Origin: Candidatus Aenigmatarchaeota archaeon | GTDB lineage: Archaea; Aenigmatarchaeota; Aenigmatarchaeia; QMZP01; QMZT01 | DNA length: 36,166 nucleotides | Assembly (NCBI GenBank): GCA_016932735.1 | Contig: JAFGCI010000006.1 | Span: forward strand, 1 to 36,166 | Direction: 5' to 3' | In this document: positions 1 to 36,166 of the stretch, one piece after another | Layout of the letters: each line of letters opens with the position of its first letter | Position numbering within the stretch: position 1 is the first letter of the stretch | Notes under the pieces: model-generated | The model's database searches: none | Seen by the model: only the letters and a program-made list of their open reading frames with translations | What the model was told of the DNA's origin: nothing | Made by a program: the position numbers and the translations under genes

Positions 1-3000
1 ACGCTTGGAAGCGGTTCCACGCTTTCAAAGAATTTCAATGTTGGAACACATACTGTCACGCTTACAGTCACAGATGATGACGGTGCATCCGATGATGATA
101 CGGTCGTGATAACTGTTAATCCTTATGTTCCCGGAGCTCATGACCCATCAATAGATTCAATGTCATTGACGCCCTCAAACCCGACAAAGTTCCAGGACAT
201 AACATGCTCTGCATCCGTGTCAGATGCTGACGGCAACCTTAACAGCATAGAATTCAAATGGTTTGTTGACGGTTCCAATGTCAGGACACAGCTTAAAGGT
301 GTTAGCGGCTCATTTGCAACCAGTTCTGACGTTTTGCCGAGTTCGTTCACAGATTATAATGATATAGTAAGATGCGAGGCAAAGGTCTCCGACAGCACAT
401 CAAGGACGGACACAGAAATCAGGTCTGTGACAATCCGGCCAGAGACTCCTGTCAATACTCCTCCAACAATCTCAGGCATACCTGACCAGCCGGTCCAGGT
501 AGGACAGACAATAAGCCAGATAGACCTTTACAATTATGCAAGCGATGCCCAGAACTCTGACAACGAGATGACATACACAATCCAGTCCGAAAGCAACACC
601 GGAGTAATAGATTGTTACATAACGGGTGGTCACTATGTTGCATGCGGTAACGGCCTTCAGGCAGGATACAGCGATGTCACTGTAAGAGTTACCGATACCG
701 GCAGTCTGTATGATACTGACACCTTCAGGATAACGGTAACATCAGTGCCGACAGGTTATGAACCTGTAATCGAATCTTTCGTGATAACGCCGGCAAATCC
801 GGACACAAATAACGACATTGACTGTACTGTGCTCGCGTCAGACGATGACGGCGACCTTGACAGGGCTGTATTCAGGTGGTACAGGAACGGCCAGCAGGTC
901 GGTTCAGCGGTAACTAAGACATTGTCCGGATATCTTGATTCAGAATATGTAATATTGTCAAGCTCATCCACAAACCCGGGAGATGTTATCAGATGCGATG
1001 TGACTGTTTATGATGATAATAGTAACACAGACACGGACAGCAGGTCTGTGACAGTCCAGTCGGCTCCGGCAGACAACCCGCCGTATATTGATTCGTTGTT
1101 AATAATTCCACAAAACCCCACATCACAGAATGATTTGACATGCAGGGTTTCAGCAAGCGACCCAAACGGGGATTTGGACAGGGTCGATTTCCTCTGGTAC
1201 AGGAACGGCCAGCAGATCGGCTCGACTGTCACAAAATCCATGACAGGGTACAATGACTATGAGACTGACGTTATCAGCTCGTCACAGACCGCAGACGGAG
1301 ATATAATTCAATGCAGGACTGTTGTCTATGATGACAATTCAAATTCGGTTTTATGGTCAACCAGCGTCATAATCGGTTCTAACCCTCCGGAGAATAATGC
1401 ACCCACAGTGTATGCAGACCTTCTGCCGCAGAATCCGTTATCATCGCAGAGCCTGACATGTTCGGGCATCGCTGATGATTACGACGGCGACCTTGACAGA
1501 ATGGTATTCGAATGGACAATACCAAACAGGTTAGGCTCAACTGTCATAAGGTCAAATACAGTTCCAATTGCAGGTGCAATTGACATAGGAGATGACGTCC
1601 TTTCTTCATCATACACACAGGAAGGCGACCTTGTGACTTGCAGGATTGTTGCATATGACGATGAGAACCTTTATGGAAGTGATTCGGCATCGGTATATGT
1701 CCAGACATCGCAGCCCGGAAATCAACCTCCTGTAGCATTGTTTTATGCTTATCCGACAAGCATATACGAAGGCGACCAGGTCATGTTTGACGCAGATTCC
1801 AGCTATGACATCGACGGCTCGGTAGTTTCATATTATTTTGACTTTGGCGACGGCTCCAATTCAGGATGGACCAGCATTGATCATGTATACCACACCTACA
1901 ACATACAGGGCACATACACGACAAGGGTCAGGGTAAGAGATGATGATAGTTCTGATTCTGCCTGGAGCAGCACAGCAGCAATTGTCGTGATAAGGGAAAC
2001 TAACCCCCCTACAGGAGACCACGACCCGGTGATAGACAACATATACATAAGGCCTCCGGCACCTGAAGAGAACGATGACCTTGAATGTCATGTGTCTGTT
2101 TATGATTCTGACGGGGATATAGACAGGATACTTATCAGATGGTATGTTGATGGCGGCCTGAAGAGAACAAGAAACATTTATGATTCTGGCAGCCGTGCAA
2201 CTGTATATGATACATTTGATGAGCATTACACAACATATGATGATGATGTAAGATGCGTAGCAACAGTCTATGACCACAACGGCAACACGGACGAAGAGAG
2301 CTATACTGTTATGATAGACGACTATTACAAACCATCATGCTACCCCTCATGCAACATATGCCCGACATGCACTACAGGAAACTGCGGAGTTTCCATAAAG
2401 AGCTTTGACTTCTCAAGGAACACAAATGCAAACAAGCTTTCATGGGCAGAAGTCGGCGTTCTGAACTCAGGCTCAAGGAATGCAAACCTTGAACTGAAGG
2501 TAACAGTAGACGGCAGTGTGAAAGGCGTTTACACGGTTTACATGGCATCCGGCTCTGAAATCAGCAGACATTTTGACTTCGGTCTCGAGGAAGGCAGGCA
2601 TGACCTGAAAATAGATGCGAAGATGGATTGCGGCTCTACTGACAGCGAAACAGGAGTCATTTATGTAGGCGAGACAACGCCCGGATTTGTTCCTGGCGAG
2701 GAATATGTTGACATTTATCCCAGGGATATGCAGATGGATGCATTCTCAACCGGACAGATATACATAGAGATGAATTCCCCTTCGGAGCAGACTTTCACAA
2801 TAAATGTGGGAGGAATGGACGAGAGCTGGCTTCACTATGACAATGATGTCGAAGTCCGTGGAAAGAGGACAGAAAAGATTGTCCTGACTCCAAAAGGCTC
2901 CGGCACATACAATCTTAACATCGTGGTTTCAAGCGAGTCCGGAAAGACGTTCAGGAAGGATGTCAAAGTATATGTGAATGATTACGAAGAGGATGCGGCA

Positions 3001-3294
3001 AGAAGGTTCCTTCCGCTGGCGTCCGGAGCCGCGGGTGCGGCAACACTGACAGGCAACTACATAGTAACCGGACTGAGCCTTTGGGGCGCTGGAAACATAA
3101 TAATGTCATTTATAGCACTTCTGTTGCTCATATTAATCATATACCTCCTTTACAGGAGACACAAAACAGACGACAGTTATAATGAACAGCCGCGATATTC
3201 ACCGGAAATGGCAGAAGCAGTCGACCAAGACAGAGAGTTCTTCTCTAACTATCCTTATTATAGGCAGAACGGAATGGAATCGCAGAGATATTAG
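1..3294 (+). CDS. Large PKD/Ig-repeat surface protein, 5' end beyond window
   Basis: The reading frame is open from base 1, where it already encodes the end of a PKD-like domain, so the gene begins upstream; the GTG at 106 is not its true start. The visible 1097 residues hold at least four related Ig-like repeats (each with a GDLDR or GDIDR signature and a C near the first strand; roughly 145-440, 760-1065, 1075-1380 and 2020-2320), a classical PKD domain around 1735-2000 (motif FDFGDGS), a short Cys-rich patch near 2335-2390, and a CARDB-like part. A single membrane helix at about 3091-3160 is followed by a basic stop-transfer (YRRHK) and a short Tyr-rich cytoplasmic tail. This is a type I membrane protein with a long ectodomain, probably for adhesion or cell-surface structure. 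The partner is unknown. The stop overlaps the convergent nreA stop by 4 bp. Confidence 0.85.
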   Translation, partial: TLGSGSTLSKNFNVGTHTVTLTVTDDDGASDDDTVVITVNPYVPGAHDPSIDSMSLTPSNPTKFQDITCSASVSDADGNLNSIEFKWFVDGSNVRTQLKGVSGSFATSSDVLPSSFTDYNDIVRCEAKVSDSTSRTDTEIRSVTIRPETPVNTPPTISGIPDQPVQVGQTISQIDLYNYASDAQNSDNEMTYTIQSESNTGVIDCYITGGHYVACGNGLQAGYSDVTVRVTDTGSLYDTDTFRITVTSVPTGYEPVIESFVITPANPDTNNDIDCTVLASDDDGDLDRAVFRWYRNGQQVGSAVTKTLSGYLDSEYVILSSSSTNPGDVIRCDVTVYDDNSNTDTDSRSVTVQSAPADNPPYIDSLLIIPQNPTSQNDLTCRVSASDPNGDLDRVDFLWYRNGQQIGSTVTKSMTGYNDYETDVISSSQTADGDIIQCRTVVYDDNSNSVLWSTSVIIGSNPPENNAPTVYADLLPQNPLSSQSLTCSGIADDYDGDLDRMVFEWTIPNRLGSTVIRSNTVPIAGAIDIGDDVLSSSYTQEGDLVTCRIVAYDDENLYGSDSASVYVQTSQPGNQPPVALFYAYPTSIYEGDQVMFDADSSYDIDGSVVSYYFDFGDGSNSGWTSIDHVYHTYNIQGTYTTRVRVRDDDSSDSAWSSTAAIVVIRETNPPTGDHDPVIDNIYIRPPAPEENDDLECHVSVYDSDGDIDRILIRWYVDGGLKRTRNIYDSGSRATVYDTFDEHYTTYDDDVRCVATVYDHNGNTDEESYTVMIDDYYKPSCYPSCNICPTCTTGNCGVSIKSFDFSRNTNANKLSWAEVGVLNSGSRNANLELKVTVDGSVKGVYTVYMASGSEISRHFDFGLEEGRHDLKIDAKMDCGSTDSETGVIYVGETTPGFVPGEEYVDIYPRDMQMDAFSTGQIYIEMNSPSEQTFTINVGGMDESWLHYDNDVEVRGKRTEKIVLTPKGSGTYNLNIVVSSESGKTFRKDVKVYVNDYEEDAARRFLPLASGAAGAATLTGNYIVTGLSLWGAGNIIMSFIALLLLILIIYLLYRRHKTDDSYNEQPRYSPEMAEAVDQDREFFSNYPYYRQNGMESQRY

Positions 3295-4547
3295 ATTAGA
3301 AAATCTATCAATCTCCTCTGCCTCAATATTTTACTTTTTCGAATGTATTCTTTCATGTCAATCTTCAGCCTTGTTCTGATATCGTCAAGAGCTTCTTTCA
3401 TCGTCGAAAACCTTTTCGGGACAGATTTCATCGCATTCCTGACGTTCTCCCTGACCTGCCAGACGCCGAGTGGTATTATGTAACCCTCATATATCTCCCT
3501 GAAAACAACGGCTTTTGCCTGCCTTTTCATCTGATAGAGCTTCTCAGAGACAGCTATTCTGGCCGCATAATATCCGCCGCCTTCCTGGTCAGCGTAGCTG
3601 GTTCTCCCACTAAGGGGCTCATATTCGACCAGCATCTGAGGTTTATTTATCACACGTATTTCATTTGAATTTGAGTTCTGTGCCTGAGAATTCAGGCCAT
3701 TATCAATGGCGAAGCCCCACGGAGTCCCAGGAGCCCATGTCTCGAAATTCTCATATTCCCATGAGCCTGGCATAAGGAGGATTTCAAATCGATTGTCCAT
3801 GTAGAAGCTTGAAAAAACCATGAAATCTGAAAGCTCAGTATATTCCCTTATACTTTTCAGCATCTTCTTTGCAACAGTGTCATCGGTTGCTGTGATTGAC
3901 CATCTTGTCGGAACCAGCTTTTTCTTTTTTTCCTGCCCGAGGATTCCTGACGAGAGTATAGTTGAAATCTTGCTGACATCGTAGCCGAACTTATACAGAG
4001 TAAAGCTTGCGTCTGCCGATAAGACTTCATCATTGACAAGGCTATCGACTTTCCTAGGTATTGGAACATTTTCGGCAAGGTCAAATTTTTTGACTGAAAC
4101 GCTCGGCCCCATCGGCTGGTGTATATCGGAAAATTGGATATTATATGATGGCTTGTTTTTGAATTCAAGCTCAATATCAACATTCCTGCTCGACAAAGCA
4201 ATCTCCTGATTCTGCTCGACGAATTTCGATTTTGAGAACACGCTTTCACTATGTTTTGAGCGAAGGAGGAGGGATCTTTGATTTATAATCTCCTGGTAGC
4301 TCTTTCCAAAAAGCTCGGAAGGGTTGTCGTTTATATCGTCCTGCAGGGAACCCATCGGCCCTAAAGATACGTTAGGATAGCCGAATCTTCCCACGAAAAT
4401 AGAAGGCGACTTTCCGAAGAAATCATTCCCTATTGTTTTGAACACCTTATTCTCCATGTTGAATTTTGTCAGAAGAGGGCACGGGTTGTTCCCGCAGAGA
4501 TTGCGGCCGCCCTTGCAAATTACACAAAGTTTCGCAGAAGCCACCAT
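3291..4547 (-). CDS. nreA: Nre-family DNA repair protein (NreA)
   Basis: A 418-residue protein with the layout of archaeal Nre proteins (DUF650/DUF651). The N-terminus has a four-cysteine zinc-binding motif (C8, C11, C18, C23). The conserved FVGRFGYPNVSLGPM segment follows, and the extreme C-terminus QRRLIDFLI fits a PCNA-interacting PIP box. Nre proteins act in DNA-damage repair in archaea, with the C-terminal motif tethering them to the sliding clamp. The length is normal for the family. ATG at 4547 is used; a TATA-like TTTTAAT on the minus strand at about 4571-4577 would give an almost leaderless mRNA. It is divergent from the DUF116 gene and overlaps the surface-protein gene at their stops. 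Confidence 0.88.
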   Translation of the reverse strand: MVASAKLCVICKGGRNLCGNNPCPLLTKFNMENKVFKTIGNDFFGKSPSIFVGRFGYPNVSLGPMGSLQDDINDNPSELFGKSYQEIINQRSLLLRSKHSESVFSKSKFVEQNQEIALSSRNVDIELEFKNKPSYNIQFSDIHQPMGPSVSVKKFDLAENVPIPRKVDSLVNDEVLSADASFTLYKFGYDVSKISTILSSGILGQEKKKKLVPTRWSITATDDTVAKKMLKSIREYTELSDFMVFSSFYMDNRFEILLMPGSWEYENFETWAPGTPWGFAIDNGLNSQAQNSNSNEIRVINKPQMLVEYEPLSGRTSYADQEGGGYYAARIAVSEKLYQMKRQAKAVVFREIYEGYIIPLGVWQVRENVRNAMKSVPKRFSTMKEALDDIRTRLKIDMKEYIRKSKILRQRRLIDFLI

Positions 4548-4619
4548 GGATAAGAATGGTAATGAAGATTAAAATTCGGAAGATAGTTAAAAATCTTTCA
4601 CGACCAATAATAGTTCATT

Positions 4620-5138
4620 ATGAAAGATCTTGTAAACAGGCTTATCAATCTCGGTGTTGATCTTGGGACAAGGAACACGCTCAAAAAAGCACTCTCAGTT
4701 CTTGGAGAAGAGCCCGAAAATGTTGACAGGCTTTATGTAGAAATCAAGAATATGGTATACAGGGAAAAGATGAAGTCTTTTGAGCCGAAGGATAAAATAC
4801 TGTTTCTCCCACATTGTCTTCGCAAAGCCGACAAATGCAAAGCTAAAATGACAGAAGAAGGCTATGAATGTGCAGAATGCAATAAGGACTGTAAGGTTGG
4901 TCAGATAAAAAAATACGCCGAAAGGAAGGGATATAAAGTATTCATAGTCCCCGGAGGCTCAATGATGTTTTCGATAATCCGGAAATACGAGCCTAAAGGT
5001 GTCATCGGTGTAGCCTGCATGAAGGAACTTATCCTTGCGGCAGAGAATCTTGAAATGCCTATAAACGGGGTTGAGCTTTCAAAATCAGGTTGCATAAATA
5101 CTGATGTGGATGTCGATAAAGTAAAATCTATTCTTTAG
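4620..5138 (+). CDS. DUF116 domain protein, Cys-rich
   Basis: A 172-residue protein matching the DUF116 pattern: LPHCLR, then clustered cysteines (KCKAKM, YECAEC, KDCKVG), then FIVPGGSMM and GVIGVACMKEL. The cysteine pattern suggests a metal or Fe-S centre; the family has no settled function. A short helical N-terminal region (about 60 residues) precedes the domain. A TATA-like AGTTAAAAATC about 25-30 bp before the ATG at 4620 suggests a leaderless transcript. The last 11 bp overlap the 3' end of convergent topA, so neither gene can carry its own intergenic terminator. Confidence 0.85.
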   Translation: MKDLVNRLINLGVDLGTRNTLKKALSVLGEEPENVDRLYVEIKNMVYREKMKSFEPKDKILFLPHCLRKADKCKAKMTEEGYECAECNKDCKVGQIKKYAERKGYKVFIVPGGSMMFSIIRKYEPKGVIGVACMKELILAAENLEMPINGVELSKSGCINTDVDVDKVKSIL

Positions 5139-7248
5139 CTTTCCCGGAAGCCCTTTTTCCTCCGGTCTTTTTCTTATCAGTACTTTTAGAATCTTTTGAA
5201 GAAATTCCATTAACGAATCCGCATTTTATGCAGAGCTTCCACGGCCTTTTGCCTTTTGTCTTTATCGAGACAACTTTGAGACCGCATTTCTTGCACGGCT
5301 CATCAAGAACTGTAAGATTGCCTTTCTGCGGAAGGCCGAATGTATTCGTGCATTCAGGATATTTATCACAGCTCACGAACCTCTTTCCCGTCTTTCCTGA
5401 ATAAATTACATTAAGCTTTCCATTTCCGCATTTGTCGCAGGTTCCGATGAACCGATTCTCAGCTTCCATCTCCTTCATTCCCGAGGCCAAGTCGCCGCCA
5501 ATCTTTGCCTCGCTTTCTTTGAACTTCGCAAGTATTCTCTCAAGGTCCTTTCTCGCGTGCTCAATCACAGGCTTTTCGGAAGAATCCTCTTCCTGTATTT
5601 TCTCCATCTCAGAATCAAGGTTTTTTGTGAGGTCTATCGATACTATCTCAGGTGAGTACTTGTCAAGGGTTTCAACAACGACTTTTCCTAAAGTGGTCAC
5701 CGAAATGGAAGGGTCTTTTATGTATTCCCTGTCATAAAGCGTCTGGAGAATCTGGGCTCTCGTAGCCTTTGTTCCAAGGCCGAGGTCTTCCATCTTCTTT
5801 AGTATTGAAGCCTGATTGTATCTATTGGGTGGCTGTGTCTTCTTCGAAAGAATTTCAATCTTATGCTTATCCACTTTGTCGCCTTTAGTTATCACAGGCA
5901 AGACTGTTTCCTTGAACTTTGCGAATTTCCCATATAGCTCAATCCAGTTCGGTACCAGAGTCGTCGTTCCGGTCGTCTCGAACTTTTCCCCATTGACATC
6001 TATTGTCACCTTTATAGATTCCCTGACTGCCGGGTCGCCGAACGTGGCAAGATATCTTCTCACAACAAGATTATATATATTCTTCTGTTGCGGATTCAGT
6101 TTTGTGGGAACGCCTCCTGTCGGATATATTGCAGGATGCGCCGCATCTGTCTTAGAGCCCTCCTTGGGGAAAATCTTTTCCATTGACAGAATCTTTCTGA
6201 CAGAATCGGAGAATTCGTTCTGGGAAAGCAGCCTGTTCAGTATATTTTTATGGCCCAGCTTTGCAGGAAGTTTCTGGCTCGATGTCCTCGGATAGCTTAT
6301 GGCTGCCTGTTCATAGAGTGTCTGTGCTATGTCAAGAGTTTGTTTCGGCGAGTAGCCGAATAGTCCGTATGCATCTCTTTGCAATGTCGTCAGGTCAAAG
6401 GGGAATGGGGGATTGAGATTCATTTTCTTTTTTATAATATCAGAGACAATGGCTTCCTTTCCTTCACATTTACTGAATATCTGTTCAGCTGTATCCTTTT
6501 CCCATATCTGCCCTGCGATGTGCAAAGCTGCTATATCGGCACCTTTGAGGATTCCTTTCAGCTCCAGCTGCCAGAAAGGCTTTGAAACAAATGATGCTAT
6601 CTCGTTCTCCCTTTCATCAAGTATCTTTAGGGTAGGCCCTTGGACGCGTCCTGTTGAAAGGACCTTGAATGAGCCTCCTTTCTGGAGCGATTTAGTGAGC
6701 GCTCTTGAAAGGTTTATGCCAAAGAACCAGTCAACAAAATGCCTTGCGATTCCGGCTTTAATTACGGGAAAATCCAGATGTTCTGACGCATTCTGGTATG
6801 CTTCGTAGATGTCACCTTTAGTCAGTGTAGAGAACTTCATCCTTCTTCCGTCCTCCTTTTTGAAGATGAATTTTATTATATTGAAAGCTATTGTAGAGCC
6901 TTCAACATCATAGTCGCATGCCGAGATAAGTTCATCAGCATCTCCCGAAAGTTTGGAAAGATTATCAAAATATTTTTTAGACCATGTATTTCCCTTGTCC
7001 TTGTAAGTGGGCCGCCACTCGACATCAAAAACAGGATAATTCCAGCCGTTCTTTGAATCCTTTTTCTCGTCAAGGACAAAAAGATGCCCGACTGCAGGTG
7101 CAACTATTATCGGATGCGTTCCACATTCAATCTTGAAGTAAGAAGCCCCTTTGTTATTCACCTTTTCAACTTTGCCGTCATCGGAAAGTGCGTCTGCAAT
7201 CCTTTGCGCGGCATTTGGTTTTTCAGCGATTATCAGTGTATAGCTCAT
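5128..7248 (-). CDS. topA: DNA topoisomerase I, type IA
   Basis: A 706-residue type IA topoisomerase that relaxes negatively supercoiled DNA through a transient 5'-phosphotyrosine link. The TOPRIM domain is complete: catalytic E9 in AEKP and the acidic triad D112, D114, E116 in CDYDVEG. The active-site tyrosine lies in SYPRTSSQ near residue 320. Two C-terminal zinc-ribbon units follow (CDKC...CDKYPEC and CKKC...CIKC), then a Lys-rich tail. The frame can start at a TTG (7257), but ATG at 7248 gives the standard MSYTLIIAEKP start. A minus-strand TATA-like element near 7321-7331 predicts a roughly 50-nt leader containing a hairpin at 7275-7290. Confidence 0.95.
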   Translation of the reverse strand: MSYTLIIAEKPNAAQRIADALSDDGKVEKVNNKGASYFKIECGTHPIIVAPAVGHLFVLDEKKDSKNGWNYPVFDVEWRPTYKDKGNTWSKKYFDNLSKLSGDADELISACDYDVEGSTIAFNIIKFIFKKEDGRRMKFSTLTKGDIYEAYQNASEHLDFPVIKAGIARHFVDWFFGINLSRALTKSLQKGGSFKVLSTGRVQGPTLKILDERENEIASFVSKPFWQLELKGILKGADIAALHIAGQIWEKDTAEQIFSKCEGKEAIVSDIIKKKMNLNPPFPFDLTTLQRDAYGLFGYSPKQTLDIAQTLYEQAAISYPRTSSQKLPAKLGHKNILNRLLSQNEFSDSVRKILSMEKIFPKEGSKTDAAHPAIYPTGGVPTKLNPQQKNIYNLVVRRYLATFGDPAVRESIKVTIDVNGEKFETTGTTTLVPNWIELYGKFAKFKETVLPVITKGDKVDKHKIEILSKKTQPPNRYNQASILKKMEDLGLGTKATRAQILQTLYDREYIKDPSISVTTLGKVVVETLDKYSPEIVSIDLTKNLDSEMEKIQEEDSSEKPVIEHARKDLERILAKFKESEAKIGGDLASGMKEMEAENRFIGTCDKCGNGKLNVIYSGKTGKRFVSCDKYPECTNTFGLPQKGNLTVLDEPCKKCGLKVVSIKTKGKRPWKLCIKCGFVNGISSKDSKSTDKKKTGGKRASGKAKE

Positions 7249-7274
7249 TGTATGCAACCTTGTTCTCGTTTTGC

Positions 7275-7290
7275 GTTGGCGGCTGCCAAC
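7275..7290 (-). promoter_or_regulatory. Hairpin in the topA 5' leader
   Basis: GTTGGC and GCCAAC form a perfect 6-bp stem with a GGCT/AGCC loop about 27 bp upstream of the topA ATG and downstream of a TATA-like element at 7321-7331. It would lie in the 5' untranslated leader. A regulatory role is only inferred. Confidence 0.35.
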
Positions 7291-7408
7291 TTCCGATTTT
7301 TGAAATTAAGGTGCTGTTAGGTATAAATATGTTTGCATCGCACAGTAACTGTTAATTATAGTAATTGGAGGCATAGAATATTTGGGATGGGATATGTCTT
7401 TCATTATA

Positions 7409-7444
7409 TTTTCCTGACTTGTCCAAAATATTATGTCAGGAAAA
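7409..7444 (-). terminator. Hairpin downstream of fttA
   Basis: TTTTCCTGAC (7409-7418) and GTCAGGAAAA (7435-7444) form a perfect 10-bp stem with a 16-nt loop, starting about 30 bp after the fttA stop. Archaeal termination mainly uses U-tracts and FttA, so this hairpin may instead protect the 3' end or serve as a processing site. The rest of the interval to topA (7249-7474) is AT-rich. Confidence 0.45.
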
Positions 7445-7474
7445 ATAATATAAATAAAGGGAAAATCGGGGATT

Positions 7475-9358
7475 TCATCTGAGACGCATTACTTCCATAT
7501 TTTTTGGTGTTATTGTCTCAACCTTAAGGGAGCGATGGACATCACGGGCAAATTCGACGCAGGTATAGTTGTCTCCGTGAACCGTTACAACCCTTTCGAG
7601 CTTTGTTCCTTTGGAAAGTTTATAGATGAAGTTCATCAATTGGCGTCTGTCGGAATGTCCTGAAAGGCCTGATATGGTCTCAACTTCAAGTTCGATTGGG
7701 AGAGACATGTTCCTTCCGTTCCTGGCCGATATGGGTATTTCTTTGTGTCCTTTTTGTATCCTTCTTCCCAGTGTTCCTTCTGCCTGATAACCGACAAAAA
7801 GAAGCATATTTCTTTTGTCTGATGCGAACGCCTTCAGGTATTCAATTGCAGGTCCGCCAACAAGCATTCCTGATGTCGCTATGACAACACACGACTCTGT
7901 TGAATCTATGACATCGTCCCTTTCCCTGTGGACTATATGCTTCAATTTTTCATATACAAAGGGATTGTTGCCTTTATGGAATATCTCCTTCTGAAGGCCC
8001 CTTGAAAGGTATTCCGGATATGCTGTATGAATAGCCGTAGCATCGAAAAGCATTCCTTCCATATATATCGGATATTCGAAATTGCTCTGGGCAAGGATTG
8101 ACATTATTTCCTGGCCTCTCCCGACTGCAAAAGATGGTATAAGGACCTTTCCGCCGCGTTTCATCGTCTTGTTCACGAGATCCAGCAACCTTTCATGAGA
8201 TTCCTTCATCTGCTGCATCATGTCGTTTGGACCGCCATAAGTCGATTCAGTAACAATCGTTTCGACCCTTGAGAAATTCGTGTATGCCGGGTCAAACAGC
8301 TTTGTGGGTCCGTATTTGAGGTCTCCTGTATAAAGTATGTTATGAAGCCCGTCGCCTATATGAAGATGCACAAGCGATGAACCCAGAAGATGGGATGACG
8401 GCTGGAGAGTGAGCCTTGTATCGTTTGTTATGTCACAAACTTCTCCATAATCAATTGCTATGGTATGTTTTACGGCGGTCTCAACCGCCTTTTTCATGTA
8501 TGGGGCGCTCCTGCCGTCTTTCTGGCAGACGTCAATATAATCCAGACAAAGCAGAACCATAAGATCTCTTGTCGGGGCAGTACAATATAATGGTCCATTG
8601 TATCCGTTCTCATAAAGCCATGGAATGTATCCGCAATGGTCTACATGAGCATGTGAAAGGACTACTGCATCAAGCTTGCTTATATTGAATTCAGGCACTT
8701 CCAGATATGGGTATCTATCCAGAGATACGTCAACACCGCAATCCAGAAGTATGTTTGAATAATTAGTCTCAACCAGAATGGAGCTTCTTCCGACCTGGCG
8801 CCCTGCGCCAAGGACGGCCATCCTGACCCACCTGTCCCTTTCATCGACCTTTTTGTCGGGCTCCGTGTTTATTTTCTGGCCAAGCGAATTGAGGAATTTT
8901 TTTCTGTAATCAATTTCAGTGTGGTAAAGATTCCTTACTGCCCTCACAACCTTTGAATCAATGGCAGGGGCCCTTTCTATTTTCGGGAGCCATAATGTCC
9001 TTTCCTTGAGCTTCTTGTAGGTCTCGCCGCCCTTTCCTATGACAAGACCCGGTTTCTGGGATTCTATTACGACCTTTCCCATCTCGGGCTCAAAATAAAT
9101 TGCTTTGATACCGGCCTCTTCGGGGACGATCTCCTTTATTATTTTTTCTACTTTTGATATGTCTCCCGTAATCGATATGTCCGGCCTTACCTCTACCCTT
9201 TTCTTGAGATTGGATACTATCTTCCTGATGTACTCCTCGTTGTCTATGAAGAAGCTCTTGTTTTTGGTGTAAAGGACTATCTCCGAGGCCTCGAACATGA
9301 CTTCCGATATCTTCGCATTTGCGGGCAGATTATTTTTTAGTTCATCTAAAATATTCAT
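7475..9358 (-). CDS. fttA: Beta-CASP/KH ribonuclease FttA (aCPSF1), transcription termination factor
   Basis: A 627-residue homologue of archaeal CPSF1/FttA, the endo-/5'-3' exonuclease that cleaves nascent RNA and terminates transcription. The N-terminal third carries KH-type RNA-binding segments, including GLVIGKGGETYKKL. The metallo-beta-lactamase domain has the zinc motif SHAHVDHCGY. Later come GDLKYG, the beta-CASP motifs, and the C-terminal SGLSGHSDRRQL and VHGD histidines. All expected metal ligands are visible. A longer frame starts at TTG 9403, but ATG at 9358 has a strong Shine-Dalgarno (AAGGAGATAT) just upstream. It follows psmB after 73 bp and is probably cotranscribed; this pairing is common in Euryarchaeota. 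Confidence 0.95.
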   Translation of the reverse strand: MNILDELKNNLPANAKISEVMFEASEIVLYTKNKSFFIDNEEYIRKIVSNLKKRVEVRPDISITGDISKVEKIIKEIVPEEAGIKAIYFEPEMGKVVIESQKPGLVIGKGGETYKKLKERTLWLPKIERAPAIDSKVVRAVRNLYHTEIDYRKKFLNSLGQKINTEPDKKVDERDRWVRMAVLGAGRQVGRSSILVETNYSNILLDCGVDVSLDRYPYLEVPEFNISKLDAVVLSHAHVDHCGYIPWLYENGYNGPLYCTAPTRDLMVLLCLDYIDVCQKDGRSAPYMKKAVETAVKHTIAIDYGEVCDITNDTRLTLQPSSHLLGSSLVHLHIGDGLHNILYTGDLKYGPTKLFDPAYTNFSRVETIVTESTYGGPNDMMQQMKESHERLLDLVNKTMKRGGKVLIPSFAVGRGQEIMSILAQSNFEYPIYMEGMLFDATAIHTAYPEYLSRGLQKEIFHKGNNPFVYEKLKHIVHRERDDVIDSTESCVVIATSGMLVGGPAIEYLKAFASDKRNMLLFVGYQAEGTLGRRIQKGHKEIPISARNGRNMSLPIELEVETISGLSGHSDRRQLMNFIYKLSKGTKLERVVTVHGDNYTCVEFARDVHRSLKVETITPKNMEVMRLR

Positions 9359-9431
9359 ATTATCTCCTTCTTTTTGTCTAATCAATAAGTATAATGGCTG
9401 CAAATTGGTGTAATAAAAATGAAAAATGGGA

Positions 9432-10064
9432 TTATTCCAAAAGCTTTTCTACTTCAGCATCCGTGAGTTTTTTGAATTTTCCCTTTTCTATAACCGAAAT
9501 ATCTATTCCGCTTCCGCCGGAGTAAATATCCCTTTTCGTGGCGGCTTTAATTGATTTAGCCACCAGCTTCATAGCATCTTTAATCTCCATGCCTTCCTTA
9601 AAGCCGTCTTCAAGGACGCCGAAGGCCATAACAGAGCCGGAGCCTGATGAGAAATACTTCTCTTCCATAACGGAGCCGTCTGGTCCCAGGCTGAAAAGCT
9701 TCGGAGCGGTGTCATAGCCACCCACAATCAGCTGCAGCCAGTAAGGATACCATTTGCTTGAATAAAGTATATTCCCTACCAGAGTCGCTGCGGACGCAAC
9801 GGACATCTTTTTGTCCTCGTTAAGCTCGTACAGCTTTAGTTCTGCCTTTATGTATCTTATTATTGCCTGAGCGTCACCCACTGAGCCGGCTATCGTCATC
9901 CCGAGGTTATCGTCTATCTGGTAAACCTTCTGGGCTTCCTTGCTGGCCACGAGATGGCCCATGGTCGCCTTTCTGTCTGCGCCAAGGATTGTCGCTCCTT
10001 TGCAGACTAGACCCACCGTGGTGGTACCCGTCTTTAATTTCATCTTATCAATGTCTTCTGTCAT
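9432..10064 (-). CDS. psmB: 20S proteasome subunit beta
   Basis: A 210-residue N-terminal nucleophile hydrolase forming the proteolytic inner rings of the archaeal 20S proteasome. The propeptide is 13 residues, and self-cleavage at KTG|TTT exposes the catalytic threonine (T14). In mature numbering T1, D17 (GADRK) and K33 (EAQKV) are all present, and the SGSGS loop is conserved, so the subunit should be active. The promoter is probably the AT-rich minus-strand TATA run near 10102-10112. It is the first gene of a unit continuing into fttA. The Cdc48-type ATPase at the far end of the window is a plausible unfoldase partner. Confidence 0.95.
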   Translation of the reverse strand: MTEDIDKMKLKTGTTTVGLVCKGATILGADRKATMGHLVASKEAQKVYQIDDNLGMTIAGSVGDAQAIIRYIKAELKLYELNEDKKMSVASAATLVGNILYSSKWYPYWLQLIVGGYDTAPKLFSLGPDGSVMEEKYFSSGSGSVMAFGVLEDGFKEGMEIKDAMKLVAKSIKAATKRDIYSGGSGIDISVIEKGKFKKLTDAEVEKLLE

Positions 10065-10134
10065 AAGAATCAGCTACTCTACTCCTATTATTATATTGAT
10101 TATATATAAATATTTTAAGCTTATATAGGCTCCC

Positions 10135-10153
10135 CGGACCGGTGACCGGTACG
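10135..10153. promoter_or_regulatory. GC-rich dyad with two ACCGGT sites
   Basis: ACCGGT at 10138-10143 and again at 10145-10150 are centred on a single G, giving a 13-bp palindrome that extends imperfectly to 19 bp (only the 10137/10151 pair fails). It stands out in an AT-rich interval between the psmB promoter (minus) and the promoter of the candidate RNA (plus), as an operator would. No regulator is identified. Confidence 0.45.
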
Positions 10154-10166
10154 AAAAGTTTATAAA
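10152..10166 (+). promoter_or_regulatory. BRE/TATA promoter for the candidate ncRNA
   Basis: A purine-rich BRE-like CGAAAAG runs into TTTATAAA, a near-consensus archaeal TATA box. About 25-28 bp downstream (10188-10191) is the first base of the stem of the candidate RNA at 10191-10268, the expected start-site distance. Confidence 0.6.
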
Positions 10167-10190
10167 CCCTACTTCCAATTACAATCAAAT

Positions 10191-10268
10191 AGCCCGGATG
10201 TAAATGAATGCTTACAAGCCACTAAAGCGCTTGCTCATTCCATTTCACCTTATCCCTTCATCCGGGCT
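10191..10268 (+). ncRNA. Candidate structured small RNA, unknown family
   Basis: The ends AGCCCGGATG (10191-10200) and CATCCGGGCT (10259-10268) pair as a perfect 10-bp stem. Inside, AAATGAATG (10202-10210) pairs with CATTCCATTT with one bulge, and CAAGC pairs with GCTTG around a small loop, so the whole 78 nt folds into one long hairpin. A good archaeal promoter sits at the right distance upstream. No open reading frame of note covers it. It lacks tRNA features, C/D boxes in the expected places and a 3' ACA. The rest of the 10065-10402 interval is AT-rich promoter and spacer. Confidence 0.6.
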
Positions 10269-10402
10269 CCTCATCCCATTTTCTGATGATTTATTCTGGA
10301 AAGTCCAACGTATATATTGATTTTAATAAATCCTGAAAAAATCGTGGGATAATAAAAAACCTACCAAAAGAGCAAAAGAAAGGGAAAGAAGGGTTACAGC
10401 AA

Positions 10403-10894
10403 TTACTCACTTGCTGTACCCGAGACTGTTCCTGAATCTGATAAGCCAGTGAAGTCGCCATCTACATTGTCGTAGTCAAAAGCTATGTTCAGATTGTACT
10501 TGGAACCTGCGCCAAGACCCAATACTGAGCAGTTTGCTGTGACGGCTATGGTTTGGCCTGTTGCAACCGATACGGGTGTTGTAGCCGGATCAACGCCGTT
10601 TACAAGTGGTACAGTGCAATCGGTTCCTGCCGCATTCTCTACTGTAATGCCTGTAATTCTGACATTATATGACTTGCTACTCGTCATTCTGAACGCAAAG
10701 CTACCGTCACTTGCATCCAGATTCCATGAACCTGCCGCAGGAGCGCCCAATTCAAAGCCTGTAGCTGCCTCTGGCGTCGGCACGTCGAAGAAACCGAGGG
10801 CTACCAGAGCGGCTGCAACGATTATAACGATTACTATTGCCCAGCCGTAGGTCATCAGGTATTCCATTGCAGATTGACCTTTTAAAAATCTCAT
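10403..10894 (-). CDS. Class III signal peptide pilin
   Basis: A 163-residue type IV pilin-like subunit. The N-terminus MRFLKGQSAMEYLMTYGWAI is a class III signal peptide: cleavage by an EppA-type prepilin peptidase after G6 leaves Q1 and the conserved glutamate E5 (QSAME), followed by a hydrophobic assembly helix (WAIVIVIIVAAALVALGFF). The exposed domain is small, Thr/Ser/Gly-rich and has two cysteines (TDC, ANC) that could form a disulfide. It is the last gene of the pilus cluster but has its own TATA box and a strong Shine-Dalgarno, as expected for the abundant structural subunit. Confidence 0.92.
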   Translation of the reverse strand: MRFLKGQSAMEYLMTYGWAIVIVIIVAAALVALGFFDVPTPEAATGFELGAPAAGSWNLDASDGSFAFRMTSSKSYNVRITGITVENAAGTDCTVPLVNGVDPATTPVSVATGQTIAVTANCSVLGLGAGSKYNLNIAFDYDNVDGDFTGLSDSGTVSGTASE

Positions 10895-10899
10895 CCCAA

Positions 10900-10955
10900 T
10901 TCACCTCTTTTTAAATATTACTTAATTATTAGGGGCGGTTCCTTTATATATAATT
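10900..10955 (-). promoter_or_regulatory. Promoter and Shine-Dalgarno of the pilin gene
   Basis: On the minus strand a TTATATATAAAGG box (10941-10955) lies about 50 bp before the pilin ATG, predicting a start near 10919. AGAGGTGAA at 10900-10908, five bases before the ATG, is an extended Shine-Dalgarno. This allows strong pilin expression separate from the assembly genes upstream. Confidence 0.65.
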
Positions 10956-10957
10956 AT

Positions 10958-11917
10958 TTACATCATCCCGGCGAAGAATGCATCCAGCATGCCGTTTGAC
11001 ACCAGGAATATTACCAGTGCCAATATTACGAAAATTGGTATGTATTTTATTCCGCTTTTTTCCTTGCCGCTATCGATTATGCCTATGATTAAGCCTGAGA
11101 AGAATGCAGTTATGATAAGGGATAATATGGAGAAAATGAACAGGAAATCCGGGGATATCTGCGCCCCGCCACCGCCACCGGAGAACATTCCCATTCCCAT
11201 CATCGGGACTGATGATGTTCCCGCGGAAGTGGAAGCCCCGAACTGCGACATCATGGCAACAAGATGTATCGTGAGCGCGTAGAGGACTGGAGCGGCGATG
11301 GCACCGGCAAACACTATGAAAATGCCATACATAAGTATGTTTGCCTTTACTTCATTCTTTATAGCGTGCTTTCTTCTGATATCTATCGCGGTCTCCTCTA
11401 AAAGGGCAACAAGCTCTCCGCCGGACTTCGTTCCCTCATTTATGAGTTTCATGGTGCTTCCAAGGATGTCTGATTTTACGAATTTTCCAAGCCTGCTGAA
11501 GGCATCTTCAAGGCTTCCGCCTGTCAGCATCTCTTTCCCCGATTCTTTTATTGCATCTGCGAGAGGCCCGAACTCTTCGCGTGCTGAAAGGACGAGAGCC
11601 CTGCTGGGAATGAATCCCGCCCTCATGTTAGCCGCCATCAGCTCCAGCGTGTCCGGCAGTATCTCCTCAACAAAATTGACCCTCTTTTCCATTGCAATGT
11701 AGATGAGGCCATGCATAAGGGCGAACGTCCCTCCAAAAACCCCGGCATACACAAATATTACGTATTCGCCTGCAAAAAAGCCTGCAACTGTTGCCGCCAG
11801 TATGCTCACTATAAGGGCTTTTGCAAAGAACTTTCCTATGTCCATCGACATTCCGGCATCTTTGAGCATTGTCTCTACTCTTATCCTGTATGGGTACGGA
11901 AGCATTTTCTTTATCAT
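10958..11917 (-). CDS. TadC-like pilus assembly membrane protein (T2SSF domain)
   Basis: A 319-residue polytopic membrane protein of the type II secretion F/TadC/ArlJ superfamily, the platform that couples the assembly ATPase to pilin insertion. Membrane segments lie near residues 25-70, around 195-220 (ILMYGIFIVFAGAIAAP), near 255-280 and at the C-terminus. The cytoplasmic domain between the first pairs contains the typical helical T2SSF motif (ANMRAGFIPSRAL, SGGELVALLEETA). A Gly/Met-rich low-complexity stretch (MGMGMFSGGGGG) precedes the third helix. It lies 10 bp after the TadB-like gene and is certainly cotranscribed; the two likely form a heterodimeric platform. Confidence 0.88.
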   Translation of the reverse strand: MIKKMLPYPYRIRVETMLKDAGMSMDIGKFFAKALIVSILAATVAGFFAGEYVIFVYAGVFGGTFALMHGLIYIAMEKRVNFVEEILPDTLELMAANMRAGFIPSRALVLSAREEFGPLADAIKESGKEMLTGGSLEDAFSRLGKFVKSDILGSTMKLINEGTKSGGELVALLEETAIDIRRKHAIKNEVKANILMYGIFIVFAGAIAAPVLYALTIHLVAMMSQFGASTSAGTSSVPMMGMGMFSGGGGGAQISPDFLFIFSILSLIITAFFSGLIIGIIDSGKEKSGIKYIPIFVILALVIFLVSNGMLDAFFAGMM

Positions 11918-11927
11918 AAAACCACTT

Positions 11928-12818
11928 CTAGTCTATTCCGGCAGGCCTCCTCGACTTTATCATCCCTATGAACATGAACTGGAAGATTACGAGAAATATC
12001 ATTATAAGCACCAGAATCATGTTGATGTCCATGTTGAGCCCGCCTGAAAATGTCGAGAGCACAAGCAGGAATGTTATTCCAAGGGTCGGCATTATGACGG
12101 CAAGCATCATGTACATCATTGTCATGGGGTTCAGCGTTGAGCCGTATTTCTTTATCGCTATTCTCTGCTCAACCGAGATATCATTTACAATCTCCTTGAT
12201 TGTCTCTCCGACATCTGCTCCGGATTTTATTGAGTTTACAAGCTGCCACATTATTCTCCTGAAATGAAGTGATGGTGTGTCCCTTGCTATCAGTTCCAGG
12301 GCAGCCGCCTCGGATTTCCCCGTGTTTATTTCATTCATCGCCTTTTTCATCTCCTCTGAAAGCCTCCCGTAGCCGCTTTTGGCGACGCCTGTTATGCACT
12401 GAAATAAAGGAACGCCTGCCCTTATCTGGACAAGAATCTGGTGCAGGGCGCCGGGAAGATTCTTCTCTATCTCCCTCACCTTCTTGTTAATCTGCACCTT
12501 GGGATACATTGAAATGATGAAAAAGACCATTCCGCCCACACCGAAACCGCTGCCTATCGCAAGTCCCATTGCAATCAGAATGTCGAGGTATCGGAAAGTG
12601 ACAAGGAACATCACGGCTGCTATTAAAAAATAATACAGGAAAAAACCTATCAGCGAAAAGGTCGCCCATTCCCTTGGCTCGAAATCTATTTCCGATTCCT
12701 TCAGGTCATATTTCATTCTCGGAAAGAATTTGGATACGAATTCCCCGAATCCCATGAACCTATGGGCCAGTTTCAACGCTATTTCTCTCTTGAAAGGCAG
12801 GAAAGGTATGGTCTGCAT
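11928..12818 (-). CDS. TadB-like pilus assembly membrane protein (T2SSF domain)
   Basis: A 296-residue protein with a soluble N-terminal region, two close membrane helices near residues 55-105, a cytoplasmic T2SSF domain (LPGALHQILVQIRAGVPLFQCI, NSIKSGADVGETI) and two C-terminal helices ending in a basic tail. This is the TadB/ArlJ-type platform fold. It begins one base after the stop of the HD-domain gene and is followed by the TadC-like paralogue. No assembly ATPase is found in the window, so the motor must be encoded elsewhere. Confidence 0.87.
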   Translation of the reverse strand: MQTIPFLPFKREIALKLAHRFMGFGEFVSKFFPRMKYDLKESEIDFEPREWATFSLIGFFLYYFLIAAVMFLVTFRYLDILIAMGLAIGSGFGVGGMVFFIISMYPKVQINKKVREIEKNLPGALHQILVQIRAGVPLFQCITGVAKSGYGRLSEEMKKAMNEINTGKSEAAALELIARDTPSLHFRRIMWQLVNSIKSGADVGETIKEIVNDISVEQRIAIKKYGSTLNPMTMMYMMLAVIMPTLGITFLLVLSTFSGGLNMDINMILVLIMIFLVIFQFMFIGMIKSRRPAGID

Positions 12819-12819
12819 A

Positions 12820-13425
12820 TTATTTACTCCTTATATCCCTAATCAGATCCAGAAGGCTTGACGTTTCATCTTCTTCGGATGAGCTTTCCGATTCGAGTCC
12901 GGCATCGAAGAGATCAATCGCTGACAGTATCTTTGCCTCGATTGTCATAGGCGGCGTCGGTCCTTTGTCGCCGAAATGCGAAGCCACCATATGTATCACT
13001 TCCGGCGGAAATCCTCTGGAATAAAGTTCCGAAGTTCCAAGCATCGTATGGTCCAGAAGAATCTCTGAACTATCCCATTCATCCTTGGATTTTATATATT
13101 CAAACACTTTCCCTATATCATGCAGGAGGCAACCCGCTATCAGAACGTCCGTATCAGTCTTTATCCCGTAGACACTCCTCAGGACTTCGGCAATCCTGAC
13201 CGACATTTTAGTGACGCTCAGTGTATGTTCGGCAAGGCCTCCCTCATAAACATGATGCCAGTTAAGCGATGCGGGGGCGTTTTCGAATCCTGAGTGCTTT
13301 CCTGAAAAATTCCTGTTGGAAAGGAAGGGATTTTTCAGAATTGATATTGTCTTTTTCCTTAGTTCTGCATTCCGTATCCTTTCTGCAATCTTAAGCAGTT
13401 CCTTCATTCTCGCCATAATTGACAT
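12820..13425 (-). CDS. HD-domain phosphohydrolase in the pilus operon
   Basis: A 201-residue HD-domain protein resembling the nuclease-associated HD domain of YhaM-type enzymes. Visible metal-ligand motifs are HHVYEGGLAEHTLSV, the HD pair in LLHDIGK, HTMLG and a later ASHFGDKG. HD domains of this type hydrolyse phosphoester bonds in nucleotides or RNA; the substrate is not evident. The frame extends to ATG 13461, but ATG 13425 has a G-rich Shine-Dalgarno-like run and a smaller overlap (35 rather than 71 bp) with the upstream gene. Its position between the ectodomain protein and the platform genes suggests coordinated expression with the pilus. The C-terminus is Ser/Glu-rich. Confidence 0.85.
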   Translation of the reverse strand: MSIMARMKELLKIAERIRNAELRKKTISILKNPFLSNRNFSGKHSGFENAPASLNWHHVYEGGLAEHTLSVTKMSVRIAEVLRSVYGIKTDTDVLIAGCLLHDIGKVFEYIKSKDEWDSSEILLDHTMLGTSELYSRGFPPEVIHMVASHFGDKGPTPPMTIEAKILSAIDLFDAGLESESSSEEDETSSLLDLIRDIRSK

Positions 13426-16400
13426 TGTCCCCCCATTTCTGTTTTTTCGCAGACTTATCATTTACTTCGATTTCCCCCAGTTCCTTTGCCAGCCCGCTCA
13501 TTGTTGATGCTATATTTTCTTTCCTTTCTTTCCTTTCCTGAAGTAGCTTCACAAAGGTCTCTTCATCGATCTCCCTTCTGAAATATTCCGAGTGAAGCAT
13601 ATCAATATCGTTCTCTATGTTCTCAAACTCAAGCTGCAGGTCCCTCAGCTTCTCCTTTATCACTAACCTCCTGTCTGTCATGTGTTTCTGCTGGACCTTC
13701 TTTTCGACCTCCTCCATGTCGATTTTCTCTGTCTTTGTTATGACGGTCGTCTTTCCCTTTCTCGCATATACGACCACTGCGGAGAACACTATAACAATAA
13801 GGATTACAGCGCCTATTATATAGAAAAGGTAGTCTCCTATATCCGGTTTCTTGACCGTCATCATGAAAGATTCAAGACCTCCGGTAATCCCTTTGTCGTC
13901 GCTTGCTGAAAAGTCAAAGGATAGCATTTCCCTTTCTCCAGTATCAAATGTTCCTACATATGTCCCGGGCTCAACTCCCCTTTCTAAAATAACATAATCC
14001 TCGCCGTTTATCCTCATTCTTATTGATGCATCGTTTGCAGGAACGCCGTTGCCGTATTCGGCTTTTACCTTCACCTTTACGGTCTGTCCCGGCAACAGTT
14101 GCTCATAATGCGAGGGTTCAAGAACCTTTATTGTCAGCCCGGCTCCCTCAAGCTGCAATATAACGGAGTTTGTTCCGTATTCATCGTTATTTTCCCCGAT
14201 GCAGACAAGGACCCATTCGGTTTTATTGTGATGCAAAGGGACGTTATATTCTCTTCTGTAAAACACGTTTTCTTTTTCATCGATTTCCTGAGCAAGCAGG
14301 AGCGTGTAATCTCCATTAATATCAGTGCAGTTCACTATCATGTTTTTAATATCCCTGTTGTTTTGTGTTACCCTGACTATTATAGGAACTTTCTCGCCCT
14401 TTGTTATCTTTCCGGCAGAAGTTGAAGGCGACAATATTGCCAGATTATAGTTGTTCATATCAGAGGGGTTTATTATCACATCAAGGGTTTTTTCGCCGCG
14501 GTTATTATAAGCATCCACTACCTCGATTTTTATCTGGCAGGAGCCGGCCGGAACCGCTCTGGAGATAACGATATTATCAATAGAATACGCGCCGAGGCCA
14601 TTGGCCTGGAAGCTGTCCGATTTTTTCTTGTATGTATCCCCGCATACAAGTTCAGCACTTACATATGCCCTTTTTTCAGTAACTCCTATTATCTTTATTT
14701 CATCAAAGGTGTTGTAAATCTGCCTGTCAGTCGAACCAGTCAACAATTGTATTATCGGTTCGACCGTCAAATCCTTTTCCTCTTCGAATTTCTGGTTTAC
14801 CGTTATCTTTATTTTTCCAAGGCCTGCAGCCGCTATCTCGCTGATTCTGCCCTTGCCTGTATGTAAGCCGTTCGAGTATCCAAGCGTCACATCGCTTTCC
14901 ATAAATTGCGAAGAAGCCGTCAGTATGCAGTCTGTGCAATAAGATCCATCTTTATACGCCTTTACCTCTATGTCAAATTCGTGCCCTCTTTTAAATGCCT
15001 CGGAAACCATGGGGGAGACTATGTCCAACATTATATTATCTGCTGCAGAATCATCATCGCCGTGAACCTCTATCAGGCCCGTATTCTGTGTAACGGACGG
15101 GGAGCCGGCCTTAACAGCCTTTATCCCCAGTTCGTACGTTCCCGAATCCCTGGCTTTAAGGTTCCATTTAGCCAGGGTCCCGCAGTCCATGGGGTTTGGG
15201 TGTATGCTATCAGCCAAATATATCTGGGTATCCGGTCCGATCTCACTGAAAGCCGGTGTGAAAGAGTTCTTATAAAGGGCGTAACATTTTATTATTCCGG
15301 TACAGTCGCCTATACATCTTCCCGAAAGCTCAAACTGTTCATCCGTCTTAAGAGCTGTAAGAGATGCGACTTTGGGATAGTCTATTTCTATGCTTAGACC
15401 TGTCGTAGTTGGCAATGTGTCATATCTGAAATACAGTTTACATATTTCCTGAACCGAATCAATCCCCGGAGCGCTGAAACCCATATACACATATCCGTCA
15501 TCTCCTATAACAGCATTATCGGTAGATACAGTCCAGTTGAAATTGTAGCTCTTGTCTCTGTCTAAAATATGATTTATATTTCGGGATCCGGAAACTCCAA
15601 GCCCCGTGGAGATAGTTCCGGTTACGTCTCCGCAGTCCCCTTCTATGCATTTAACTGTTGCACCCACGATAATATCTTCTCCCCGGTATATTGGCACCGT
15701 AGGATCCGGGCAATTGGCGTTCGCTATTTGCAATCTGCCCAAAGTTTCAGAACTTCCGCTTTCAGTGCTTACGGTCACCGGAATCTCAATGCTCTCCCCG
15801 CGTATACCGAGGTCCTGATTATTATAAAAGCCTGTCGCCCTGACACTGATGTAATCTTCGCCCGGATTAACGCCTGTTATCTCTATTTGAAATTCCTCGC
15901 TTTCTGTTTCTCCGGTATCCGTCCCCAGATAATTTGTGGATATAAATGTGTTTGTTGCTCTGATATTGTCTTCGGTGGAATAAAGCTCATAAGTCATTTT
16001 CCCGCAGTAGCCGTCCTTGCATGTTGATTTGAAAGTAATTGTGTCAGAACTTTGCAACGGAATATTATCCGGAAGTTCTGTATCGGTTGTTATTTCAACC
16101 CAGCCCACCTCTGTATAATTTATCAGCAGGGAGGCATTTCTAAGTTCGACGCAATAATACTTATCATTTTCCTGGGCTTTCAGCATTACAGAATAATTAT
16201 TCCTGTCGATAGAATTCCTGACATCGTCGCTGAAATAATTGTATGTGTTTGAACTGCTTTCCTTTATATTGAGCCAGTTTGTTGCGGTTGACGTATTTCT
16301 CACATAGAGTTCCATGCCTTTGTTGGTTTCAGAGTTTGGTATACAATTATTATTATAGAATTTGGCAGACCTGTAGTAGGCTGTCATGTTCACCTGATGT

Positions 16401-16600
16401 ATTATATATCCATTGTTTTCTGTATATGGATTGTTCCACTGGAAAATATAACTGTGGGGTGCCAATGCATAAGGGTCATGATAAACGCTGCTTGCTCTGT
16501 TATCGTAATATAAGCTATATTCCATTGAAGATACATGAACAGGAATTACCAGTAGAAAGTATAAGATGGAAATCAAAATAACGATGTCCTGATGCCTCAT
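13391..16600 (-). CDS. Large secreted membrane-anchored protein with cytoplasmic coiled coil
   Basis: A 1069-residue protein led by a signal peptide (VILISILYFLLVIPVHVSS). About 880 residues of beta-rich extracellular repeats follow, with paired cysteines (CKDGYCG, CIEGDCG, CIGDCTG) in repeated Ig/CARDB-like modules. One membrane helix (YLFYIIGAVILIVIVFSAVVV) leads to a cytoplasmic tail of about 120 residues that is strongly charged and coiled-coil forming, with a SHOCT-like segment (YFRREIDEETFVKLLQERKE). It heads the operon that continues into the HD, TadB, TadC and pilin genes, so it may be a filament-associated anchor or sensor. A minus-strand TTTATTTAA at 16627-16635 predicts an almost leaderless mRNA. 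Confidence 0.85.
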   Translation of the reverse strand: MRHQDIVILISILYFLLVIPVHVSSMEYSLYYDNRASSVYHDPYALAPHSYIFQWNNPYTENNGYIIHQVNMTAYYRSAKFYNNNCIPNSETNKGMELYVRNTSTATNWLNIKESSSNTYNYFSDDVRNSIDRNNYSVMLKAQENDKYYCVELRNASLLINYTEVGWVEITTDTELPDNIPLQSSDTITFKSTCKDGYCGKMTYELYSTEDNIRATNTFISTNYLGTDTGETESEEFQIEITGVNPGEDYISVRATGFYNNQDLGIRGESIEIPVTVSTESGSSETLGRLQIANANCPDPTVPIYRGEDIIVGATVKCIEGDCGDVTGTISTGLGVSGSRNINHILDRDKSYNFNWTVSTDNAVIGDDGYVYMGFSAPGIDSVQEICKLYFRYDTLPTTTGLSIEIDYPKVASLTALKTDEQFELSGRCIGDCTGIIKCYALYKNSFTPAFSEIGPDTQIYLADSIHPNPMDCGTLAKWNLKARDSGTYELGIKAVKAGSPSVTQNTGLIEVHGDDDSAADNIMLDIVSPMVSEAFKRGHEFDIEVKAYKDGSYCTDCILTASSQFMESDVTLGYSNGLHTGKGRISEIAAAGLGKIKITVNQKFEEEKDLTVEPIIQLLTGSTDRQIYNTFDEIKIIGVTEKRAYVSAELVCGDTYKKKSDSFQANGLGAYSIDNIVISRAVPAGSCQIKIEVVDAYNNRGEKTLDVIINPSDMNNYNLAILSPSTSAGKITKGEKVPIIVRVTQNNRDIKNMIVNCTDINGDYTLLLAQEIDEKENVFYRREYNVPLHHNKTEWVLVCIGENNDEYGTNSVILQLEGAGLTIKVLEPSHYEQLLPGQTVKVKVKAEYGNGVPANDASIRMRINGEDYVILERGVEPGTYVGTFDTGEREMLSFDFSASDDKGITGGLESFMMTVKKPDIGDYLFYIIGAVILIVIVFSAVVVYARKGKTTVITKTEKIDMEEVEKKVQQKHMTDRRLVIKEKLRDLQLEFENIENDIDMLHSEYFRREIDEETFVKLLQERKERKENIASTMSGLAKELGEIEVNDKSAKKQKWGDNVNYGENEGTA

Positions 16601-16632
16601 ATAGTTATAATAATGTATGAAGTTGGTTAAAT

Positions 16633-16646
16633 AAAAACCGGTTTTT
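16633..16646. promoter_or_regulatory. Perfect 14-bp palindrome at the pilus operon promoter
   Basis: AAAAACCGGTTTTT is a perfect palindrome that overlaps or abuts the minus-strand TATA/BRE region of the 16600 gene. Its ACCGGT core is the same hexamer found doubled at 10138-10150. It could be an operator; the T-run could also help end the tfs transcript. Confidence 0.4.
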
Positions 16647-16670
16647 TGCTTTCAGTCCAAGAGGAGAATT

Positions 16671-17009
16671 CTAATACTCTCTCCACTTGTGGGCGCACTT
16701 TGTGCACTTGAAGAATGTCGCAATGACGCTGTCCTCGTCGCTGACTTCTATCTCCTGCGTCCACCAGTATGCTTCGTTGTTCTCGCACTTCGGGCAGTTG
16801 ACAATTGTCTTCGGGAGAGCTTCAGCGTTCTTCTTGACAATGATTACCTGGTCCTGCGGGCTCTCCACGACTTCTTCCTTGATTTCAATGGCCTTGTACT
16901 TCTTCTTCACCATGCCGCACTTTCTGCACGTGAGAAATATCTTTTCGCCTTTCTTGTCTTCGTATTTTTTACTTACGAGTACAGCGCCGCATTTCGGACA
17001 GAAATCCAT
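16671..17009 (-). CDS. tfs: Transcription factor S (TFS, TFIIS/RPB9-like)
   Basis: A 112-residue archaeal TFS, which rescues stalled RNA polymerase by stimulating transcript cleavage. It has the two expected zinc ribbons: C4/C7 with C28/C31 at the N-terminus, and CPKC...CTKC at the C-terminus. The C-ribbon loop carries the catalytic acidic pair within SDED and ends HKWREY, both diagnostic. A Shine-Dalgarno (GGAGGG) precedes the ATG at 17009. It is divergent from csaA across an AT-rich interval with a TATA run near 17046-17058 and a small dyad. Confidence 0.93.
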   Translation of the reverse strand: MDFCPKCGAVLVSKKYEDKKGEKIFLTCRKCGMVKKKYKAIEIKEEVVESPQDQVIIVKKNAEALPKTIVNCPKCENNEAYWWTQEIEVSDEDSVIATFFKCTKCAHKWREY

Positions 17010-17063
17010 AGGAGCCCTCCAAAAAATTTTATCTTATCAATTATGGGGTATAAATATATAAAT

Positions 17064-17088
17064 GTAACATATTTAAACTTTTTGTTAC
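17064..17088. promoter_or_regulatory. Dyad in the tfs/csaA divergent promoter
   Basis: GTAACA (17064-17069) and TGTTAC (17083-17088) form a 6-bp inverted repeat around an ATTTAAA TATA-like core between the two divergent genes. It may be an operator; it is short enough to be chance. Confidence 0.25.
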
Positions 17089-17156
17089 GAATAAAAAATT
17101 AAAGAATAATATTACGAAAATGCGCTGTATTTGTGTATAAATTACAGAGGTCTCCC

Positions 17157-17498
17157 ATGAAAGAACCAATAAACTATAATGACTTTGAAAAAGTGGATTT
17201 CAGGGTGGGAACAATAATTTCCGCGGAGGATTTTCCCGAAGCAAGGAAGCCTGCCTACAGGATGAGGATTGACTTCGGACCCAAAATAGGGATAAAGCAG
17301 TCAAGCGCCCAAATAACAGGCCCTTACAGAAACAAGGAAGAGCTGATTGGCAAACAGGTCGTTTGTGTTATAAACTTCCCGCCCAAGCAGATTGGGCCTT
17401 TCTTGTCTGAAGTTCTAGTCACGGGTTTTGATACACATGAGGGTGTTGTATTGACTACAGTTGATAAGAAAGTGGAAAATGGGATGAGGTTGTATTAG
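17157..17498 (+). CDS. csaA: CsaA-like tRNA-binding (EMAP-II OB-fold) protein
   Basis: A 113-residue single-domain protein of the EMAP-II/Trbp111/CsaA family. Diagnostic features are DFRVGTII, the central SSAQIT segment, [16 protein letters not shown] and a C-terminal EVLVTGF. Family members bind tRNA or act as export-related chaperones in bacteria; the archaeal role is unclear. The frame can be extended to GTG 17133, but the ATG at 17157 has AGAGGT just upstream and gives the normal family length. Its TAG stop overlaps the stop of the convergent asparaginase-like gene by the tetranucleotide TTAG. Confidence 0.88.
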
Positions 17499-18106
17499 AT
17501 TTCCCCAAAAATGGACATGAATCTGGCTTCATAAAGGTACTTGAATACTTCGTCCGGCTCAAGAACCCTTCCGTTCATGCATACATATATTCCCGGCTCA
17601 AGCTTCTGGGTCATCGCTATTGCATATCCCAGATGGAAGGGGGCATCTGAAGGTGCAAAACCTGTAAGAGGGACAAGGGAGCCTGTCAGAATTATGATTT
17701 TATCCTTCTTCTTTAGTCTCGCTTTAAGGAATTTTGCAGTGTCGGACATAGTATATGTTCCATGTGTGATTATTATTCTCTTATGAGGGCTTTCCTCAAC
17801 TACCTTCAGGAGAGCTTTAAGATCCTCCGAAGTGAGCTCCCTGCTGTCCTTCATGCATATCTCTGTGAATTCGAGATTCTCATAAATATCAAGGGATTTT
17901 ACGAACTGCGGGATTACCGACTCTTTGTGCGGCTTAACGGTATCTTTTGACCTCTCCCAGAATGAGTCAATAGTTCCGCCCGTCATTATGAAGTGAATTG
18001 TCGGAACATTATCTTTCCATACTTTGGGGAATTTTATTGTTTTATGTTTTTTTCTTCTACTGGCTGTTTTTGATCTGGATTTCTTTTCATCCACTTTCCC
18101 GGGCAT
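17495..18106 (-). CDS. Short asparaginase-like domain protein, catalytic residues altered
   Basis: A 203-residue protein matching only the N-terminal domain of type I/II L-asparaginases (full enzymes are about 330). The first threonine motif is intact (MTGGTID, T45). The second motif reads HGTYTM where active enzymes have HGTDTM, and the later NGRV segment reads NGRVLEP without the usual catalytic lysine. Asparaginase activity is therefore doubtful; it may bind a ligand or act on another substrate. A roughly 30-residue Lys/Arg-rich extension ([15 protein letters not shown]) could bind nucleic acid. It lies 27 bp after bud32 on the same strand, so cotranscription is likely. Confidence 0.8.
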
Positions 18107-18133
18107 AGAAAATAATTGCTTAAACGGTTTACA

Positions 18134-18751
18134 TTACTTATATCTTCTCCTTTTTTTAATCTGCTCGATGCGGCTCTCTATTTTCTTCCAGTCCTCGACG
18201 TTCCTGCTGTATGAATCGGTGACGGAATCCCATGCAATGTCGAGAACATCGAAATGCGTGGACTTGAGGGCTTCGTAAAGAAGATGGAGGTCTACTGCTC
18301 TCGCCTCGACTTTTCTTTCGAACTTCCCAAGTCCGAAATCTATCAGAAAGATTTTCCCCGTGTCTTTCTCAACAATGAAGTTCGAAGTCGTTAAGTCCCC
18401 GTGGATTATTCCAAGATTATGGGTACTTGCTGCCATCTTTCCAATCTCTGAGCATGCATTCTTTACTTCTTTCTTATCCATATCGAGAAGCGCTTCCTTG
18501 AGCTTCCTCCCTTCTATAAAATCCATGATTATCTTAAACTTCTCAGTCTTGAGGATTCTCGGAACGTTGACCGAGCCGATTGCACGTTCCATGAGGCGAG
18601 CCTCATGTCTTGTCCTTGATGAACGGATTTCATCGTCGAGCTGTTCGACGCGGTATCCTTTCTTTATCCGTTCCTTTACGAGGACCGTCTTTCCTTCCAG
18701 CTCGTCCTTGTAGAGGACGGCTTCCGCCCCTCGCTGGATGATGTCTTTCAT
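18134..18751 (-). CDS. bud32: KEOPS complex kinase/ATPase Bud32
   Basis: A 205-residue small RIO-like kinase of the KEOPS complex, which with Kae1 makes t6A37 on tRNAs reading ANN codons. Visible are the short nucleotide-binding loop (RGAEAVLY), the lysine in VLVKERI, the Bud32 signature with TRHEARLM, the catalytic loop HGDLTTSNF and metal-binding IDFGLGKF. The C-terminal DLHLLYEAL segment is also typical. Kae1 is separate here, not fused. The mRNA probably continues into the asparaginase-like gene. The tRNA-Thr at 30548-30783 has A37, a t6A target. Confidence 0.94.
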   Translation of the reverse strand: MKDIIQRGAEAVLYKDELEGKTVLVKERIKKGYRVEQLDDEIRSSRTRHEARLMERAIGSVNVPRILKTEKFKIIMDFIEGRKLKEALLDMDKKEVKNACSEIGKMAASTHNLGIIHGDLTTSNFIVEKDTGKIFLIDFGLGKFERKVEARAVDLHLLYEALKSTHFDVLDIAWDSVTDSYSRNVEDWKKIESRIEQIKKRRRYK

Positions 18752-18829
18752 AGAAGAAGAATGATATGAATGATTTTTATTGTTTCTGGATAAACTCTCT
18801 TTTATAAAAATTATCGCAAAAGTGATATT

Positions 18830-18988
18830 ATGACAAGAATTTCATTTCCGATTATAGAATACAATGCAGATGCATTTCCGTACAATCCCCGTTTACAGGA
18901 ATTATATCAGGAAAGAAGATTTGCTTTACCGCATTCTGCGCCGGAAAAACCCGGACTCAATTATTCCAGATTCGGAAAAGACAAATAA
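18830..18988 (+). CDS. Small hypothetical protein (52 aa)
   Basis: ATG at 18830 opens a 52-codon frame ending TAA at 18986-18988, one base short of the convergent rhomboid stop. A TTTTATAAAA box at about 18800-18809 is positioned for a nearly leaderless transcript, and GTGAT three bases before the ATG matches part of the archaeal Shine-Dalgarno. The product is Tyr/Pro/Arg-rich, soluble-looking and has no motif I recognise. The neat fit between bud32 and the rhomboid gene supports it being real. Confidence 0.5.
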   Translation: MTRISFPIIEYNADAFPYNPRLQELYQERRFALPHSAPEKPGLNYSRFGKDK

Positions 18989-18989
18989 A

Positions 18990-19586
18990 CTATATTTGAA
19001 CCACATACTCCAGAATCTGCTTCCTTTCAGCGATTTTCTTCTTTTTCCAGTATAACATGAGGGCAGCACCGGCTATGAGCCCCCCAAGATGCCCCCAGTT
19101 GGCGACTCCCGCCTGAAGGCCGAAAAGACCGAATACGCTTTCCATTAGGACCAAAAGAACAAGAACTACTGCAGCCGGAAGCGGCATGAAATATACGACA
19201 ATGACTTCTTTCGGATAAAGTATTGCGAATGCGGCAACTACTGCATATACCGCTCCTGATGCGCCCAGCATCAGTATCTGAGAGCCCGTTCCTGTCAGGA
19301 GAAGGTAGAACATCCCTGAGACAATGCCGGATGCAAAATATAATATCAGGAATCTTGTCCGTCCTACAATCTCTTCGACGCGCGGAGCAAATATCAGAAG
19401 CACGAACATGTTGATTGCTATGTGGAAGAAGCTACCGTGCAGGAACATATATGTAAGGAACTGCCAGAACATGCCACCTGTTGCAAGTGCCGGCGTCAAT
19501 GCGAACAGTTCGGTGAAGCCGGGGATTATCAGCTGGAGTAAGAACATCACAACGTTTGCAGCGACGATGTAGAAGACCGGTCTCAT
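18990..19586 (-). CDS. Rhomboid family intramembrane serine protease
   Basis: A 198-residue six-helix membrane protein. Rhomboid hallmarks are present: HGSFFHIAINM in helix 2, the catalytic serine S110 in GASGA, and the catalytic histidine H166 in NWGHLGGLIAG. It cleaves transmembrane substrates within the bilayer; the substrate is unknown. The protein is the minimal six-helix form with a Lys-rich C-terminal tail (WKKKKIAERK). It starts one base after the stop of the small membrane protein gene, so both share a transcript. Confidence 0.92.
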   Translation of the reverse strand: MRPVFYIVAANVVMFLLQLIIPGFTELFALTPALATGGMFWQFLTYMFLHGSFFHIAINMFVLLIFAPRVEEIVGRTRFLILYFASGIVSGMFYLLLTGTGSQILMLGASGAVYAVVAAFAILYPKEVIVVYFMPLPAAVVLVLLVLMESVFGLFGLQAGVANWGHLGGLIAGAALMLYWKKKKIAERKQILEYVVQI

Positions 19587-19587
19587 A

Positions 19588-19857
19588 TCAATTCCTTTTG
19601 TATATTCTTTTTATCCAGAACCCCTTTAAAGCTCCAATCGTCAGTGTTGAAATCACGAATCCCATTGTTGGCACAATCGCATTAACCCATGGCATCTCAA
19701 TTCCAAAAGAGTACATGAACAAAACAATAACAAGATATGTAAGAACTGCTATCACGGCTTTTCTTGTTTTACTTGTCTCCCATGCCTTATCTGCTTCTAC
19801 TCTCTTGTTTCTCTCTTTAATCCGCTTGATTTCTTTCTCAGCATCAATCTTTCCCAT
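19588..19857 (-). CDS. Small two-helix membrane protein
   Basis: An 89-residue protein with a charged N-terminal helix containing ADKAWETSKTRK, two membrane helices (AVIAVLTYLVIVLFMYSFGI and NAIVPTMGFVISTLTIGAL) and a basic C-terminus. The pattern ADKAWETS...TRK...TY...N(A)xVPTxGF belongs to a widespread uncharacterised family in archaea and bacteria. It is directly upstream of the rhomboid gene with a one-base gap, so it may be a partner or substrate of the protease. Confidence 0.82.
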   Translation of the reverse strand: MGKIDAEKEIKRIKERNKRVEADKAWETSKTRKAVIAVLTYLVIVLFMYSFGIEMPWVNAIVPTMGFVISTLTIGALKGFWIKRIYKRN

Positions 19858-19911
19858 ATGGTTAAGTAAGAACCGAAGATTATAAAAATATCCGCTATAA
19901 TTAAGACAGAC

Positions 19912-20541
19912 ATGAAAACAAAAATCCTTGAATGGTTCGACAGGAAGACTTTCTATGCGGTTCTATTCGTAACGGTTTTCTTAGCTGCCAATATTCTTTC
20001 ATTCAAGTTCGTTTCTATACTATGGTTCACAATGCCTGTCGGAACCCTGCTTTATCCCATAACTTTTCTTGTCACAGACGCTTACGGTGAGCTTTACGGC
20101 CTGAAGGAGGTCAGAAGGATTGTCATTTACGGCTTCATTGCAAATCTTATCATGCTTGCCTGCATTGGTTTTGGTTTTATTCTGCCCGGCGCAGATTATT
20201 GGACCGGAGCCGAAGCTTTCAATGCCGTTTTCATGTTCACGCCAAAGGTTGTTGCTGCGAGCCTTATAGCTTATCTGGTTTCGCAGATGCATGATGTGTA
20301 CATGTTCGATCTCTGGAAGAGGAAAACGAAAGGAAAATATCTTTGGTTAAGGAACAACGCATCAACAGTTGTCAGCCAGCTGATTGATACTTTGGTTCTT
20401 ATGGGAGTGCTTTTCCTTTTAGGAGCTGTCCCGATTACAGCTCTGTTTGCTGTTGTCGGCTCGCACTATCTTGTTAAGATAGCAATCGCATTCGCTGACA
20501 CACCTTTCTGTTATCTGATGGCGTGGAAAGGCAAAAAATAA
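19912..20541 (+). CDS. Queuosine-precursor-type transporter (YhhQ/VUT family)
   Basis: A 209-residue integral membrane protein with about six helices and the YhhQ/QPTR (DUF165) signatures: AANILSFKFV, PITFLVTDAYGELYG, a conserved aromatic-rich LWLRNNASTVVSQLIDT and the final FADTPFCYL. In bacteria the family imports preQ0/preQ1 for queuosine. In archaea a link to archaeosine precursor uptake is plausible but inferred. It is transcribed alone from a start near 19900, divergent from the small membrane protein gene. Confidence 0.9.
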   Translation: MKTKILEWFDRKTFYAVLFVTVFLAANILSFKFVSILWFTMPVGTLLYPITFLVTDAYGELYGLKEVRRIVIYGFIANLIMLACIGFGFILPGADYWTGAEAFNAVFMFTPKVVAASLIAYLVSQMHDVYMFDLWKRKTKGKYLWLRNNASTVVSQLIDTLVLMGVLFLLGAVPITALFAVVGSHYLVKIAIAFADTPFCYLMAWKGKK

Positions 20542-20632
20542 CAAACCAGTTTCTGAAGGCTTTATTCTCAGTTTTTAATTTAAATCAAATAGTTCATAAT
20601 TATAGAAGGTAAAGCGGATGAGGTAGTGGAAT

Positions 20633-22051
20633 ATGCAGGCAGTTGTTGTTTCAAAGACCGACTGGAAGTCTCCGGTCGTAGAATTCTTCTGCGAAGAGGA
20701 TGTCAGAAAGGTTGAATTTTTTGATAATGAGATGAAGGCTGAAATACAGAAGTTCATAAACAGCGGCCTCTTCTCGGGAAAGAAGTTTGAAATAGTCCCC
20801 GTTACGAACCACAGCAAGAAGATTGTTATTCTTGCCGGATGCGGGAAGACAAAGGAACTCAGCCCGACACAGATGAGGATTATAACGGCAAAGCTTGTCC
20901 ATTCGCAGGTCATTTCCGGATACAATACCATCCAGATAATCCCCATGAAAGGCAGAGATTCGGAAATTGCTGAGGGTGTAGTCATAGGCGGATACACATG
21001 GGAAAAATACCTTACAGAAAAGGCTCCGGGGCCGTCCAAAGCCATGATAAAATCATCAAATGTAAAGGAAGTTGAAAAGATCATATTCATAGCAGAGAGC
21101 GTCAATTATGCAAGGGATCTTGTCAACGACGACTCCGACTTCATGAACTCTGTCCAGATTGAAAGGGAAGTAAAAAAACTCGTTTCCGGGAAGAAAGGAT
21201 TCAGTGTCAAGGTCCTTGAAGAGAAAGAATTAAAAAAGCTCGGGCTGAACCTTATTCTTGCTGTGAACGGTGCAAGCCCCTACCCCCCAAAGCTCATCAT
21301 AGCGAAATACAACGGGGGCAAGGGAAAATACACCGCTTTCGTCGGGAAGGGCGTCACGTACGATTCCGGCGGACTCGGCCTTAAGCCGTCCGAATACATG
21401 AAGTATATGAGGGATGATATAGGCGGCGTAGCTGTCCTCATGGGTGTCATGAGAAACGTGATAAAGTTCAGACCGAAAAAGAACTTTATTTTCGCCCTGC
21501 CGCTTGTCGAGAATATGATAGGCTCGAAAGCCTACAAAACAGGAAAGATAATAAAAAGCTATAGTGGAAAGACAGTAGAAGTTGAACACACCGATGCCGA
21601 AGGCCGGCTCATACTGGCAGATGCTCTCGCCTATGTTGACAAGAACTACAAGCCCGAAACAATGATTGACATCGCAACGCTTACAGGAGCCTGCATCACC
21701 GCTTTGGGTTATGATTACATGGCTCTTATGTCAAGAGACGACGAGTTAGCTGACAGCCTTCTGAAGTCGGGGCAGAAAACCAATGACAGAATGTGGAGAA
21801 TGCCCCTTTATCCGGAATTATTGGATTACCTGAAAACGAAAGACGCGGACATAAATACGCTGGGACCTCCCAGAGTCGCATCGGTCATAACAGCCGGAGA
21901 ATTCCTCAGCAGATTTGTCGGAAACACCAGATGGGCTCATATCGATATAGGCGCCGCTGTTTTTGTCAACGACGACCATAGATGGTATTTCGGCCACGGG
22001 GCAACAGGAAAGGGCGTGAGGATTCTGACGGATTTCATCCTCTCTCATTAG
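20633..22051 (+). CDS. pepA: M17 leucyl aminopeptidase
   Basis: A 472-residue cytosolic metallo-aminopeptidase of the PepA/LAP family, removing N-terminal residues from peptides such as those left by the proteasome. The C-terminal catalytic domain has VGKGVTYDSGGLGLKP (Lys and Asp ligands), YMRDDIGGVAVLMGV, and HTDAEGRL, close to the NTDAEGRL signature and containing the Asp/Glu ligands. GACITALG and the C-terminal THVD-like WAHIDIG segment are also present. The N-terminal macro-like domain is more diverged. ATG at 20633 follows a purine-rich GGATGAGGTAGTGG. The last 17 bp overlap the convergent 78-residue orphan. Confidence 0.93.
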   Translation: MQAVVVSKTDWKSPVVEFFCEEDVRKVEFFDNEMKAEIQKFINSGLFSGKKFEIVPVTNHSKKIVILAGCGKTKELSPTQMRIITAKLVHSQVISGYNTIQIIPMKGRDSEIAEGVVIGGYTWEKYLTEKAPGPSKAMIKSSNVKEVEKIIFIAESVNYARDLVNDDSDFMNSVQIEREVKKLVSGKKGFSVKVLEEKELKKLGLNLILAVNGASPYPPKLIIAKYNGGKGKYTAFVGKGVTYDSGGLGLKPSEYMKYMRDDIGGVAVLMGVMRNVIKFRPKKNFIFALPLVENMIGSKAYKTGKIIKSYSGKTVEVEHTDAEGRLILADALAYVDKNYKPETMIDIATLTGACITALGYDYMALMSRDDELADSLLKSGQKTNDRMWRMPLYPELLDYLKTKDADINTLGPPRVASVITAGEFLSRFVGNTRWAHIDIGAAVFVNDDHRWYFGHGATGKGVRILTDFILSH

Positions 22052-22271
22052 TTATTATTTCTGCTTCCCACTGTCCGGAGCCTATCGCCTTCCTTATATG
22101 AACATTATTAGGCTTTCCTACAGAGGAATCGCACAAATAGCCAGAATCAGGCCTCGCTGAATATCTTCCATTCTCCGTAATCACACGGGCCCCGACTTTT
22201 ATATCTCCGTTTCCGAAAGCTGAAAGATAAGTTTGCCAGCCACGGCCTTCGAGATTTTTGACTCTTACCAT
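22035..22271 (-). CDS. Small hypothetical protein downstream of folC
   Basis: A 78-residue frame starting at ATG 22271, 17 bp after the folC stop. The frame can be extended back to 22439, but that would overlap folC, so the ATG at 22271 is preferred. The product is soluble and beta-like, with GRGWQTYLSAFGNGDIKVGARVI and a KPNNVHIRKAIGSGQWEAEII end; I recognise no family. It overlaps the 3' end of pepA by 17 bp. No clear Shine-Dalgarno is visible, so translation may be coupled to folC. Confidence 0.6.
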   Translation of the reverse strand: MVRVKNLEGRGWQTYLSAFGNGDIKVGARVITENGRYSARPDSGYLCDSSVGKPNNVHIRKAIGSGQWEAEIITNERG

Positions 22272-22288
22272 AATTAGAAATGAATAAT

Positions 22289-23539
22289 TCAGGCTTTTAT
22301 CTTCAATTGCTCCATGACATTGCCGACAAAATAGAGGGAGCCTGTAATAAGTATCATTCCTTCGTCCCTGCATAGGTATTTCGCGAAGCCAATCGCTTTC
22401 CTGATGTCCTCGACCGCGATGCCGTGCCCGCTGACGCATTCAAGAAGTTCCTTCGGGTCGGCAGGCTCAACATTGGATTTTGAGAATATAATGAAATCCG
22501 CTATCTTCTCGAACTCCTTAAGCATCTCCCTGTAATTCTTTGTCTTCTTGATTCCAATCACAGGGACTATTTTTCCTTCATACATGCTTTTGATAGAATT
22601 GATGAGCGACCTGACGCCTTCAATATTATGGGCTCCGTCAATAATAATGAGAGGATTCCTGGAGATGACCTGCATTCTTCCCGGCCATTTCGTCTTCTCA
22701 ATACCCGATTTTATGCTTTTTTCCGTTATTTTTTTCTCGTCATTTTTCAGGATTTCAAGAGCCTTAAGAGCGATAGAAACATTGTCGAGCTGGAAATTCC
22801 CGAGAAGAGGAAGGCCGTATTTCTTTCCTGAAATCTCAATAACCTGCTTCTCGTCGCTGACATCAAGGCGGACGGCTTTATCCTCAACCGTTATGAAAGG
22901 GGCGTTCATGCTCTTCGCATAGTCCCAGACGACAATCTTTACACCGTCTTTTACATCTGTTACGACAGGAATGCCTTCCTTTATTATTCCGGCCTTCTCT
23001 GCTGCAATTTGCTCGACATGCGAACCGAGAATTTCCTCGTGATCGTTTGAGACGTTTGTGATTACACAAAGTTCCGGCAAGATTACATTAGTTGCGTCAA
23101 TCCTTCCGCCGAGCCCCACTTCAATGACACCGTAATCGACTTTCTTCTTTTTAAAATATAGGAAGGCCATCGCTGTCACGAACTCAAAATATGTCATGTC
23201 AGAATCAATGTTTTTGATTTCTTCTGATAGTTCGACAACGTCTTTTTTCGTTATCTTCCTTCCGTTAATCTGGATTCTTTCCCGGAAATCGACAAGGTGC
23301 GGGCTGGTATACATTCCGACTTTTAGACCGGATTCCTTCAGCACGGAAGAAATCATGGCGACAACGGAGCCTTTTCCGTTGGTTCCGGCGACATGTATTG
23401 ATTTGAAACTCTTCTCCGGACTACCTAGATTTTTAAGAGCTTTTTTTATCCTCTCAAGGCCGAGTATGCTTTTGGAGCTGTGAAGATTGTAAATGTAGTC
23501 AAGGGTTTCCCTGTATTTTTTGTCCGTGAGATTTGCCAT
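22289..23539 (-). CDS. folC: Folylpolyglutamate/dihydrofolate synthase (FolC, Mur ligase family)
   Basis: A 416-residue Mur-ligase-type enzyme that adds glutamate to a pterin cofactor or dihydropteroate using ATP. Motifs in order: P-loop AGTNGKGSV, TSPHLVDFRERI, a conserved YFEF, GLGGRIDATN, the NVSNDHEEILG segment, AAEKAGI, and DGAHN in the C-terminal domain. The frame extends to 23596, but that part (FYITFLKFIL) is only translation of the direct repeat at 23540-23577; ATG 23539 gives the normal start. The minus-strand TTTTATATC in the repeat is about 25 bp upstream, predicting a leaderless mRNA. Confidence 0.93.
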   Translation of the reverse strand: MANLTDKKYRETLDYIYNLHSSKSILGLERIKKALKNLGSPEKSFKSIHVAGTNGKGSVVAMISSVLKESGLKVGMYTSPHLVDFRERIQINGRKITKKDVVELSEEIKNIDSDMTYFEFVTAMAFLYFKKKKVDYGVIEVGLGGRIDATNVILPELCVITNVSNDHEEILGSHVEQIAAEKAGIIKEGIPVVTDVKDGVKIVVWDYAKSMNAPFITVEDKAVRLDVSDEKQVIEISGKKYGLPLLGNFQLDNVSIALKALEILKNDEKKITEKSIKSGIEKTKWPGRMQVISRNPLIIIDGAHNIEGVRSLINSIKSMYEGKIVPVIGIKKTKNYREMLKEFEKIADFIIFSKSNVEPADPKELLECVSGHGIAVEDIRKAIGFAKYLCRDEGMILITGSLYFVGNVMEQLKIKA

Positions 23540-23577
23540 AAGAATGAATTTCAGGAATGTGATATAAAAGAGTGACT
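23540..23577. repeat. Direct repeat copy 1 (folC promoter copy)
   Basis: About 38 bp nearly identical to 24125-24162: one substitution and one single-base length difference in an A-run. It contains a TATA-like element readable on both strands (TATATC/GATATA) and directly abuts the folC ATG, so it acts as the folC promoter. With copy 2 it brackets one AT-rich orphan gene. Confidence 0.85.
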
Positions 23578-23592
23578 TTCGTGATTTCGGGT

Positions 23593-23997
23593 TCAATCTT
23601 TATTAATTGTTTCTGAAACATGTTTATTTGCCATAAGCAACCCAGCCGCTGTGGTTGCCAATGTAGTCTGCAAGGGATTGTCTGTTCCTGTCAGATAATG
23701 CCAGCCCAAGAAGCCTGCATTGATTCCGAGTGTAAATAAATTCGCATACAGCCTGTAATGGTTGGTTTTCTGAAGCTGCCTGAATATTACAGGATATGCC
23801 AGGTTTACGCCCATGCCAAGGGAGAAATTGTTAACATAACCCTCTCCGAATCCGTCGGAGAATGATTTTCCTTTTCCCATATTACTCAGACCGTTGCTCA
23901 ATCCGGCAATGCCTCCATATCCCGTAGAATAATAAAAATCCCAATATAGGACGTTACCTATACCTTTTAGTTTCTTCATATCCTCCTTTGTCTGCAT
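23593..23997 (-). CDS. Orphan membrane protein between direct repeats
   Basis: The open frame runs from 24309, but its upstream part is repeat and opposite-strand coding sequence. ATG 23997 (134 aa) or ATG 23979 (128 aa, preceded by GGAGGAT) are the realistic starts. The product is Gly- and aromatic-rich (YYSTGYGGIAGLSNGLSNMG), with probable membrane segments at LGMGVNLAYPVIF, LFTLGINAGFLGWHYL and TTLATTAAGLLMA. I recognise no family. Base composition is more AT-rich than flanking folC and purD. It lies between two copies of a 38-bp repeat, suggesting later insertion into a formerly shared divergent folC/hydrolase promoter. Confidence 0.65.
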   Translation of the reverse strand: MQTKEDMKKLKGIGNVLYWDFYYSTGYGGIAGLSNGLSNMGKGKSFSDGFGEGYVNNFSLGMGVNLAYPVIFRQLQKTNHYRLYANLFTLGINAGFLGWHYLTGTDNPLQTTLATTAAGLLMANKHVSETINKD

Positions 23998-24124
23998 ATA
24001 GTCTTTTTTCCATCCATCTCTAGTAAAATATTGATTTAATTTTAACAATTTACCACATGTAAGGTATGACAGAATAAAATATAAGTTTGAAGTATCACTT
24101 CCACAATCTCCTAGCTCTCGTGAA

Positions 24125-24162
24125 AGAATGTATTTCAGGAATGTGATATAAAAAGAGTGACT
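24125..24162. repeat. Direct repeat copy 2 (hydrolase promoter copy)
   Basis: The second copy of the repeat at 23540-23577. Read on the plus strand its GATATAAAAAG box sits about 28 bp before the ATG of the hydrolase at 24176. Read on the minus strand it could drive the orphan gene. The copies are about 585 bp apart. Confidence 0.85.
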
Positions 24163-24175
24163 ATATATTTTGATT

Positions 24176-24916
24176 ATGAAGGTTATTTTTCTCGGCGTCG
24201 GAGAAGCTTTTGATGAGAACCACCCGAACACATCCATCCTGATTGAATCGGAAACGAAGCTTCTTCTGGACTGCGGATACAGTGCAGCTGCCCAGTTATG
24301 GAAATACAATCCCGACCCGGAATTTCTTGACGCTGTTTATATTACGCACCAGCATGCAGACCATTACTTCGGCCTTCCTCAGATAGTAAACAGGATGCGC
24401 GAGGATGGAAGAAAAAAGAAATTATCGATAATATGCAACAAAAAACTTGTGGAAATAATTAAAGAGCTATTCGATTACGCGTATAAAGGTTTGCTTTCAA
24501 GACCGGGCATGTTTCCCGTGGAATTCTTAGGAGTGGAACCTGGGAAAAATGAACAAATAAATGAACTCGAAATTTTATTCGAAAAAACCGGTCATCATAT
24601 AGAAAATCTTGCAGTAAGAATTTCTGATGGCAAGCATATCTTATGCTATACAGGCGACGGGAAGCTGACAAACGAGAACCTTTGCAAGAATGCTGATATA
24701 CTCATAAACGAGGGATACTTCTTTGAACAGGGGCAAAAACATCTTTACATCCCGGACGTCATAAAGATGGCAGAAGATAACAATGTAAAATGCCTGGCAC
24801 TGGTTCACATTAACCGCGACGTCAGGAAGAAAGAAATGAACAGAATTCTCGGAATTGCAAAGGAATCAAAGATAAAAGTGATAGTGCCGGAAGCGATGGA
24901 AGAATACAAAATTTAG
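24176..24916 (+). CDS. Metallo-beta-lactamase-fold hydrolase (RNase Z/phosphodiesterase-like)
   Basis: A 246-residue MBL-fold enzyme. Motifs are the N-terminal FLGVGEAFDENHPNTS, LLLDCGYS, the metal-binding THQHADHYFGLP, a histidine pair in TGHHIEN, and CYTGDGK supplying the bridging aspartate. The last expected His may be VHINRD. The layout is closest to RNase Z-like or small phosphodiesterase members; the substrate cannot be told. The frame can start at TTG 24170, but ATG 24176 is at leaderless distance from the TATA in repeat copy 2. Its stop overlaps the purD stop through TTAG. Confidence 0.85.
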   Translation: MKVIFLGVGEAFDENHPNTSILIESETKLLLDCGYSAAAQLWKYNPDPEFLDAVYITHQHADHYFGLPQIVNRMREDGRKKKLSIICNKKLVEIIKELFDYAYKGLLSRPGMFPVEFLGVEPGKNEQINELEILFEKTGHHIENLAVRISDGKHILCYTGDGKLTNENLCKNADILINEGYFFEQGQKHLYIPDVIKMAEDNNVKCLALVHINRDVRKKEMNRILGIAKESKIKVIVPEAMEEYKI

Positions 24917-26244
24917 TTATGGTTCCAGAATCTTCTGAGGTCTCTCCAGCCGATGTCTGTCCTGTAATGCAGGTTGTTTCCCTCAATACTAATGCAGGCA
25001 ATAGCAGAATATGCTTTTTGTCTTGCTTCCAGAATGTCATTTCCTTCAGCCACGACGCTGAATAATCTTCCTCCACTTGCATAAAATTTTTTATCCCGGA
25101 CATCTATGCCGGCACCAAATATCCTTACCCCATCCATCCCCATTGCTCTTTCAATTCCGTAAACCCTTTTTCCTTTAACGTTATCATAATTTCCGGGATA
25201 GCCTCTTGAAGCCCCCACGACACAAACCCTCGTTTTGCCGTCCTGGCGGATTTTAATACCGCTTAATTTTCCTTCCTTGCAAGCCTGTATAACATCAATA
25301 TAGTCTGTTTCAACGGAAGGTAAAACAGCCTGGCATTCGGGGTCTCCCCATCTTGCATTATACTCTATATTCATCGGTTTTCCATTGACAACAATTCCTC
25401 CAAGATAGAGAATTCCTTCGTATGGTATACCTTCTGAAGCCATGCCTTCGATGGCCCTTGCAATCTGTTCCTCTTCTATTTGCTGGGAAATGCCGTCTGT
25501 CACTTTGGCGGGGGAAACCGCCCCCATTCCGCCTGTCTGGTCCCCTTCATCAAAGTCAAAGACGGTTTTGTTGTCCTGAGCGGATTTGAAAGGGTGGTAA
25601 GTACTGCCATCGCTTATGGCATAATAAGAGAATTCTTCGCCTCTTAAACCTTCCTCAACCAAAAAGACATCTCCAGCTCCGTCCGGAAACATTTTCATTT
25701 TTTTAATATTTCTTATTGCCTCCCTGCTGTTAGTGGATTTGAGCGCTCCCTTTCCGGAGCACAGACCTGTAGCCTTTGTATACAATAAAAATTCCGGATC
25801 TCTTCTGTATATCCCCTTTACATGCCTTATTGCCGGACGTCTTTTATCGAAGTAACTGAATTCAGGTTGTGGGATACCATGCCTCTCCATGAATTCCCTT
25901 GACCATCTTTTATCCCATTCGATTCTTGCGGAACCTCTTGTCGGGCCGAATGTCTGGAATCCTGATTTATTCAAAACGTCAACCGTCCCCCTTTCAAGAG
26001 CATTATCCTGGGCAACATCTATCAGATCAGGTTTATATTTTCTCGCTATTCTCAGGATAGATTCAGGATCTTTTAATGAACACCCCTTCTCTATGAGAAC
26101 TTCCTTCTGCCTTTTAAAACCTATGAAATCGTTTCCGGGAGCGACTATAATTCTTCCGACATGTCGGCTTTTTTCGTATGCGCTGGAAATTGCATGTTCC
26201 CTTGCACCGCTTCCCACAACCATGACCGAGAGATGCTGAGGCAT
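24913..26244 (-). CDS. purD: Phosphoribosylamine-glycine ligase (GAR synthetase)
   Basis: A 443-residue ATP-grasp enzyme catalysing the second step of de novo purine synthesis (phosphoribosylamine + glycine + ATP to GAR). Motifs are the N-terminal VVGSGAREHAI, the ATP-grasp entry GPTRGSARIEWDKRW, the signature DEGDQTGGMGAVSPA and the metal-binding EYNARWGDPECQ. Length fits the family. It diverges somewhat from bacterial PurD (for example GPTRGSA for GPSKAAA). ATG 26244 has an ATTATAAAC box about 35 bp upstream; an internal ATG at 26223 is possible. No other purine gene is adjacent. Confidence 0.93.
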   Translation of the reverse strand: MPQHLSVMVVGSGAREHAISSAYEKSRHVGRIIVAPGNDFIGFKRQKEVLIEKGCSLKDPESILRIARKYKPDLIDVAQDNALERGTVDVLNKSGFQTFGPTRGSARIEWDKRWSREFMERHGIPQPEFSYFDKRRPAIRHVKGIYRRDPEFLLYTKATGLCSGKGALKSTNSREAIRNIKKMKMFPDGAGDVFLVEEGLRGEEFSYYAISDGSTYHPFKSAQDNKTVFDFDEGDQTGGMGAVSPAKVTDGISQQIEEEQIARAIEGMASEGIPYEGILYLGGIVVNGKPMNIEYNARWGDPECQAVLPSVETDYIDVIQACKEGKLSGIKIRQDGKTRVCVVGASRGYPGNYDNVKGKRVYGIERAMGMDGVRIFGAGIDVRDKKFYASGGRLFSVVAEGNDILEARQKAYSAIACISIEGNNLHYRTDIGWRDLRRFWNHN

Positions 26245-26312
26245 ATATTAAATAAATTTGGAAAACTTAATAAAACGTTTATAATCCAGGAAGAAAATAC
26301 ATTGTTTCGTTT

Positions 26313-26789
26313 TCAGACATTCAGAATCCATATGTAATAATTCAGGACAGCGGCAAAAGTCACCCATGCAATATACGGAACGAGCATTAATGCCGCAGGT
26401 CTCGATAATTTGTAGAACAAAACTATTGTTGCAAGTATTGAAAGCCATAATATTATTATTTCTGCGAATGCGAGCATTGGATTCTGAAGCCCGAAGAAAA
26501 GGACTGACCAGATTACATTGAACAGAAGCTGGATTCCGAAGACAGAAACTGCAAATCTGACATCCTTCTTTTCGAGGCCTTTCTCCCATATAAGATAAAG
26601 GGATATTCCCATAAGGACGAAAAGTGTTGTCCAGACAGGCGCAAAGAGCCAGTTCGGAGGATTAAACCAAGGCTTATTGACCAAAGCATACCATGTAGGA
26701 ATGTTAGGCGTAGTAAAGAACGAGCCGATTATTCCTGCGAGCTGGCATATGACTATTGATACAATAAGTCTTGGAAAATTGACTTTCAT
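26313..26789 (-). CDS. tspO: TspO/MBR family membrane protein
   Basis: A 158-residue five-helix protein of the TspO/translocator family. It is Trp-rich, with the characteristic WYALVNKPWFNPPNWLFAPVW segment (split: WYALVNKPWF, NPPNWLFAPVW), the central NVIWSVLFFGLQNP and the final WVTFAAVLNYYIW. Family members bind porphyrins or tetrapyrroles and act in stress signalling. It is transcribed alone between lhr and purD, with an ATG at 26789. Confidence 0.93.
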   Translation of the reverse strand: MKVNFPRLIVSIVICQLAGIIGSFFTTPNIPTWYALVNKPWFNPPNWLFAPVWTTLFVLMGISLYLIWEKGLEKKDVRFAVSVFGIQLLFNVIWSVLFFGLQNPMLAFAEIIILWLSILATIVLFYKLSRPAALMLVPYIAWVTFAAVLNYYIWILNV

Positions 26790-26817
26790 GAATTGTAATT
26801 GATTCAGGTCTTATTAA

Positions 26818-29649
26818 TTAATTCCAGAACCTCTTTGTCCTGACGTAAGTCTTCTCTGCTTCAAGTATTTCTTTGAACAAGTCGTTCCCCTTTCTTACTT
26901 TGTCCAGAATCCTTACAATCACTTTAGGGCCGACGCCTCTTCCGGACAATGCAATTATCGCGTCTTTTCCGTGCGAGAGAACAATGCTTGCGCCGTCGAG
27001 GATTTCATTCATTGCATGGGTCTCCCCTGCCGTCATGTTTTTCTTTGCTGTGTATTTCTTGATTATCTTTGCACGGGCTGTCGAGTTAGGATGGATGACT
27101 CCGATAAGACGAGCCTGGCATATCGGACATTCAATCTTTTCCGGCAGGTTCTTCAAGCGGTAGGTTATGTCCATTCCTCCGCAGTTACAGCAAACAAGCC
27201 TTGCCGAAGATGTCATCAGCCTGTTCCTGAAAGCTTCCAATATTTCTGATTCGGGCTTATCGGGTGCGACTATCTCATATTTCCTGATTAGCCCGAACTC
27301 TCCGAAGGAGGAAAGCCCCTGTTTCTCGACAATCCGGAAATCTCCCCCCTTCAGCTTTTTCAGGATTTCTTCCGCCTTATCGACATCAAGCTTCTCGTTG
27401 AAAATCTCGTTGAACGTTTCCTCGTATGCAGGCGTTCCCGTATAAGCCTCAACGACTTTCCTGATGTAGCCCTTTCCGTAGTCGGCGTCCCTTGAGATTA
27501 TCCCGAACCTTTTTGCGACATGGATGAATCTCCATGTGAAAAGCTCTGTTCCGGGAAGGGAGACGCGGAGAAGCCCCGCAACCGATTCTGGCTTCAGCTC
27601 TTCGAATGCTTCCTTAACAATGCCCCACTGCCTGTTCGGGACCTTGAGCATTATCCTGTACGGGTCGGTCTGGAGCCCGACAGAGCCTATCCTTGACGCA
27701 AGAAGTGTTGTTAAGCATCTTCCAAGAGTTTCATTGACAAGAGAGCCGAAACATGTATGGAGAATCATGTTGTCTTCGAATGTTTCTATCAGGATTGTCT
27801 TATCGTCAGGAACGACTCCTGTTTTCAGCTGTTTTGTTATCGCGTTCTTCATCTTCTCTGCAACTTCCCTTTCAACGGGATAATTTTCCATTATCCACGG
27901 AATCGGGTTTTCGTTTCTGGATATCATATTTGCGATCTCTCTTCTCATCAAACCAACTTCCTGCGCAATGTCAAAGGGAACAGGAATAAGCTCCCCCTCC
28001 CATGCTGGTATCGGCGCTTCTATTCCTGATGCCGGCTCAACTATCAGTTTTCCTGATGATGCTTCAAGGACTCTCCACGTCTGTCCGGAGACTATGAAAG
28101 TCGTTCCGGGAGAGCCGTGCAGTGCGACGAATTCCGCATCAAGGCTTCCGACCGGCCTTCCCGAAGAGATGTCTATGACCTTGTAATTCTTGATGTCGGG
28201 GATTGTCGAGAGATTGGAGTAATAATAATCGAAAGAGCGCTTCTTTCTTCTCAAAGTAACTTCCTTTGTGAACTTGTCGTTGGTCCATACGTTTCCGACC
28301 TTCTGTGCGAACCTTGCGACTTTCTCGAAATCATCATATGTGAGGTTCCTGTACTCGTATGCGCCTTTCAGAATCCCGTAAGCTTTCTTCAGCGGGATTT
28401 CGTATTGCTCAAGAGCCATCCCGACAATCTGCTGCCCGAGGACATCGAGGCTCATCTCATAAATATTGGTTGGCTCTATCTTTCCCTCCAGTGCAAATTT
28501 AGCAATCGCGGCCGACTCGAAGCAGTCGTCGCTGTCCGCCGTTATTATGATTCCTTTCGAAGTCTCTTTCATCGTATGGCCGCTCCTTCCGACTCTTTGA
28601 AGGAGTTTGGAAACCTGCCTCGGGGACAAATATTGTATAACAAGATTGATTGAACCGATATCGATGCCAAGCTCAAGAGAGCTCGTGCATATCAGAGCCT
28701 GTATGTCTTCTTTCTTGAACTGCTTCTCGGTCTCTATCCTGTTCTCCTTGGATAATGAGGAATGATGCGTTTCGACGTTGACGTCCTTTGCGAAAGCCTT
28801 CATCCTTGATGAAAGAACCTCGGCGAACTCTCTCGTATTGGTGAAGACGAGAGTCGACTTGCTCTTCTTTATCAGGCTCTTGATTAATTTCAATCTTGCC
28901 GCAGTATCCGGCCCTAAAAACATTTCCTCCGATACTTTCTCGTCTTCCTTGTCAGGAACCGGAGAAGTTATCTTGAGTTCCAGTTTTCTTTTCCCTGCAA
29001 CATCAATTATATTGCACGGCTTTCCTGCGGTGAGGAATTTCGCGACCTTGTCAGGCGTCCCTATCGTTGCGGACAGGCCGACAATCTGTATGTCGCGGCC
29101 CGACTGCTCTTTTACGAGCCATTTCAGCCTTTCCAGAGCAAGGGAGAGCTGAACGCCTCTCTTGCTTTCGACAAGCTCGTGTATCTCATCGACTATGACC
29201 CACCTGATGTTGGAGATGTTCGCCCTCATTTTTGAGCCTGTCAGTATTGCCTGAAGCGTTTCCGGAGTTGAGATGAGCATGTCCGGAGGGTTCTCCGCCT
29301 GCATTCCCCTTTCATACTGGCTCGTATCTCCATGCCTCACTGAAACCTCGAAGCCTATTTCAGCGGACCACCAGAGAATTCTGTCAAGCATGTCCCTGTT
29401 CAGGCTTTTCAGCGGCGTCAGGTAAAGAATTGATATAGGTTTGCATTTCTGCTTTCCGGATTTCATCCATTCATCAAATATGGGAAGGACTGCTGACTCC
29501 GTCTTCCCGAAGCCTGTCGGAGCTATTATAAGAGTGTCCTTTCCGGAAATTATGCTCGGGATTCCCTCTTCCTGGACAGGGCTGGGCCTGCCGAATCCTC
29601 TCTTTTTGATTACTTTCTGTAATTCAGGAGAAAAAAGTTCCCAGACCAT
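26818..29649 (-). CDS. lhr: Lhr-type superfamily 2 ATP-dependent helicase
   Basis: A 943-residue helicase with two RecA domains. Walker A is APTGFGKTE, the DExH box is VDEIHE, followed by GLSATIG and motif VI QRVGRSGH. An Lhr-core winged-helix and beta-barrel region follows, and an archaeal C-terminal extension with a four-cysteine zinc ribbon (CNCG...CPIC) and a helix-hairpin-helix-like GRGVGPKVIVRIL. Lhr helicases act in replication-coupled repair. The frame reaches ATG 29676, but a TTATATAA box at about 29680-29690 puts the transcription start downstream of it, so ATG 29649 (MVWELFSPEL) is preferred. It is divergent from the winged-helix regulator. Confidence 0.92.
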   Translation of the reverse strand: MVWELFSPELQKVIKKRGFGRPSPVQEEGIPSIISGKDTLIIAPTGFGKTESAVLPIFDEWMKSGKQKCKPISILYLTPLKSLNRDMLDRILWWSAEIGFEVSVRHGDTSQYERGMQAENPPDMLISTPETLQAILTGSKMRANISNIRWVIVDEIHELVESKRGVQLSLALERLKWLVKEQSGRDIQIVGLSATIGTPDKVAKFLTAGKPCNIIDVAGKRKLELKITSPVPDKEDEKVSEEMFLGPDTAARLKLIKSLIKKSKSTLVFTNTREFAEVLSSRMKAFAKDVNVETHHSSLSKENRIETEKQFKKEDIQALICTSSLELGIDIGSINLVIQYLSPRQVSKLLQRVGRSGHTMKETSKGIIITADSDDCFESAAIAKFALEGKIEPTNIYEMSLDVLGQQIVGMALEQYEIPLKKAYGILKGAYEYRNLTYDDFEKVARFAQKVGNVWTNDKFTKEVTLRRKKRSFDYYYSNLSTIPDIKNYKVIDISSGRPVGSLDAEFVALHGSPGTTFIVSGQTWRVLEASSGKLIVEPASGIEAPIPAWEGELIPVPFDIAQEVGLMRREIANMISRNENPIPWIMENYPVEREVAEKMKNAITKQLKTGVVPDDKTILIETFEDNMILHTCFGSLVNETLGRCLTTLLASRIGSVGLQTDPYRIMLKVPNRQWGIVKEAFEELKPESVAGLLRVSLPGTELFTWRFIHVAKRFGIISRDADYGKGYIRKVVEAYTGTPAYEETFNEIFNEKLDVDKAEEILKKLKGGDFRIVEKQGLSSFGEFGLIRKYEIVAPDKPESEILEAFRNRLMTSSARLVCCNCGGMDITYRLKNLPEKIECPICQARLIGVIHPNSTARAKIIKKYTAKKNMTAGETHAMNEILDGASIVLSHGKDAIIALSGRGVGPKVIVRILDKVRKGNDLFKEILEAEKTYVRTKRFWN

Positions 29650-29701
29650 GGCCAACGCTTTATTTGTATAATGCATAATTATATAACCCTCTGCGGGCGT
29701 G

Positions 29702-29718
29702 TGAAAAGTGAAAAATGA
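29702..29718 (+). repeat. TGAAAAG-type repeat, copy 1
   Basis: A 17-bp sequence of near-tandem TGAAAAG units in the lhr/regulator divergent promoter region. It matches 31136-31152 upstream of orc1 at 16 of 17 positions. Confidence 0.4.
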
Positions 29719-29811
29719 GTCGGATTCTAAAATAAAAGAATAATGTTACTTTGAAATGAAAACAAAACGTTAAATATATAAGTTTTACTATCAATAAATA
29801 GTTGTGATTTG

Positions 29812-30228
29812 ATGGTAATTGACTTCGAACCAAGGAATATCGCTGATATCGAACTCAAGTTAAGAGCCACCACCGCATGCGAAAATATCAATCGTTTGTC
29901 AATTCTCTATCTTCTTAAGAAGTCAACCAAGAATGAAATGAAAGCCGAGGACATTTCAAGTATTCTTGGAGTGAGCCACAGGACAGCTCTTTATCATCTG
30001 ACGATTCTGAAAGACTATGATCTTGTTGAAGTCAGGAAATTTACTAGAAGAGGTTTCCGGCTTTTCCGTTCTGTATGGGGTCTGAAAAATGACGAGAGCA
30101 TGGACCAGATTTTTGGCATAATCCATAATAAATATGGAATGGAAGGCCTTCATACACTTGTCAAAAACAATATAGAAGCAAGAAAATCAAATTCAAGAAA
30201 GAAACCGAAGGCTTATATTATTTGTTAA
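29812..30228 (+). CDS. Winged helix-turn-helix transcriptional regulator (ArsR-like)
   Basis: A 138-residue protein with an N-terminal winged HTH: NRLSILYLLKK, recognition region ISSILGVSHRTALYHLTIL, then a wing DLVEVRKFTRRGFRLFR. The C-terminal 50 residues are helical and basic, probably for dimerisation. No metal-binding cysteine cluster is seen, so the signal is unknown. ATG 29812 is favoured over TTG 29809, being preceded by GTGAT and by a TTAAATATATAAG box at about 29770-29782. It is divergent from lhr and may control it or itself. Confidence 0.85.
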   Translation: MVIDFEPRNIADIELKLRATTACENINRLSILYLLKKSTKNEMKAEDISSILGVSHRTALYHLTILKDYDLVEVRKFTRRGFRLFRSVWGLKNDESMDQIFGIIHNKYGMEGLHTLVKNNIEARKSNSRKKPKAYIIC

Positions 30229-30266
30229 GAATTAATCGCCTCAGACGAGCCGAGGTCGTTGATTCA

Positions 30267-30356
30267 TCATTTGCTCTTGTGTCTCATCTTCTTTCTTCTT
30301 TTCTTGAGCTTATGGGTTTTAATCTTGCTCTTTTTCCTTTTCTTGCCACACGGCAT
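30267..30356 (-). CDS. 29-residue basic protein, COX24/AURKAIP1-like
   Basis: ATG at 30356 opens a 29-codon frame, MPCGKKRKK...KTHKLKKRRKKMRHKSK, ended by TGA at 30267-30269. It is preceded by an extended Shine-Dalgarno (AGAGGTTGAT, about 5 bases from the ATG). The pattern KxHKLKKRRKKMRHK matches the short basic motif of the COX24/AURKAIP1 (mS38, bS22-type) ribosome-associated proteins. It is therefore probably a ribosome- or rRNA-binding peptide. More than half the residues are Lys or Arg. It is convergent with the upstream regulator gene. Confidence 0.72.
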   Translation of the reverse strand: MPCGKKRKKSKIKTHKLKKRRKKMRHKSK

Positions 30357-30413
30357 TGCATATCAACCTCTAATAATTTATTGTATGAATCCGCTTAAAT
30401 TGATTGTTGGAAC

Positions 30414-30456
30414 TATAGTGGACGACACGTCTTTCCGGATTTTGTCGTTCACTATA
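30414..30456. repeat. 14-bp inverted repeat (hairpin)
   Basis: TATAGTGGACGACA (30414-30427) pairs with TGTCGTTCACTATA (30443-30456), 14 pairs with one G-T wobble, around a 15-nt loop. It lies upstream of the 29-residue gene and tRNA gene, in a 190-bp AT-rich interval. It could be an operator, a transcript hairpin or part of an origin near orc1. Confidence 0.6.
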
Positions 30457-30457
30457 T

Positions 30458-30492
30458 TTCACTGACATTTTCAATTTCATTATATCAGTGAA
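30458..30492. repeat. 8-bp inverted repeat
   Basis: TTCACTGA (30458-30465) and TCAGTGAA (30485-30492) are perfect complements around a 19-nt spacer. The TTCACT core also appears inside the preceding inverted repeat, so the two may carry binding sites for the same protein. Confidence 0.5.
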
Positions 30493-30520
30493 CATATTAC
30501 AGCGTAAAACATTAATAAAT

Positions 30521-30528
30521 CTTTATAG
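30521..30528 (+). promoter_or_regulatory. TATA box of the tRNA-Thr gene
   Basis: CTTTATAG lies about 23-27 bp upstream of the first base of the tRNA at 30548, the expected spacing for transcription starting at or just before the mature 5' end. Confidence 0.6.
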
Positions 30529-30569
30529 ATTAATTAATAGACATTAGGCCTCGATAGCTCAGTCTGGCA

Positions 30570-30600
30570 GACAGTATCGGAAACGATGTGTCCGGCAACA
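30570..30600 (+). other. tRNA-Thr intron 1 (D-arm, 31 nt)
   Basis: It interrupts the tRNA around positions 21-23. The junction is ambiguous by up to two bases (30570-30600, 30571-30601 or 30572-30602 give the same mature sequence). Inside, ATCG and CGAT close a GAAA tetraloop, extended by GACA/TGTC. A canonical bulge-helix-bulge is not obvious here. Confidence 0.8.
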
Positions 30601-30616
30601 GAGCGGCTGACTTGTA

Positions 30617-30689
30617 TCTGATATGGTGAGAAAACGTCGGAATGACAGCGCAAGGCTGTCGGTCTGGAGTTTTTCTGTGACCGTAAGAT
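30617..30689 (+). other. tRNA-Thr intron 2 (anticodon loop 37/38, 73 nt)
   Basis: This is at the canonical archaeal intron site after position 37. CTGA at 30618-30621 in the intron pairs with TCAG at 30691-30694 in the exon. TAT and ATA three-base bulges flank this 4-bp helix, and cleavage after the second bulge base gives the right mature loop. This is the expected bulge-helix-bulge substrate of the archaeal splicing endonuclease. The body also has a GACAGC/GCTGTC hairpin. Confidence 0.88.
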
Positions 30690-30711
30690 ATCAGCAGGTC
30701 CTGGGTTCGAA

Positions 30712-30769
30712 TAACCAACTCATGTGTAAATGAGTTCCATGTCACTGAAGGCGACTGTCGGTTAGAAAT
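30712..30769 (+). other. tRNA-Thr intron 3 (T-loop, about 59/60, 58 nt)
   Basis: It splits the T-loop; the exact junction is uncertain by a few bases, but all solutions that leave a 7-nt loop are 58 nt. AACC (30713-30716) and GGTT (30760-30763) pair at its base, and AACTCAT (30717-30723) with ATGAGTT (30730-30736) form an internal hairpin. Introns at 59/60 are known from some Thermoproteales tRNAs. Confidence 0.8.
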
Positions 30770-30783
30770 TCCCAGCCGGGGCT

Positions 30784-30796
30784 TATTTTTCTTTTT
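30784..30796 (+). terminator. T-rich terminator of the tRNA gene
   Basis: TATTTTTCTTTTT begins one base after the tRNA discriminator, the usual U-tract signal for archaeal RNA polymerase. Confidence 0.6.
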
Positions 30797-30826
30797 ATCG
30801 AACAATCAAAATAAGAAATAGTATTT

Positions 30827-30841
30827 GAGTCTCTCAGACTC
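30827..30841 (-). terminator. Hairpin ending the small-ORF unit
   Basis: GAGTCT and AGACTC form a perfect 6-bp stem with a 3-nt loop, directly after the TAA at 30844-30846. On the minus strand it is followed by T-rich sequence. It looks like the 3' end of a short transcript. Confidence 0.5.
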
Positions 30842-30843
30842 CT

Positions 30844-30951
30844 TTATCCTGCTACAAACTCAAACAATCTTGTCTGGTTGCATACCTGTCCCTGGATTTC
30901 CGTTACTTTGGGGAACATCTTTTCAATCAATACATCAACTATTCGTCCCAT
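30844..30951 (-). CDS. Small ORF, 35 aa, overlapping the upstream 20-aa ORF
   Basis: ATG 30951 opens MGRIVDVLIEKMFPK...LFEFVAG, 35 codons ending in TAA followed at once by a terminator-like hairpin. It overlaps the preceding 20-codon ORF by 13 bp in another frame, so translation could be coupled, or a single frameshift would join them into one protein of about 50 residues. It has no recognised family and no Shine-Dalgarno of its own. Its look is amphipathic-helical. Confidence 0.4.
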   Translation of the reverse strand: MGRIVDVLIEKMFPKVTEIQGQVCNQTRLFEFVAG

Positions 30952-31001
30952 ATTATACCACACTGCGCTGCTATAATCTTTATCGGCTCTCTGTATTCCA
31001 T
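30939..31001 (-). CDS. Short ORF (20 aa) with very strong Shine-Dalgarno
   Basis: ATG 31001 is preceded by AGAGGTGAT (31006-31014), one of the best Shine-Dalgarno matches in the window, at 4-nt spacing. The frame encodes MEYREPIKIIAAQCGIIWDE and stops at 30939. It may be a leader peptide or the first half of a frameshifted gene with the 35-codon ORF. Upstream lies a GC-rich leader with a TTATAA box near 31110. Confidence 0.4.
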   Translation of the reverse strand: MEYREPIKIIAAQCGIIWDE

Positions 31002-31014
31002 GAAAATCACCTCT

Positions 31015-31088
31015 TTTCCGGCCCGCTTAACCCCCGGAGGGGAAATGGGATGGGGGAGCGTGCCGTCCGCGGGCACCGACGACACGCA
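31015..31088 (-). promoter_or_regulatory. GC-rich structured leader upstream of the small ORFs
   Basis: An island of high GC in AT-rich surroundings. On the minus strand GTGCC/GGCAC makes a hairpin inside a longer CGTG/CACG pairing, and CCCCTCCGGGG can form a second stem. A CTTATAAGG box near 31110-31118 would start transcription about 31087, making this an approximately 85-nt leader ending in the Shine-Dalgarno. Its function is unknown; it could be a cis-acting RNA. Nothing else supportable is seen between 31020 and the orc1 start apart from the repeat at 31136. Confidence 0.4.
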
Positions 31089-31135
31089 CTAAAACTAACT
31101 TCTCACCAGCCCCTTATAAGGCATTTCCAGGGAGC

Positions 31136-31152
31136 TGAAAAGTGAAAAGTGA
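31136..31152 (+). repeat. TGAAAAG-type repeat, copy 2
   Basis: Near-tandem TGAAAAG units about 35 bp before the orc1 ATG, matching the sequence at 29702-29718 at 16 of 17 positions. Confidence 0.4.
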
Positions 31153-31186
31153 AGCCTTTAAGAGCTTCCTTCTTAAACAGTAATAT

Positions 31187-32242
31187 ATGAACACAAAGGA
31201 CATGCTTCTCGACAATGAAACACTGTTCAAGAATGAGGAAGTCTTCACTCCGGATTATGTCCCGGACGAGATAGCTTTTCGCGATTCGCAGATAAAGGAG
31301 ATGACATTTGCGATAAAGCCCGCGATGCGCGGAGGACGGCCTTCGCACATGTTCCTGATAGGACCTACCGGAACAGGGAAGACTACGTGCATCCAGCATC
31401 TTTTCAGCGAGATAAGGGAAACAACGAAGAGCGTAATACCTATCCACCTTAACTGTCAGATACTTTCAACGCCATTCAAGATTCTTGCGGAGATACACAA
31501 GCAGGTTCTCGGAATACTCCCGCCGGAAACCGGAGTCCCGCTGACGAAGGTTCAGGACGACATCTTCGGCTACGCTGTCAGGGAAAAGAAGACGCTTCTT
31601 GTCGCCCTTGATGACATAATTCCATTATTCACAGGAGATACTGCCAACAAACTGCTCTATGCCCTTCTGAGGGCACACGAATCCTTTCCGGGGATAAAGG
31701 TCGCGGTATTCGCCGTCTCCACCGAGGACATGCTCCATCTTCTTGATGACAGGGTGAGGTCAATCTTTATGCCCAACCGGATAGAATTCCCGCCATACAA
31801 AACGGAAGAGATATTCCAGATACTAAAGGAAAGAAGCAGGCTCGGTTTTTACCCCGGCGTTTTGAGCGATTCCATAATCAGGAAGATTTCCGGCCAGACC
31901 AACGATATGAGGGTTGCAATCGATACTCTCAGAAAATGCGCCTTAAATGCTGAAATGGACGCTTCAAGGGAGGTCAAAGAGAAGCATCTGGAGAAGGCTC
32001 TCCAGTCCGTCTCAGAAAGGAAGAGGGTCGATGTCGGCCTTGAGGCAGAAAGCATCCTTGATATCATAAAAAAGAAGACCCCGATTGAATCGGGAGAGCT
32101 CTTCGAGATAATCAGGAAAGAGAAGAACTTCAGCTACTCGAAATTCTACCGGCTTTTGCAGAAGCTGAAGAACGGGAAGCTCGTCAATATCGAGCAGATA
32201 GACAAGCAGAAGGGGAAAACGAGTTTAATATCAATAAAATAA
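31187..32242 (+). CDS. orc1/cdc6: Orc1/Cdc6 replication initiator
   Basis: A 351-residue AAA+ protein of the archaeal Orc1/Cdc6 family, which binds origins and loads MCM helicase. Walker A is GPTGTGKTT; Walker B is LLVALDDI; a sensor segment AVFAVSTEDM and a sensor II/lid region (GQTNDMRVAIDTLRKC) follow. The C-terminal 80 residues form a winged helix (SGELFEIIRKE, SKFYRLLQKLKNGKLV) for DNA binding. A CCTTTAAGAG element about 25-30 bp before the ATG suggests a nearly leaderless mRNA. Archaeal origins are often next to this gene; the upstream interval holds inverted repeats but no recognised ORB. Confidence 0.93.
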   Translation: MNTKDMLLDNETLFKNEEVFTPDYVPDEIAFRDSQIKEMTFAIKPAMRGGRPSHMFLIGPTGTGKTTCIQHLFSEIRETTKSVIPIHLNCQILSTPFKILAEIHKQVLGILPPETGVPLTKVQDDIFGYAVREKKTLLVALDDIIPLFTGDTANKLLYALLRAHESFPGIKVAVFAVSTEDMLHLLDDRVRSIFMPNRIEFPPYKTEEIFQILKERSRLGFYPGVLSDSIIRKISGQTNDMRVAIDTLRKCALNAEMDASREVKEKHLEKALQSVSERKRVDVGLEAESILDIIKKKTPIESGELFEIIRKEKNFSYSKFYRLLQKLKNGKLVNIEQIDKQKGKTSLISIK

Positions 32243-32290
32243 ACTTTGACTACTGGTAAGTTTTAAAAGTTTTACTTATAATTAATCACA

Positions 32291-32827
32291 ATGCCTTGTC
32301 CATATGCTACTTCAGGAGCAACCGGTTTTAGAATACGAGGGGAAACTCCAATTGCGTTATTTCAAAGCATGGAACCTAAATATGCAGCCGTAACAAGGGG
32401 AATGATATCCTACCTTAGCTCTGAATACAGAAGAATTGTACCAAAAGAAGGTACAGGAATGACATTCTGGGGGCATCTGCATATGCCGTTCAATCAAATA
32501 ATTGATTTAGGCGATGGAAAGCATCACGTCCCCTTCAATAACGGCGGAACTGAACAATATGAGATGTCGGGTGACGGTTGCTTTTCTTCAATTAAATCAG
32601 ATCCTATTGAAAGCCTGACTCCGCAAACCAAGGATCTCATAGTCATGAGGAACATGGTAATAAAGGGCACAGAGCATAAAACAGTGAGAGGGCATCAAAC
32701 ATATCTCGTATTGACTAATATTCAGGGATGCTGTAAATTTCCCGACAGGGTGGAAGTTGATGCTTCTTTTGAAGAAATTCTTAAAGAAATGAATTTAGAC
32801 ATCTATGGGTTTTGGAGAAGACAATAA
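32291..32827 (+). CDS. Hypothetical protein (178 aa)
   Basis: A soluble protein with no family that I recognise. It contains a His-rich central stretch (FWGHLHMPFNQ, GKHHVPFNNGG), a conserved-looking KDLIVMRNMVIKG, and C-terminal cysteines (QGCCKF). Codon use is more AT-rich than in orc1, suggesting an accessory origin. ATG 32291 has TTACTTATAATTA about 20 bp upstream and is probably leaderless. It is convergent with the lipoprotein gene. Confidence 0.72.
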   Translation: MPCPYATSGATGFRIRGETPIALFQSMEPKYAAVTRGMISYLSSEYRRIVPKEGTGMTFWGHLHMPFNQIIDLGDGKHHVPFNNGGTEQYEMSGDGCFSSIKSDPIESLTPQTKDLIVMRNMVIKGTEHKTVRGHQTYLVLTNIQGCCKFPDRVEVDASFEEILKEMNLDIYGFWRRQ

Positions 32828-32841
32828 TTTTTTGGGTATTG

Positions 32842-33471
32842 TTAAGCAACCTCAAAAACAGTAGTCACATATGCAAGGCTTCCGAATGCGGCGTGGACTG
32901 TGTAATTTCCAATCACGTTCTCCTCGTCCAGCTGGTATGAAAAGGCGAAATGTCCGTTTTCATCCGTCTTTGGCTGAGCCACGCCTCCATTGTCAAATGG
33001 ATCCTTAATCTGGATTGCTATATCCTTTCCGCCGGCATCGCAGCCGGAAGGGGACGTGAGGTTTCCTGATATCGTGACACTGTCCGTCCTGTTGTACGAA
33101 CCGGAATCGGTTATAACGATGATAGCATAATCTTCGCAGGGTCCGTCGTCTTCAGGCGGAGTTTCGCTTCCGGAGCCTCCGGAAGGCGCCGAACTGCCAC
33201 CGCCTTCACCGCCGTCTGTCCCGTCGGTGAGGTTCGAGACTGCGTCCGTCACGTCATCAACTATGTTGTCAATCGTATCGAGGGTTTCGTTTAACCCTTC
33301 CTTTACATCATGCATGATATCGGCTGTATCATTGACAATCTCCTTGACATCAGAAGTCGTGTTCTTTATAGTGTCAAGAGCCCCCCTGCCCGAATCAAGC
33401 ATCTCGGTGCATCCCGAGAGGCTCGCGGCAAGCAATAATAACCCAGCTATGATGAGCACTAAACTCTTCAT
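32842..33471 (-). CDS. Lipoprotein with helical stalk and Ig-like domain
   Basis: A 209-residue predicted lipoprotein. The signal peptide ends in a lipobox (LLAASLSGC), so Cys21 would be lipidated. An amphipathic, Asp/Thr-rich helical stalk follows (about residues 25-85, with repeats like IVNDTADIMHDV and TIDNIVDDVTDAV). Then a Gly/Ser/Pro linker leads to a C-terminal Ig-like beta domain (VTISGNLTSPSG, FAFSYQL, GNYTVHAAFG). Many NxT/S sites suggest N-glycosylation. It probably sits on the outer face of the cell membrane; the role is unknown. Confidence 0.82.
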   Translation of the reverse strand: MKSLVLIIAGLLLLAASLSGCTEMLDSGRGALDTIKNTTSDVKEIVNDTADIMHDVKEGLNETLDTIDNIVDDVTDAVSNLTDGTDGGEGGGSSAPSGGSGSETPPEDDGPCEDYAIIVITDSGSYNRTDSVTISGNLTSPSGCDAGGKDIAIQIKDPFDNGGVAQPKTDENGHFAFSYQLDEENVIGNYTVHAAFGSLAYVTTVFEVA

Positions 33472-33564
33472 AAAGATAGTTTGAGGGATTTGGGATTTAA
33501 AAATGGAAATGTTTTGAACTTGGAATGATATTATTTTATAAAAGTTATCTAATTACTACTACTT

Positions 33565-33936
33565 ATGTATGAAAAAATTAGAACCTTGATAGTTGATGAC
33601 GATTCCAATTGGAGATATGATTTACAAGATATAGCTCAAAAAGCCGGACTGAAAAAAATTGATGTTGTGTCAAGTGAAAGAGAGGCGGTTGCATTGCTGG
33701 ATAAAGGCAGTTATCATTTAATGATGCTGGATACTAAATATGGCAGTTTAGTAATGGGTCCCAATATTGCAAAAGCTGCTATTGCAAGAGGTCATTCTCC
33801 AAGAATTGTTGCTTTATCCGGCTCTTCAGATAATGAAAAGTTATGGCAAAATCATGGCTTTGAATATAAATTCATTGATAAAAGCACGATTGGAGAAGAT
33901 GATATTAAACCAATTTTAAATGAAATAGAAGTTTAA
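33565..33936 (+). CDS. Stand-alone receiver (CheY-like) domain protein
   Basis: A 123-residue protein made only of a REC domain. The acidic pocket is VDDD (D11-D13), the phosphoacceptor is D56 in MMLDTKYG, the switch Ser/Thr is in ALSGSS, and the conserved Lys is in FIDKS. All key residues for phosphorylation are present. There is no output domain and no histidine kinase in the window. The gene is distinctly AT-rich, pointing to acquisition. It is convergent with the zincin-like gene, with repeat copy C between them. Confidence 0.82.
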   Translation: MYEKIRTLIVDDDSNWRYDLQDIAQKAGLKKIDVVSSEREAVALLDKGSYHLMMLDTKYGSLVMGPNIAKAAIARGHSPRIVALSGSSDNEKLWQNHGFEYKFIDKSTIGEDDIKPILNEIEV

Positions 33937-33951
33937 TTCATATGAAAAATA

Positions 33952-33994
33952 GAGGTTCCGGGATTTCACCCCAGATACCTTGTATCGTCGTCCT
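33952..33994 (-). repeat. Cdc48 3'-end repeat, copy C
   Basis: 43 bp matching the real 3' end of the AAA ATPase gene (35451-35492) with two substitutions and one length difference. In the minus-strand frame it encodes QDDDTRYLG followed by TGA and the same downstream CCCGGAAC sequence. It starts within a few bases of the stop of the zincin-like gene. Confidence 0.88.
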
Positions 33995-33997
33995 GTT

Positions 33998-34492
33998 CTA
34001 AAACAGTTTTCTGTAATTCTTTATTTTTCTTAAAAATGAAGATGTTCTATATCCTGAATAAATGAGTTTCTTTCCATAACCTTGTACCCCTCTTATTACA
34101 GGCTCCATTCTAGCAGCCATTTTCCACATTCCATCATTTTGTCCCCTGTATTTCGCAATTTCTACTTGTGTTTTTCTTGCAGCCGGCTCATCATATGATA
34201 GTTTTGCATGGCCATTATAAATATGACCCATAAGTTCATGATCCATTCCGCTTTGATTCCATATTTCTCTTAATCTTTTAGGAAGAAATATTGAAGGATT
34301 TCTTTCATAAACTTCTACTTCCGGAGGATTGTTTATTGCCCAACCATAGAAATTTCCTCCACTAAACCCAGGCAAAACTGTTGTTTTTGTGGTATCTAAA
34401 CCATTCAGAATATTACTATCATATCCCATCTCTTCAGCCATTGCTAAAGTATTTGCCTTCCATCTGGTTAAGTCAGAATCAGATATCTTCAT
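33998..34492 (-). CDS. Zincin-like putative metallopeptidase, orphan
   Basis: A 164-residue protein with a clear HExxH zinc motif, H85-E86-L-M-G-H90, and a possible third ligand at E102 (SYDEPAAR) or E111. The N-terminal half has no recognisable domain, and the C-terminus is Lys/Arg-rich (FLRKIKNYRKLF). No signal peptide is present, so it is probably cytosolic. It is strongly AT-rich. A minus-strand ATATTTATAAATATT box about 25 bp upstream suggests a leaderless mRNA. Its stop directly abuts repeat copy C; a frame shift near the end would read through into the DDDTRYLG tail. Confidence 0.72.
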   Translation of the reverse strand: MKISDSDLTRWKANTLAMAEEMGYDSNILNGLDTTKTTVLPGFSGGNFYGWAINNPPEVEVYERNPSIFLPKRLREIWNQSGMDHELMGHIYNGHAKLSYDEPAARKTQVEIAKYRGQNDGMWKMAARMEPVIRGVQGYGKKLIYSGYRTSSFLRKIKNYRKLF

Positions 34493-34574
34493 ATAATAAT
34501 TTTGATTTCAATATTTATAAATATTACTTTAGAGTAGTATAAATATCTAAATAAATGGAAAATGGGAAGAAGAT

Positions 34575-34606
34575 ATTTCACCCCAGATACCTTGTGTCTT
34601 CATCAT
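34575..34606 (-). repeat. Cdc48 3'-end repeat, copy B (diverged)
   Basis: A 21-bp core identical to copy C, with more diverged flanks. On the minus strand it encodes NDEDTRYLG plus TGA, preserving the tail peptide almost at amino-acid level. It follows the stop of the 251-residue orphan by only a few bases. Confidence 0.82.
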
Positions 34607-34611
34607 TTGAG

Positions 34612-35367
34612 CTATTCTGTTATTCCCACGATTCTCTTCACACCTTCGACTCTGCTATTAAAAACTTCCTGAAATTGCGAATAATGATCAAAACCGCCCG
34701 TGAATGATTCGTTTTCTCCAAAGTCGTATATTTCCATGGTTTCTTTTGATGGATTCAATACAACAACCTGTCTTGTGTTAAAAGGTGTATTTCCTTCCAT
34801 TTGTCTAAGTTTATTGAAGCTAAGATTTGAAGATAGGAAAGCACCGTCTCTGTTATCGCGCTTGCCTTCCATTCTCAGTAAAGTCTCCTCTGCTGGCTCG
34901 ACTGTACCTTTGATTGAAATAATGTTGTCTACAGTTCCGTCGTTTCCAAGATCATAAAAAAATCTCATATTTCCGTTTTTTTCTATTATGGCTGTATAAT
35001 TCCTAGCAGCCTCAATTTCTTTGCCCCCACTCTTATAAACAAATACAGTATCCTGAAAACTGGGGGAGGGACCACTCATATACATACCTGTATGATTTTT
35101 CCTGACAAAATCCCGTATTTGCAATACACTCTCAGCTACAGGATTTGAAGGATTTGAGAATCTGGAAGCAGATTCCTGAGCTATGGCAAGTCCCGTATTT
35201 GCAGCAATTGAACCGCCAGCCAAGAACTGTATCATTTTTTTTGGGTCTTTAGCATATTGCCACGCCTCCTTTACTCCACTCTTAAAATTATCATACACAA
35301 TGGCTCTTCCTATTTTGCCGCTTTTTCCAACGACATAACCATCCATAAACTTCCTATAAGCAGACAT
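34612..35367 (-). CDS. Hypothetical orphan protein (251 aa) beside the Cdc48 gene
   Basis: No family recognised. The N-terminal 75 residues are basic and helical, with a short hydrophobic stretch (IQFLAGGSIAANTGLAIA) that could be a weak membrane or packing helix. The remainder looks beta-rich (FVYKSGGKEIEAARNYTAII, FFYDLGNDGTVDNIISIKG, VVVLNPSKETMEIYDFGENE). It is AT-rich compared with the ATPase gene. ATG 35367 has AAGAGGTTATTC as ribosome-binding site and a GCTTATAAATC box near 35413-35424. It lies between two copies of the ATPase 3' end and so may have arrived by insertion at that site. Confidence 0.75.
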   Translation of the reverse strand: MSAYRKFMDGYVVGKSGKIGRAIVYDNFKSGVKEAWQYAKDPKKMIQFLAGGSIAANTGLAIAQESASRFSNPSNPVAESVLQIRDFVRKNHTGMYMSGPSPSFQDTVFVYKSGGKEIEAARNYTAIIEKNGNMRFFYDLGNDGTVDNIISIKGTVEPAEETLLRMEGKRDNRDGAFLSSNLSFNKLRQMEGNTPFNTRQVVVLNPSKETMEIYDFGENESFTGGFDHYSQFQEVFNSRVEGVKRIVGITE

Positions 35368-35380
35368 GAATAACCTCTTA

Positions 35381-35404
35381 ATTAACTATCATAAAGTAGT
35401 TAAT
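35381..35404. promoter_or_regulatory. Dyad operator candidate upstream of the 251-aa orphan
   Basis: ATTAACTA (35381-35388) and TAGTTAAT (35397-35404) are a perfect 8-bp inverted repeat with an 8-bp spacer. It sits between the TATA box and the ATG, over the predicted transcription start, where a repressor would act. Confidence 0.4.
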
Positions 35405-35450
35405 TCATAGATTTATAAGCCTTTCGGAAACAGCAGAAAATAAGAAAAAG

Positions 35451-35492
35451 AGTTCCGGGATTTCACCCCAGATACCTCGTATCATCGTCCTC
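35451..35492 (-). repeat. Cdc48 3'-end repeat, copy A (genuine gene end)
   Basis: The real last codons of the AAA ATPase ([12 protein letters not shown]) and its immediate downstream sequence. Copies of this 42-bp segment recur at 33952-33994 and 34575-34606. Confidence 0.9.
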
Positions 35493-36166
35493 TTTTGTTT
35501 TCTTTTTCTTCTCAGAAACTGCGCTGTATTTCAGCCTTTCTCCCATCTCGTCGTAGAACTTCTTTACGACCGGGTTAAGGGACGGCTTGACTTCCTCGAA
35601 GGCTTTCTCGAAGTCTTCTTTCCTGACTTTTTTTGTCTTCATGTCCCTTCGAAGGGCGTTCATTCCCGCCTCTCTTACAAGAGCCTCAATGTCAGCGCCA
35701 GTGTAGCCTTCTGAGTCCCTGACAATGTCTTTCATGTTGACGTCCCTTTCAATTGACATTCCTCTTGTATGGATTTCAAGTATCTTTCTCCTTGTCTCTT
35801 TATCAGGAGGCGTGACAAGTATCTGCCTGTCAAACCTTCCCGGCCTAAGAAGCGCAGGGTCCATCATGTCCGGACGGTTCGTTGCCGCTATGACGACAAC
35901 GTCATGGAGGTCTTCAAGTCCTGACATCTCCGTCAGTACCTGGGAGACTATGTTCTCACTCACTCTTGAGCCCATTTCAAGGCCTCTTAATGGCGCGAGC
36001 GAGTCGACTTCATCGAAGAAGATTATCGATGGTGCTACCTGCTTCGCCCTCTTGAATATCTCCCTTATCTTTTTCTCAGACTCGCCTACCCACTTGTTCA
36101 TTATCTCAGGGCCCTTTATGGAAATGAAGTTGGCCCCCGATTCATTCGCTACAGCCTTTGCAAGCA
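35463..36166 (-). CDS. Cdc48/VCP-type AAA ATPase, 5' part beyond window
   Basis: The frame is open to the right edge ([13 protein letters not shown] precedes the internal ATG at 36101), so only the C-terminal about 233 residues of the last AAA domain are seen. Features are [13 protein letters not shown], Walker [13 protein letters not shown], the second region of homology [20 protein letters not shown] with arginine fingers, and [15 protein letters not shown]. These fit the D2 domain of archaeal Cdc48/VAT, an unfoldase that can feed the 20S proteasome. The Walker A is off the window. The C-terminus is Lys-rich, then EDDDTRYLG. Downstream are two orphans and two further copies of this tail. 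Confidence 0.92.

Follow-up and report, generated by a model that had tools for sequence, protein, structure and literature searches.

Tandem interruption of archaeal tRNA genes has been described in the Thermoproteales (Pyrobaculum; PMC8450103, PMC4090602), where a gene may carry up to three bulge-helix-bulge (BHB) introns, situated at 37/38 and at other positions including 59/60, and where related introns occupy different tRNAs as a result of transposition. The tRNA-Thr(UGU) gene described here, taken together with the tRNA set of its genome, is similar in both respects. However, the Thermoproteales employ an (alpha-beta)2 endonuclease, whereas the present case concerns a DPANN archaeon with introns mostly at 59/60, an epsilon2 enzyme and a tRNA-Lys gene with four introns. 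The reading of the sequence alone that we have followed up (the sequence-only reading) placed multi-intron tRNAs mainly in the Thermoproteales, which is too narrow, as they are also published for the Asgard Atabeyarchaeia and Freyarchaeia (PMC11291895). According to the accessible part of that report most tRNA genes are disrupted there too, often at non-canonical sites, with over half of them multi-intron; those archaea belong to a different, unrelated phylum, and the same part of the report describes no dominance of T-loop introns.

A second group of related systems consists of introns that act as, or resemble, guide RNAs. The tRNA-Trp intron of Haloferax and Pyrococcus guides Cm34 and Um39 (PMC11408192, PMC7994747), and the tRNA-Met intron of Nanoarchaeum resembles a C/D RNA (PMC3491384). 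What these share with our locus is a 37/38 intron antisense to its own exon and nucleotide 39 as the target, here a predicted one at D+5 spacing. They differ in that the tRNAs concerned here are those for Thr, Cys and Ser, that there is one box pair rather than two, that the introns are often only 30–40 nt long, and that the boxes depart from consensus. No report of a guide in tRNA-Thr was found in the literature searched, the coverage of which is partial.

The window, by which we mean the whole stretch of 36,166 nucleotides analysed, comprises bases 1–36166 of contig 11 of a 1.18 Mb assembly (11 contigs, 90.6% complete, 0.3% contaminated). Its FttA-like protein (642 aa) has its nearest relatives, 63–69% identical, in Candidatus Aenigmatarchaeota MAGs, and the assembly as a whole represents a DPANN MAG of Aenigmatarchaeota-like affinity. 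Once 31 nt (D loop), 73 nt (37/38) and 58 nt (59/60) are removed from window positions 30548–30783, a 74-nt tRNA-Thr(UGU) is left (GCCTCGATAGCTCAGTCTGGCAGAGCGGCTGACTTGTAATCAGCAGGTCCTGGGTTCGAATCCCAGCCGGGGCT), which ARAGORN calls as tRNA-Thr(tgt) and which folds into a complete cloverleaf with one acceptor mismatch, A7-C66. This confirms the three-intron gene of the sequence-only reading, a 236-bp gene maturing to 74 nt, in its coordinates, its intron lengths and its product. The mismatch, also remarked on in that reading, is real here; the same position is an A7-U66 pair in a relative of the same genus (G001).

The suspicion that standard annotation could miss such a gene is borne out as well. 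ARAGORN called no tRNA in the raw window, and Rfam gave nothing at gathering score in the same sequence, the three weak matches near the gene lying far under the cut-offs. An intron-aware finder written for this work, which builds a cloverleaf and tolerates insertions in any of the three loops (D, anticodon and T), scores the tRNA-Thr(UGU) gene at 16.0, and returned 0 matches of 15 or more from 2.06 million strand-bases of Markov-shuffled sequence. The parts of the gene are collected in Table 1.

Table 1. Features of the tRNA-Thr(UGU) gene and its flanks, in window positions
Feature	Position	Strand	Remarks
TATA-box-like TTTATAG	30522..30528	+	about 20-26 nt 5' of tRNA start; by eye in sequence
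Exon 1: 5' acceptor strand, D-stem 5' strand, D loop, GCCTCGATAGCTCAGTCTGGCA	30548..30569	+	
Intron 1, 31 nt, D loop	30570..30600	+	CA repeat blurs the ends by a few nt
Exon 2: D-stem 3' strand, anticodon-stem 5' strand, anticodon TGT, A37	30601..30616	+	
Intron 2, 73 nt, 37/38; BHB central helix CTTG/TAAG; houses antisense and k-turn module	30617..30689	+	
Antisense CTGATAT	30618..30624	+	complements 30688-30694, the final two intron nts and exon nts 38-42
Box D'-like GTGA	30626..30629	+	nt 39 partner lies exactly 5 nt 5' of box
C'-like strand TGTGA (3-nt bulge + GA)	30676..30680	+	closes k-turn-like motif over 5-bp stem
Exon 3: A38-A59	30690..30711	+	predicted methylation target U39 at 30691
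Intron 3, 58 nt, T loop 59/60	30712..30769	+	BHB: T-stem, 3-nt bulges, TTC/GAA central pairs (one mismatch), AACC/GGTT
Exon 4: T60, T-stem 3' strand, acceptor 3' strand with C66, discriminator U73	30770..30783	+	
T-rich terminator-like run TTTTTCTTTTT	30785..30797	+	directly after gene; by eye in sequence

Inspection of the splice sites provides further insight into how the introns may be removed. At 37/38 a BHB is formed in register, with 3.5 of the 4 pairs of its central helix. The sequence-only reading had described a BHB for this middle intron, and that stands, although the structure is not restricted to it: the 59/60 sites of this gene fit a relaxed BHB, in which 3 of 4 central pairs form, with a G57-A mismatch, next to the intron helix. 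No register of the D-loop intron yields a strict 3-4-3 BHB, and the position of its ends is uncertain within a few nucleotides. Among 38 T-loop introns from two genomes, nucleotides 54–57 and the intron 3' end are paired in 140 of 152 cells when in register, as against 42–90 when slid; the outer intron helix of the same introns likewise peaks in register (110 versus 44–78), and the pair at nucleotide 57 covaries (26 A-U, 5 G-C). The finder is blind to this pairing, which accordingly played no part in the detection of the genes. The T-loop introns form a standard BHB at 59/60, an intron position already known in archaea (PMC4090602).

Such sites had been taken to imply a splicing endonuclease of broad specificity, and a gene of a suitable type is present. 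The EndA of the genome is a 394-aa reading frame (L065:1198-2382), of which residues 7-394 align co-linearly, over the full length, with 10-387 of the ARMAN-2 epsilon2 EndA (PDB 4FZ2; 358 bits, E 6e-106). Y239, H253 and K284 correspond to the catalytic Y236, H251 and K282 of the ARMAN-2 enzyme, and K159 to its specificity-loop (ASL) lysine K161. Judged by this comparison, which is one of sequence alone, EndA is of the three-unit epsilon2 type. Broad substrate specificity has been reported for epsilon2 EndA (PMC6379350), and an enzyme of this kind would explain cleavage at relaxed sites.

The tRNA-Thr(UGU) gene had also been viewed as unusual, and this does not hold within its own genome, where disruption is the rule. 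The Rfam tRNA model finds only 9 genes above its cut-off in the genome. By applying a model of the tRNA 5' three quarters, patterns and the finder, with short stretches around candidates, we assembled 34 tRNA genes (a list that excludes Leu, Trp and others, a multi-intron Ser(UGA) being seen but not among the resolved genes), and the spliced forms of all 34 are called tRNA by ARAGORN. Twenty-eight of the 34 are disrupted, by 55 introns in total. Of these, 25 interrupt the T loop at 59/60, 16 the D loop and 13 the 37/38 site, with a single one at 30/31; tRNA-Lys was added to this tally by hand. Three introns each are found in tRNA-Thr(UGU), Ile(GAU), Ile(UAU) and Tyr. The tRNA-Lys(UUU) gene (G000, which is this genome, contig 1, L078:1309-1563, +) has four (D loop 26, 30/31 25, 37/38 89 and 59/60 41 nt), with perfect central helices at 30/31 (CACC/GGTG) and 59/60 (TTCG/CGAA); the archaeal maximum has been given as three introns per tRNA gene (PMC8450103). 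The L078 fragment was at one point considered a second tRNA-Asn, an assignment rejected in favour of tRNA-Lys(UUU) with its fourth intron at 30/31.

Across 155 genomes of the class the number of candidate matches per genome ranges from 2 to at least about 30, which suggests that heavy tRNA disruption is widespread in the class. Because standard tRNA models recover roughly one quarter of the set assembled here, tRNA counts and completeness figures are unreliable for such genomes. Extreme tRNA disruption now extends to a DPANN class of small genomes, where it is paired with an ARMAN-2-type epsilon2 endonuclease. As a separate observation, an Ile tRNA with anticodon UAU and three introns is present both in this genome (L120) and in G001 (L155). 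Many archaea decode AUA via a modified CAU anticodon instead.

The extent of interruption raises the question of whether the tRNA-Thr(UGU) gene is a decaying pseudogene broken up by inserted sequence, another locus encoding the real tRNA-Thr(UGU). The A7-C66 mismatch would fit such decay, and so would the orthologue of G001, which has the D-loop and 37/38 introns but lacks the T-loop intron; moreover, as the genome is about 91% complete, there is some room for a second copy in the part not assembled. However, the second copy that the sequence-only reading had named as the mark of a pseudogene was found neither by DNA match nor with the 5'-three-quarter tRNA model nor with the anticodon-arm pattern (at most 1 mismatch), the gene itself being the sole DNA match and the sole Thr(UGU) anticodon-arm pattern match in the genome. 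All stems are intact apart from A7-C66, disruption of the same kind affects the majority of the genome's other single-copy tRNAs, and orthologues throughout the class share the intron sites. A 37/38 intron is present in 40 of 51 tRNA-Thr(UGU) genes assembled from relatives, several of which add D- and/or T-loop introns. All three introns are found in G037, of the same order, the D-loop and 37/38 introns in G033, and the 37/38 intron alone in many other relatives; G082 has a T-loop intron that its congeners G042, G077 and G097 do not. From this pattern of presence and absence we conclude that the 37/38 intron is old and that the others come and go. With no second copy found and intron-bearing orthologues kept in relatives, we regard a pseudogene as very unlikely.

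Movement of introns can be seen directly within the genome. In BLAST comparisons among introns, the T-loop intron of tRNA-Gly(CCC) matches that of tRNA-His at 98% over 63 nt, the D-loop intron of Ala(CGC) at 90% over 59 nt and the D-loop intron of Thr(GGU) at 100% over 32 nt. The family concerned (TGAGGCCTTCTTTCCGAGAGCTG...) occupies the T loops of His, Gly(CCC) and Ser(UGA) and the D loops of Ala(CGC) and Thr(GGU) (L016, L021, L118, L119, L129); the same comparison gave no such copy of the tRNA-Thr(UGU) introns. As near-identical introns occupy different tRNAs and both loops, we conclude that they move. Transposition between tRNAs has been published for the Thermoproteales (PMC4090602); here copies are exchanged between the D loop and the T loop as well, and introns differ even within one genus. 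Very probably this is a functional single-copy tRNA-Thr(UGU) gene whose three BHB-type introns are cut by an epsilon2-type EndA, in a tRNA set disrupted by mobile, mostly T-loop introns.

The 37/38 intron contains a further layer that the sequence-only reading missed, a conserved module of antisense and k-turn elements. Sequence antisense to exon nucleotides 38–42 is present in 34 of the 40 Thr(UGU) 37/38 introns, compared with 11% of shuffled introns, and a GA at the exact D+5 distance for nucleotide 39 in 31 of the 40, compared with 0.7% of shuffles. On 26 distinct sequences the 7-bp antisense helix is 98.4% paired (25-48% when slid); this sample was chosen for a 5-bp match, which biases five of the pairs towards pairing and leaves two intron-intron pairs unselected. 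Four of the 7 pairs change on both sides, counts of covariation that are inflated by the relatedness of the sequences. One of these doubly changed pairs is intron-intron, occurring as C-G, A-U and U-A, with both partners altered in 12 of 26 rows, and because such a pair covaries the anticodon stem by itself does not account for the helix. This covariation also bears on the notion that the antisense merely reflects ancestry, the anticodon-stem strand having been duplicated long ago at the origin of the intron and the copy kept by homology only. CTGA is indeed a direct repeat in exon and intron, as such an origin would have it, but given the changes in intron-intron pairs, and the retention of the element beside long extra insertions (G107, G142), we consider this improbable.

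Downstream of the antisense, NNUGA follows the box in 30 of 32 introns, and in 18 of the 32 the stem that it directly closes has three or more base pairs, an arrangement that is k-turn-like and is found in 1.3% of shuffles. A plausible explanation, although one on which we are evenly divided, is that the 37/38 intron may also be a guide of a reduced, box C/D-like kind, directing 2'-O-methylation to nucleotide 39 of its own tRNA and acting before splicing or in trans. The genome encodes fibrillarin (G000:C10:8550-9179, E 1.2e-76). A second box pair was not seen in the Thr(UGU) intron, and the boxes are GUGA and TGTGA, as against the consensus CUGA/RUGAUGA; with one pair and non-consensus boxes we do not class the element as a box C/D member, only as one that would work like it. 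It is not simply the most stable fold, an idea we rejected since the anticodon-stem form is more stable than the antisense helix in 24 of 33 cases. At just 7 bp, the antisense duplex spans the 3' splice site and has the anticodon stem as its competitor. Within one molecule the guide and splicing forms are mutually exclusive and, with the splicing form usually the stabler, guiding would need proteins or would act in trans.

These same properties could also be those of a structural or regulatory splicing element, in which the helix masks the 3' splice site, perhaps with L7Ae bound, and no methylation is guided. Such a role would be in keeping with the position of the helix over the splice site, with its rivalry with the anticodon stem and with the presence of a single box pair; k-turns bind L7Ae in many archaeal RNAs. 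Three observations are less readily accommodated. The spacing between the partner of nucleotide 39 and the GA box is constant, whereas the remainder of the intron ranges between 30 and 103 nt; the module is present in 0 of 6 genes of the class with G39, whereas the antisense is present in all those with U39 or C39; and the same spacing recurs, with other sequences each matched to its own exon, in the tRNA-Cys and tRNA-Ser(CGA) introns of this genome (L009, L020) and in tRNA-Cys of G001 (L233). We treat a splicing element as a serious possibility, albeit one that we doubt somewhat more than we credit.

A pattern search for tRNA-Cys returned 13 genomes, with the module clear in G000 and G001, recognizable by eye in G150 (L227) and absent in several, so that in tRNA-Cys it is not class-wide. 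Returning to methylation guidance, its broader form would be that the 37/38 introns of Aenigmatarchaeia tRNA-Thr(UGU), and here also of Cys and Ser(CGA), are one-box-pair C/D-like guides, down to 30-33 nt in size, for Nm39 of their own tRNA, a proposal for which we see the case for and against as about equal. If guidance is correct, it would offer a testable reason for the persistence of 37/38 introns, and a selected function would keep some tRNA introns while others, mostly in the T loop, behave as mobile passengers.

We infer the course of transcription, cleavage and ligation in the cell, and the order of splicing, as follows. A precursor tRNA-Thr(UGU) would be transcribed, and methylation of nucleotide 39 would perhaps occur with the intron still in place, or be brought about by the intron after its release. 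The epsilon2-type EndA would cut the BHBs in a proteinaceous splicing of all three introns, and a ligase would join the exons.

The neighbouring genes are of kinds ordinary for archaea (Nre, topoisomerase I, FttA, an Lhr-type helicase and a Cdc6-like gene). The window also holds a 1069-aa reading frame (13391-16600, -) without any Pfam match. Between the upstream gene and the tRNA lies a strong inverted repeat (window 30410-30460; TATAGTGGACGACA...TGTCGTTCACTATA), which is possibly a terminator or the remnant of a mobile element.
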